Assembly (NCBI GenBank): GCA_009869945.1
Contig: WIXG01000299.1
Span: forward strand, 1 to 64,000
Origin: Mesaphorura yosii
Taxonomy: Eukaryota > Arthropoda > Collembola > Poduromorpha > Tullbergiidae
Direction of reading: 5' to 3'
Length of the DNA: 64,000 nt
Shown: positions 1 to 64,000 of the stretch, in pieces
Layout: the number at the start of each line of letters is the position of its first letter
How positions within the stretch are numbered: the first letter of the stretch is position 1
Notes under the pieces: generated by a model
What the model was told of the DNA's origin: nothing
Databases searched by the model: none
Seen by the model: only the letters and a program-made list of their open reading frames with translations
Translations under genes and position numbers: made by a program

Positions 1-239
1 ACTTCGACAGCTTTAATTACTTCTGCTAGAGTCATTTCTTCTTGCTCACCATCGTTGCTGCTGGCTGCATCAGAGTCGTCATTGTCGCTGGTTTGGTATG
101 ATCGGCTGGGAGCTCTGGTTGTTGATTGTTGTATGCCAGAAGCGCCGGGAAAGGTTGTCGCAGTTGAAGGTCCTGGAGTCTCGTCATCGTAGCGGCTTTC
201 ATTCGAGAAAGCCCGTCTTGAAGGTCCTGCTTCATCCAT
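1..239 (-). CDS. 5' end of an unknown acidic, Ser/Pro-rich protein (partial)
   Basis: I do not recognise this protein. An open frame on the minus strand starts at an ATG at 237-239 (MDEAGPSRR...) and runs uninterrupted off the left edge, giving 79 visible codons. The visible part is rich in Ser, Thr, Pro and acidic residues, with SYQTSDNDDSDAASS and then GEQEEMTLAEVIKAVE, which looks like the start of an alpha helix. It reads like the disordered N-terminus of a nuclear or regulatory protein. A longer-looking frame on the same strand (stop at 32-34) is a shadow; its composition is less protein-like and it ends here. The start is the first ATG of the frame. Whether an intron follows cannot be seen. 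Confidence 0.45.
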   Translation of the reverse strand, partial: MDEAGPSRRAFSNESRYDDETPGPSTATTFPGASGIQQSTTRAPSRSYQTSDNDDSDAASSNDGEQEEMTLAEVIKAVE

Positions 240-1244
240 TGATCGAATTTCAATTCACTGGAAAGGATTTTAGAATTGACTAAGGAAGAAGTCACAAGTC
301 TGATTTAATTACAGGCACATTCTACATTTAAAATACGTCGATACACTAACTAAGCTTCACACAAAAGACGTGGATTCAAAATCCAACAATGAAAGTGTCC
401 AAATCTTGGAACAGTCCGTCAAATTCAACGTTAGGAGGAAAATCTGCAATCAAACAAGCGAAACATGAGGCCAATTATCACCAATAAAATCCAAGCGAAG
501 TCAAATCACTTGGACAGAAGGCTTGCACTAACTTACTAACAAGGGAATGGTCCCTGCTGACCACATGGACCCAAACACGGGATCCACTTTTTTATGTCCC
601 ATTGGGTCCAGTGAATATGCTTATGAGTGAATTTGCCTGTAAGAACAATGTTTGGGCAAGTGGCACAACTTGGAAGTGTCGCTCGGTGTGTATTCGCATA
701 GTCTACAATGATGCACAATGTCCAACCGATGCTACGTGTCAATTACTAATTTCACTTCATTCTTTATTCTTATCAGGCGAGAGGCGAGTATTGCTGATAT
801 CAATTAACGCCCTTAAAGAAAGATCGTACATTAGCAGATTGCAAACTACTTAAACACAAAGACGATCAACACGACTCGGCCGAGATCCGCCTCCTGTGTA
901 TCACATCTTCACTTGACTACGAATCTCACTGCTCGCTTCAATCAAGAATCTTTGTTCTCCGAGTTTCTGAGGCGCATGTATTGAATCATTAGCTGTGAGT
1001 GCCACGTGTATGTACAGATTGGCTCCAACAGAAATAGAGAAACGATCAACTAATTTATTTCCATATGTTACAATTGTACAAAATGTAATCTTTTAGAAAG
1101 CAGATTTACTGAAGAATGTAACACAATTCTTGGGACTCTAGGAAGTCTGATTTGATCTGATCGGGTGCTGTAAATGTTCATGCCAGAATTAAAGCACTTC
1201 AAACAGACATGTACGAATTAAGTTTGAATTAAGATTCTATTACC
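240..1244. other. Intergenic, no gene recognised
   Basis: About 1 kb of moderately AT-rich sequence. The short open frames here have no splice context, no recognisable motif and no supporting composition. It may include the promoter of the leftmost gene. Confidence 0.5.
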
Positions 1245-1409
1245 TTAGCCAAATAGCGGTCTGCCATGCAGCCCATTATCTCCGTGGCCTCCCAACGCAG
1301 GAACGATGGATTCCCAATTCCCTTCAGCAGCAGTGATTCCCACCAGAGAAAAAACGAAGACAACGAGGAAACACGCCAAAAAATCGACCAGCTGGCTCCA
1401 CGATTTCAT
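1245..1409 (-). CDS. Candidate small secreted peptide, 54 aa
   Basis: An uninterrupted 54-codon frame begins at the ATG at 1407-1409 and ends at a TAA at 1245-1247. The first 30 residues look like a signal peptide: MKSWSQ, then a strongly hydrophobic core LACFLVVFVFSLVGITA, then a small-residue cleavage region. The predicted mature part is only about 25 residues, Gly- and His-rich (ALGGHGDNGLHG). No family is recognised. A second open frame on the same strand also crosses the region and ends at an AAG followed by GTAATA that could be a splice donor, so it might instead be an exon of a larger gene. The signal-peptide reading is inference from hydrophobicity alone. Confidence 0.3.
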   Translation of the reverse strand: MKSWSQLVDFLACFLVVFVFSLVGITAAEGNWESIVPALGGHGDNGLHGRPLFG

Positions 1410-1693
1410 GATTTCATGAGTACCAAACGCAGCACAGCACGGCGAGCCGCACGTACAAGACTGGTATTCCCTTCCGGGTTCGGGCCTAATCTGGCGATCG
1501 GGCCACTTCTAATGCGGTTTCAGTTCAACATGAAAGGTTCTTACCAACTCTGTTCAGTCAGGAGGTACTGTAATAAAACTCCAATCGCAAACCGCTAAGC
1601 AGGCCAACGATAAGTTGGTTGGCAGGATGAATTGAAGTTAACCGACAAACATTGGTTGGTTTTCCGTCATTGATAACAAATACTTGTAAGCAT

Positions 1694-2830
1694 TTATTTC
1701 TTGAGCGTGACTTGCACGCACTTGAAGAGGAGAATGACGTATTTGAGTAAGTTCAGATGGGTAACCCGAAGCAGGCCCATTAGTCGAACGGTGATTGCAC
1801 GGTAGACCACCAGGCAGGCAGCGCAAGCTGAGTTATTTGAGTACAGACGTCGACATGTTCGCAGTGCCCTCACGAATGCGACCGTTTTCTTATGACATGC
1901 TGCGACTGGCAAGCCCCGAACAAAAATACGCAGCATCAACGCTATCAGGTTGGCCAAATAAAAGAGTCATGATGAGCCTCGACGACGTGCTGACGAGTGC
2001 GTGAATTAGAAGGACGACAATTGCGAAATTCAAGCCTTCGTCCACGAATAGAGTTTGATTACTTAAATTTTGCAGTTCGCACGCCAGGATTTGAATTTGT
2101 TGATAGTATTGAATGTAGAAATGTGCGTGTGCGTACATGGAGCCTTTGTTTGATAAAACATCTAGGAGTTTATCTAACGTGCGGAGCAGGTCGAAGGCGA
2201 TCACGACTCCTCACCAGTGTTCGATAATCACAATTTTTTGGAATATTTCCCATCAAACTGTGAAATATTGCTAAATGACGCCTAATACTGCGAAATATTG
2301 TGAAGAAATGTGATGATAGAACAAAGTGGGAAATACCGTGTAATATTGTAAAATATTGTTAAACGTTAAGTAACGTTTGATAAACGGTGGTAAATTACGT
2401 TCAATATTGTGATATATTGTTAAATAACGTTAAATAATGAATGTTGTAATAGAAAATGGCAAATAACGCTAATTACGTCATAGTGAATTTCACATTTCAC
2501 AGCCTGGAGAACATATCACACCAAGTTCTTTAACGTTATTTACACGAGTCCCCACGCGCTGTAGAGCCCGTGAGACTCGTACAGCGCGAGCAGAAGTGGT
2601 ACAGCCAAAACAAGACCTCCACTCCCTGCCTGTATATTGTTAATGAAAACGAAAGTACGGAGCTTACAAACGCTGGAAAAAAGGGGAAGCACCAAGCCAT
2701 GATGAAGGTGAGTACGGGAGAAAAAATCCAGATTAGTACGTAGCAGTCGCCAAGAGCAGCCAGCCGCTGTCGGGACTGCGATTCGTCGACTGGGAAGTCT
2801 GCAGGGCAGAAATGGTGATACTTGTCGCCA
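1694..2830 (-). pseudogene. Decayed seven-transmembrane chemoreceptor-like copy
   Basis: This is a broken paralogue of the receptor gene at 3860-5171 on the same strand. Matches run in order. First, about 2650-2830 encodes ADFPVDESQSRQRL and LIWIFSPVL, aligned with TDFPASKSQARRRL and LIWVLSPMM of the intact gene. Then comes YSAWGLV against YIAWGSI. Then about 1950-2204 encodes IAFDLLRTLDKLLDVLS and YYQQIQILACELQNL. Last, 1694-1957 encodes NLIALMLRIFVRGLP through to LFKCVQVTLKK. The frame shifts near 2610 and near 1950, and a 332-bp insertion interrupts it at 2211-2542. The region matching exon 1 of the intact gene is absent. The shared exon-2 structure indicates tandem duplication followed by loss of function. 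Confidence 0.8.
2211..2542. mobile_element. Short AT-rich insertion with target-site duplication
   Basis: A 332-bp segment interrupts the receptor pseudogene exactly where the intact paralogue reads through. It is flanked by near-identical 9-bp direct repeats, cacgactcc at 2202-2210 and cacgagtcc at 2543-2551, both matching the single corresponding site of the paralogue, as expected for a target-site duplication with one later change. Inside, AAATATTG-like words recur and a 9-bp inverted pair (ctgtgaaat at 2258-2266, atttcacag at 2494-2502) brackets the core. It has no coding capacity, so it is best read as a non-autonomous (MITE-like) element. The element edges carry no long inverted repeats, so the superfamily is not assigned. 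Confidence 0.55.
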
Positions 2831-3859
2831 TTTTAAGCCTAATCGACAGATGTATCCTTATTTTACACAGCTATTTAAGCGTTACTGGTAAAAAACTGAG
2901 TTGGCTAATGCATTTCACATATCATTGAGAAAATTTCGGAAGTACTGCTATAAATATGGCGGGACATTTTTCATTTGGTGAGACCCCTTGCATATGATTC
3001 TGACAGCAAAGGTGGGGGCGAGGAGGCTTCCCCCACACATGGCGGTATCCCGGCCCTCCGAAAAATACCGGCCCGATCATAATTTTCTAACCTCCATAAT
3101 TTCCCTTTCCATAAGATCATAATCTCTGAACCCGATCAACCAATTTAGCCGTCGTTGGGTGCATTACGTTCGAATAAACTTGATTTCGATCACTTTGAAG
3201 TAGGAAGAGAAAAGGTAAAAGTAAAAGCTGTAATTTACTCGTCGCGAAGTAATCAACCATCATCGGTCATATCCGGCACGATCAAGAAACCTTGCATTAA
3301 AGAATCTAAGTCGCCTATTCGAAATTTCCTGTTATCTATATTCGCGGTTATTATTCAACTAGCTTAATTAGCCGGCCACTAAGTGGCCGTGAGTTAAGTC
3401 GGGTTAGAGCCAAATTTAAATAATAAAAAAAAGAATTAGCCCACCCCCTAAACCGGACCATCGTGAATACATTTTTGAAAACAGTTTTCAAAAATATTCA
3501 GTGGTTTGGGAGGAGATAGGGGTCAAAATCCGTGACACCGTGCTTACAAGGCACTCGATAATCAATTTCTAATGTTTGCTGTGCCACGATCTTTCTTTAA
3601 AAATTCAGTGAGGTTCCATCACTTTGAGTATATCGAATATTGACAGCTCAGAGGATTGGAATTCGATTTCGATTTATTTGTGTCAATTACTGATTTAATT
3701 TACGTGAGTTGTTATTCCCTCAGGTATTAGGATCAGGGTACAAGGTCAACGAGCAACGATTGAGCAATTCCAGCCGCTTCGAACACGTGCTGTAATTTGT
3801 GACAAATATTGCGAAGAGAATCGAGGAATCGATCGTCGTTCATCAGCGTGAGCGCCAGC
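2831..3859. other. Intergenic, no gene; contains small hairpins
   Basis: No gene recognised. It holds a G/C hairpin (gtggggg 3012-3018, cccccac 3030-3036) and a perfect palindrome at 3471-3495. The stretch 3040-3560 has a mixed composition resembling degraded repeat sequence, but no termini or coding remnants could be identified. Confidence 0.45.
3471..3495. repeat. Perfect 12-bp inverted repeat with 1-nt centre
   Basis: atttttgaaaac (3471-3482), a single a (3483) and gttttcaaaaat (3484-3495) form a perfect palindrome. No gene lies within several hundred bases. It could extrude as a cruciform or be a remnant of a repeat end; no function is implied. Confidence 0.7.
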
Positions 3860-5171
3860 TTATTTCTTGAACGTGACTTGCACACACTTGAAAATGTAAA
3901 AGACGTACTTGAGTATGTTCAAATGCGTGACAGGGTGCAGACCCATCGGTCGAACGCTGAGGGGACGGAAGGCAGCCAGGACCCGGTCGACGTAGAGATT
4001 CCCACGCCGGTGGTGCGCTCGCAATGCCCTCACAAACGCCCGCATCTTTCTATGGAACTCTGCGAATGGGAGCCCACGCACGAAAATGCGCAGAATCAGC
4101 GCGATCAGGTTGGCTACGTAGAAGAGGGTCATGAAATGTCCCGCCGACGTGTTGACGATTGAGTGAATCATGAGCACGAGAAGAATGAAACTCAGGCCCT
4201 CTTCCACGAAAAGCACTCGACTGTTCAGATTCTGTAATTCCCGCGTCAGAATTTGAATCTGCTTATAATACTGAACGTGGAGATCTATGTATCCAATGCC
4301 AATGCCCTCTTCAGTCAGGACTTCCCTGAGCCTGCCTATCACCCTGTTCATGCTCATGAATACGGTGCATGAGACCAAGTCGAAGGCGATTATGGATCCC
4401 CAAGCGATGTAAAGCACGTACATTTCGATGGCGGCCAGAGTGAGACGCCAAACAAAGGCCGAAACCGAAGACAGACTGAAAGGCGGCCAGTCGGCCGTTG
4501 ATGGCGGTGACGGCAGCAACGAACTGAAAAACGCAGGAAAATACGGAAACCACCACGCCAAGACGAAAATCATCATCGGAGAGAGGACCCAAATTAGACC
4601 GTAGCATCCGCCAAGCGTAGAGAGGTACCTGAGCCTGCGTCGGGCCTGAGATTTGCTGGCTGGGAAATCTGTAGGCAAAAAGCCCTCGCCAGTTGAACCG
4701 TCTGTGATCGCCAGTTTCAAAAGTATTTTTAGTCTTCTTACCCTTTTCGAATTCAGCCTCGAAACGAATCCACCTCGTCAGCGTTGTCGCGGTCTCTGTC
4801 GGTTGAGTCCATGCATTAAGAAAGATTGTCAGTAACCAGCCTGCGCCCATGAGCCACATGGCCTGAATAATGTGGGCGTTTGTTATCGTATGAAACTGGA
4901 GCTGAAACCCGGTCGCGTAGTTGACGTAAAAGATCGTACATGTCTTGAGAAGATTGGCGGTGCAAACGCGGAAATTGAAATTGAAGAGGGCTACGGCGAA
5001 TGAGTGCGAAGAAGCGATGGACACTTTGCACGTGACGGGGTCGAAGGTGAAGGGCAAGATTCCGTTCAGGCGGGTGGCGTGAAAGAACAGCGTGTAGAAA
5101 GCGTGCGGGAGGTCAGTCATATCAGTTGGCCGCTCAGATTCAAGCTGGCTGACACGAGCAGGAGCTGACAA
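3860..5171 (-). CDS. Seven-transmembrane chemoreceptor-like protein (gustatory-receptor-like)
   Basis: Two exons, 4742-5171 and 3860-4701, encode 423 aa. The intron (4702-4741) is only 40 nt, GTAAGA...TCACAG, and joining the exons gives the continuous junction EFEKD|GSTGEG. The protein has many hydrophobic segments: IIQAMWLMGAGWLLTIFL; LIWVLSPMMIFVLAWWFPYF; LAAIEMYVLYIAWGSIIAF; LSFILLVLMIHSIVN; FYVANLIALILRIFV. Its length of about 420 aa and long intracellular loop (MNRVIGRLREVLTEEG...HVQYYKQIQILTRELQNLN) are typical of arthropod gustatory-receptor-type proteins, presumed ligand-gated channels of sensory neurons. The C-terminus ends KYVFYIFKCVQVTFKK rather than the usual insect TYLVVLxQF, so the family call rests on topology and length. 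A decayed copy lies immediately downstream at 1694-2830. An earlier in-frame ATG is not seen; the chosen start gives MSAPARVS. Confidence 0.65.
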
Positions 5172-5688
5172 TTTTTAACTAACTAATTCCTTTTCTAAGT
5201 TTGTGCTGAACTCATCCTGACAATTAACGACCATACATTGATAAGTGATCAGAAATTAAAACAGCCAATGTAAAAAAAGCACAAAATTGCTGCCTGAATT
5301 TGAGTTTCACAATCCCTAATTTCCAATTATTCATTCCAAGCTCAAACTCAACCTCAGTCTCGGAGAGTCAAAATTTGAAATCGATTTAATAAGCGTTGGG
5401 TACAATTCATTGGAATCCTGTTCCATTTGCTTTGAAAAAAGTGTAATTAAGTCGTTCTTGAGTAATTCCCGGATCAGAAGCCCTTTCAGACAAAGACACG
5501 TGGAAGCCTACCGTTTGAAGTTATCGATCATTTACTCAGCCTTGTATTATTTCGTCTTCGTGAATTAATTTGTCTTATTGATTGATGTGCTGGGTTGTTT
5601 TATTTTACTCTTTGACTAATATTCCTTCAATTGATCGTATACGAGTACGAGTTGCACGTAGTATTTGCCTTAATATCGATCCGTTTAA
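5172..5688. other. Intergenic, no gene recognised
   Basis: AT-rich spacer holding the presumed promoter and 5' UTR of the receptor gene on its left and the 3' UTR of the crystallin-like gene on its right. Confidence 0.5.
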
Positions 5689-6390
5689 TTACCAAAGACG
5701 GTTCGGACGACGACCACATCCGCCGGGACCCGCCGCGTCGTTCGCTCCCGAGTCGCCTTCGCATCCTTGCCTGACGGACCGAATGTGCGTCGTCGCATTG
5801 AGCACGAGATGATTGATCATTTTTCCCTGTTGCGTCTGCTGGAAGCACCAGGAACTGCCTTGGAAATTGTCGCCGGTGAAGAGAGTCCAGTTGGAGCCAC
5901 CGTAAGTGTACACGGCGCTGGTTTGGTTGAGTGGGATCCATCGACGAGCCCTCTCATAAACGTCGATCTCCCGGCCTCCGAATGCGTTACTGGATGTACC
6001 CTGAATGAGGGTGAGGACCGGCGTGGAGAGGTCGAAGGGCCCCGTGAAGCGAACGGAGCCTGTGAAACCGCTCAGATTGGCGGGGGCACACTTCTCCGTC
6101 GCTCCGTCCATCCCTTGGCCACCCAGATCCACACTGGCGCCATTGAAATCGCATTGTGCGTAGAAATCGAACCAGCCGACGGCGCAGTAGGATTGAACCG
6201 AGCTCAGAAAAGACTGCAGGCGAGGATACCGGCCGAGGTCGGCAATCTTCTCGTCAACTCGCACAGCCGAGCCAGTCTGGTTCGGGCCGGAGTAGACCGT
6301 CAGACGCTGGAGGACTGCGCCAGCGCCCGCAACGACAACTACGAGCAGGAGGCCGACGCCGAGAAGAGGCATGCTTGACTTGTTGGACAT
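5689..6390 (-). CDS. Secreted beta/gamma-crystallin-like protein
   Basis: A single exon encodes 233 aa. A signal peptide is clear (MSNKSSM then LLGVGLLLVVVVAGAGA). The mature part contains two beta/gamma-crystallin-like segments. The first spans about residues 28-117 (LTVYSGPNQTGSAVRV ... FYAQCDFNGASVDLGG ... GSVRFTG). The second spans about 125-210 and contains TLFTGDNFQGSSWCF, which resembles the Greek-key signature of an aromatic residue and Gly before a strand. Cysteines at several strand positions suggest disulfides, fitting an extracellular protein. Several N-x-S/T sites are present. The C-terminal 20 residues are Gly/Pro-rich and probably disordered. Vertebrate crystallins are cytosolic lens proteins, but secreted invertebrate members are known as coagulation, defence or mucus components; which role applies here is not shown. 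The large opposite-strand frame over this gene is a shadow. Confidence 0.75.
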   Translation of the reverse strand: MSNKSSMPLLGVGLLLVVVVAGAGAVLQRLTVYSGPNQTGSAVRVDEKIADLGRYPRLQSFLSSVQSYCAVGWFDFYAQCDFNGASVDLGGQGMDGATEKCAPANLSGFTGSVRFTGPFDLSTPVLTLIQGTSSNAFGGREIDVYERARRWIPLNQTSAVYTYGGSNWTLFTGDNFQGSSWCFQQTQQGKMINHLVLNATTHIRSVRQGCEGDSGANDAAGPGGCGRRPNRLW

Positions 6391-7675
6391 GATTATTACT
6401 CGTCCCTAGATTGGCACTGTATTGATGCTTCTCTTGCTTAGGAACCGTACTTAAATAAACGAGAATGACGCGGATGAGTGCGGATTTTAGCCGGATTTTC
6501 AGAATCCGCAATGATAATGACAATGGCAATGAGCTCCTGAATCCGCAAATAAGTCATTTCACTTTGCGGTTCTGAGCTTCGGTGTACTTGTACATCAGGC
6601 CGACCAGAAAACAGATGCTATTGGCGATATTCTGAGTTGGGAGCAGCATAGCAACAGGATGTTTACAGTTCTCACACGTGAGCAGCATGGTGAATGGTGG
6701 TACAGAGCACTCAAGTGCCAATGGGAACTATGCATGACGTATTTAAAATGCGTATTGAGTATTTATTACCGCAACCGCATTAGATCAACTTCGTACTCGA
6801 AGGATCCTTCGAAAAGGTTGGAAAATGGGAACATCGTGCCGCTTTCATGCTCGGCGTGCAATTTGCAATAGAAAACTTAACATCCAAAGTCGTCACTTAA
6901 TTTTTGCTAAAAATATTTTCCAAGTCGGAGAGTTGCATAGTGTCTTACGGACGTTAGAGGACTTAGAAAAAAATTATGCAAATTTATGTGGCAACTTTGC
7001 GGTTCGGTTTCTCTATTCCCCTGCAACATCGCAGGCTGAGTTTGGAACACTGGCAGGAACACCTGTTCCCAAAAATCTGGCTGCAGATACGGCAGAAGCC
7101 TCGAGAAATGGAGCCCCAAGTAGGGAGGGACACCATTTTGGGGGTCGGGGTTCCGTGTTGACCCTATCCAAGTGATACGTTTTTTGAAAGCTCAGAAGAT
7201 CGCCTGTCCAGAACCGCGACCTCCGGCTTCCTATGCAAACTTGGTGGCTCGTGGTAGCCAGTCAAAGTTGACATCCTCGTCAGCGCGAAATTGTACGCCG
7301 AGCATGAAAGTGGTAAAAAAAATGCACTGTGCCGCTGGGATTCAAGATCTCAATGCTCCATATCCTGGAAAATTAGCTGGATTCCTTTGGAAGCTGTTGC
7401 CAGAGGTCGGCGTAAAGCTCACGGTTCTCTGACATCAGCCTCGATCCCAGTCCGAGCATCTGGAATGAGGATTTGAAGATTTTGAAGTAGAATTGGGTTC
7501 ACCCTACCGAACTGGGTATTAAACTTACACTTCGGCGGTTGGCTTCTGCGATTTCAATTCGGGTGGCGGTCCCAGGCGGCTGAGATCTTCTGACTACCCA
7601 CACTTATTTTCAAGCAGCCACTTCCTTTTTTTTAGCTGGGGTCTTCTTGGCTTAAAGGTTCTTGAATTCCAGCAT
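6391..7675. other. Intergenic, no convincing gene
   Basis: Short frames on both strands, some with protein-like stretches (for example minus-strand LGLGSRLMSENRELYADLWQ near 7400-7450 ending in TAA), but no pair of splice sites gives a continuous product. It may contain remnants of the broken receptor-like locus that follows, or an old retrocopy. Confidence 0.4.
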
Positions 7676-8787
7676 TTGGCTGGAGTCATGCGTCAAATGG
7701 ATGTTCATTTTACGTACGAACGGTCCCTCACCGACAGCATTGCTTTCGGGGTTTGGGGAGCCACAACTTTCGCCTTTGAAATTCTGATACACATTTTGAG
7801 CGTATCAAACTTGGCTGGGTTGCTGGAAGTGATAAAATCCATCGAAGGATTCCGAAAGAAATATCCGACACAGAGAGCAGTCGAATTTCGCTTTCGGTTC
7901 TCCATCTGGAACCATTTGTTCAGCGTTTTAGGTGCCCACTGTCCCGTATACGTTGTGTGGTAGTACATGGTATTAGTTGGGACGACCAAATTGGGCAGAT
8001 ATGCTTCGTTTTACCGTCACGAGTGACGAGCAACTTTGGCCAATTCTTCTGAATCTTTCAGCCATTTTTCTTTGCTTGAAACTGGGTGTTGCCTACTTTT
8101 TCAGCGTACTTTCGTTCGCTTCACATTCTTTGGCGACAATGTTGGACGGAATTATTTCGAGGGTTGAGCAGCACAGACAAGAAAGCTCGGAACGACAGCA
8201 CAAAACACATCACGTGAAATGAAGGCTCAGAACCCAAACTTGAACTCCCACAAAGTTTTCGATCAGTACGAGAATTACACGTCATCCAAATGCATTGTTC
8301 TTTATCTGATTCTGGTCTCCGGAATTGTTTCTGGGTCCTACTATATCGTGAGCACTGACCACCCAGTCTCAAAGGAAATTCCAATCAGTCAGAGCATGAT
8401 GTGCGTTATTGCAATGTATCGCATGTACTTTTTGGTGAATACGGTCGAAATGATTAAAACCGCATACGATCGTCTGGCGAAAGCACTGATAGGAGCCGGA
8501 ATTGACAAAGGAAGATCAATGGACGAGAGCGAGAAGTATGAAGGAAGTCACGAAGTCAGTTTCAGCCTTACAAATTCCGAACGTCTCTGTAAGTTCTGTC
8601 TTTGCAGTTTTCGAAACTGATGACCAATGTCACTAACACCCCACTGCAATTAGACGCGAAATGTTTCTTCACAGTCCGAAAGCCAAACGTTACGATGGTT
8701 AGTCATGAATTTGCAATTGCGGATGAACGTTTTGCAACGTTTACCATGCATTGTTGCGAAATTATATTGATTGTTTTAGATGGCTAG
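7676..8787 (+). pseudogene. Broken receptor-like multi-pass membrane protein
   Basis: Three consecutive plus-strand frames encode hydrophobic, loop-separated segments in an order expected for a seven-transmembrane receptor. Bases 7676-7963 give SIAFGVWGATTFAFEILIHIL. Bases 7999-8222 give ILLNLSAIFLCLKLGVAYFFSVLSF split by a loop ending ISRVEQHRQESSE. Bases 8219-8620 give CIVLYLILVSGIVSGSYYIV and a helix around MYRMYFLVNTVEMIKTAYDRL. The joins require frame changes near 7964 and 8219, and no donor/acceptor pair fits the phases; 8219-8222 is an overlapping TGA/ATG. I therefore read it as a pseudogene of the chemoreceptor-like family, perhaps with a further fragment to 8787. The family is inferred from topology only. 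Confidence 0.45.
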
Positions 8788-9062
8788 AGTTATCTTGACA
8801 TACATCATCGTTCTTCAGTTTCGCATGTCTGACAAAAAGAAAATTAGATGAACTTCTTGTTATTGTGGCGTGGTGAGTGGACTTACCTTTGGAGACTTTG
8901 CAATGGCACACATAATGGACACATAGCAAGAATTATTCGTGTAATGGATTTATGAATTGGATTCCGTTAAAAGAAACAAGAAAAGGGCAAATTTCCACAG
9001 CGCAATACAAAATCGATTCATGTTTTATTCCCATTTTTAAAGGAGTTAAAGTAAATCACAAT

Positions 9063-10097
9063 TTAGTAATAGTGACTGTAGTCTCGATCGTACAGGAACA
9101 ATGTCTCCATAAATCCCTTATCGACCACGTCCTGCATTGGCAGAGTGCCGCCGAGCTCCTTGGGCAGCATTTCTCTGCGGAATTTCCCGTGCAGAGATTC
9201 AAGCTCCTTATGAAAATGAATTCGTGCACGCAGCTTCGGCTTCATGAACCCTTTCGCGACGTAGTAAAGTCCCCAGAAGATGGATGGGTAGTTTACAAAG
9301 TGGAGCCCGGCTATTCTGATGGGAAGCCCCTCCTGCGCTGAGACCACGAGTTGGCGGATGATGCTGGGCGTAGTTTGGCGTATGTGCGCCAGGGTCAGTC
9401 CCTTCCAGTCGAAAATTAGCGTATTGCCACGCAGCTGTGTCTGAACGTCTTGGATTCCATGCTGGAAAAGCAGCACGCAAACCTGGAGAATCTGCTCCAG
9501 ATTGTGCTGGGATGGATCCCAGCCCTCCATCCGAATCACAGTAACCTTTGACCCATCAGTACCCCGCGAGCTTAGGACATTCACGAACTCTGCGCCGTAC
9601 AAGGCTCGGAAGTAACTGGGACGAATGTCCTCGATGAGCCGGTGATTCCGTTCAGTGTTACGGTAGAAGTTGCGAACGCTCTCTAGCGCTTTGCGCACGT
9701 TGTAGTCCTTTACGCGCACGAATTTGGCGAGGAATTCGTCTTCCCGACGCTTGCAGTTTGGGTAAGCTGTAGTTAAAAAAAATCGAGAACATCAGTCAAA
9801 ACTCGAAATCGAGCCTGATACGAACCCTATTTTGGGAATTCTACCAAATTACGTACCTTTGAGTAGTTCTCGAAGCTTGTTGAGCAATTGTGGCAGTTGT
9901 GACTCCAAATCTTCGATCACAGGCGCTGTCAAGGACATGGGGGCGGCTGCGTTCCGGCCGCCTCCGCTTTTGTTAAGTGCGTCTTCTTCATCTTCTTCAC
10001 GAAGGCTGAAGAGCCTGTTTCCTGTGTCTCCGTAGGCGGAAACGGCTCCGGGTTGCATGCGATCGGGAATCACGAGTTGCTGGTTTTTGTTGGACAT
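9063..10097 (-). CDS. CRAL-TRIO domain lipid-binding protein, copy 1
   Basis: Exons 9857-10097 and 9063-9766 (intron 90 nt, GTACGT...CTACAG, phase 1) encode 314 aa. Residues 1-60 are low-complexity and acidic (EEDEEDALNKSGGG). A helical CRAL-TRIO N-terminal region follows (LPQLLNKLRELLKA, DEFLAKFVRVKDYNVRKAL). The CRAL-TRIO pocket domain lies at about residues 150-290, with the core strand LIFDWKGLTLAHIRQ, the helix QLVVSAQEGLPIRI and the floor LHFVNYPSIFWGLYYVAKGF, then IHFHKELESLHGKF and LPKELGGTL. This organisation matches the alpha-tocopherol-transfer-protein/clavesin-like group that binds small hydrophobic ligands in the cytosol. The next gene upstream (11222-12478) is a tandem paralogue on the same strand with the same intron position. 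Confidence 0.88.
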
Positions 10098-11221
10098 TCT
10101 CTAGCTGGGTCTTCCCATTCCTGCACTGCACTGAGCTGTAACGCCCGAAACTTATTCTGGAGACTAGTTCGACCGCTTTTCCTGCACCATGTGAATTTTT
10201 CACCAGAATCTGCACGTTTAATTAGTAGCCAACTGATGCGAGTGAATAATTATTATATGCTTTATGGTTTAATGCTGCGAAAACTGAGATCGATTAACAA
10301 AATTAAGGCACTAAGGCAGCAGCACAGGCACAAAGCGACCGACAGACCGACCAGAGAGGAGACAAAAGTGTAATGTCGAATTTAATTATGCTTACGTGTA
10401 CCTTGAACTCATAATGGCATCAATACTGACGTGGGCATACTGACTTGCTCTTCGCGTGTGAATTTTCTTTTCATTATTCCTCTCGAGCCGACGTGTTTTT
10501 GTGAATTGTGATTTTGATTCGCTCCTGCTCGATGTCCAACAGTGAATTGAGTGAACCAGAGTCAGGTGATCATTTTATGAGCTTCTGCTGCTGTTCTGCT
10601 GATGCTGGGAAGTTGAAGTTGGTCCATGAACCATAATTCACTGTTCACTGCTGCTGCTGCTGCTGTTCGAAATGCAGCATTATTGAGCAATTGGGCATCT
10701 TGTTTTTCGCACGGGGTAAACGCAGGCGCAGGGAAACAAGTCGGTTGAGCTTTTTGCAGGCGCAAAAGGCAAAGACAAAAGAATGGAACCAACATTCAAG
10801 GCGAACCGGTTCCACATTTCGTTTCGTTACATTTGGCATTGCCCATTTCGGACTCCGTCATCCAGTTTTTATGCAGCAGAAGTCAAAACGAGTTGAGTCG
10901 AGTTTCGTTGCCATTGCCATTGCAGAATTGAAATTGCCCACAATAATGCACGTGTGTAACAGGCCAGGGAATAAGAAAGAAACGAGTTCGAGTTTGGGGT
11001 GCACTGAATCGTAATTCAAGTAATTTATTATTGCTATTTCTATTGCTATTGCTATTGGTATTGCTAAATTGCTTAACTACACACGAACTTGACTCCAGTT
11101 ACCAGTTTTCAGTTTTCAGTACAGGACAAAAAGACAAAATGGCGGTGCACTCGGTTTCAAATGCCAGCGAAGCTCTAAGCTCATAATTTACTTTACGATT
11201 TCAGCATTCAGCGTCGAGTTC
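10098..11221. other. Intergenic, no gene; CTG/CAG microsatellite
   Basis: Spacer between two tandem CRAL-TRIO genes. It contains a short ctg repeat at about 10651-10665. The open frames here have no support. It must hold the promoter and 5' UTR of the 9063-10097 gene. Confidence 0.5.
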
Positions 11222-12478
11222 CTAAGAGTAGAATTCCGAGAGGAGGCGATCTTCTTTCAGGAGTGTATTAATCACATCGTGATCCATAGCATCGTGAAGG
11301 TCCAGTGGCCCTCCGAGGCAGCTGGGTAGCATTTCCCGGTCGAAATGCGTATGCAGCGAAGCGAGGTCGGAATGCATGTGCACCCGCTGGCGCAGTTTTT
11401 CCTTCAGGAGCCGCTGAGCGACGTACCACACGCTGTAGAAAATGTACGGGTGGTTGATGGCGTGCACGCCGGCAAGCTTCACTGGAAACCCGTCCTGCGC
11501 CCCGAAAATGACTCGCTTCAGCTCCTTCGGCGTCATCTGGCGACAGTGGGACAGGCCAAGGTTCTTCAGGTCGACGATGGCCGTCACTCCGTACAATTGC
11601 GTGTCGCGATCACGAATTGCCTGCTCCGCAATGAAGATGTAGCTGCGCATAAGGTCCTGAAGTGTGAATTTCTTGGTGTCCCACATTCCGACGCGAATGA
11701 ACGCGATTGTAGACCTGTCTCTCGCCTTGCCTTTCAGGATGACAGCCATGTTCTCCTGGAAGATGGACATGCACCTACTGGGACGGACGTTCATGAGAAT
11801 GTCCTGATTCCGCTTGATTTGGCTGTAGTAGCTCCGGATGAGAGCGTGAGCACGCTCCACGTTGTACTTCTTCACGCGCAGGAACTTGGTCAGGAACTCG
11901 TCGTCTTTGCGGAGGCATTCTTGATCGTCTGCGAGGAAAAGCGAAAAGGTTCATTATTTTTCGATGCATGCATTTATATTCATTAAAGATTTGGTCTCAC
12001 CTTTGAGCAATTCACGAAGACTCCTCAACAAAATGGGCAAATGCTCGTCTAAGTCCTCCTGGCTGAAGGTGCGCGAGAGGAGTCGTTGTCTTGTGAATTG
12101 TGAAGAGAGCGCCGTGAGTTCCTGACTGAATGTGCGGCTGAATCCACGTTCACGTCGGAGGAGAGTGGTCTTATTGTCTTCAGTGACAGTGAGCACCTCC
12201 TTGCTGGCTTGGCGTGTGAGAATTCGGTCTCGAACTGTGCCGTGTCCGTATCCAAGTGTCCCCAATCCATTCAGCGGCTCGCAGTGCTGGCTAATCTGAC
12301 GGGTAAGCGAGAGACGACGAGCTGCAGTGGTGCTGCACGGAGTCGGACCGCCGAGCACTTCTGCACGACTTGCCTGGCGTGTCAGTCTTCGTTCGTGGAT
12401 CGGGCGAGCCACCAGCGACTCACGGCTCATCTGACGACCCATCGTGTGATCCGGGGGCATTTCGATGCTGTCCAACAT
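11222..12478 (-). CDS. CRAL-TRIO domain protein, copy 2, with R-x-x-S-rich N-terminus
   Basis: Exons 12001-12478 and 11222-11928 (intron 72 nt, phase 1) encode 394 aa. The lipid-binding half resembles copy 1 throughout: DDEFLTKFLRVKKYNVERA, AIVDLKNLGLSHCRQ, VIFGAQDGFPVKLAGVHAIN, IFYSVWYVAQRLL, LPSCLGGPL. The intron interrupts the same codon after LRELLK in both genes, so they arose by tandem duplication. The 159-residue first exon differs: it carries repeated basophilic motifs (LTRQAS, LTRQIS, LTRQAS, FSRTFS, LSRTFS), each with Arg at -3 to Ser, the pattern for PKA/AMPK-type kinases and 14-3-3 binding. This suggests phosphorylation control of a cytosolic lipid carrier; that is inference. The start chosen is MLDSIEMPPD. 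Confidence 0.87.
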
Positions 12479-14673
12479 GGCTGGAGCTGGATTATTGGAG
12501 TGCAGTCACTTAATTAGCTTAAGTTTTCTGCAAGAGGCGACAGAGAAAATCGCGTATCGGTGCAAATACAGAGAAGGCCGTGGAAGAACTGCGAACTTTA
12601 GCAGGCAGTAACCGCACGAAGAAGTTGCGCACAAAAAATGATCTCTTCGTTGCAATTCTTCAGTTCATAAGAATCACGTCATTCGTCATCCAACTTAATA
12701 ACTAAGTAAAGTAAGGCTACCTGTTTAGATTACTTTTTGCTGCTGCGTACGTGTACGTGGACCTGCGGAGGTCTTGAGTTTCTTAATTGTTGAGCAACCT
12801 CCCAAAAAACTTGTGTGTACATTTTATTATGAATTTATTCATGGACAACCACAATTTTGCATTAAACTAGTGGAATGGGAACCAGAACTGAAATATAGAG
12901 ATGGCACGACGGCTGCTGGCTCGTGTTAAGCCAGTTAAGCACTGAACACTGCCCTCAACTGAAAAGTGGCTTGACTTTGACGTAAATGGTGAAGGTCAGT
13001 CGTCTTCTCGTTCTTCGTTTTGTATCTGTTCTCTATACTTATGCTTAAACTTGCTCCTCGCCTGTCGGCTCCGTCCGACGTCGTGCCATAAACTCATCAA
13101 CTTTTTCACAAGCAATTCACAAGGCTATGGCTCGAATGAGTCTGTGCTAGAGTCAGATGTTTACCATTGAACTTGAATTTGGCGTGCCAAAAACTACACC
13201 GACTCGGAATTCCCAGCGTCAAGTCAGGCACATTAATTGTTAATTTATTAGTTCCCCGTTCGTCATTCGATGTTTCTACAGCTCATCGTCACCCATCATG
13301 AATTAATACAATGGAGAATTGCAGAATCATCAGCAATTAGTGTAGTCCAAGTAAAATGCAAATGCAAAGGCGCAGTGTTATTAAGCAGTGTGATACCTCC
13401 TGAATTTGGTTCTCATATGCATCAGCTACGACGACGACGATAACGTGACCTCCAACCCAAGAACGCAAGACGCAAGAACAGTTACTTTAAGTGTCGAGTC
13501 GAATGTGCGTGAGGCGTGAGTTCATCAATTCAATTCTGTGCTGAGAGCTGATAAAATGTAAGTTTTTGTCAATACTTCGGGATTAACGTTGTAGTAGTAG
13601 TTGTATTTTAATCGTCGATTGTCGCATGAAGAATTCACGGAATTTGATGTTGAATTCGAATTCTTTCCGTTTGTTTTGTTGTCTCGTGAAGGTAGCGGCA
13701 GCAGCATAGGTTCTTATCTCTTGAGCTTGACGTTGACACTGCGATGACGATGACAAGGGCAAGGAAACACGACGACACTACCGTACGTGATATGTAACAG
13801 ACGATTTGATTTAGTGGATTAGGCTGAATGGTAAGAATGACAACACGACGGCCACGGTCCACAAGATTAACAAACTTGTTGTTCTTGCCAGTTGTCAGTC
13901 ACCTTTTGGCTTTTGGGTTTACTGAGAATTGAATGAAGTACATGAAGTACTTAATGAAGGTTCCGTCACCGTCACCCTCCTCGTCGTCGTTGTCACTTTG
14001 CCCTTGTCTTCTCGGTGCCTCCATTTCCTGTCGTATGTCACTCGTACGTAAGTGCGACTGATCATGGCCGTGATAAGGTTCGAAATTTTGAAATCGTGGT
14101 CACGAGGTTTGAAAGAGGACAGTCAGCTCAATTAGGAGTTGACATTCGTTCTTGTGTGGTAATTTTCCAATAACGAGGGCTTGGTGACAGACAGACTCAT
14201 GCAAAACTTTAATTACGTAATTACTAAATTATGTTATTGTGCGTTCGCACTTTGCAGAGTCATTCATTCTTACTGACTTGACTGTTCATAAATCATGACT
14301 GATCGACGGATGCTTGCTGAACTCAAAAATCGTTGTGCACTTGGTCTCTCTACTAAACTGACTCGACACGAGGACGAGATGCATTTCCATCGCTATTTTC
14401 GCTGCTGCATCGCAAATAAGCCTGTCTGTCCACTCAGCCAGGCCAATTTCGCTCTGGAATCTGCTTGACGCGAGACAGACAACCCGAACGCGAGAGGAGA
14501 TCACGATGAAATTAAGTTAATCGACCGGAAAGTCGAAAAATGTTTCATTTGGATTGGTGAATACGAGTGCACATGCATAATCTTTCCAGATCTTCTTATT
14601 AGGATATAAAAACCAAAAGTAACTAGCCCATGCCTCGAAAGAAGTTTCACATTTCTGCTTGCGTACGTGAACA
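12479..14673. other. Intergenic, no gene recognised
   Basis: About 2.2 kb between divergent genes (minus-strand CRAL-TRIO,  plus-strand monooxygenase). All frames are short, without splice-compatible neighbours. A TATA box near the right end serves the monooxygenase gene. Confidence 0.5.
14605..14611 (+). promoter_or_regulatory. TATA box of the monooxygenase gene
   Basis: TATAAAA at 14605-14611 lies 69 nt upstream of the ATG at 14674, a distance that leaves a short 5' UTR of about 35-40 nt. Confidence 0.5.
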
Positions 14674-17323
14674 ATGAAACTCTTCTTATTGCAGTTGCAG
14701 CTCCTCGTGTGGGCTCTGACCCTCACGGTCGCCGCTGGTAATTCCTACGACGATGACGAAGGCGGGTCGTTGGGACCCATGGCCTGGACAAATACGCTGG
14801 ACTTCGAGAGCGGGTTCCATGCCAAGTGGTCCACGAGCGATCCAGATTGGTTGGCCATGGAAATAAGCGCCCCGACCAGCGGCTACGTTGCCATCGGCAT
14901 GTCGCCCAATGGAGCCATGCAGGGTTCGGACATAATCATGGGTTGGGTCGACAAGAACGGTCAGCCACATGTCAAAGACTTGTACTCTGTCGGGAACGAA
15001 ACTCCGCGGGAAGACCGGAGCCAAGACGTCGAGTTGCTTGAGGCAGAAGAAAGCGGCGATGGAACGGTCGTCAGATACAGACGGAAATGGAACACGTGCG
15101 ATAAGGAAAATGACTACAAGATTACGGCAAGTTCACTTTTCTCATTTCTCAAATCAACATAATAACAATCAGTTGTCATTGAATTGTGGTTTCAACAACG
15201 AATCGGTCCTTTTTTACAGAACGACACAGTGAAATTAATTTGGGCGTTTGGAGACGAAGATCCGGACGCTAACGGAGGGAACTTCAACCCGCAGTATCAT
15301 CGTGACAAGCGTGGAGTGCAAAATGCATACCTGAGAGCACAAGGAACGGACACAGCGTTTCCAGACGACGAAAATCTGGACCCTCACGTTAAATTCTTTG
15401 ATATAGCCGTGGAAAATGTAAGCAAAACCTTGCCTCCTTGTCCGAGATCGCTACCAGGCCGCGCGTAGTTTTTCTTTACATGTGTGTTTGTGTTCTGCGT
15501 TCTGATTTTTGCACAGTACAAAGTTGGAATCGAGAGGACAACGTATTCCTGCTTTCTGATGCGATACCCGCAAATGGAGAAGAAGAATCATATGATTGGG
15601 GTAAGAAACAAGAAAACACGTATAAAAATGTACAGCTTGAGCTCAAACATTGCCTGCATTGCATTGGCGCAATTTCAGTGGCGACCAATCATCGAAGCTG
15701 CCAACAAGCCCCGAGTGCATCACTTTATCGTCTTTGAGTGCATCGTTCCAAACGGTGACACGGCATCTGTCTTCAAGAAGCACTTGGGTCGAGTTGAGAC
15801 GTGCTACAATCCAAACATGCCCACCGAATGGGGCGAATACTGCTGGACGGTGCCGATCGTCTGGACCCTCGGGCAGGAAGGCGAGATGCTCGCCGAGCAT
15901 TTGGGCATTCCGATTGGGGAGGAGCATGGCGGCGCAACGTACTTTATGTTTGAGGTGCACTACGATAATCCGGAGGGCATTGAATGCAAGTAATTCAGAA
16001 GTTAGCCGCAAGCGCCGCATTAACTCGAGTTCTGGCTACTGATTGTGATTGCAGTTATGGACAATTCTGGAATTCGCGTCTATCACACCGACCAGCTGCG
16101 AGAAAACGACGTGACATCGGCCACAATCGGCACGCGGTTCACTTCCTTCCTTTTTGTCCCGCCTGGTGCGGACAGTTATCACATGGTCGGCGGCTGCACG
16201 GCGGAGTGCACCAGCAAAGCGCTGCCTCCAGGCGGTGTAAGGGCGACACATGTTGTGCTTCATTCTCACAGTGTGGCACGGAGAGCTGTGCTTCGTCATA
16301 TTCGGAATGGACAAGAGCTGCCTCCGATCGCTGAAGTAAGCCGAATCTCTCTGCGATTCTTCGAACTACGGCTTCGGCAGCCGCAGCAGCTCTAATCGCT
16401 TGGCTTGGTTTGATATGAATTGCACAGGACAATAATTACGACCTGAATTATCAACAAGCTCGCATTGTTTCACCGGAGCGCCAAATTTTGCCTGGGGACA
16501 CTCTGATCATGATGTGCGACTACAACACGACTCACCGGAAGGATCCAATTTATGTAAGAAGGCAATTTGGGCAATTTTATTGGCCCATCAGTGAAAAGTG
16601 AAAATTACTGGAAGCAAACTTGCAGCTGAGGATTCATTTGGGACCCATTTTATTTTATTGACTTGATTCAGGGCGATTTGACCACCGAAGACTCCGAAAT
16701 GTGTCACGCATTCTTGTTTTACTACCCAAAAGTGGACACTTTTGCATCGTGCCAGTTTCAGTCCGAAATGTATGGTTTTCTTAATGCGCTTGGCGTGGAG
16801 GAAGTTGAAGGCAAAGTGCTTGACGTCGTTGGACTACCTTATCAGCCAAAGTAAGAAACTTCCTCTGTACAAGCCGAGCCTCGTTGTCTCAAGCCTCGTT
16901 GTAACAATTTACAGGGAAAATGAGATTTTTGAACCCCATGACGAAGGAATGCTGCTCCTGCTCCAGAACATGAGCATGAACTCGTTTGAGGGAATGAACA
17001 TCGTCAAGCCCGCCCAGCTGAAAGGAACCACAGTGAAGGAGTTGGTTGACAGGCAACCATGGACGGCCAACAACGGAGCGCTCACGAAACGGTTTCAGAA
17101 ACGGATTCTGAACGGAAACTACTACGCAATTTGCACGGGAGCGGGGCGGAAGAGAATTCCACTTGAGGTAAGGTCCATGTCAACTTTCTGGTAATGCCAG
17201 TGTTGTACGTATTCTTGTACGAATTATTCTTTGTTGCAGAAATACGTAACCAAATTACCGAGATTCCGAAGATATCGAGAATATGACGTGGCCTGCAACG
17301 TCGAGAATGAAACCGACGCTTAA
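14674..17323 (+). CDS. DBH/MOXD1-family copper monooxygenase (exon 4/5 junction off by one)
   Basis: Nine exons: 14674-15126, 15220-15417, 15517-15600, 15679-15989, 16055-16335, 16428-16553, 16672-16850, 16915-17167, 17240-17323; about 656 aa. A signal peptide (MKLFLLQLQLLVWALTLTVAAG) leads into a DOMON domain (about residues 38-170). Two copper type II monooxygenase domains follow: VHHFIVFEC carries the paired His ligands, then HYDNP, then the H-x-H pair in LHSHS, and EMCHAF carries the expected Met ligand region. The family hydroxylates catechol- or tyramine-like amines in the secretory path with copper and ascorbate; the substrate here is unknown. Intron 1 starts with GC rather than GT. 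Exon 4 ends TGC AA before GTAATT, while exon 5 needs one base plus TT to read IMDNSGIRVYHT, so the summed coding length is one base too long. Either an indel makes it a pseudogene or the base is an assembly error. AATAAA lies at 17420. Confidence 0.82.
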
Positions 17324-17570
17324 AAGTGAATACGTTGGTTTCGGGCAATCAATCGGAAAGAGACTGTATAGACACTGCACTTAAAAATTTCAAATCGGGG
17401 AAAAAACTGAAAAATTCGCAATAAAAGCATTCGATGCTAAGAACGAAACTCCTTTTTATTCCAATTGAAGAGTTGAGGCACATAATTAATTTCAGGGCGG
17501 ACGGAGGCACAGGCGCAATTTATTAGCACTAGCTGCTCTTTACAATAATTTAAAATGACGGTGTAAGCTA

Positions 17571-19913
17571 TCATTTCGTATTGTTCAGCGATCCACCCGA
17601 CTGGTCGTGGTCGGAGCCTGAACTAGAGCTCTGTGGTTCGACACCAACAAAGTAGACCTCCGTGGAGCAGTCTTTGATCTTGATATTCTCAATGAAGAAG
17701 CTCTCCTCGTTTTTCAGATTTTCCACGCTCCCTTCTCCAAGCTGAGTCTCGGAGTCCAGCATGATCGCGTAATTGTTCGAATGAAGTATGACCACGTCTT
17801 GAATGTAGTTTTTGCCCAGCAACGCGCTCTGAAAAGTGTCCAGGGTTCATTTTCATTAAGCCGGACCTCGTACTTGCTTTGCCTTGCTTTGATTGGAACT
17901 TACCTGCATGCCAATCACACAATTCGTGATGGTTGCCTCATAAATTTCTGTATCCGCATCATTTTGAACGACGAGCCCAATACTGCAGAATTTGATTGTA
18001 CTCCGCTGAAGGTGCAACGACGCTCGCTCCGTCAGCTCGATGGCAGTGATTGGGCGTGAAGGATTTCTGAAATTCCATCGGTTATCAATTTTCGCATTCA
18101 GAGCAAAAGTATTCTTTAGGGCCAGGGCCGTGACGCACTTACTCAGCATTGTCGTTCAACTTTGTGGTGATAATCACGTTGTGGAGTCGAAGTCCACCCT
18201 GAACAAGAAGCCCAACGCCTGGGCCCGATGTTGAGAAGTCGCCAGCGCCAGTAGATGAGAAATTGACTTTGTCGAGAAGAATGGTGACATTTTCCATGGA
18301 CACTTCGCTACAGCGCATGACATTTAGCCAAACGTGGTCGGCAGTTGTCGGAGAAATGACTGCTTGACCGTAGCCCGCATGAGGACCTGGCGGCAAAGAA
18401 AAATCTGTAAGGCAAGGCGATTCCAAATCCAAGGTTTTGAACGATAATTAGCACAAGCTTACCCGATATTTGTCCTCCACTGTTTCCAATCACCCCGAAA
18501 GAGCTGATGGGATGCTCGCCGCAGCCCACAAATATCCTGCAGCCCGGTCTGCACTTCCGCAGCGCAATTTCCAGGCTCTCAACCATCCTAAATTGTTGAG
18601 ATGACCCACAGCAGTTTTTCATGGAATCCAGGATTGCCTCCATGTTTCCCACAGTGCACTCGTTCACGCCGGGCACCAAAAGCACCTCGTCCTGAAAGAC
18701 AGTGTCGTCGACGTAGGGCGTTTGCGCCTGCTGCTGTAGAATCCAGCTTGCCCTCTGTTCAGACGTTTGGACATACGCCTGAGCTTCCACAATGCTCTGG
18801 CCCATATCGAGTTGATCTCGCAAAATTGGAGACGGTAAATCACGCTTGCGACTACGGCCAGCTCTAAAATCCATAGCAAAACCTGATTAATTTGATTTCA
18901 CGCTTTCACGTCTTTGCTTTGGATTTTTAATGAGTCAATTGTCAACTGAACTCACATCACAGCACCTGTCGTTCCGTTGTCATTCATTTCCACTGGTATG
19001 TCCACGCCATTCTCGTCCCAAAAGTCGGCCTTAATTTCCTCCAACTGTTGATTACTACTTCGATACTTCAGCTGCTCGTAACTGAGGTTGTTTAGTGGCT
19101 TCCGAATCGGGCGCCACTCGGAGTTATCGTGTCGAGACATGGACTTGCTGCTGCCAGGCCTGAATGTAAACGAGCCCTTCATACGCATTACCCACCCACG
19201 TCCCACGTGTAATATGAACACATGAGAGATGAATTACCGTGAAGCAGGCACGAAAAATTGGTCGGCCAGAGGACTTGAAGGAGGAGGGTATTCTTCAATA
19301 TCCTCGTCACCCATCAACGTAATTTCATCGTCCGGGTCGTAAGCTTCGATGTAATCCGCGATAATCTGATGCTTTTGTTTTTTGTTTTCTATATTGTTGA
19401 CCCTGCATAACTTTGTTGGGTCATCCTCATCGACTTTTACTAATCACAACCAACAGAATTTTGTTAACGAAAGGTGGAAATTGTCGAAGTTCGTGGCTAA
19501 TATAATTAATTAATGAACTTTTATTAAATCCTTGCTTACTATTCTCATTCTCCTCCCATTCCACTTCCAATTCGTCATCACTGCCGGAGCTTTCTACAAT
19601 TTCATTATCGCCGTGACTCTGAATGATCCCACGGATGCCAGCCCAGTCCAAGTCCCGTTTTAATTGTGATTCGGCTTCCCTCTCCATTTCCTCGGTCAGG
19701 CTCAGGCGAACTCTAGTCGGATGTGGCTGACTGTTCTCGTCACCCTCACCGTCATCACCTGGACACTGCTGGTTCATTTCGCTGTCGCTGTCCGCACGAG
19801 TTTTATTTGCCTACACAAATGACATTACATTAGAATGATCTTACTTCAGTGGTAATATGTGTTCAATTTCAATTTACTGCTTCTAGGAACTGTTCAAAGC
19901 ATTCAAAGCCCAT
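17571..19913 (-). CDS. Parallel beta-helix repeat protein, 598 aa
   Basis: Eight exons read from the right: 19878-19913, 19540-19810, 19238-19439, 18956-19159, 18463-18863, 18143-18404, 17904-18066, 17571-17828. All phases agree and give 598 aa. Residues 1-200 are acidic and disordered (GSDDELEVEWEENEN, DPDDEITLMGDEDIEEY). Residues about 300-580 look like right-handed parallel beta-helix rungs: LEIALRKCRPGCRIFVG; VSMENVTILLDKVNFSS; LRLHNVIITTKL; ASLHLQRSTIKFCSIGLVV; TEIYEATITNCVIG; YIQDVVILHSNNYAIML; FFIENIKIKDCSTEV. The combination of an acidic N-terminus and C-terminal beta-helix recalls SHCBP1/nessun-dorma proteins (cytokinesis partners of centralspindlin), but no diagnostic motif settles this. 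An in-frame TGA just upstream of the start supports MGFECFEQ as the N-terminus. Its 3' end faces the monooxygenase gene across about 250 nt. Confidence 0.7.
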
Positions 19914-20876
19914 GCGTCATGCGCGGCTCGTAAAGTGAGTCACGTCACAATCACAAGGCGCTGTCGCCGACAGTGAAAATTGCGGTCTCTGTCTTCCTGA
20001 TATTTTACTTACAGATGATACCTGCTCCTTGTGGTTGGTATTTGGAGGCTCCAAATATGAATAGCCTATTCGGTTGGGTCCACTTGTCACTTTTGCTATT
20101 ATCACTTTCTTCCACGTGTGCTCGTAGCTCATACGTCATTGGCCAGCATTGCTTATCAGCTAAGCTGCTCTGAAGGAATTCGAATTCTTGTGCTATTTTC
20201 ACAAATTCACTGTCAACTAATTAATTACTAAAATTTTTAGCTGCGGATGCTGATCCAAATTAGGCATATGCTAAATGCAGGTTTGTTTATCTCGTAACCA
20301 TCAAGACGATCACGTTTCATTTGTTAAAAGTGGTGCCACAAAATACGAAAATAAATTAGATTGTCAAATGCAGCTTAGCTTTGAACGTCTCGCGCTGACT
20401 CACCAGCTGCAGCTGTCTCATCTCTCGTCTGGAGACGCCAATTGATAATAGTCTCATTTGTAAATATCTGACGCATTCTTATCAGTTTAAGCGTACTGAT
20501 GATGATGGCACAACTGTGGAATATTTTGACGCTTGAAATTAAATGCTCACAAATTCAAGGCTCATTCAATACGTTGAGCCGTAAGCGAATACGACTTATG
20601 CGACACAATTAAATAACCACAAGTCATTTCCAATCTAATTTAAATAACAATGCTAATTTGTAATTCAATTACACGAATCATGATCAGAAAAGTGCGCAGT
20701 GATTAATTTCTGCCCGTCTGTAGAATCAAATCAAAATTAGTGTTGGGCTGGAGTCTGGACGTCTGTAGTGTGGTGTGTAACTTGGCTGCTTCGTGTCATC
20801 TGGAAGGAAGGCCTGCTTGAAACTGGAAAATTGGCCCCAGATAAGCCAGATATTTTCCGAGTTTGGAGGAGACACA
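19914..20876. other. Intergenic; one unsupported minus-strand frame
   Basis: Divergent spacer between the beta-helix gene and the four-TM gene. A 65-codon minus-strand frame (20005-20202) ends at a good donor (ATCT|GTAAGT) but cannot be joined in frame to the beta-helix start because of a TGA; it may be 5' UTR. Confidence 0.4.
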
Positions 20877-21719
20877 ATGAAGTCTGACATCGTCATCGGC
20901 CCCGTCATCGACGTAGACACCCGTCACCGTCTGGTTTGGAAGCGAGGTGCGATTGTTGTGGTTTTGATCGAGTTTGTAAGAGATTTCGCAATCCTCCTGC
21001 TCTTTATTTAATAAGTCCGATTCTCAGACATCTTAAGTGCATTTTGCTTAGTTGACAGCATTAACCGGCCTCGTCAACAAAGTCTCTCAACTCTTACGGA
21101 ATTCAGGGGTTCAAGAGTACGCCTTTGATCTGTCTACTTCCTCCTTGTCCGGAGATGATGCAGTCGTTCAGGACCTCGGAAGTCTCAAATCGCAAACATT
21201 TCAACAGATTCGAAGTCAGTTCAATTTTTCTGTATTCCATCAGCTTTAAACGTCGTGCCAAAACAGAATCGCAATTTTTCTTTTTGTGAACGATTACATA
21301 GCCACGTACCAAATTCGAGTGGCCTTCTCCTTGTTGATATCATTCGTGATCATTTACGTACTCATGACCTTCTTCAACCTACTCCTGATAATTGGCATCA
21401 AAAAGGTAACATGATTCCCTGCACAAAAGAAACAATAAAGAGAAAATGACCTCGAATTTAATTTTATTGCTTTGTGTTCCAGTCTAAAACCGTGCTGCTC
21501 AGAGTTTGGCATCGATTTTCAATATTTTTAATTGCGGTGTATATTCTTGGAGCATTGATCGAGGCGACGGCGACCCCAGAAAAATCTTCTGTCCCACCTG
21601 AGCTTATTATCCGAATCTTTCTCATCTGGATCCTGGACGAGTACTTGAAATCAATTGAAGAAGGAGTCTTTCACAGCAGTGCAGGGCCTTCGGAAGTGCT
21701 GAATAACAACGCCATATGA
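20877..21719 (+). CDS. Small four-transmembrane protein, unknown function
   Basis: Exons 20877-20975, 21052-21214, 21302-21405 and 21483-21719 join in frame to encode 200 aa. Four hydrophobic helices are visible: RGAIVVVLIEFLTALTG; VAFSLLISFVIIYVLMTFFN followed by LLLIIGI; FSIFLIAVYILGALIEA; ELIIRIFLIWILDEYL. A cytosolic-looking linker between TM1 and TM2 is rich in Ser and Asp. Small arthropod four-TM proteins of this size and layout exist as lineage-specific families (for example those grouped as DUF4728), but no signature residue places it. A longer frame upstream of the ATG lacks an alternative ATG. All introns are short and canonical. Confidence 0.65.
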
Positions 21720-23399
21720 TTTATTTCTAAATTCGCGTGGGTTTTCGCCGATTTGCCAGCACAGCGTCTTCTCTTCAATTAATGTCACAGAAATTAGCTT
21801 GGTTTCTTTGTATTCTTTTGTATCATGGCACTTTTCCTGGAAAGAAATTAAAGCAATTATTTTCTTTAGCCAATAAAATGAGAGCATGGAATAGGACACC
21901 GGCACGGCCCAGCCTCTGGTACGTGTTCACTGTCCAGGCTCGTACTGCCTTCGATTTCCATTTCTTTTCTACTTGGTTTCCTTAATTATAGGCTACGGTG
22001 AACAGAAATGTCAATAGGATGTCAGGTTGTCACATCTCCTTAGAAAAAATACGAGGCAGCATGGCAGCCTTGCCACTGCCACGGCTTTCAACGAAATTTT
22101 ATTGATTTGACCCAATGAAAAACCTTGGCAGCTTTACTCCGTCCGCTACGGCACCGCTTCGAGTCAGGACAGAAGCAGAAGGTAATGATCATTTATCATT
22201 CATGACTCACACTCATGAGATATGCATTGCTATTGACTTTGTATTTTCATAACATGACGGAATTGACGCGAGAGCCGGGAGCGTATTTCTTGGAAGCGTT
22301 CGGGTGCGCGTTCGTGTCCAGCAAGTTCGAAGCGAGATAATGATTATGATGACTGCTTGTTATGCAAACAGGGCAGAAGAGACCTAGAAGAGTGGCTAAC
22401 AGTCGCCAGGCGCGAGAAGCCTTCACGACACGATTTCGACTCGGTTCGGAATCGATGCTACGTTTATAATTACTTAATTACATTGGGTAATCGCCATCAA
22501 GTCTTGGCTTAAAGGCTGGGAAAGCCTTGGAAATTGGAAAATGTGGAAAGTTTCCTCTCAACGCAAGCAAGCACTCGTAGGCTTTTGCTGCCTGCATTGC
22601 ATTAATTGGTCCTTGAAAAGAATGGTTAATCAACGTGTCTCACGAAATTCGATCGAAGCTTCGTTCGTTCGGAGAACTAATCAGCAATGGACAATGAGCA
22701 ATGAGCACTGGCTTTGGCGTTCGTGATGCAATGCAATGGTATTGGCGATATTGTTTTGACAATTGAAGTCTTGGAATTGGAATTGAGCAATTGCTTGGCT
22801 CTACCGCAGCTTTTGTCTACGTGCCGTGTCTCCGGAAAATGTGGAGTACCTGGAAAAACGTACGAAAAAGTACAATACAACCTTGGCTCGCTAATGGCAA
22901 TGGCTAATAGCTACGGCAATCGTAATGCAATGCCAATGACAATGGCGTACGTATCTTTTACGTATTTTCCTTCGCTTTCTTTTCTTCCCTGAGCCGACGT
23001 GAAGTGCTGTGATGGCAGTGATGGGCCTTTATTTGTACTACGCTCGGTTCAGTTTTCATACCGTGCTTGGTCGTGCCGTGTGCCGGACTTTCCTTTTAGG
23101 CTTTCAGTCGCTTGTCCAAGTCTCCTTCGTTTCGGTATCTCATTCTCAGATCTCCGTCCAAGCGGGCAACATCAACATGCTCGTGGTTAATTGTCCATCC
23201 CGTGTAAAGTGTAAAGTAGTACAGTTGTAAGTTGTAAATTTAAGTGGGTAACGTGTCGCTAAATTCCAGTGGTTGTGCCATGTTCCTGAATTAAACGGAG
23301 CGCCTTGTGCATTATGTCGAGGACTTTTCATAGTTTAGTTACTTAAATACTCTTTTACAGCGCAGCAGCAGGGAGTATTAATAAGAGCCAAGATTAAGA
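21720..23399. other. Intergenic, no gene recognised
   Basis: About 1.7 kb with only scattered short frames. It includes the 3' UTR of the four-TM gene and the promoter of the large ankyrin gene. Confidence 0.5.
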
Positions 23400-26300
23400 A
23401 TGTCTGTAATGCAAAACAACATTTTCGTCCACGCCAACCCGCCAAAAGGTAAGAAACAACTTACCCGAGGCTGAGCCTTAAAGAAAATCCAAGATCTTAT
23501 TGATTTCATGATTCATCTTGCTTTTGTCTTTTGTTGTCAGCCGTTTCAGGCTCGGGCCTCAACATTCGCCAGTGGGTCAAGAATGGGGACGTGGACAAGC
23601 TGGAGGCATACGTACTCGAAGGACAGGGCGCTAGGCTGCTCGGGCTCGCCGAGGCGACGGGCGACAGTCGCGTCCGGAATTTTCTCCGCTCCGTTCCCGG
23701 GCTCATGGCGAAGGTCGACATGATTCACGACACAGTCATCCGCGGTTCGCTCCGGGAGACTCAGGCGCTGCTCGACAAGAAGAAACTGGCCACGGCTCGG
23801 GACGCCGTTGGCCGTGGGCTTCCACATAAGGCTGTGCTCTATAATAATAAGGCGGTTATCGAATGGCTGGGAAAGAAGTATCCGGAGACACTCAACCTCA
23901 GAGATAACGTAAGTCCAGTCCAGTTCAGTGAAGCGAAGTCAAAGACACCGAAACTTTGAAGCTTAATTGCCGTAATTTATGCATGCATGCGTCTTCGTCT
24001 TGGGTTTTATGACCCTCCATCACGGCATGAATTAATCAATACTTTCAATACGATTCTCGTCATGCCCTGCATTGCAGGAGGGTCGAACACCTCTGCACTA
24101 CTCGGCCGCAACGCGGGACGCCGAAGACATGTACAAGCTGCTCACCAACCTCGGCGCCTCGCCCGACATTCTCGACCTGCACGGCCACCGACCGATGTAC
24201 TACGTCGAGCACCCCGAGGAGCTGGACATCGAGGGTCCCAACACCATCGGCGCGGGTGCTGGCGTTGGCGGCGGCGCCAGCACTGGAGTGGCTGGCACGG
24301 GCAGCACGGGTCGATCCCTCTCGCGTGGGAAGCGACGCCGCATTTCACCCATCTCAAACTCACACTCACCCCGGAAATTTATCAGTAGGTGTATGTACTC
24401 ATTACTTTTACTTTTGCCTTTCGCTTTCCATGCATACGGGACACTGTTGACTATCTTTAACACTTAAATAAGTAAATAGCGACAACGACCAAAAGTATTC
24501 GAAATTCGCACACTCGCAGTTCACACATTCGTACGTAAATGTCAGCGGCCAATAAACTCTGGTCTGGCGTGAGTGTGATTGTCATTTTAGCCGGACAAAA
24601 CTCAAATTCGATCTTTGGTTTTCCTGGAGAGTTTCTGTTTCTGCTTACGTGCACTGCGAATAAGAAACGCAACGAATTTAAAATTTAGAGCCACGACGTG
24701 ACGTCTGTCGTGTTTACGTGTAGAAAGTTGCATTTTTACTTTTCTTCTTACTTAAGCTTTCACAAGATTACGTAAGAATGATGTCATGGGCAAGAACTCG
24801 ACTTCAAGAGTCCAGACCCTCCAGACTCCGAATCGCCAGGGTCAGACGAGTGTCCTTTATCCTTGGCGGAGCATCCTTGGCAAGGAAGTTTTGCGCCTTG
24901 GGTGTCTCTATTGTAGTCATTTTAATGAATTGGCTTTAAATTGCTGGAAAGGCCTTCGATATCAATTTTGTGTTTATGTTGGTTAAACGTTAAGCGTTAA
25001 ACGTTAAACGTGGTTGTGCAAGTAAACAGAGTCATGTAAGCGTACGTCCGTACGTACAAGCTACAAGGTTACCAGCCCATTGTATCAGAATCTTTTACTA
25101 CCCGCTCGTTTGTTGCGCAAATATGAATTGTCCACACGGGACATCGAAGAAGAAGGTCGGCCGGTCAGTCGAGCAGGCGAGGCGAGCTACTTCAAGGCCG
25201 TGTCTCGTTAGTCGTGTCGTGTCGCCCTCGTTTTGTTGTCGACAACTACGCACTTTAATTTCGCTTCGCAAAGGCAAAGCAAACAGCAAATTGCATGCGA
25301 CATGCGATTTGCGATTCCCCGATGGCCATTGCAATTGCGATTGCGACTGGGATTCTCAATTCGTTGATCATTAATCATGACTACGAATCTTGTTTTTTTA
25401 TGCCTGCCCTTTCCTGTCTACAGTTTCCCCCGTCGGCACGCTCGCCAACGGCCTCAACTCGATCTCCCACAACATCTCCTCGTACTTCTCGCAGCAGTCG
25501 TCACCCCCATCCGTCTCCCGCGCCCAGATCCGGATCTGGATTCACGAGAAGGACATCCCCAAGCTGGAGCGGATCGTTTGGTCGGGGAACGGAGAGAAAC
25601 TGCTGCTGGAGACAAGCAACAACAGCAGAGTCCGGAGGTTCCTGGACAATGTACCCCATCTCCTCTCCCGCATCAAGTCGGTGCACGCTGCGACCATCAA
25701 CAATGACGTCGAGTCGCTTAAAGTAAGCCAGGCCACGCCAAACCAAGTCTTTGTGATCTGTGGCCTACATTTTGAGCCTGAGCCGTAAATCGTAATTCGT
25801 ATTCGATTCGCAATTTGTAGTCACAAATGCGAAAAATCTCATTCAGAAAATAGTCGTAGACGACGACTTGTTGAATTATTCACATCGTCGTCCATCAATC
25901 ATTCGAGTCAGGTCGACCTACAGAACAGAAAACTTTGTAATGTCAATAAATCGATTTCCGGCCCCAAAACCAAAGCCAAGTCCGAGCAGTTCAAATTTCC
26001 ATTGTCCTCCTGGCCTGGCCTTTGCTAAGGTTCTTTGATAATGAGAAGGCTCAGTTTTCAGTCTTTTCGTTGTTTATCGTACCTGTAAATATTGGACAAC
26101 ATTCGCTTGCGACGTGCGCCTTGCCTGTTTCGTTAGCCAGTCGCTCATGTTTCGTGAATTTCGTGTTTAATCAATAACTCGGACGCGGACCCGAGTTTCA
26201 GGCTCGCATCGTATTTCGCATTTGCCAATTTCTGGTATCTGTTTTCCTGTTCCACGCAGAGGCCAGCCAATAATGACAATAATAATAGCCATTAAGCTAC

Positions 26301-29300
26301 TTACGTGCTCTGCATGTGAATCGCAAATTGCGAATTTCGTACGTATTATGTGGATCCGTCGATCGGAATTATCGACCCGAGCAGCCGAGCCAAGTAGCCA
26401 AAAGCCAAGTGAACCTATTGTTTGCTTGCCTTGTACTAAATATTTGATTAAGGCAAACGCAAATGCATGCAATAATCGCTCCCAATATGGCAATACGGCG
26501 ACGGCGTCTTATCGTGTCTATTGTCTGTATTTTAGGACATGAGGAGACGAACCGATGTTCTGGAAATCTTCAAGAGCCAAGACTCCCATGGACTCACACC
26601 ACTGCACAAAGTAAGCCTTTGTTTTTTATGTGACAATGCAATGCTCTGAACTTTTGCCCTCGTTATGTCAAGTAAGAGTCGTAAATCGTGAATCGTTCGC
26701 TATGGTATTGTTAAATCTAATGATCTTAATCTTAGTCTCAAATAAACCTGAATACTGAAGGAGAAGTAGTGAGAAGAAGAGTAATTGGCCAGGCCCATTT
26801 GCCATTTCAAATAAATTTCCTGATAATGGTGATAAAGATAAAGAATTACATGCAATTCCGTCGGCATCAGGTCAAATTCGTAGTCATATTGTCCCACCGC
26901 GCCGGCGCCAGCCGAATGCAAATAAATTGTTAATGTTAATGCTTTCTCTTCGTCTTCGCGTGATTTAGGCCGCTGGACTCTCCCACCGCCCGGTGCTCGA
27001 GTACCTCATCTACGAATTTCCGGACCTCATCAATGTCACCGACCGGGAGGGCCGTGGACCCCTGTACTACGCGGCCAGAGACCAGAATCTGTACCAGTTT
27101 CTGCTCAAAGCGGGCGCTGATGAGAGCGTGGTCGATTCGGTATGCTGCGAACACGGGAAAATGCAAACTTCCTGCAAATTACTTGAACTACTCCTAGACA
27201 GAGCCTCGTATTCTTGCTTTTCAGAGGGGCAAGACACCAGCGTACTACCGCACACATCCCAGCGAGCTGGACACGCGCTATCTGCGTCTCGTTCCCGACG
27301 CCCCGCGCGTGTCCGGTGATCTGCTGGGCTGGGACCGGGACGGAACAGCCGCGACAAACAGCACAGGAGGCCACAGCCATCACACGACAGCCAGCATCGG
27401 GGGCAAGCAGCGTGGGCGCGAGCAGCGGAGCAGCAGCGACGAGTTTTCGTTGAACGAAGAAGGAAACATGATCATCTCGGAGGCTACGGGCAAGTACGAC
27501 CTGGAAAATGTCGACGTCGAGATTCGGGAAGACGAACTGCGCGTCGACGATGGGGATGGCGGGGACGACAATTTCGAGATGGAAGAGGCAGAGATCGAGC
27601 GAAGCATGGGCATGGAGAAGAGAGTGAATGGCGTAACGACGCAGGCCGAGGCGCTGATGGCGGACGACGAAATGGAGCGGCCCGGGCAAAAGCAAAAGAC
27701 CAGCAAAACGAAATACCACGCGAGAACCGGATCAATTGCAGTCGCAGGCGCAGGCGCCGTCGTCGCCGGTGCTTCTTCGCTACAGAGTAACAAGTCATCG
27801 TCAAAATTACAGCCACGCGAAGAGCAGAGGCCTTGGCCGATGAACGAGACAGTCGAGATGGTCAACGAGGAAATCGAAGCCGAGGCAGACTCTGGCATGA
27901 GCAAAGCAATTACGAATGCGAACGCAAAATCAAACTCGAATGCTTCTTCTCAGCAGAAACAGAAGCAGGCAAACCAGAGTCAGGCTCAAGCCAAGCCTTC
28001 AGTCCAGAAACAGGCGATGGCGAGTCGAGGTGCGGGCAACAAAGTGCGAGTGAACGGAGAGGAGGTCGAGCCGGCACGAGAAGTGGAGCTCTACAACGAC
28101 ACGCCGTACCCGAACGCGAGCGGGAGCTTACACGAGCCATCGTATCGAGAGACGGTCGAGATACAGCGAGAATACGACGAAGGGGCGCTCATCTCCGATG
28201 AGCCGCCTCCGGAGCAGGAGTACCCCAGTCTCGGGCCCGATGCCGGCGCCGAAGACGACGACATTGAGACGGCGTTGAGGAATCGCGACATGGAAACCCT
28301 CGTCGAGAAGATTCTGCAGGGCGAAGGCGGCCTGCTCATGAACCGGAGTGCTCCACACCCCGACGTGCAAGAATTCCTCAACAACGTCCCTGCGTACATG
28401 ACGAAAATCAACGCGATCCACGTTGCAGCAGCGGCCGGAAGCCTCCGCGATCTGCAGACGCTCCTGGATCGAAAGCGGCTGGCTCTGGCGAGGGACGAGC
28501 AAGGTCGCGGCCCGCTGCATCAGGCAGTGCTCCACAATCATGTGAACGTGGCCAAGCATCTGGCCAGCACTTACCCACAAGTAGGTCGATAGTCGAGTGG
28601 TCAACTCTTTAATTAAGCTTAAGCTTAAATCAGAGTATTGGCTTTTGGCTTTTACCACGCGACACGTGGATAATTGAATCAATTATTTAATTGCTATGTT
28701 AGACCCTTCGGCTCCTGGATCACAATGGCCGCTCGGCTTTGCACTACGCGGCTACGCTGCCCGATTCGGGCCAGATGTACAAGTATCTCGTCAATTGGGG
28801 CGCGGATCCGAATGTGAAGGACGGGCTCAACAACACTCCGGGCGTTTACTTGCGGAATCGGGACCTGCTTTCGATCAAGGAGCTCCTAGGCACGAGCACG
28901 GAAGGTCGAGGGTCTGGGCAGGGCACGCGGTCGAAATCACAGACAAGCGATCGCCAGCAGCAGCGACAGGAGCAAGAAATGTCCAGCGGAGGCGCCGCCA
29001 GGCCAAATGGAAATGTCGGAGCTGGCGCGGGCCCGACTGAGCGTTGGGAGCGCCCGAAAACCCCCGACGGTAAGTCTTTGCTCTTTTTTCTCCCTGTTTG
29101 GCGGCTCCCTTACCCGGTTAAGGTCCAGTTCAGTAGTGAAAGTATCCAAAAGCAAAATCGTCTTCAGTTGCGGTGCTCAGCGCTCTCGACACGTTCTACG
29201 AGACGACCCTCATGCGAGAGGAGTCCTTCTGGACGCGAGCCTGGCGTAAACTGACCACCACCACACAGGGCAACGTGCAAGTCAAGCTTATGGCACGCAA

Positions 29301-30569
29301 ATACCTTCACCGGGCTCTTTTTGAGGATCTGAAGCGACGCGTGACCACGTCGGGCGCTACGCTGTTGGACGTCCTCAAGTTTTACCCGCAATTCTTCATC
29401 GTCGCCCCTGACCCCGAAGCCTACGACGTGTTTCGTCAGCTTTTTATTCCGACACTGGCCGATTTGAATCGGACGAGCGTCGGACTCGGCGGTGGAGTTG
29501 GAAGTTATGTTTTTGGAGACCACGACACGCGTAAGTTGGTTATTACGACACCTTCGTGTTGCATGCATTTATTGAGCAATTAGTAATTGTCCAATTAAAA
29601 ATTATTTATCAGCCACCCAGCTTCCGTTTTGCGAAATCCCGCCCGTCGATGTGCCAAGCAAGTACGTGTCGCTCGTGCGGGTCCGCCTGAGTCGAAACAT
29701 TGTGCCGTTCCCATTTTTGCCGTCAATGCGCCGCGAAGATATGAACAAAGTCAGCAATGCACTCAAGACTGTGAAGCTGAACTGGCCGTGCTTCGATCTC
29801 GAAGTGCTCGATAAAGAGACGAGGGCGAGTCTCGAGCCGATTTGCTGGCTGCCCGACGTAAGTTGATTGGCTCAAGCATTAATTAACAATTATTCTGTCA
29901 ATCGAGCATGTGATTCTGATTTCAGGTCAGCAAAGTCTCCCGCTACTGGCCAAAGGCTCGCTATTTTCTCCTCAGCCACGACAATTCCGTTCAAATCTGG
30001 ATCAACGCCGAAGATCATCTGGACATTATCGTCCAGTCCAAATACGGGAAGCTTTATCCGATGCTGGAGACTCTGAATGATGTGTACCTCCTTTATGCCA
30101 AAAAGTTTGCGTTCTACCGAAACGAAGACTTTGGGCACTTGACCGTCGATCCGCTGCACTGCGGAACGGGAGTGAAGGCAAGTCGAGTCGAGGCGGCGCC
30201 GGCTACAGCATTTAAAGAGGCGGGTAAAATTCGAAGCTGGCGCGTTAATTTAAACTATTTTTTTTACAGATTACCTTCCGGATTCGGCTCCCGACACTCA
30301 TGCAAGACCGCACCGACCTCACGACCCTCACAAACGAACTTAACCTCAACATTCGCTGGAAGCACAACCGAATCGCCAACTCGGCGACTCGCAACTTGGA
30401 GATTGCGCCCGACGACTGGGTCGAGATTGAGAACGTGGCAACGCTCGGCCTGAATGAGTTTGAACTCTGCGAGTCCATGTCGACAGCAATGAACCAACTC
30501 ATCGCGGCCGAGGCGGAGCGGGCCCGCATCGCTGCCATGATCGAAGCGGCCAACAAGAACAAGAAATGA
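23400..30569 (+). CDS. Ankyrin-repeat protein with C-terminal phosphagen-kinase-like domain
   Basis: Twelve exons: 23400-23448, 23541-23908, 24078-24384, 25424-25722, 26536-26610, 26969-27139, 27225-28580, 28703-29069, 29168-29530, 29613-29857, 29926-30177, 30270-30569. All phases agree; 1383 aa. Ankyrin modules appear three times, each pairing a helical lead-in (IRQWVKNGDVDKLEAYVL; RFLDNVPHLLSRIKSVHAA) with ankyrin repeats (GRTPLHYSAATRDAEDMYKL). Exon 7 adds a 250-residue charged linker. Exons 9-12 encode an arginine/creatine-kinase fold: N-domain KYLHRALFEDLKRR and LLDVLKFYP ... APDPEAYDVFRQLF; catalytic domain RYWPKARYFLL, WINAEDHLDII, and a tail GLNEFELCESM like GLTEYQAVREM. Several substrate or nucleotide Arg positions remain, but the catalytic Cys of the CPTNLGT loop is Asp (DPLHCGT) and Arg of TxRAS is Lys. 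It is probably a pseudokinase. Intron 11 is GC-AG. Introns of 0.8-1.0 kb (24385-25423, 25723-26535) show no other gene. Confidence 0.85.
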
Positions 30570-30800
30570 ATCGCCATCCGCCAAGCCAAGGCGACATTTG
30601 AGCTTTTTGAGTAGATTTTGCTTTTGGACACTTTTTGAACCAAAGAAGTCCAAGTCCAAGATCAAGTCGAAATTGTAGAAATTGAGAGATTCTTGAGATT
30701 TTTGAGTAGTTTCCTATTTCCTCGCTTCCACTCCGCAAACCACAAAACGAAAACTCGTCTGTGATTTTTAATACCTGACAATTGCCAACTCTCGTCGTAG

Positions 30801-32410
30801 ATGATCCGGGCGCGGGACTCGACCGACAGCAGCAGCGCTTCCCAGCTATCTGGTCCGAGGAGGGCAAGTATCTGGCCTCCGTGCTCGGGGACGCGCTCGT
30901 GAAAGGCCTGACGCAGGTCAGCCAGGAGCGCCCGACGGATCCGGTCGAGTACCTCGCCAATTTCCTTCGCAGCTACCGCGACGCCGAAGGGAGGCCGTTG
31001 CAAAAGGAGGCAATCGCCGCCGCCACGTCCGCCTCGCAAAGCATGCTCGAGGCGACGTCGATGGTCACGGCCGTCGGGGCGGCTGGCGCGGTGGGCACGG
31101 CGGCTGCTGCTGCGGTGCTCGCGAACGGCGGAATTCCCAGTGCTCGCCAGACGGCAACAAGCAACACGAGCCAGCGCCAGCGCCTACCACGTGAAAGTTA
31201 TGAGGAGCCGCCCGACACGGCCCCACCGCCCGCACACGTTGACGCCATAGCCATCGCAAGCAATACAAACAGCGGCACGGAGCAACGCGGCGGCGCCGGG
31301 CAAGGATTCCGTCGTCAATCGACGAGCAAATCGAATAATTCGCTCCCGCTTTCGACGCCCGACTCGGAAGATATGCTGCAAAAACTCGAAGACGAGGCCG
31401 ACGCTGAGGACAAGATCGAAGAGCAGCCGGAGCCCGAGCAGCCGAGCCCCACGCCGCAGATGCGGGACGACCACGGACAGAGCGTGTTGCATTTTGCTGC
31501 GTCGCGCCCAGGCGGAGCGCAGACGATTTACTCATTTCTGCAGAGCCCTAATGTAAATCTTGCATGGCGCGACGAGAATCTGAAGACGGCTCGCGACGTG
31601 GCTGCGCAAACTGGCCGCACGGAAAATCTGAAGATCATCGACTCGTTTGTGGTCGGGTTGGCCGTGCAAGGCGATGTCGAGTCACTCCAGCGACTGCTGC
31701 TCGACGGCTACGACCATCTTACGGGCATAGAAGACATGTCGCGTAACAAAATTCAGGACGCTGCGAGGAACCAGCCGGCCGTGCTCGACTTCTTGAACTC
31801 GATCGAAGTGTTCAGCGTGAAATTGCAGGCGCTGCACCACGCAGTGAGGATGGGCAGCCTGGATCAGGTCAAGAAATTCCTGAGTGAAGGTGAGTCCATC
31901 CCACACTTTAATTACTGCAGATTGCAAAATAATTAACTTCAAAATTCCCGCTGGCTGTTTGCTACATTTACTCGTCCTCACAGATCCACGTTTAGCTGCA
32001 GCCATCGGTTCTTCTGGCCGAACGTCGCTCCACGTCGCCGTTCTTGTCGAGGAGCACGCCGTCGTGCAGTACATCGCGAAGGAATTCCCGGAAACACTGA
32101 AGCGCGGCGATCACGTGAGTGCCAAGCGCCAGAGTCCCGTTGCTGTCATTCATTTAACTGACTTTCGACCTAACTCTCTCTTGCTTAATCCTTGATTTTT
32201 TGCATTGACATATGGCAGCTCGAGCGAATGCCGCTGCACTACGCGATGGGCGTCGAGAAGGTAGAGAAGATGACTCGGATCCTCGTCCGAGCCGGAGGCA
32301 AGCGCGTCGTAAAGGACATTCGAGGCCGGCAGCCAAGCTACTACTTTATTAACCGTGAGGAAATCGCCATTCTGCAGGAGCAGGAAGAACGCCTGAAGCA
32401 ACAACAGTGA
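30801..32410 (+). CDS. DPY-30 motif plus ankyrin repeats; probable alternative 3' end of the ankyrin gene
   Basis: Exons 30801-31889, 31984-32114 and 32219-32410 encode 470 codons with no ATG near the beginning: the frame opens directly after an acceptor (CGTCGTAG) in phase 1. Exon 8 of the preceding gene ends in phase 1 (29069), so splicing 29069 to 30801 gives ...PKTPDDDPGAGLD in frame and would yield a 1467-aa isoform lacking the kinase-like domain. Exon 9 also ends in phase 1. Residues encoded at 30851-30983 contain a DPY-30-type dimerisation helix pair (YLASVLGDALVKGL ... TDPVEYLANFLRSY). An acidic linker and a further ankyrin module follow (QSVLHFAASRPGGAQTIYSF; LHHAVRMGSLDQVKKFL; RTSLHVAVLVEEHAVVQYI; MPLHYAMGVEKVEKM). 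DPY-30/RIIa-like motifs dock proteins to axonemal or AKAP-type partners. A separate gene with an unseen first exon is the alternative. Confidence 0.7.
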
Positions 32411-32887
32411 ATGTGCGGCAGAAATCGGCACGAGCAGGAAATTTGAATTTAAAGCAGGCTGAGGCTGGGCGCGTACCATTTCGTTTTTAGCGCAAGGCGC
32501 AACAAGCAAACTCTTTTCTATTTGTGCTTCAATTTTCTCCTCTCCTCTGCTTTTGGTAGGCTAATTAATTTAAAACTTTAAAAGTTTGAATTTTGTGCTT
32601 TAATTAAGCTTTAACTGCTAAGTTTTTATAGATGGTGCTAATTTTAACTGCTACATATTTGGTGCTTGAATCGATGAATTTTAAAATGGTGCTTTTGGCT
32701 TCTGCTTTATTAATCTAGAACCTCCTAAATTAAGGTCAGGTCAGGTGAGGTCAACAATTAATTAATTAATTAACTAGAAACAGTAGTAACTTTAAGTGAA
32801 TGAAGTGAATAAAATAAACTGGAACTGTAATTTACTGCAGTCTAGCTGCTGATTTACTGACTTGACGGGAATTGAGATCGTTTATTT
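32411..32887. other. AT-rich spacer between convergent genes
   Basis: 3' UTRs of the ankyrin gene and of the PGAP2-like gene meet here. It contains a short (ttaa)n run at 32758-32774 and AT-rich sequence, no gene. Confidence 0.6.
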
Positions 32888-34014
32888 TCACTTGACGAAC
32901 CGAATCGTATCTCTTTTGAACCTGACATTAATAATCACCGTGATGTACTCGCCAATCGCAAACACGGAGTACAGGTAGTTGATGCAAAAGTACTTGTGGA
33001 CAAGGTTCCCCGCGATCATAAACAGGATGAAAAAGAACTGGAGACCCAGGAGGAGTCCGATATGATTGTAATAGCCCGTCACCGCCTCGTCGAGCACAAT
33101 GCCCTTGGCCCGCTTCAGAAACCGCGTGCAGTACTGGAGCACCTCCGCCGTGAAAGTGAGCACGATGAAAATGTAGAAGAACAGCGAGTGGAATTCTGGG
33201 TCGCAGTCCAGCGAGAAGGCTGGAATCATGAGCAAAGCGATGATCTCCAGCACGTCGATTGCGTACGCGACCTTGAGCACGATGCAGTTGATCGTCGAGT
33301 TTTCGTACCAGACGAGGTACATTCTGTGCAGGAAGTGCGTGCTCAGAAGCCGAGCTACAAACACGATGGCCATCGCGATCGTCCAGATCCCCAGTCCGAT
33401 GCGGAAGGAACTCATGGATCGAGACAGCGACGGGAGCACGTTGAACGGATAGATGTACTCCGAGCTGGGGTTGTCCTTCTCCTGCTTCTGGTCGCAGTAC
33501 TCCCTCGTGGCCTTGGAGAAGTCGATGACCAGCGCCCAAATGACGCCGCACGTCATCGTGATCCAGATGATGATCTCCAACCATTTGAAGTACAGCTCAA
33601 AGTTGATTGTCACTGAAGAAGAGCAGAATACAGAGGGATAGTTCCAGTTAACAGCTGATTCAGTTCGCACGCGCCTTTGGCCGCCTTACCTTCGACCGAC
33701 GGCATTTCCCGTTGAAACTCCTGCAGCGAGATCCTCTCGTCGTCTCCCGGGAGCTCGTTTCCATTCTCCTCAAGCACAGTCTGAGTGTACGGCTCTTCTC
33801 CTTGCCCGGACCCGGATACCGCATTGGCCTCCGCCGCTGCTTTTTCACCTACGGGCTGGGTCCTCCGTCGACTGTAAGTTGTGGCAGAGCGCTGGAGTCT
33901 ACGTCCGGCTGCGGCAGCGCCTGGCTCACCTTCGCTTTCACCCTCTCCTTCTGCGTCTGCATTGGGGCTGTAGAACGAAGCTCGACTGTTGAGCGTATGT
34001 CGAAACATGACCAT
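32888..34014 (-). CDS. PGAP2/FRAG1-family membrane protein with long N-terminal extension
   Basis: Exons 33690-34014 and 32888-33612 (intron 77 nt, phase 1) encode 349 aa. Exon 2 carries about six transmembrane helices. Its pattern matches PGAP2/FRAG1: PFNVLPSLSRSMSSFRIGLG resembles the luminal NYLPSVS...RFCIGLH segment; AIDVLEIIALLMIP is followed by the conserved acidic/His patch CDPEFHSLFFYIFIVLTF; VHKYFCINYLYSVFAIGEY aligns with the terminal HNMYCEAGVYTIFAILEY. PGAP2 remodels the lipid of GPI anchors in the Golgi; DRAM/Sfk1 proteins share the fold, so the exact role is open. The first exon gives a 108-residue Ser/Glu/Arg-rich extension absent from typical PGAP2. The frame stays open upstream of the chosen ATG to an acceptor-like CACAG at 34157-34161 and would add a hydrophobic helix (GILLVVVSTIVIGMVMF), so the true N-terminus may be longer. 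Confidence 0.72.
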
Positions 34015-34610
34015 GCCGATGACAATGGTGCTGACGACGACGAGCAGAATACCAGCACCAGCACCCGCTGCTCCTCGGAACTCATTTAAAAGCTGGAGCG
34101 ATACTCGCCGCTTGCATGTGATCGGCTGATCTTGTAGGTGTAGCCCAGCCCAATCGCTGTGGTGTGATTATTACGAACCCAACAGCTAGCTTATCAGCAA
34201 ACACATTGGGCATTCGGGTGATGAGCCGATGTTAATGCTAAATGCTGATGTCGAGATCACTGCAGACTGCGTATTACTAGCAGTAACTCTGTAACTAGTA
34301 TTGAAAACACAAAAAGCACCCAAAGGTATCAGAAATCCGTGTAAATTGAAGGTGAACTCACTGTTTACAGTAGATAAGACGAGTTTGTATTTATTTTAAC
34401 CTCACCACATTTACAAACTTGCAGTTGTGATTTGTAAAGGTAATTTTAAAATTGCCGTCATCACGCATAAATTAACCGTTTAAAAAGCTTGCAGTGCGAA
34501 TGTAGTACAATAAAATCTCATGCTAAATGCTTTGCTTCTCGCTGCGCCTGTACCTGTAAAGCCCGTCTGCTTTTCTGCTTTTTAATCTACTTTCTATTTG
34601 GCAACGAGCA
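34015..34610. other. Spacer with possible extra 5' exon of the PGAP2-like gene
   Basis: Between 34015 and 34156 (minus strand) the PGAP2-like frame is open and encodes a membrane helix, but no upstream ATG exon was found. The remainder is AT-rich, with no gene. Confidence 0.4.
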
Positions 34611-36710
34611 TTAAAGTTTACTGTTCGTCTGCTTCTGCAGCAACCGATCGCTATCGCGATCATCATCCTCGGACTCCGATGTATGTTGTTGCTGTTGTTG
34701 ATATCCATCGAAAACCATTTCGTAGGAGGTTGACCGGCCCGTGCCCGCCACCGAGTCAAGTCCCAGTCCCCCAAACCGCTCCGCGATCTTCCCCATCGCC
34801 TTCACCCACCTCCTCGCCGTCTCCATGTCCGAGGCCACTCTCGTCGCGGCCGCGTGCTCCAGGAGCAGAGTACCAATCGTGATTTCTGCCACGCTGAACG
34901 CCAGCAATCTCGCACGCGCCATCGCCTCGTCAACGCCCAGGCCTGGCAGAAGATTCTGCAGCGCCTCAAGTTCTTTCAGCAGTACATCCACGTCCGAGCT
35001 CAGGTCAGGAGCGATTTTTACGGTGTCGACCAGCCTCCGACTCAGGTTCTCATGCAGAGCGACGAGTGCCTGGCCTTTCGTGGTCGCGATGGCCCGCAGC
35101 ATGTCAAGCGAGAGGACGTTCGTAGTTCCCTCCCAGATCGGAGTTACCTGCGCGTTACGAAGAATGGCGGGCAGTCCCGTGTCTTCGATGTAGCCCTGCC
35201 CCCCAAAGCACTCGAGTCCTTCGGAGGCAACGGCCACGCATTTCTTGGCCGTGTAGAGCTTGGCGACTGGAACGAGACATCGGAGCAGGAGCGCTTCCTG
35301 CTCGGTGTTCGTGTCTGTGCCGGCGCTGCTGCTGCAATGTTCTGTTCGCCCAAGCAGCCGCAGGAGTTCGAAGAGCAGCACCGTTCCGCCTCGGGCCTGG
35401 AGCTCCATCTCGGCCAGAGTGTCCACGTGCAGCGGGAAGTCGCTGATACGCTTTCCGAAGCAGTCTCGTTTAGTTGCGTAGTCTCGAGCAAGGAGCAGGA
35501 CGCGTCGCATGCCTGCCACACTGCCGAGTGTGTTGTGGAGCCTCGTCATGGTCAGCATGTGCGATATGCAAGCGACTCCTCGCCCTATCTCCGACGCGAG
35601 TTCGACCTCCACACCGTCGAGCAGTAGTTCGCCAGTCGGCAGGCTCCGAGTGCCAAGTTTATTCTTTAGCCGCATGACATGGATGTTGTTTAGACTCCCG
35701 TCAGGTTTTCTTGTCCGAAGGTAGAACATTGAAAGGCCGGAAGTTCCCTGCAACGAAGTAAAATTGGGAAAATGCCAGTAACTATCTTGATCATTGATTT
35801 TATCACTTTATACACCAGACTGTTAATTACCTCTTTTACATTTCCGTCCGAATCCTGAATCCGTGCGAGTGTGAAGGCGACGTCTGCGTCAGTCGCTGAC
35901 GAGAACCATTTGTAGCCGTACAACAAGTATTTTCCGGTGCCCGCGGCGGCTCCTGGCATGGGCACGGCCACCGTCTCCGTGCCCCTCGCGACGTCTGACC
36001 CGCCCCTCCGCTCAGTCATCCACTGCCCCGACGTCCAAAATGTGACGGGATCACTCGATGTCAATCTGCGGTGCGCCTCGTCAAATTGCCTGAGCTTAAG
36101 GGCCTGAATTGTTTTGGCGGCTCCGTCGGTCATTGCGAGTGGGCAACTGTACAACCCCGACGAAGGGTGAAAGACGAAGCACTTGGCAAACTGGTAAATG
36201 CGGCCCAGCTCCCCGTACTTGGAGTCGTAGCCACTGGAGATGATGCCCTCTTCAGCGGAGATTGTCTTCATGCGCTTCCACGCGGAGCAAGTTACTAAAT
36301 CGTAAAAATCATACGGTTTCGGACGTGTAAAACACTGCTAGAACGCTAGAAGAGCTCATAATGACCGTGTTTGCTTACCAACTTCGTCCACTCTTTTCCC
36401 CCAGCTATCGAATTGGTTCAAGTATGGTGGATTCTGTTCGCATTCCAGACCAAGCGGGTCAACTTCCGTCTGAACTCGATTCCCAAGTCGTTCGAGGTCT
36501 GCATGGATTTCCTGGAATATCTGGAACCCAATTCTCAATCAGTTTCAGAGTCAGAGTAGTAAAGATCAGCTAGATTTAACTGACTTGTGGAGGAAGCAAC
36601 CTTTGCAGCACGCGCTGAAGGAATCCATCGCCAAGGTACACGTTTCCGAGCACGGGTCTTGGTTGGAAGAAGGCTCCGATTCTGGAGTGCTGGAAGATGG
36701 GTTTCTTCAT
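34611..36710 (-). CDS. AidB-like acyl-CoA dehydrogenase
   Basis: Exons 36585-36710, 36379-36520, 35831-36294 and 34611-35747 encode 622 aa. The N-terminus (GNVYLGDGFLQRVLQRLLPP, then DLERLGNRVQTEVDPLG and NPPYLNQFDSWGKRVDEV) is typical of the AidB/ACDH-11 branch of flavin acyl-CoA dehydrogenases rather than the short mitochondrial enzymes. The middle domain has SSGLYSCPLAMTDGAA, WMTERRGGSDVARGTET (the ACAD signature) and GYKWFSSATDAD. The C-terminal domain has YATKRDCFGKRISDFPLHVD, ECFGGQGYIEDTGLP and TPIWEGTTNVLSLDMLR, the second ACAD signature. These bind FAD and long-chain acyl substrates. The C-terminus ends in a poly-Gln/acidic tail. Members of this branch tune fatty-acid metabolism (C. 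elegans ACDH-11) or bind DNA (bacterial AidB); the substrate here is not deducible. Confidence 0.92.
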
Positions 36711-37393
36711 TTTTTCTCCCAATCGTCGGTGCCCACTGCTCACAGGATTTGTAAATTAGTTGCAATCGCACTGTCCTGAGTACTCAGATTCAGAATTGCC
36801 TCCGTTTAAACAGTTAAATCTTAAAAGTGAAAGGCTGAACAGACTTTGTTATTTAGTTACACTGCTCTGTGTGGGTATGAAAAGTATGAATATGAATTGA
36901 CGACTGATTGAGTTGAGACTTTGTGCGCACGAGTTCCTTATCTTCAAACTGTTATTTAATCAGGTCATTCGCTCAGTTGACAGTTCAAAGATCGTTCGTT
37001 CGTCGTACGAGAACAAATCATGTTCATCCTTTAATCACTTTCCTCACCCTTTTATGATTAAAAAAGAAGAGAATGTGAATAGGCAAAATTAAGTTAGTTG
37101 CAGTAATTTGGCAACTTTAGGGTAGAAATTAAGACAACGGACAATTGCAATTATGGCCATGGTCCAGAATACGCTTGCTTTGTCCAGACATAACGGATTT
37201 TCAACTGTTAACAGTTAGGGCCATCTTAAAATAGATGAACAAGAGCCGTTACTGTCTAATAACAATGAGAAAAAATAAGACATTCAGTGGTACTCATCAG
37301 AACGAGAAGCCAGTGCGACAACACAGAGAGAATTCCACACCGAAACCAACAAAGAGACCGAGCTGCTTAGTTTTTGGTTCCAGAAAGTCAGTC
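36711..37393. other. Divergent promoter region, no gene
   Basis: Spacer between the minus-strand acyl-CoA dehydrogenase and the plus-strand carboxypeptidase. A frame at 37235-37393 is continuous with the carboxypeptidase, but the signal peptide shows that the start lies at 37394. Confidence 0.55.
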
Positions 37394-38972
37394 ATGAAGG
37401 TCCACATTTCATTCTTCTTCCTGATTGTGGCGCTTGCCATTGTCACGCAGCGCTCGGAAGCTCTTGACATTGGCGTCCGACACTTTGACGGCTTCCAAGT
37501 CCTGCGAGCAGGGCCAATCAACACTGCCGCCCAGCATGAGCTCCTCAAATCCCTCGTCCTGACCGGCGACTACGACTTTTGGCTCTCCCCAGCGCTCGGT
37601 GGGCATGCGGACATCATGGCTGCGACCGAGCAGTTGCCGGAGCTCACCGAGCAACTTCGCTCCGTCGGCCTCGGTTTCCAGCTGAAAATCCCCGACGTGG
37701 AGCGGCTCGTCAGCGAAGAGCGGACCAACAACGAGCGGGCGGTGCGTGCGACTGGTGGCCGAATGGCTTGGAACGCCTACCAGCGTTGGACCGTCATCGA
37801 ACCGTGGCTGCAGTCCTTCGCGGCCGAATACCCTGAAATCACGACCACAAGCGTTATCGGCAAAACTTACGAAGGCCGGAATATTTATATGGTAAAAGTC
37901 AGCACAGGTCAACTGGACGCAAAGGGCAGCCCGAAGAAGGCGATTCTGATCGACGCGAATATCCACGCACGGGAATGGATCGCTGGTGCGACGGGCTCCT
38001 GGATTCTCAACGAGCTGGTGACCAATTCAGCAAAGTACTCCGATATCCTGGACGAGGTGGACTTTTACGTGATTCCGTACCTCAACATCGACGGTTACGA
38101 GTACACGCACACCGTCAACCGAATGTGGAGAAAGACGAGGAAGCCAAACTTGGGATTCAGCTCGACCGCGTGCGCAGGCGCGGACCCAAACAGGAATTTC
38201 GGGTTCCATTTCGGAGGGGAGATGACGAGCGCTGATCCGTGCACAGAAATCTACCGTAAGTAGGCTGCGTTTGACTGTACATACGGTGGTACGGCAAGAT
38301 TTTGGTGAATGGCGGCACTGGTTTTTGAATTTTGCTGGTTTCGCTTCTATTTTAGATGGCGGCTCCGCCTTTTCGCAGCCCGAGACGGCCGCGCTCCGGG
38401 ACACTCTCGCGAACCTTCAGAAAGAGACCACCGTCGCTGCCTACATCACACTACACTCTTATGGCCAGCTATGGCTTCTTTCGTGGGGCTACACGCAAGG
38501 CGTCTATCCGGAGGACTACGACGAGCTGGTAAGTCTGTGCTGTGCGCCCGGAAGGGTCGACTGCCCGACTAGCCAGCCATGGCTACAGACTAAAATTAAA
38601 TAATCTTTGGTTCTCGTGCCCATATTTTAGCTCGCATGGGGAAAATCCAGTGTCGCACAGATCAAACAGGTCGACGGACGCTCGTACACTACCGGACAAG
38701 GCGCTGATTTGCTATACGGAGTCGGCGGAGCGAGTGACGACTATGCGAAGAGTCAGGGAGTCAAGTTTTCGACGACGGCTGAGCTCCGCGACACGAACAC
38801 GTACGGATTCCTGCTCCCATCGAGCCAAATCGAAGCGACGGCCAAAGGTAAGCTGCTCAGACCAAAATAGAACCGATTATCCAGGAAATCTGGGATTTTT
38901 ATTCTTTTGTGAATTACAGAGACATTTGCTGGAGTGCTGAACACTGCGAGACACGTGATGGCTTTGCCATAA
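37394..38972 (+). CDS. Secreted zinc carboxypeptidase, M14A family
   Basis: Exons 37394-38255, 38356-38528, 38631-38847 and 38920-38972 encode 434 aa. The chosen ATG starts a signal peptide (MKVHISFFFLIVALAIVTQ); in-frame codons further upstream lack this property. An activation pro-segment (about residues 25-115) is followed by the catalytic domain. Zinc ligands are visible: His and Glu of NIHAREWIAG, and His of TLHSYGQLWLL. The substrate-clamping ADPNRNFGFHF carries the Asn-Arg pair, and the general-base Glu lies in TTAELRDTNTYGFLLP. The enzyme should release C-terminal residues from peptides in the gut or extracellular space after removal of the pro-segment. AATAAA lies at 39025-39030. The gene is convergent with 39054-39356. 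Confidence 0.93.
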
Positions 38973-39053
38973 ACAAGCCAAAAGCCAAAGGCGGTTATGA
39001 CACCACGGCCTAAGTGCTTTACTTGAATAAAGACCGCATTTATTTTCAAACAA

Positions 39054-39356
39054 TTAAAAAATGTACTGATTAGTACATTCAGCAGCTCGTTTCTTTTCCG
39101 GTTCTTGTCCGGGCCCACGCCGAATGAGTTGGTACAGGCTCTTGGCGGTCACAATCACGATAATCACCAGCAGCGCGATGAGAACGATGAACTTGGCTTC
39201 CTCCAGCATGTTGGCGGCAGCGACGGCCGTGCTGCCCCCGGTGCCGCCACCGCCACTGATGGAGAGATCAACTGAAGGCGATTGAGCCTGGCCCTGACGT
39301 TGGTTTCCAAACAGTGAATTCGAGTACGTAGTGCCTATTTCTCGATCTCCGTCCAT
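39054..39356 (-). CDS. Small single-pass membrane protein, 100 aa
   Basis: One exon from MDGDREIGTTY (ATG at 39354-39356) to a TAA at 39054. The first 50 residues are polar and Gly-rich (SISGGGGTGGSTAVAA). A single strongly hydrophobic helix follows (FIVLIALLVIIVIVTAKSLY), and then a basic tail (IRRGPGQEPEKKRAAE). No family is recognised; topology would place the basic tail in the cytosol. Another in-frame ATG lies seven codons upstream. A minus-strand AATAAA at about 39038-39043 lies close to the plus-strand AATAAA of the carboxypeptidase, so the two 3' UTRs overlap tail to tail. Confidence 0.55.
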   Translation of the reverse strand: MDGDREIGTTYSNSLFGNQRQGQAQSPSVDLSISGGGGTGGSTAVAAANMLEEAKFIVLIALLVIIVIVTAKSLYQLIRRGPGQEPEKKRAAECTNQYIF

Positions 39357-41544
39357 TTTCGATTCTGAAAGCCACAAAACTTGCTACTTGCTACTGCTGA
39401 TTGATTGGTGCTGATGGTTGATCTTGATTCTTGATCTTCCTGACTCTTGAACGTGCAGCAGAAGAATGACAGCTGCATTTGCACTGAGCGTGCACGCTTG
39501 CACCGCAGAATACAAAAATTTGGGTCAATGTTGGACCACACGGCGCCTGGCGCCTGGCCACATGCCGATAACGTAAACAATAGCATTGCAACGGTTTTAT
39601 TACTTACGGGAAAACAGAAGCGCTTGTCGACTAATCTGAGATTTTTATTTCTATTGTTTTGCGAAACTGCGTCGAATCGAACGGCGAACGGAACGCAGAT
39701 CACATTTCTCCTCTTCTTTGCTCATGAAACTCGTAAATCTCGTAAATCGAAAATCGAAGGAAATCACAGAGCAAACGCGATTCGCGAAATAATTACGGAG
39801 TGAAGGTCCGGAAGTAAAGCCAAGATTTGACAGCACAGCTGCACTGAGCCGAGGCGTCGAGTACGGAAACTTTCCTTTCTGAATTACATAACATTAAGAT
39901 AAGATTGAGATTTAAGATAAATCACGAGATTCGAGATTCCGCTTGCGAGTTGCGAATTTCCGTTTCTGTGCAAAAATCATAACCACATCGCATCACTCAT
40001 TCTCTCACGCACAAATGTACGTCAAGTCAAGTTGCGTTTACGTTACGTTACGTTACCTTACATTACATAATTATTGTCATTTCTAATTTTTTGCTTTTAT
40101 TTCTGCAAATTGCAAAAAGCCACACTTCTCGACGTCGACGTCGTTTCGTGTTCTGTCTTCATTCACTGATCATTGTTATCTGTCTTCGCTTATTCGCCTT
40201 CGCACATCGTTTGTCAAGATCTCCCATGCATTTTGCATTAAACATCTTGTTGGAATGCTGATGACGAAGATTCAATTAAGTAAGCCGTAACCGTAAGTTA
40301 ACTTTCTCTCTGCTCGCCAATGCTGACGCCAACTAACTAATGGTTTACCTTCACGCCTTAACGCAGACTCATCTCGAGACAAGAACAAGATTGCAAAATG
40401 CCAACTACAAATGAAATGAACTAAACTAAGATGAAGATGAATGAATAATGCGAAAGAAGATGAACTGCACCAAATCTTAAATCAGTGAGTGACTAAAACA
40501 ATGTAGCAATTATTAATCCTTCAAGATCTTCCGCAACCGCAACGCAACCATCACAATCGAACTTTGTTAAGGACGCCACGCCACACCGCAAAAACACAAC
40601 AGACAAGATTTTAAAGCAAAATGAGGAAATCTACCACGAAATTATGCAAGTGCACAGCACAATTCGCAAAAATCGAAGAATTCTGTCAGAACTATGCAAA
40701 TCATCGAAAATTAATCAGAATCGTGCTGAATTTACGTGCATTTATGATTGATTACGAATTAATTAACCACGCTCGTGTGAAATCGAAACCCTTGACCTGA
40801 CCTGGTGCCTTCTTCACGTCGCGCTCGACTGTTTTCATCGCTCATGCCATCGCCCACTTTACAGTTTGATTGATGAATGGACTTCCGCCTTGGGGCTCGC
40901 GCCGCGCTCAGCCTAAGCAGCGCCGCAACATTATTGTGAGTGAATTTTGCAACGCTTTTTCTTGACCTGAGCTCTCGTCCCGTCTTTGTCTTATTTCTTG
41001 CTGTTCTTGCCCATTTTCTTATGTAATTGAGCCTCATTCTCATAACTACAGCTTAGAAATGCCTCATTTACCTGCAACTGCAACAATCATGGCATGGGAA
41101 TTGCAACAATGTGCTCAGGCTCAAGCTTGCAGGCAAAGTAATGTGGACATCTCACGAACACGAAATCGCCATAAAATGAAAACGATCGGCCGACAGCGAG
41201 CCTGGCTGCTTGGCTTGGGCTTGGAGTAACATCTTCCTGTTTCAATTCAACCCAAAGTGCAACTGCAACTGCGGCACGGTACAACAATGCAAGGCTTTCA
41301 GTTTCATTGTTGTTACACAATGTTCGAGTGGCCCACAGCGTAAGAGGAACTAAGCAATAATCATTACTCACTTTCTTACGCCTGAGCGTTCTTTGACTGA
41401 CTGACTGAGTGGGTGCATCAATTTGATTGTCAGATCATCTTCGAGCCTTTGTTTTCATTCACACGCCAGCCGGAGCTTAAATTCAGTCAAGATTAACGCT
41501 TCATCCAGTAAACAACTCAATTTCCTCAGGAATTGGACAGCACG
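39357..41544. other. Intergenic, no gene recognised
   Basis: About 2.2 kb. A short ttacg-type tandem run lies at about 40036-40060 and a cgacgtcgacgtcg palindrome at about 40130. Open frames up to 118 codons lack support. The promoter of the glycine-rich gene lies at the right end. Confidence 0.5.
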
Positions 41545-43000
41545 ATGAGATTTGTTCTGGTAAGATCCAATTCAAACATCTTTGACCATTATCACCATGG
41601 CCTGTGCCTGCCTTATTTGCGACTTCGACTCCGTATTTTCTTCGTTTCAGTACTTCCTCGCTTTCGCAGTCACCTCACAGCTTCACTTCACGCTGGTCAC
41701 TGCTGGAGGGAAGCAGCAGCAGATTCGGTGGAGCAAGTGGATGAAGAATAAAAAGGGAGGATGGAGTCGATGGAGTGACTGGATTGAAGGAAAGCCTCCG
41801 AAGGGTTGGTACAACGCCAATTCTGGTGGCGGCGGTGGCGGCGGTGGCGGAGGTGCAGGCGGTTGGGGTAGCGGTGGGAAAGGTGAATCTGGCGGCTGGG
41901 AAGACGGTGGCTCTTCTGGCGGTGGCGGCGGCGGATGGTCACAAGGAGGAGGCGGCGGCGGAGGACAAGGAGGCTACGGTGGCGGATCGGGATGGGGCAA
42001 CGAGGGAAACAATGAAGTGGGAGGCTGGGAGCAAGGCGGTGGCGGTGGTGCTGGCGGAGGAGGAGAAGGATGGGACCAAGGAGGCATCGATAACAGTGGT
42101 GGCTGGGAGCAGAAAGGAGGAGGTGGCAATTCAGGCGGAGGCGGTGGTTGGGGTTCCGACAACTCCGGAGGTTACGGCGGTGGCAGCGGAAGCGACGAAG
42201 GCTCGTCAGGCTGGGGTCAGGACAATTCGGCTGGTGGATTGGGACAGGGCATTTCCGAAGGTGGATACGGCGGCGGCGGCGGCTCTGGGTCGGGTTGGGG
42301 ACAAGAAAACTCCGGCGACGGTGGATGGGAACAAAAAGGCGGTGGTGGCAATTCCGGTGCGGGAGGATACGGAGGAGGTGGCAGCGGCGGATGGGACTCG
42401 GGCAGCTCTGCCGGCGGCAACGGTGGCGGATACAGTGGCGGTGGTGGTTCGAGCTCTAGCGGGTGGGAGCAGCAAGGAAAGGGAGGTGGAGGAGGCTCAG
42501 GCTGGGGTCAAGAAAGTTCCGGAGGATATGGTGGTGGAAGTTCCGGAGGCTACGGTGGTGGCGGAGGTGGATCCGGCTGGGGTCAAGAAAGTTCCGGAGG
42601 ACACGTTGGCGGAAGTTCTGGAGGCTACGGTGGTGGCGGAGGTGGATCCGGCTGGGGTCAAGAACAGTCTGGTGGATGGGAGCAGCAGGGCAAAGGCAGT
42701 TCTGGTTCTGGAGGGTATAGCGGCGGATCAGGCAGCTCCAGTGGCTGGCAGGCACCCACGCAAGCTGGTGCAGGAGGCTGGGAAACAGGCAAATCAGGAG
42801 GCGGTGGCGGATATTCATCAGGAGGTGGGGGTGGAGGCTACGACAGCAAAGGTGCAGGTGCAAGTGGATCGTCATCTGCATGGAAGCCGATCACCGGCGG
42901 ATCCAGCCACAGCCAGGCTCAAGGTTGGGGCTCCCAGCAGCAACCCGAGTCAGGCTATGGGGCCCCGAAGACAACTGCGAGCTCAGGCGGCTATGCATAG
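41545..43000 (+). CDS. Secreted glycine-rich repeat protein
   Basis: A 15-nt first exon (41545-41559, MRFVL) and a second exon (41651-43000) encode 454 aa. Joining them builds a signal peptide, MRFVLYFLAFAVTSQLHFTL, which is strong support for the tiny first exon. A short basic, Trp-rich segment follows (IRWSKWMKNKKGGWSRW). The rest is about half glycine, in irregular repeats of GGGGGWG, SGWGQESSGGYGGG, GGWEQKGGGG and similar, with regular Trp, Tyr, Gln and Ser. Such low-complexity extracellular proteins form cuticle, silk, glue or mucus layers. Which applies cannot be told. The long alternative frames over this exon on both strands are composition artefacts. Confidence 0.8.
42497..42646 (+). 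repeat. Two-copy 75-bp in-frame tandem repeat
   Basis: Units 42497-42571 and 42572-42646 are near identical, and a partial third unit begins at 42647. Each encodes 25 residues (SGWGQESSGGYGGGSSGGYG followed by GGGGG). The unit length is a multiple of three, so copy number can change without breaking the frame. Confidence 0.8.
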
Positions 43001-43456
43001 TACAGCCGAAGATCTCAGAATACCTGATCAAATCAGAAGAAATTGTTGATTGCGAAATGCAACGTTGATTTAATTTGTTTTGAATTTGTGACGCGACACG
43101 TGATGAAACTGCACATGAAATGACCCATTAAAATGTGAGTTTCCGTTTTCCATTGATTTCTTTCATTATAAGTGTGGTTGCTCGAATCGAATTCGAATTC
43201 CCCGTCGTCGCCATCGCCGTCGTACAACAAAGACGAAAGGATTCAGGAAAGCCGGCAAACTCACAATTCAATATTCAAGCAAGCGCCAGGCGGTGCGATA
43301 TTTGATCGGTTGTTTTTCTTGCGTTGTTGCTTTCGGTTATCGGTTAGCAATGTCAATTACTAGTTTTAGTGAGTTTCTAAGATTAATTATTGAGTTTGCA
43401 GTCACAAATTAGTTCTTCGACACCGCAATACTGTGGAGTAGAAATTCACTGTAAAA
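43001..43456. other. Spacer, no gene
   Basis: 3' UTR of the glycine-rich gene and promoter of ANAPC5. No further gene is seen. Confidence 0.6.
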
Positions 43457-46400
43457 ATGGAGGCGCCCTGCTTGGCTCACGTAAGTATAGTTCGAACTTG
43501 AACTTCAGCTTGGGGCTTGATTAAGCGATTAGCACACTCAAGTTACCAGTAATTCGGTCTGGTCTTAGAAATTTGAGCGGCTGCAAACCACATCGGATGG
43601 CCCACGTCCAGAAATCCGTCCAAATCTCCTCCGTGAGGGTGAAGTGAGCCCTTTCAAGATCTGCGTCACGATTCTGCTCCGAGAGCACTACAGTCTCCAG
43701 CAAACCATTCAACGCCCCCCTGAACAACGAATTGCCGCCCTTCGCTGCCTGCATGACCTCGTCTCCATACCCGATCTCACATTTCGACAGTTTAAGCAGA
43801 CGATGCGTGACCCTGGGCATTGCCTCCGTACCGAAGTAGTCCAAAGCGTGCTGTGCATTCTTCAGGAGCTAGATCGGAATAATATCGGATTCCTCCACGA
43901 TTTCGCAAACACCATGATCGAGATTAGCGAGTCTTCGTCGTCTGTAACAATCCTGAAGAAGAAAATCGGGAAGAACGGAGTCTTTGGTCGATTCGTGCGG
44001 GTAGTCCTGATGAGCATCCGTAAAATGAGCTACGCCCAGATAACGCATACGTATCGCGAGCTTTGTTTGTACGTCGGGCTTGTGTACAAGGTAGAGGAGA
44101 ACGATAACGAGAAGGCACCAGCAACAGCCGTAGTTGTTGATGCCGATATGAAGCCCGCGCCCGCACTGTCACTGGCGATCGCGACGAAGGAAGTGGTCAC
44201 AATGGAGCAAGACGGTGAACCGACGACGATCATGGAGACGGAGAGCGTGGACGACGAGTGTGCGATGCTGGAGCAGACGCTGAGTGATACGCAAATCAGT
44301 GACGAAGACGACGAAGAAACAGAAGTCAGTGAAAGCGAAAGTGGGAGCGGTTCGGACATGTCCGTCTCGCAATTGGAAACTCCTCCTCCGTCAAAACTCG
44401 TCTTTCCCTCCGCCAGCACCAGTTCGGTCGGCTTGGGCGCAGAAGTCGAAGTCAAAACGATTCTCTCCACGCCCGCATCCATCACGAAGCCGATTGGGTT
44501 CATCTTCGATCGAATGGAGAAAATGGTGCCTTACGACTCGTCGCTCACGTTTAACGTTCAGACTCTGGCTGCGCCAACCCCGAACAAGGAGACGACACCC
44601 AAGCACGGGCTGGATGCCTTCGAGGAAATGCGCAGAGCCCGTATCGAAAGGAGTGTGGCAGGATTGGGCGCGACGCTGAACTCGAATTTTGCGCAGCGGC
44701 TGGAAAGACTGAAGAACAGACCGCAGATTGAGGACGGGGACGGGGAGGACAGACTCCAACATCAGCGTAGCATTTACAACGATTCGACGGCCATGGACGT
44801 TGACGTTGATCAGCCGCCCGGGCCTGCGTCAGGTGACGGTGACCGCGGCGGTGGCGGTGAGCAGCGCAATGGCAAAGGCGATGGCATCAGGCTCAGGAAG
44901 ACGAAGAGCGCTGTGAGCACGAACCCAAAATGGTGGAGCCGAAAACTGGTCGAATCCACAATTAAAATGGTGACTCGCGACTTGGAATACGGCCTGGAAC
45001 AAAGAAAGTACTCGGCAAGAGAAGTGTCGACATTTGTGGAGCACGCGAGGACGAATCCGAGCGCCAAAGTCCTGCTTCCACAATTGGTAAGCGAAAAAAA
45101 CGTTCTAACCCTTGTGGGTTCTAAATTCAGCTGTGAGCTGAAGGTAATTTGCTTTCTTATGCCTCGTACAGCATTTTATGGATTACATGAGCAGCTTGGA
45201 GCTGAAGGACGTCAGTCGAGCCCACGAAGCCCTCCGTACGTCGTTCGACCTCCGCATCAAGCCCACGACTTCGGAGCTCAGCAAAGCGATTCCTTACGCG
45301 TCTTACAACTTCGCGATGCTGTACGACCGCCTGGGATACAAGAAAGACGCGAAAATGTTCCTGGAAGAGGCATTTCAGTCGGGGCACAGTTCGGCGGACG
45401 AAACGTGTCTTGAGTACTGTCATAATCTTTGGTCGCAATTCGAAGGCGTCGGGTACAAGGATACTTTCCGCGCGGGCACGGGCACACGTGCGGGCGGAGG
45501 CACGTCAGCGGGAAAAGAGTCGGGCAAGGGAATTGCCAATCTTCAGACGGTTCGTGCTGTAGCAAATGTGTTGGAGAGACTCAGAAACGGAGGAAGCACG
45601 CAGCTGGAACTTCTGACTGTAAAGTTCATAAAGGATCAAATTCCTACATGCCACCTGCCTTCTATACTCGTTTGTTAATTATTGCATATTGCTGTTGCTG
45701 AATTCCCAGGATCTTTACAAATGCGTGCCGACTGCGCCGGGCGGAGCGATCGTCGACGCTGCGGAGATGATGAACGGAGAGGCACTGCAGATGGAGGCTC
45801 TCATTTCGATTTACATGACGTTCGGCTGGTATCACGTAAGTTTTGCATTATGCTCTAAGGATAGCCGCCTTTTAGGCTTCTTACCCGATTTACCCGGCAA
45901 TTTTTGACTCCAGTGGGCTCGAAGGGTCTGCAATTCCGTGCTGGAGCTCTCTGAAGACTTTGGATGGCCCGCGAGCACTTTCTGCTCCGCCCTCTGCGCA
46001 CTGGGGCGCATCTGCCTGGTCGAGGGTCACATTGTGGAAGGTCGGAGGCTTTTTAAACACGGCGCAGGTGTGTTTGGTCCTCAGACGAACCCCGTCGGAG
46101 AGGCATTCAACAAGGAACACGCTCTCTTCCGGGCAGTCCACGCGTATTTAGCCGGCGAACCCCTGGAAGACGATTTGCTGGCCATCCTCGCCGCGTTTGA
46201 CCCTGTCGAGTCTTTGTATTGGCTGGGGTACACGAAAATGCTGCAGTGTGACTTTGACGGAGCGCTGGCGACACTCCGCGAACTCTCACGCACGCTGGAC
46301 GCCGCCAAAATCCCCGTCGTCGACCTCAAAATCCGATGCCTGCTCCTTCAGGGAGAAATCTACTGCCTGATCGGCGCTCCGATGACGGCGATGCCTTTCC

Positions 46401-47227
46401 AGTACGACGCGCTGGAACTCGCCACCCGTCTCAACTCGGATTACTTCATGATTCTGGCCAAAATCAACCTCGCTTGCGTGCAACACGCGTTGGGCCTCTA
46501 CAACGAGGCGGCCCGCTCAATTCTTCCGGTTCCGGTGTCGCACTTCCTCTGCTCGGGCACTGGCTCGACGTGCTATCTCCGTGCAAGACTGAACATCCTC
46601 AACGCAAAGCTCTTCCTCGGGATGGAGGCGCACGATCCGCTCGACCTGCACAGCACTCAGATGCTGGACCCGAGCAGCAAGCAGTCCCTCCGGCCGGAGT
46701 TGGCGACTTTCGTCATGCAGATCGCGCCCAAGCCTGAGCCTCAGCAGCCTGAGCCTCAGCGTGAGCCTGAGATGACTGAGACTGAGCCCACCGCACGGAG
46801 GTCAAGTTTTAGGCGGCCGAGCACAAGCGGCGCTTCGACGGCTTCCGCTTCAAGCTCAAGTCCACGTCCGCCCCGTCGAAAGGAGGCGACCCGCCCCTTG
46901 CCAGTGCCAGCGACCGCGACCGTATCGACGGCTTCGACGGTGTCGGGCCCGTCGTCGTCGCAGTCTTCAAAGCAGCCGCAGCCTGACGACGTGCAGCGAT
47001 ACAGAGACCGCCTGGCCTCTTCCGTGCTGGGCTCCTTGCAGGAGGCGGATAACATTTTCAGGCAGTGGCCCCCAAACTCTTACCGGAAGAAGGAAGTGCT
47101 CTACCTGCGCAGACTAGTGCTCCTCGAACTCCAACCTCACCGCGTGGACGACATTCGGCGGCTGCAGTCGGAATTCGACGCGATCGAAACGTATTTGCCT
47201 TGGGATCCGAAGACATGCGTGATGTAG
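43457..47227 (+). CDS. ANAPC5: Anaphase-promoting complex subunit 5
   Basis: Exons 43457-43480, 43569-45086, 45172-45618, 45710-45835 and 45914-47227 encode 1142 aa, versus about 755 in vertebrates. The N-terminal domain is typical (SPFKICVTILLREHY, then YRELCLYVGLVY). The TPR-like region matches APC5: HFMDYMSSLELKDVSRAHEA, PYASYNFAMLYDRLGYKKDA, TCLEYCHNLWSQFEG, FGWYHWARRVCNSVLELSED, FNKEHALFRAVHAYLAG, LNSDYFMILAKINLACVQHA. APC5 is a scaffold subunit of the ubiquitin ligase that drives mitotic exit. The extra length comes from an acidic/Ser-rich insert (about residues 180-430) and a Pro/Ser-rich insert near the C-terminus (encoded about 46735-46980). AATAAA at 47251. Large opposite-strand and other-frame ORFs are shadows. 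Confidence 0.88.
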
Positions 47228-47730
47228 CTTAGATGTAGATTTAGTCATTTAATAAATTCTCATTGGTAGGAATTAAATAAACATTCACATTTCACATGAT
47301 TTTTATTCAAATTCTATTTCTTCCCACTACTTTGTTACGATTTTACGTTTATTTATAGTTCAGTACAAATAGGATTTAGCATTTAGCATAATAATGTTGT
47401 AATTCAACATGAGATTTAAGTTGTAAACTGCAAAAAGGTGGTAAAGGTAAATTTATTAATAAATGGAAAATAATTGCTAATGAACAAAAGATTCGACCGT
47501 CCATCGACTCTCGAGTCACAACCTTTAACAATAATAAATATTGATTTTTAATAATATTACGAAGAAACTGCTACACTGAGTACGGAAACACTGAAACACG
47601 TTAAAGTCGAACGTAATCAACTTAACTGACGTAATAATAATAATTATTAATGAAGATGCGTGGTTAGCGTTATAAATAATAATTAGAAAAAGAGCTCAAT
47701 TACTTAATCTACATTAAATAAGTTTAAGTA
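47228..47730. other. AT-rich spacer between convergent genes
   Basis: Very AT-rich, no open frames. It contains the poly(A) signals of ANAPC5 (plus) and the 3' UTR of UBE2Z (minus). Confidence 0.65.
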
Positions 47731-48807
47731 TTAAACTTTCTTGGTACTGCCTTTGGCTTTGGGTTTGGTCGTGGCAGGCGCTGACGTACTGCTGGCGCTT
47801 GTGCCGTTGGTCACCGATTTCGAGCTCGACGGGCCGCCCGCCGATGTTGAACCAGGCGGGGGCGCAGGCGCGACTGCTGCTGGAACTACACCAAGCTCGT
47901 GTTCAATCAATTTCGCAAACTTGATCTGCAAACTTCTGTAGTTGAGTTTCTCCGATTTGAGATTATCGTTAATCACCTTCATATAAAAGTCTACATTTTC
48001 CTTGAATATACTCCTCATCTTCTCCTTCAGCAGCTGAGGCATGTTGACCGCGTCCGCATACCTGCTTGGCGTCTCCATCATGCCAAGCACCGCCACGCGC
48101 AGCGTCTCGAAACGAATATTGTCCGTGTACTCTTCGCTCATGGACTGGTAAATCGCGGAGCCCTCCTGCCCTTCGTATGCGGGTTCATTGAAGAATGGCG
48201 ACCGGTTCATGATGGACTGGATCGAGAGGAGCACGCTCTTGACCGAAAGCGCTGCGGTCCACGAAGGGCCAGGCCACGTGCCCAGAATGGACAGGCACAC
48301 CTTGCCAGAGTTGTACAGATTCGGATTGAAGCGCACCTTCCCGTTCCCCGTCGTCATAAGCCTCACTCGAGGAGGCTCCCACGGGTAGTTTGATGGAATG
48401 CGGATAAAAAAGTAGAAGAAACCTTTCTCGTACGGAGTTTCACGTGGACCAATGACGAGTGCGTGCATGACCGTTGTAATGGAGTCGTCCAGGGCCAAGT
48501 AGATGCCGTCGACGGGATCACGCATGCAGTCATTCATCTCGACGTTGATTCGGCGTACCGCAGTCTCGGTCGGGTACTCCTTGTCAGGGTCGACGGGGTC
48601 CCATTTTACGTGCAAGAATGCGATGGGGTCTATCAGCGCACCGGCTGCGGCTGCTGCTCCGCCAGGGCCAGGAGTGCCTGCAGTGCTGGAGGGGGCGCTG
48701 CTGCTCTTGGTGGTGCCTGCAGCGGAAGCGAGCTCGGAGGCAGAGTCAGGACTCGATGAGGAGGACGATGGACCCGAGGCTGGTGGTGGTGGATTCTCGG
48801 CCTCCAT
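47731..48807 (-). CDS. UBE2Z: Ubiquitin-conjugating enzyme E2 Z
   Basis: One uninterrupted exon encodes 358 aa, close to the length of vertebrate UBE2Z. An Ala/Ser/Pro-rich N-terminus (residues 1-58) precedes the UBC fold: GPRETPYEKGFFYFFIRIPS, YPWEPPRVRLMT, NPNLYNSGKVCLSILGTWPG with the active-site Cys at about residue 171, then PSWTAALSVKSVLLSIQSIM and NEPAYEGQEGS. The extended C-terminal part (NIRFETLRVAVLGMME ... SLQIKFAKLIEHELG) is characteristic of UBE2Z/USE1, the E2 charged by the UBA6 enzyme for ubiquitin and FAT10-type transfer. The tail is Ser/Lys-rich. No intron is present, unlike most genes in this window. Confidence 0.95.
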   Translation of the reverse strand: MEAENPPPPASGPSSSSSSPDSASELASAAGTTKSSSAPSSTAGTPGPGGAAAAAGALIDPIAFLHVKWDPVDPDKEYPTETAVRRINVEMNDCMRDPVDGIYLALDDSITTVMHALVIGPRETPYEKGFFYFFIRIPSNYPWEPPRVRLMTTGNGKVRFNPNLYNSGKVCLSILGTWPGPSWTAALSVKSVLLSIQSIMNRSPFFNEPAYEGQEGSAIYQSMSEEYTDNIRFETLRVAVLGMMETPSRYADAVNMPQLLKEKMRSIFKENVDFYMKVINDNLKSEKLNYRSLQIKFAKLIEHELGVVPAAVAPAPPPGSTSAGGPSSSKSVTNGTSASSTSAPATTKPKAKGSTKKV

Positions 48808-49486
48808 GTCGATAAGTTCAAGTGCCAGTCAGTACCCAGTCGCCACGCCACCAATCCACAGGCTTCTGCTATTTCAACCGAGCAGTGCAGTGAATTAATT
48901 AAATAAATTAGGCATCGTTGTTTTTTATCCTCATGATTTAAATCACCTACCCTTGATTGTTTCGTGGATTCGCTGACATAAGTCAAGATCAAAGCGTTGT
49001 AATCGTAATCAGCAACATAATGAATGCTGAATGGTGGCACAGTGCAATTAAATTCGATGGGAGTTCTTGAGATGGATTTCCAGCTTGAAGTTAATCCTTT
49101 TTACTTTACGTGGTCGTCGTCGTCGAGTGGTCGTGTTTCTTCGATTTCGTGTTCGTCATCTGACTCATCTGCTCTGCTTTGTAAATGAAGATTAGAAAAG
49201 TTCAAAGCAAACAGCAGGGAAGGAAGACAAGCTTTGCTGCTGGCTGGTTGGCAACTGCACTTGCAAGGTTTCATGCCGAAAGCTAAAAGGTTTTATTCAC
49301 AAAATATACGAAGCATTATAAGAAAGGGAAACCCTGTGTCTCGGTTTGGTAGGAAACTTGAAGCCTGCGTGAAACGAGACGAAAACCCGACGAGTTAAAT
49401 CTGTCTGGGATAATTTATCATTATTCAGTGAATAGCATCAGATCACTGTGGATTTCATCGGCAGCCACCCGGAAACCCCCCTCCCG
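48808..49486. other. Divergent spacer between UBE2Z and MED6
   Basis: Shared promoter region of a divergent gene pair. No gene recognised. Confidence 0.55.
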
Positions 49487-50646
49487 ATGAATAAAGGTAA
49501 GAATTTCTCGCGCTTTGCTTTCATGCGGATCCGGCGCTTTCAGTTGTTAAAATCAGTGATTATTTAATAATTTAATGATTTGGGTTGCAGAGAGCCTTCT
49601 CGGCATCTCCTGGCACGACACCGCCTGGATCCCGGTTCTCAACCCCGGCAATGTGCTCGACTACTTCTCAGAGCGGAGCAATATCTTTTACGATCGTACC
49701 TGCAACAATGAGATTGTCAAAATGCAACGGCTGAGTCCTGACCAACTTGTGTAAGCAATGAAGGTTTGATTGATTGTGCCGTAATTTTCTGCAATTTCAA
49801 GTTTTATTGGTCTGTATTTTCTGTAATTTTGGTGCAGGAATATGACTGGCCTCGAGTACATTCTGCTTCATGTTCAGGAGCCAGTTTTGTACATAGTCCG
49901 AAAGCAGCACCGGCACTCGCCAACCCAAGCCACTGCACTCGCCGATTACTACATTATCGCAGGGCGAGTTTATATGGCTCCTGATTTGGGGGCGGTGGTC
50001 AATTCTAGATTGGTCAGTCCTAATGCGAACCTGAGGAAAGTAATTATGACTACGACCCTACCCAGCAAATGGTTCATTTTTGCAGTTGAATAGCATCAAC
50101 CATCTTCAGTCCGCATTTGACGAATGCCTCTCCTACACCCGTTACCATCCTTCCAAAGGGTACTGGTGGGATTTTAAGGACAACGAAGATCGGAGTAAAA
50201 GGTCCGAGAAGAAAGACGAAACGAGCTCCGCATTCCAGCGACAGCGGGTCGACATGCTGCTGAGTGAGATTTCAAAGAAGTTTCCGCTGCCACTGCGAGC
50301 GGTGCAGCAGCTTGCAATCCAGCAGTCCGATGCGCTGATAAGCAAGCCAGCATCCACGACGTCGAATAACGGCGGTAGGTTCCTAGTTTTCTTTTGCATT
50401 GTCCACGAAATTGTCGAAGCTGTAATTCTAATCTCGTTCTGACCTGTTCTGCCTCTGGCCTGATCAACAGATGAGACGATGGTGATCAAGACGGAGAAGG
50501 AAAATGATTCCAGCAAGCCGCAGTCTGGCGGGAATGCACCAGGTGACTCTGGAGCAGCGAGTTTGCCTCCTGTGGTCAATTCCTCAGGATTGCAGCAGCA
50601 GCAGAGGATGAAACCTCCGCTGGAGAAGAAGCCGAGGCTTAATTAA
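49487..50646 (+). CDS. MED6: Mediator complex subunit 6
   Basis: Exons 49487-49496 (10 nt, MNK), 49591-49750, 49838-50012, 50086-50374 and 50471-50646 encode 269 aa. The MED6 domain is unmistakable: [104 protein letters not shown]. The C-terminal part is Ser/Gln/Lys-rich and ends KKPRLN. MED6 belongs to the Mediator head that links activators to RNA polymerase II. The very short first exon is supported by phase (G|AG) and by the family's start just before [14 protein letters not shown] lies at 50754-50759. Confidence 0.95.
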
Positions 50647-51417
50647 GAAGAATACGGTTGGTATTGGTCAAAGCATTTAAATGTAATTCACTGTCACTGT
50701 TGTATTTCCCTGTTATTTATTGGTTACGCTGACATACATAACCATCATTTTGCAATAAAAAGTTACATTCAGGGTTCTTTTGATAAAAAAACTTGAAAGA
50801 AGTCTGACGAACTCGAAAACGTATACAGTCGAAGTCAACGAATCTGAAACGAACTCATGGCATTTGTTACTTTTCCTTGCATGTTTTAAACGGAAAGAAG
50901 CTCACGTCGAACACGACAGTACACAGAAAAGCTCGCTTCCAATTACAACTTTTTTAATTCATTGATTTACAATCCCATGACCGGAGATACAAAATATAAT
51001 AATAATTATAGTAATTGAGTGCTTCAATTGCTTCCTTAATCAAATTAAAACTGCTAAGTCTCCAAGCTAATTTAAGGGTAAGACGTAAGACTAAATACTG
51101 GTTGAGATTCATATTTGATTCACAACTTAGTTTCACACTAATTAATTATGAATTTGGGGTTTTAATTTCACGCTTCTGGAATTTCTTTGGTCTCCGCTCT
51201 GCCACTCCAGTTGTGTCTTATTCCTGGTCAAGATGCACATGTCGACGTCACCATTTCACTGAACTTTTGACGACGTGTTCTGGTTGATCAGCTTCCTGTC
51301 TGGAGCATAAGAGGTATGATAAACTGATTGTAATTGTTAATTTATCATCGTGTCGCGTCGACACTCAGTTTCTGTATTCTTAATAGATACAAACTCCTGC
51401 ATATTCTCTTCGCAAAA
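50647..51417. other. Spacer, no gene
   Basis: AT-rich 3' UTR of MED6 and upstream region of CXXC1. No other gene is seen. Confidence 0.55.
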
Positions 51418-53514
51418 ATGTCCGGCTCCAAGAAAGACATCGCGAAGCAATTCGAACTCCCTGAGCGACAATCCAAGATCGCGTCTATCCTCAAGGAGTC
51501 TGAAGTGTACTGCATTTGCCGATCAACTGATTCGACTAGTTTCATGATAGCATGCGACAACTGCGAAGAATGGTTTCACGGACACTGCGTCAATATAAAC
51601 GAAGTGCAATCGAGGCAGGTTAAGCATTACTACTGCTCTCAATGCCGAAAGGAGAATCCGGGGCTGAAAATCGAGTACAAGAAACCCAAGGGCTCGAGTG
51701 CATCCCATGCCCCAGCTCACAAGGAGAAGGAAACGGTCAGGCAAGAACGAGAACCTCGTGAGCGCGACCCCGCAGCAGCAGCCAAGAGCGGAAGCAGTAC
51801 AAAAAGGGGTCCGGGACGCCCATGGAAGACGGCGGAGAAGAAAGCGGAGGTGGACCGAGACGACGAATACCAGCCTTACAGCAGCAGTCACAGCCACAGC
51901 AAAAGGCTGACACCCCGGAACGAAGTAGCAGAAGAGCCTCCGTTCGTTCCACCGCCACCTCGCTCAACTCGCCGGGGTCGACCGTCCAAAGATGATGCCG
52001 GGTTCGGTGCGGAGCTGAAAGGGCTCAGACAGTGCTATCAGCCAAAATGCAGAAAAGCTGCGCGCCCCAGCTCGAAGTACTGCAGCGACGAGTGTGGGCT
52101 CATTCTTGCTGCCACCCGCATGCAGCTCATTCTGCCGTCGCGTATTCAAGAATGGTCAGTGAAATCCGTCGCCGAAGAACACAACGACCGCGATCTGACC
52201 GAAATCAAGCGGAAATACGACGCCACGTACCAAATGATCAAAGACCTGCAGCTGAAGCGCGATAAACTCGACGAGCACATTGCAAAAGTGGAGAGGCTGC
52301 AATACGACCCCGAGCACGAAGAGGAGGAGGACGAAGAAGAGGGCACCGTGACATGCGTGAGTTGTGGGCGTGACGTACCGAGTCGAGACTCAGTCAAGCA
52401 CATGGAAAAGTGCTACCACAAATACGAGAGTCAGATGTCTTTCGGCTCAAAGTTTGCGACGAGCGTCGAAGGCACACCGATCTTCTGCGACTTCTTCAAC
52501 CAACAAAACAAGACTTACTGTAAGCGGCTGCGAGTGCTCTGCAACGAGCACACGAAGGAGCCAAAAATCAGCGATACGGCCATTTGTGGATGTCCAGCCG
52601 ACAACGAAGTCAAGCCTGGCGGCCGATTCTGCCGAAATCTCAAGAAAATTTGCAGTAAACACTTCAGTTGGGAGAAACTGCGGCGTGGCGAGATTGACCA
52701 AGAGCGGGTGCGACAGTTTATGAAGATTGACGACCTGCTCGAGCAAGAACGTGTCGCCCTGCAATCGAAGCAGGATCGAGGCGGTGTCATGGGTCTTCTG
52801 CTCAACTCGACATACGACCACGAGCTGGATGCAAAGATGGCGGCAGAGGTCGAGGAACACAAACGCCAGAAGCAGGAGTACGAGGAACAAATGCGGCAGC
52901 GAGAAGAGAACGCGAGAAGAGTGCGTCAGGAGCAGGAGGCTGCGGCGGCCGCGCGGATGCGATACGAGCAGGAAATGATAAGAAGACGGGCGTTCGAAAT
53001 GGAACGGGCAAAGGAAGCGCATCTCAAGCGAGAGGAGATGAAAATGAGACAGCAGATGCTCGATGCCCGGAAGGCGGCGGAGATGCACGCGAGCGCGGGC
53101 TCCAGTCAAAAACCGACGACGGCAACTTCAGCGTCAGCAGCAGGGAAATCAGTGAGCAGGCAACTCGTCGCGGCTGTTGCTGATAAGAAGAATGTCAACT
53201 ACTCCTCATCGAGTGCGTCTGGCGGCTCGAGATCAGGCTCGTTCTCTGGCTCTGGCTCCGGCTCAGACAGCGGAAGCGGAGCGGCCAGCACCGAATCGGG
53301 CTCGGAGGACGAGCGGCCGATGGAAGTTGACGACGCAGACGAAGACGCGCGTGCAGGCTCCGACACTCCTCCAGCAAAAGACGAGGATCGTCCATGGCAA
53401 GACTCCTTCGTCCACCTGCCGTCGAAGAGGGAAAAGACGCGCAGGTCTTTTGATAGCGGCGACGGTGGCGGAGGGGCAGGCGAAATGACAGCGTCAAGAT
53501 TGAGCAAGAAGTAA
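51418..53514 (+). CDS. CXXC1: CXXC1/CFP1 homologue lacking the CXXC finger
   Basis: One uninterrupted exon encodes 698 aa. A PHD finger spans about residues 31-76 (YCICRSTD, MIACDNCEEWFHGHCV, YYCSQC), the reader of H3K4 methylation. The C-terminal CFP1 core is complete: CRKAARPSSKYCSDECGLIL, ILPSRIQEW, VTCVSCGRDVP ... MEKCYHKYESQMSFGS, IFCDFFNQQNKTYCKRL, VLCNEHTKEPK, CGCPAD, HFSWEKLRRGEID. This part tethers SET1/COMPASS. The canonical CXXC zinc finger (CGxCxxCxxxxDCGxCxxC) expected between PHD and core is absent. In its place are two AT-hook-like motifs, KRGPGRPWK (about 129-137) and TRRGRPSK (about 184-191). A charged coiled coil and a Ser/acidic tail close the protein. AATAAA at 53561. The start is the ATG directly before MSGSKKDIAK. 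Confidence 0.93.
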   Translation: MSGSKKDIAKQFELPERQSKIASILKESEVYCICRSTDSTSFMIACDNCEEWFHGHCVNINEVQSRQVKHYYCSQCRKENPGLKIEYKKPKGSSASHAPAHKEKETVRQEREPRERDPAAAAKSGSSTKRGPGRPWKTAEKKAEVDRDDEYQPYSSSHSHSKRLTPRNEVAEEPPFVPPPPRSTRRGRPSKDDAGFGAELKGLRQCYQPKCRKAARPSSKYCSDECGLILAATRMQLILPSRIQEWSVKSVAEEHNDRDLTEIKRKYDATYQMIKDLQLKRDKLDEHIAKVERLQYDPEHEEEEDEEEGTVTCVSCGRDVPSRDSVKHMEKCYHKYESQMSFGSKFATSVEGTPIFCDFFNQQNKTYCKRLRVLCNEHTKEPKISDTAICGCPADNEVKPGGRFCRNLKKICSKHFSWEKLRRGEIDQERVRQFMKIDDLLEQERVALQSKQDRGGVMGLLLNSTYDHELDAKMAAEVEEHKRQKQEYEEQMRQREENARRVRQEQEAAAAARMRYEQEMIRRRAFEMERAKEAHLKREEMKMRQQMLDARKAAEMHASAGSSQKPTTATSASAAGKSVSRQLVAAVADKKNVNYSSSSASGGSRSGSFSGSGSGSDSGSGAASTESGSEDERPMEVDDADEDARAGSDTPPAKDEDRPWQDSFVHLPSKREKTRRSFDSGDGGGGAGEMTASRLSKK

Positions 53515-53774
53515 TTTCAATTTCTTATCTTGTGTTAATTATAATTATGTTTCACGTGACAATAAAATACGTTATTATTCTTGAGATTCGTCGTTGTCAC
53601 TCTTATTATTGGCATTTTAATTACTGGTTGAGGCGACCGCAAACTTAACTTAAAACGGTCGAGCTCTTCTTCAAGCATGAAACCGCAGAGGAAAATCAAT
53701 TCTGTAAATTAATCGGGCAGTCAGTTCCTTGAATTCGTTATTGTTCAGGCATTCTTCTTTGGCTGTACCCGAAA

Positions 53775-54262
53775 ATGACTGGCTCCGACGCGATCATTGG
53801 CAAGTGGCTGAAGGTGAGCGAGAGTGGGATCGCCGAGTACATGGCTGCTCTCCGCGCGAACGCTCCACCAAATGCACGCCTCGTCCTCGAGTGGCTCCGG
53901 GCCACGACGGGACACTGGATCCAAGTCATGCAGATCAACGAGCTGTCCCTGGGCCAAGTATTCAAGCTGGGAGAGCAGTACGACCACGAGTCATTCGATG
54001 GATCCATGGCGAAGGTAAAACAATGCTGCCATTCGCAATTCTTCGAGACGCCTCGATTCTTTATTGATTGCAGAGCACAATCACCGTCGACGGTAACGTT
54101 ATGACCCAGCTGCAGATTCATAATGGAAATGAGATGCGAGTCGTTCGGGAGTTCAGTGGCGATAAGATGAGGACTCGCTTTACGCTGACTGGATCCGATG
54201 TGGAGGCGACAAACGACTTTGTTCGAGTTCAGAGGTGCGAGTATCAAACCGCGAGCTCATAA
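53775..54262 (+). CDS. Fatty-acid-binding-protein-family lipid carrier
   Basis: Exons 53775-54014 and 54074-54262 (intron 59 nt) encode 142 aa, the usual size of the family. The fold is evident: IIGKWLKVSESGIAEYMAAL (first strand and helix-turn-helix), GHWIQVMQINELSLGQVFKL, EQYDHESFDG, then TITVDGNVMTQLQIHNGNEM, VVREFSGDKMRTRFTL and DFVRVQRCEYQ with the terminal Arg-x-x-x-x-Tyr type carboxylate site. There is no signal peptide, so it acts in the cytosol, binding fatty acids or related ligands in a beta-barrel. Confidence 0.88.
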
Positions 54263-55374
54263 TGCTCAAAATTCTAGCAATTTTTCGATGTCTGAATACA
54301 GAAATAAATTGGTCAATGACTCATGCAGTCATTTCACTGACAAATCTACAAATGGCAGTTTGTTCATGAGTAATAAGCACGAGTCTCATTTTATCAATTT
54401 TGCTGTCTTCTCTTCTTGGCTTGCTTGGGGCTGAAATGTCAACATCAACAAAGTGAGTCATCATCATCGTCATCTTTGTGCCAACATAACATAGCATAGC
54501 AGCATTAGCGCAAGGGTACCGGTACCACAGAATATGAGATGGTAAATGATGAATGTGCATGTGGCCCGTTGCCTTGACCGCCCGGGCCGCCGTTCAGTGC
54601 ACAGGTGATGATGACTAATCCTCGTGTACACGAACCATGAGCACATGTAGTCAACAGATTCACACAGGGATTTAGCACAAACAAGTCAGTAATAAGCGTG
54701 AATGTGATTACCGTCTGGTTTGGTTCAGGTTGTGGGAGTGAAGCAAAGTAATGACTGCGACGTCTAGTTCATCACTAAAGCTGGCTGCTGACGCTGAATA
54801 AGCAAAATTTGGCTCTACGCTACTCTCTCCTACTTTACTGCTTGTACCGTGAGTAATTCAGGTTGAATAGGTTGGATTGTAGGATATTATCATTTAGTAC
54901 TAAATTGGATGTGTTTACCGACAGATCACCTGGGTTTGCTGTTTCAGTATCTGCAGCTCGCAGGCTCGACCGGTGTGGTTGTTATATGCGAATTGCGAGT
55001 ATTTTATTATTTAGCACGTATCTGGGACTGGCTGGCTCGATTCCTGATCACACAACCTTGCTTCCTCTTCATCATCATCACCTCGTCCGCCAAAGCTAAG
55101 CGTATATAAATGGTATGGAACATTAATCTAATTCGCAATTCAGTTGCGCCAATTAGCAATTCACACTTGGGTAAACTCAGGGTGAATTTTAACGCACTGG
55201 ACCTCATTCTCTTATCTTTTCAGCTCTCGTGATGCTGTGATGTGGAATTAGCATCGGAATCAGTATCCATATCAGTTACTCACACCACACACTTTGTATT
55301 GCTCAAGTATCCAGCAGCAGCTGGCGTAATCGCGTGAGTTTCAGTTGTTCCAGTGGCCTAGAAGAAAACGCGAG
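54263..55374. other. Intergenic, no gene; contains the syntaxin promoter candidate
   Basis: No gene recognised. A TATATAAA at 55103-55110 is followed by a TCAGTT initiator-like match at 55140-55145, about 235 nt upstream of the syntaxin ATG. Confidence 0.5.
55103..55145 (+). promoter_or_regulatory. TATA box with TCAGTT initiator, probably for syntaxin
   Basis: tatataaa at 55103-55110 and an arthropod-type initiator tcagtt at 55140-55145. The spacing (about 37 nt) is slightly longer than the usual 30. Confidence 0.35.
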
Positions 55375-57225
55375 ATGCCCGCTGGAGTCAAAGATCGAAC
55401 CAATGAATTCCTTCGCGTAAGATCTTCCAGAATATTATAAATCACTGATTTCTGTCCTTATTATAAGTGCTTGCAATTATAATGGTTTTGCCATAGTCCA
55501 GACATCCGTCAACCTGTGTCCGCGTTATCTCGGGAACTGTTGATCGGATTCGATTGAAAATTTCAGAGTATATTTTCGGGGTCAAAAGTAAGGTTGGGGT
55601 TGCTTTTCAGCCGTTCAGCGGAAGGTAAAGTATGACACTTTACCACACAAAGTATGAAACGGTGGCGAGGGTCGACAAAGGGATCACGGAGGGGACGAAT
55701 GAGATTACATGAAGCTAAATGCGGTGGGTGTTAAGCGACGGATAGAGATTGTCGCGAGCCTTTTTGTTCTTGCAAATTATAAAATGAAATGCCATTCATG
55801 ACTGGTATTGTGTTATATGCACACATGCATGCAATATACCCGGGTCGCAACTGTCTCCTGCCGCTTAAGTCACAGGTCGTATAAATCGTTCAAGTTCGTA
55901 ACAATCTTACTTAAGATTTCATTTCTAGTTGCACACGGCAAGCAATTATCATTACATCAGTCCTTAAAGCGTTTATTTGTCTGGCTTAACGGTGTGCCAT
56001 TTCTGTGTTATGGACAGGAAGTGGAGCTGGCCGACATTCGCCAGGACGATCTCAAAAAGTCCAAGTCGAATAAACGAGGGGGCAGCGACGGAAGCGGCGA
56101 CGGGAAGCAAACAGGAAAGAAACAAAGCCTGAAACAACTGAAGAAGCTGCTCAGTAAAGAAAAAGACGACAACTCGAATGCGCTGCGGAGCGAAGATGGC
56201 GGAAGTGATCTGTCCCATTTCCTAACCCTGGTAAGGCAACACTCGTCCTTGTGCTCGTATTTTGATGCTCGCCTGGGATCTTTACCATTTTTTCGGTCCA
56301 ACAACGTTAAGGTTGCAACCACGCGTCAAATTATCGAAAGCATCAAAACCGATGGAAAGCTCATCAACGCCAAAAGCACAGATTTGGTGAATTCAGTATT
56401 CAAAGATGAGCGACGGAAACAGGACGCCGAAACGCTGATAAGCAGACTGAAATCAAATTCCAGAACAGTCAACAAGAACTTGCAGGAGATGAAACACCTG
56501 ATCCAGAAGGAAGAGGCTCGCCTCTCGCCTGCGCCGCATGGCAAAGTGGTCACCATTCCCAACGAACTCCGCATCCGGCGCACGCAGTACTTGGTGATGG
56601 TCTCCGATTTCCGGGAAACACTTAATACATTTAATATTGAGTCAGCCGATTCGCGGGCCAAGTACTTGAGTGTTATTCAGAACCGGCTGTCTATCAGTGA
56701 GTTCTGCAATGACAATGACTCATTCAAATCATTGTGCTGATTTTATACATTTTAACAGCCGAATCGTCACGCACGGCAGAAGAAGTCGAGGACTTGATCG
56801 AGAAGGGAGATTGGTCCATTTTCACGGATGGGGTAAGTCAGTATAAATTAACCAGTTAGCCCATAAATTGCCGGGTCACTCAGGAGCCAGCTTTTACCAC
56901 GCCGCAGTTGCTCATGGACGCTCAATTAGCGAAAGACCAGCTGGATCAGCTCGACTCACGCCGGAAATTCATTCTGGAGCTGGAGACTGCCGTCACGGAG
57001 CTGCACGAAATGTTCATCCAGCTGGGGTCACTCGTCGAGGCGCAGGGCGAGACGATTGACCGGATCGAATCTCAGGTGAAGAGCACGCAGGACTACATTC
57101 AAAATGCGGAGACGCAGCTGACAGCGGCCCGGAAGTCCAAGAAGCGGGCGAGGCGCTGCAAAATCCTCACTGGAATCGCGGTGTCCGTCGGAGTTGTGAT
57201 TGTGCTGGTCATAGTATTAGTATAG
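55375..57225 (+). CDS. Syntaxin (Qa-SNARE)
   Basis: Exons 55375-55416, 56018-56230, 56312-56696, 56759-56832 and 56884-57225 encode 351 aa. The N-terminus is a Lys/Ser/Asp-rich linker (SLKQLKKLLSKEKDD). The Habc three-helix domain begins FLTLVATTRQIIESI and continues through ETLISRLKSNSRTVNKNLQE and NELRIRRTQYLVMVSDFRET. A linker EEVEDLIEKGDWSIFTDG matches the syntaxin hinge. The SNARE motif (ILELETAVTELHEMFIQLGS ... LVEAQGETIDRIESQV) carries the central Gln of the zero layer, and the protein ends in a basic stretch (KKRARRCK) and a C-terminal anchor ILTGIAVSVGVVIVLVIVLV. It is a plasma-membrane-type t-SNARE for exocytosis. Removing the 81-nt intron 56231-56311 restores the Habc register; its sequence is open in frame. 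AATAAA at 57250. Confidence 0.88.
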
Positions 57226-57875
57226 CATAGCGTGAAGGAGTCAGCGACCAATAAATACTAAACAAAAATACGACTTATTTGAATAAAAAAAATGTACGCG
57301 ACGAGAGTCTATAGCGATAACGAATACAAATCAAGACTCATTGACTCAGCATTGTCATTGTCAGTACTCTTCAGAATTTCATGTTGAAAGGCAAGAATGC
57401 TGATGAAGACGACGACGATTTGTCTTTCTTGACAGTTTTGTTATTCAAACCTCACCACTCACTTAAAAATAAATTGTAGTCAGTAATTCTAATTCCTTGT
57501 TAGAACTCAATTCGGATCAGTCAAATAGTTGTGTTCATATGTTTTCGCTTGCATTTAGAAGTTCCGTCCCAAGAGTTCATTGCCCACGGGTGCCTGAACT
57601 CCCTTTCCATACGTTTTACGTGCTTGCATTTTTAAAGCCGTCAACGGCAGGGAAAGCTGAAGAGCGAAAGTCTTCTATCCAGGCACAAGAATCACAGGAG
57701 CAAGAGTGAAATTGAGAAATGAGGGAGAATGCAGAATGAATGGAGATCACTCACAATCCCATCTTCTCTTTCTATTGCTGACCTTGTTAGGTATTGATGT
57801 ATCCTTATCTTCAGAATTAAGTCTTCTTCCAGTTACTTTTAACATACGTGTTGCTGTTTCGGTATTCTGGATTAG
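57226..57875. other. Spacer, no gene
   Basis: 3' UTR of syntaxin and upstream region of a possible small gene. Two short plus-strand frames (57497-57709, 57706-57906) lack support. Confidence 0.45.
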
Positions 57876-58286
57876 TCTCCAGCCGCCCGGCTCCAGAAAA
57901 GTGTAAGTAAAATAGCTGAGATCTATTTTTCGGGTTCTTTCATCAAGTAAAAAGTTTTGATTTGGGCTCCAAGGTCGACGCGAAGGAGTTATCGGAGAAG
58001 GTCAATGACAAGTCAAAGGTCGCGGCCGAAGAAACGGAAGATCAAGTCACGAATCACGATCCTAGTGAAGGCAGCGGACAGCGGAAACTTGCATATTGCA
58101 TGAATACGACACGAGTCGACGAGAGTAAGATCTGTCAATTAATTTGAGTATTAGCTTGCAGGTAGGCAGCTAATTTCATTATGCTAATTCCAGGCTCTGA
58201 GTGATGTGCTGATTGATCGTTGCTCATTCTTGATTGCAGACTCTGTTGAAGCCAGTATGTCATACGATGCGGATCGGAGAAGATAA
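57876..58286 (+). CDS. Possible small gene or C-terminal exons, function unknown
   Basis: Three segments with matching phases can be read. 57876-57902 lies after GGATTAG and before GTAAGT and gives SPAARLQKS. 57974-58124 gives VDAKELSEKVNDKSKVAAEE continuing through DQVTNHDPSEGSGQRK and ends A|GTAAGA. 58240-58286 lies after TTGCAG and gives NSVEASMSYDADRRR and a TAA. The product, 74 residues as seen, is Lys/Glu/Ser-rich and probably disordered. No ATG was identified upstream, so an initial exon is missing or the pieces belong to 5' exons of the next gene (first ATG at 58480). The family is unknown. Confidence 0.3.
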
Positions 58287-58479
58287 AGAATTGTCTGTGA
58301 ATTAGTTGAGGGTTAATTGGGTTGTGTGATTTTAAATCCAAACTCGGAGGAGGCACAAAACTAAACTGAAGAAGGTGAGCTGGAGTCATTTCAGATCCTG
58401 CTAAGCTCTTTTTGGTGGCAGGTTGCTTAGACTAATTTAATTTCCTCTTTACAGATTCCGTGGAAGTGGAATTGGAACG

Positions 58480-61400
58480 ATGAAGTTCTACTGCGACGAG
58501 TGCGATCTCAAAATCCAGGAGTATGTCGACTGGACAATTCATCTCGTTTCACCGGAACACCAGGCCAACGTCGAGACGAAGGTTGACGAATGGGTTGCGC
58601 AGCAAAACCCAAAGTGTCTCGTCATCATTTCGAAGCCAGTCGGGATTCAGTTCTCAGTCTGTGACGTGGTGGCCACTCTTCTCTCGTATGGGACTCTGGT
58701 GGAAGTCTGCATTTACCTTCTTGACGATGATCGCTCCGTGTACGTGGTCGAGTACGAGCTGAGGTTAGTCACAATCCGAATCGTGCTTCCTTCATTATGT
58801 CCACTAACTTGCTTTCGCTGACTTGAACGTAATTTGAATATAACAGTGACAGCGCAGACTACGCGTTAGGCAATCTAGCCAGAAACAAGTCATGGAAAAT
58901 TGACAGTGTGCAGAAGTTGACTGACCTTCGGCTCCTGGATTGTAAGTTGATCAGCAGCTTGAATATTTAAGATACGATAAATCATCTATGCAGCAATTTG
59001 TGTTTTGTTTATTCAGGGACCAACTTATTGCCGGATCACGCCTTCACGAAGGCTCAGGAAAAGGCGCGCGCAGCCACGGCAGTACCGCCTCCACCACCTG
59101 AAAGGATTAAACGTCTAGAAGATTCATGTAAATTCACCACATTTTACTGTCTGACTCGCTAATTTGTGTGCAAGAAGCAATGACCTGACCACCGTCTTGT
59201 AATGTAAACAGGCTTCCTCTTCTCAAAGGATTGCGCTGCGAAGCGAGCACTGCAAGAGATAACCGCATCAGAGGATTCTCAAAAGAAAGCTCTGTGCCAG
59301 GAGCTTAGTAGAATATTGCCGAGTATCTACGCGGTCCACAGGACAGCCCCGCCGCCGCGGCCAGCGCCAACCAGCCCGGCATATTCAATAAGCCCAGTAG
59401 TCTCAATAAAAACCGAACCAGTATCGCCGAACATGGACGCTGGCGCTGAGCAGATGCAGCAAACTCCGAACTCGTACGAACCCCAAAGCCAAATTGGTGG
59501 TCAAGGAGTGTGGGCAGAGATCGAGAAGAGAAATGAGGGAGCTAGAAAGATGTACCGCAAGCGCAGAAACAGCAGTCAGTCAAGCAGTGCTTCTTCGGAG
59601 GCCTGGCCAGCATTCCGGGCATCGACTGAAAGAAAGAAGCCTAAGCTGATTGGGATTTGCATGCCGGAGCCCGTATTCGCATCAGTTAAGCAGGAGCCGT
59701 CCACGTCCACATCTCCGCAAACGCAGAGTTCAGAATTTACTACTACAACGACGGCAATCTCCAGCAACAAAGAGCAGTTGGAGGCCGAAATGCAAGGGTT
59801 TTACAAGGACGTCTCGTTGAGCCTGGAAGACTTGCAGAATATCAAGGAAGTCGTGATAAAGGACCTGGAATCCATTCTCCGGGCGAGGTTCCCAAATTGT
59901 CGGTTGGATATGTTTGACACAATCGTCGCCGGAAAGAGCAATCTTGTCGAGATTCACGTGCATGGTTTGAACGGTAAGAATAAAAGTTTCGAATTTCGAA
60001 TTCACACTCCTACCGAACCTTTGAAAAAGTAATCAATAAAGATTTTTAATTTAGAAATAGACTACGGTGATCTGTCCATCAACGACAAGAAAGACCGGCA
60101 GGGACTCGAAGCCCGTGAGAGTTCACGGATCACTCGCGACATTTTCAACTTGCTGCACGGCAGAATGCGAGGCGAGCCTCCGAAGGGTCGATTCATAAAG
60201 AATATCAAGATGCAGCTGGACGGCTACATGTCCCACCTTCGCTTCGTGCACACGGCCGCCCCGAAGCACAAACTAATGCTCGCCTGCTGCATTTCGAGGC
60301 CACAGGTGACGCGACGCCAAGACTTCAAGCTGCTCGAGTTTTACATGAAGCTCAACCCGCGAGTCCGCCAGCTTCTCTGTTACATTCAATTTTGGGCGGA
60401 CTCTCACGGCCTCATCGCCTTCTCCAAGATCAAGGACTACGTGCTCTCGATCCTCGTCGTCGTCATGCTCACCAAGCAGCGCGTGCTTCCTTCCCTCGCT
60501 ACGATTCAGTTCTTTTGCGAGAAGTACATCGATACGACGCGCCTCAACTGGCTCATTGAGTTCTGTGACAACGAAGAACTGTGCAACGGAATCGCTGCCA
60601 CGATCCGGTCAGAATTCATTTACTCACGGAACGCGGGCTTCTCGCTTCTGGAGATGATGCGGGAGTTCTTCGTGATGTACGGCAACAAACTGCTCTCAGC
60701 GCGAGTCATCGCGACGTGGACGGCACAGTTTCTGAGCCACAAGACCTTCTACCAGCAAGGCCCCACCGCCGGCGTGCATTTGAAGGAGTACAGACGTGAA
60801 GTGCGGCTGACCGGGCGACGATTCCGAGTTGGACGCACAATCTCGGTTCAGGACCCGTTCGAACTCACGTTCAATGTCGGCTCGACCATTCCGATTCCCG
60901 TCTTCCGCTCGTTTCAGCGAAAGTGCATCGATGCGGCTATCATCATCAACCGGCTGCTGAGAAAAAGCAGAAGCATTGGAGTAGACCGACAAGACGACGT
61001 CGACTGCTGCTTCAGGAGCCTGTTTACTCCAGAAGGGTCGCCCGAACGTTTCGTGCCGCCACCGCCAAACCATAACCAGCCATCTTTCCCCACAGCGACT
61101 CCTCCTGTCCCTGTCATTCCGGTCGAGTCAATACGCACGGCGATGACCGCCCGATTCAAGCAGCGGTTGACCGTCCTCAACATTTCACCGCCCATCCCCG
61201 ACGACTTCATGAAGTACGCCCACTTCAGGATGGAGCCTGAGTTCTACGAAGCATTCGAGGCACACATGCGACGCGTCGATTCCCGAGCAGTGCCGACCCA
61301 AGTCAGACTCCAATCTTGTAGACTCTGGTCAACGTTCGCAGTACACTTCATACGCAGTATTTGGGACTTTGCGTTCTCGATGGACACGGTGGAGAGTCCG

Positions 61401-62243
61401 TTGATTCAGCAGATGATTGGGCGTGGCGAGACTTACGGGCGGTACGAGATCGACGAGCCCGATCCCGCCTTCCCCGTCGGCTACAACCTTTACTATGGCC
61501 TCATCGACTGCAAAGGCTACTTCGGGCAGGCGGTCTCGACGCGAACAAAACTACGAACAACCAGCCGCCTCGCACAGATCAAATTCTCGCATCCGTGGGA
61601 CCTGGAACGGGAAATCACAGCTTTCTCCAAGTCGCTGGAAGAGAATCGTGAAATTGGAAAAGTTACATGGCGCCTGGAGTGCGAGGTGATGTACGAGGAT
61701 CTGCCGACTCCTTCCTCCGTACGGAATCCGATGATCATGTTTGTGCTGCACGGGACGGACCGCGACGTCCTGCAGTACTCTTGTGACACCTTTCGCCGAA
61801 CGTTCTCTGCGTGGCATATGTTCATGCTCAAGAACTGGTTTGACCGAAAGGAAGAGTTTGCCGCAGAGACGGAGAGCAGCCTCAGCGAGCATTCACTAAA
61901 CTGCTTGTCAGGGCGGACTGCAACGATGACGCCGACTGGAACAGCAACAGAAACGCCATCACCGAGGACGCGGACTATGGCAACTGAATCCTTGCACGAG
62001 CACATCAGGACAGAAGAATTGGGCGACGGAAGGCAGATGTTGACTTCCTCTTCTGGCGAAGGCGAGCAGCTGCAGCAGCAGCCTTCGACAACAGCGCCAA
62101 CTGCAATGGTCACGCCCACGGCGACGGCGACTCCAATCCCAAGAACAACATCAGAATCTTCGCCATCGCCGCCTCCTTCCGGAAGTTCCGGATCGACTTC
62201 GAGTTCTTCGACATCGACGTCATCCTGCAGCCGATGCAAATGA
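58480..62243 (+). CDS. TUT1/Star-PAP-like protein with degenerate nucleotidyltransferase site
   Basis: Exons 58480-58763, 58847-58941, 59017-59127, 59212-59973 and 60055-62243 encode 1146 aa. The N-terminus has a C2H2-type finger, C-x2-C-x12-H-x5-H, at residues 5-27. An RRM-like domain follows (CLVIISKPVGIQFSVCDVVA, LVEVCIYLLDDDRSVYVVEY). Then come a Pro/Ser-rich linker, the palm/PAP core (LEDLQNIKEVVIKDLESILR; RLDMFDTIVAGKSNLVEIHV) and the central domain (LLEFYMKLNPRVRQLLCYIQ followed by FWADSHGLIAFSKIKDYVLS), with NP-R-V-R-x-L as in TUT1, Star-PAP and PAPD proteins. This domain order is that of nuclear TUT1/Star-PAP, which uridylates U6 RNA or polyadenylates selected mRNAs. The catalytic loop lacks the G-S motif and D-x-D pair (E-x-H instead), so activity is doubtful. 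The C-terminal part after residue 680 has another domain I cannot name and a Ser/Thr-rich tail. Confidence 0.72.
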
Positions 62244-62663
62244 AGGGCGCGTGTGCATGCACGACGTGGAAGGCGCAAGCGCAATCCGCGCGGAAGTTCA
62301 AAACCCACCGATTTGTTCTCAGCACCGTAATCCAGCAGCACTTCTTCAGTTCGCTCAGACTCAGATTAGTGTTATTTAATTGCCTAATTTACCAAATCTT
62401 TATCTTAGTCTTAGTTAAGATTTCCGAACTTTTGGTAAATTAGTTTAGAGTTTAGTATTTTAATCTTTTGGCGATCTCTTTCTCAGTTGCCCTTTGCCAC
62501 TCTTTCTCGTTCTCCATTTTTTGTTTCTTACTCTTACTCTTCTTACGATGTAACAAATCTTGGTTTATTATTCAGATTAATAATATATAGACTGTTGTAT
62601 GTTACAGGCTGTTGTAAAACTCGTCTTTTCTTTTGTCTCGAATGTCTTGTGTCGTACTCAGAG
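62244..62663. other. Spacer between convergent genes
   Basis: 3' UTRs of the TUT1-like and SEC14-like genes. AT-rich, no gene. Confidence 0.55.
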
Positions 62664-63902
62664 TCACAGGTTTGTTCCCGAACCGATCTTGTACTCGTTT
62701 GACCCGCCATAGCGTACGAGCAGCTGATCCTTCGGCACGACCTGCGCCAGCACCGGTCCCCATTTCTCTTGCTTCCGCCCGAAAACCTTGATGTGGTCCA
62801 ACACCGAAGAATTGGCCACCGGTTTGAGCATCGTAATCAGTAGTCTGAACAGTTTTTTCGGAGCTTAGAGAAAAAATAGGTCACGATCAGTTTTCAGTGA
62901 ATTTTACGATGCATTTGACTAGTCTTCAGCTTACCATTAATAACGTAGCACTGATGCAGAAATCCCGGGTAATGGTCCTCTACGACGTTGAGAAGTTCCT
63001 TGCAAAGCGGAAATACTGGAAACAGAATTCAGATACACAGGAATCGTTCTAGGAAAAGTTTGGAAAGCAATGGTTGAAGATTGACGTACGCAATTTCGCA
63101 TAGCTCGTGTACTCCGTAATCTTGACCGACTTGCAGTCAAATATCACCGTCACCGACTTGACCAGTGCCTGCTTGCCGAGCACTGCCGGATGCTCCTCCG
63201 CAGCCTTTGCAATGGCGATTCGAATTGTTTCCAGAAGCGAAAACGTGTATCGGATCGTGCTCGCCTTGTCCTTCGCAGCCTTCTTGAGGGCGGCCTCCAG
63301 CTCCTTCTCCTCCAGCACTTGCTCCTTGGGATGAAGCACGAAAACTGTGCAAAGCAAAGTAATACGAAGCGTTTTATAATCATACAGTCGTTTAGTTCAT
63401 CCTGGCACTTTTGACTTTGGCATTGGCAGTATTTTTATTTTTCACAATTTTACCTGGCCTGTTTTCGACATCATGCCCAACGATTTCCTGCTCAGTCGGT
63501 AACCACGACGAGTCAAACGTCTCGCTCAGAATTCTGTCGATTTTGTTCTCGGCCCTCCAAGCCAGTGTCTTTCTGATCCCGGCCTCGGCCTTCTCCACTT
63601 TAAATTTCTTCTCTGAAAGCAAAGCAAATGAGTTTCACTTGATCTGACTGCATGGCGATGCACTGACGTTTTTTATCACCTTCAAGCCAGCTGACCAAAT
63701 ACCCGTCGCTCTGAAAATATAGGTCTGGTACACCTGTTGTCGTCACCTTCGCTCGGAGCTGTTACACGAACACAAACACAGTGAGCAGAGGCGAAGAACA
63801 AAATTATGACGGACTTTCTGAATTAAGTGGCAAATAGCAAGAATTCCGACATACTTCAACAATTTTGGCAGCCACATCTGCCTCGGACATCGTTGGGGCC
63901 AT
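62664..63902 (-). CDS. SEC14-like CRAL-TRIO lipid transfer protein (N-terminus near right edge)
   Basis: Exons from the right: 63855-63902, 63680-63758, 63454-63612, 63090-63344, 62935-63015, 62664-62863. All phases agree and give 273 aa from the ATG at 63900-63902. The N-terminal CRAL-TRIO helix reads SDGYLVSWLEEKKFKVEKAE followed by AGIRKTLAWR, then GHDVENRPVFVLHPKEQ. The lipid-binding part reads SVTVIFDCKSVKIT, LLNVVEDHYPGFLHQCYVIN and APKKLFRLLITMLKPV, ending LLVRYGGSNEYKI. This is the SEC14/SEC14L arrangement, distinct from the two alpha-TTP-like genes at 9-12.5 kb. It should move phosphatidylinositol or similar lipids in the cytosol. No GOLD domain is present. The first exon's frame stays open to the window edge (...KHVNQTVRRIRDDMAPT), so an earlier start is possible. 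Confidence 0.82.
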
Positions 63903-64000
63903 GTCGTCTCGAATTCGTCGAACGGTTTGATTCACGTGTTTCCGGTCCCGGTTTCGCTTGGAAGCTTGGATGCTGGCAGCCGGCACCCACGATTGATGTG

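Follow-up and report, generated by a model that had tools for sequence, protein, structure and literature searches.

A degenerate guanido-kinase fold as the probable alternative tail of an ankyrin/Dpy-30 scaffold gene

An ankyrin scaffold gene at positions 23400-32410 on the plus strand of the window (bases 1-64,000 of contig C299, from an assembly of 93 Mb in 1127 contigs) harbours four exons for a guanido-kinase fold that is very probably catalytically dead. We favour, with a probability of roughly 0.6, the reading that these exons 9-12 form a pseudokinase terminal cassette, which is an alternative to an ending made of a Dpy-30 motif and another ankyrin module, the fourth. The gene would then be a modular scaffold of four ankyrin modules of ~170 aa, the third and fourth being separated by a Dpy-30 motif for dimerisation/docking. 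In transcripts with the cassette, this motif and module 4 would give way to a guanido-kinase fold that is complete but whose active site is destroyed. Splicing of exon 8 to exon 9 is predicted to give 1383 aa with a pseudokinase tail, splicing of exon 8 to exon 13 to give 1467 aa with a Dpy-30 tail. Judging from the sequence, an arthropod-like ankyrin scaffold gene seems to have taken up an enzyme of energy buffering and put it to a non-enzymatic use.

In the gene model, exons 1-7 (23400-23448, 23541-23908, 24078-24384, 25424-25722, 26536-26610, 26969-27139 and 27225-28580) encode modules M1 and M2, most of M3 and a long acidic/low-complexity linker, as seen from the spliced translation and module alignment. 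Exon 8 (28703-29069) completes M3 and closes with the phase-1 donor ACG/GTAAGT, which scores 10.2 with a donor matrix of approximate weights; this and all other donor scores are to be read accordingly. Exons 1-8 match Pfam Ank_2 with an E-value of 5.6e-30. The N-terminal domain of the kinase fold is encoded by exon 9 (29168-29530), the catalytic-domain fold starts in exon 10 (29613-29857), continues through exon 11 (29926-30177) and ends in exon 12 (30270-30569) at a TGA stop. Exon 11 leaves through the GC donor AAG/GCAAGT at 30177, which scores 5.8 and lets the TTIRAS strand align ungapped. A GT donor 6 bases further upstream, at 30171, scores 1.1 and was dropped, as the resulting protein of 1381 aa lacks two residues of the kinase fit. 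With the GC-AG intron behind exon 11, exons 1-12 splice to 1383 aa, reproducing the protein length of the earlier note. Likewise, the exon 3 donor at 24388 was set aside since it breaks the frame, and 24384 was used despite a matrix score of 4.5 at 24388 vs 2.9 at 24384.

The earlier note had assigned both guanido-kinase halves to exons 9-12. These exons are open, running without a stop over 386 codons, and the profile search that it proposed against the ATP:guanido phosphotransferase N and C families returned both as significant. PF02807, the N-terminal domain, matched with 37.5 bits (3.3e-9; curated cut-off 25.7) and PF00217, the C-terminal catalytic-domain fold, with 93.4 bits (1.6e-26; curated cut-off 22.4) over model positions 5-202 of 203, which places the 386-aa domain in this family. 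Pfam and PDB searches were run with a 384-aa version, whereas alignments, tree, genome and prokaryote searches were based on the 386-aa version. In the PDB, 49 distinct sequences matched at E ≤ 0.001. The top match was the double-domain arginine kinase 4rf6 (2.1e-35, summed over two stretches of 62.9 and 60.2 bits), and the best single-domain match was the arginine kinase 7re6 (102.6 bits, 1.7e-28). The taurocyamine kinase 4wo8 followed with 1.4e-25 (two stretches), the best creatine kinase with 3.9e-13 and the best protein-arginine kinase with 35 bits (5.9e-8). At the level of sequence similarity, chance is excluded as the origin of this fold assignment.

The genome also encodes an ordinary arginine kinase on contig C638, which in the PDB is matched best by other arginine kinases and by a taurocyamine kinase and which looks pancrustacean by its sequence. 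COX1 had no match in the assembly. Identity between the kinase-like domain and this arginine kinase amounts to 31% (102/330 aligned columns) or 28%, depending on which of two alignments is used. In the tree, the kinase-like domain sits on a branch of 2.27 substitutions per site. Placing it as sister to the genome's own kinase (AU p 0.132), outside the four arginine kinases (0.289) or with them (0.617) was compatible with the data, as none of the three constrained placements was rejected by the AU test. A genome search with the domain returned its own locus, the C638 arginine kinase and a chance-level match on C269 (E 0.1), and the PF00217 model found two further pieces on C206.

The gene continues beyond the stop of the kinase exons, so that these are flanked by module 3 on one side and module 4 on the other. 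Exon 13 (30801-31889, phase 1), the apparent alternative to exons 9-12, contains a Dpy-30 motif at 30860-30976 (PF05186, 3.2e-11), a linker and the start of M4. Exon 14 (31984-32114) continues this module, and exon 15 (32219-32410) brings its end and a stop, followed by two AATAAA hexamers at 32808 and 32813. The Dpy-30 motif and the fourth ankyrin module at 30801-32410 were absent from the earlier account. All six pairs among modules M1-M4 are significantly homologous (E 4e-15 to 2e-39), with E 6e-25 for M1-M4 and 5.6e-24 for M3-M4, and a phase-0 intron interrupts M1 and M4 at the identical place. Because of the homology among the four modules and the intron position common to M1 and M4, exons 13-15 can be assigned to the same gene. 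Ankyrin modules and DPY-30 motif are thereby part of one gene model, linked by the predicted exon 8-13 splice.

Exons 9 and 13 each require a phase-1 donor, and exon 8 supplies one. Neither exon has an in-frame ATG between the preceding stop and its acceptor, the intervals 29070-29211 and 30570-30800 are free of any ATG, and the first in-frame Met of exon 13 (31043) lies 3′ of the Dpy-30 motif. Since both exons need the exon 8 donor and start without ATG, and since exon 12 ends in a stop, the gene appears to have a choice of two C-terminal cassettes, of which the kinase exons are one. The exon joins are indeed in phase, as had been noted before. However, taking this as proof of the fusion was too strong since exon 13 joins exon 8 in phase as well. 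For the same reason, a protein of 1383 aa that ends in the kinase fold is one of two readings, with exons 13-15 competing for the exon 8 donor.

The most serious competitor, which we nevertheless regard as unlikely, is a nested gene, in which exons 9-12 encode a standalone pseudo-arginine kinase starting at Met 29212 within the intron between exons 8 and 13 of the ankyrin/Dpy-30 gene. All Pfam and PDB matches start 3′ of this Met, and the length suits a standalone kinase because 25 residues would precede the KYL block (LMARKYL), where the arginine kinase on C638 has 24 ahead of LLKKYL. The codons ahead of the Met tell a different story. The 14 codons of exon 9 upstream of it have a coding score of 13.3 bits, a value reached by none of 5000 intron windows, whereas the other two frames score -6.3 and -2.9 bits and the 9 codons 5′ of the acceptor -4.7 bits. 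In addition, the putative start has a C at -3, and the 142 bases from exon 8 to the Met, devoid of any other ATG, would have to accommodate both promoter and leader if neither extends into exon 8. As the codons before the first Met are coding-like and those before the acceptor are not, the sequence speaks more for an exon 8-exon 9 splice than for a nested gene with its start codon at 29212. The fusion to the ankyrin exons claimed earlier is thus supported indirectly, by these codons and by the lack of an ATG in 29070-29211.

Clearly less probable is a single long transcript with exons 1-12 as the main product, in which exons 13-15 would be spliced on as 3′ untranslated sequence or be produced from this locus by another start. 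A scan for eleven kinds of poly(A) hexamers found none in 30570-30830, the nearest being AATGAA at 30565, at the stop, so that a terminal exon 12 has no obvious transcript end; the two AATAAA behind exon 15 would fit a transcript running that far. Against this stands a scan restricted to GT donors, in which the scores did not exceed 0.1 within exon 12 and 1.5 in the interval 30570-30800. Moreover, exon 13 is coding-like from its acceptor onwards (56.1 bits/80 codons), and its Dpy-30 motif precedes the first in-frame ATG, and therefore exon 13 would be translated from an upstream exon. For comparison, exon 12 scores 61.9 bits/99 codons; scores are low in exon 10 (10.0 bits/80 codons) and in the remainder of exon 9 (20.6 bits/106 codons).

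The active site of the favoured pseudokinase cassette was aligned with eight reference domains (the genome's own kinase, 2j1q, 9fho, 7re6, both domains of 4wo8 and both of 4rf6) in 2j1q numbering. Eighteen positions were considered (63, 64, 65, 68, 122, 124, 126, 185, 225, 229, 271, 274, 280, 284, 309, 314, 315 and 330), with 64 and 315 being presumed active-site positions. Ligand-binding or catalytic residues are retained in the alignment at four of the 18, namely R124 and R126 in exon 10, E225 in exon 11 and R309 in exon 12. Translation and alignment bear out the exchanges described in the earlier note, in which the Cys of CPTNLGT, C271, is replaced by Asp (codon 30148-30150) and the Arg of the TxRAS strand by Lys (R280). 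R229 is replaced by Asp and R330 by Thr. The loop around the clamping Glu has also been rewritten as proposed: the E314 loop is replaced and carries an insertion of ~8 residues, and Glu occupies position 314, which is uncertain owing to this insertion, in neither of two alignments. The exchange of Cys for Asp alone would not prove inactivity because C271 mutants of arginine kinase have reportedly been called 'partially active' in the title of one study.

Most of the positions considered are named in excerpts of PMC11075012 and PMC12467219. According to the former, R124, R126, E225, R229, C271, N274, R309, E314 and R330 surround the transferred phosphoryl group and the guanidinium, and of these transition-state residues R124, R126, E225 and R309 remain. 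From the guanidino clamp E225/C271/E314 named in the same excerpt (PMC11075012), the domain has kept E225, within NAEDH. Three of the six phosphate-binding arginines (R124, R126, R229, R280, R309, R330) are present, short of the set of an active kinase. The adenine contacts are gone, as none of the nucleotide-ring contacts S122, H185 and H284 given in the excerpt of PMC12467219 is retained, S122 and H185 being lost in exon 10. The specificity loop, in exon 9, is 5 residues shorter and lacks S63, G64 and Y68, unlike that of arginine kinases, and 7 residues of DDHFLFKEGDRFL are absent from the domain. Among positions invariant in all eight reference domains, 4/13 active-site positions are retained vs 36/89 of all invariant columns (Fisher p 0.55), so that conservation is no higher in the active site than in the remainder of the fold. 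The previous suggestion of a catalytically dead domain is strongly supported by these losses, and the kinase-like domain is very probably inactive.

Survival of an activity, either as a phosphagen kinase of altered specificity or as an McsB-like protein-arginine kinase, appears very improbable. It would draw on the presence of R124, R126, E225 and R309 and on the PDB matches to protein-arginine kinases, of which the best reaches 35 bits. However, C271, N274, R229, R280, R330, S122, H185, H284 and the E314/H315 pair are all altered. The match to arginine kinase is far stronger than that to McsB-like enzymes, and the 13 core positions are identical across the eight reference domains including the taurocyamine kinase. 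Least probable of all is a pseudogene cassette that is in decay and has no role as a protein, as the very long branch, the lost active-site residues and the weak coding signal in exon 10 are countered by 386 codons without stop, four intact splice-site pairs and Pfam cut-offs passed in both halves despite ~70% residue divergence. The absence of stops over such a branch instead argues that exons 9-12 are kept as protein.

Under the favoured reading, with exons 9-12 as an alternative terminal cassette, the pseudokinase likely serves as a protein-binding tail, and would act as a binding surface rather than as an enzyme or metabolite sensor. Of the two roles proposed earlier, phosphagen sensing is the less favoured one, as the domain has lost most of its contacts to nucleotide and guanidino substrate, while anchoring or protein binding is possible. 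Weak ligand binding by the domain is conceivable because three phosphate-binding arginines and E225 remain. The choice of tail would set what the ankyrin scaffold attaches to. The Dpy-30 form could dock on amphipathic helices, for example that of RSP3, which would point to the cilium or sperm axoneme; RSP3 matches are present in the genome on three contigs (C31, C6 and C158), as are seven Dpy-30 matches including the present motif. On the basis of one motif and a precedent, we propose the cilium or sperm flagellum as the likely location of the scaffold. A more far-reaching proposal, which we put forward tentatively, is that this is the first pseudo-phosphagen kinase, an alternative tail of a ciliary or sperm ankyrin/Dpy-30 scaffold that might pair with active arginine kinase and thereby bring this enzyme to the axoneme, with the choice of tail switching the scaffold's cargo.

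Phosphagen kinases are textbook metabolic enzymes. If the fold has been kept while the active site was lost, they would join the families with pseudoenzyme members, and such a case would offer a handle on the tethering of energy-buffering enzymes. If the tails are alternative, the exon 8 donor should be found in two different junctions. Both the kinase family and the single parts of the gene are already known. The literature searched for ankyrin/guanido-kinase fusions, for pseudokinases of the phosphagen kinase family and for ankyrin/Dpy-30 proteins showed neither this combination nor a phosphagen kinase that is retained as a dead module. An excerpt of PMC3289662 names ankyrin repeat protein and arginine kinase as separate entries. 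The same architecture may be present unremarked in protein databases. A whole-genome search with the ankyrin module revealed no comparable second gene of this type (best match outside the gene E 1.4e-5), and none of 22 pattern matches in prokaryotic genomes was confirmed.

Comparison with known systems underlines both the origin and the peculiarity of the domain. Like arginine kinases (PF02807 and PF00217; PDB 2j1q, 7re6, 9fho), it comprises both domains at 28-32% identity and has E225, R124, R126, R309, W221 and the NxEDH motif. In contrast to them, 14 of the 18 active-site positions are altered, the specificity loop is shortened, part of DDHFLFKEGDRFL is absent, the E314 loop is replaced and the domain is placed behind ankyrin modules. 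By domain content, the closest resemblance to the Dpy-30 form that we consider is ARCP-1 of C. elegans, a dendritic/ciliary scaffold with ankyrin repeats and a DPY-30 domain in one protein that binds PDE-1 and places it in sensory cilia; the gene gives rise to two transcripts (PMC6953435, in part). These transcripts overlap at the 3′ end, whereas the 3′ ends of the present gene would differ, and the passages considered from PMC6953435 do not mention a guanido-kinase domain for ARCP-1.

Radial spokes offer a further parallel. DPY-30 proteins, to which the RSP2-type of the radial spoke belongs, are bound by the amphipathic helix AH-D of RSP3, and adenylate kinases are tied to radial spokes, being reduced in Tetrahymena radial-spoke mutants (PMC12399478, in part). 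Unlike in the present gene, the word ankyrin is absent from the main text of that article, and no guanido-kinase fold on a DPY-30 protein is named in the passages considered. Two arginine kinases are abundant in Culex sperm according to an excerpt of PMC9934393, and the flagellar AK3 of Trypanosoma brucei is an arginine kinase with an N-terminal insertion (excerpt of PMC4517888). In AK3, it is an extra segment at the N-terminus that directs an arginine kinase to a defined site, whereas the gene described here would combine an ankyrin fusion with a lost active site.

Beyond the ankyrin gene, the window contains further open frames on both strands. A FRAG1/DRAM-type membrane protein frame (32888-33685, reverse strand; match 9.3e-11) and exon 15 of the ankyrin gene (32219-32410, forward strand) are arranged tail to tail. 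On the forward strand, a long low-complexity frame of 478 codons rich in Gly, Ser and Trp (41564-43000) possibly encodes a secreted structural protein. Further along the same strand lies a CpG-binding-protein-like open frame (51334-53514) with a CpG_bind_C match of 8.2e-81 and a PHD finger, which we take to be CXXC1/CFP1. Some 19 kb lie between this frame and the Dpy-30 exon of the ankyrin gene, and no connection between the two is implied.

The ordinary arginine kinase of the genome is located on contig C638 (locus L007, 2450-4338). Compared with the reference kinases, its N-domain carries an insertion of one residue in the stretch KTSRFGSTL, and this insertion falls within exon 1 of the predicted gene model. 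COX1 was searched in the whole assembly (G000) without a match and thus the mitochondrial genome seems to be absent from it. A second, partial arginine-kinase-like locus of the assembly is found on contig C206 (L008, approx. 3892-4268). In the profile search of G000, PF00217 matched this locus in two pieces and PF02807 gave no match there at E <= 0.001. The locus may represent a paralogue that has diverged or a copy in decay. One of its loops reads CPSNLDTT, where the other kinases compared have CPSNLGTT or CPTNLGTT.
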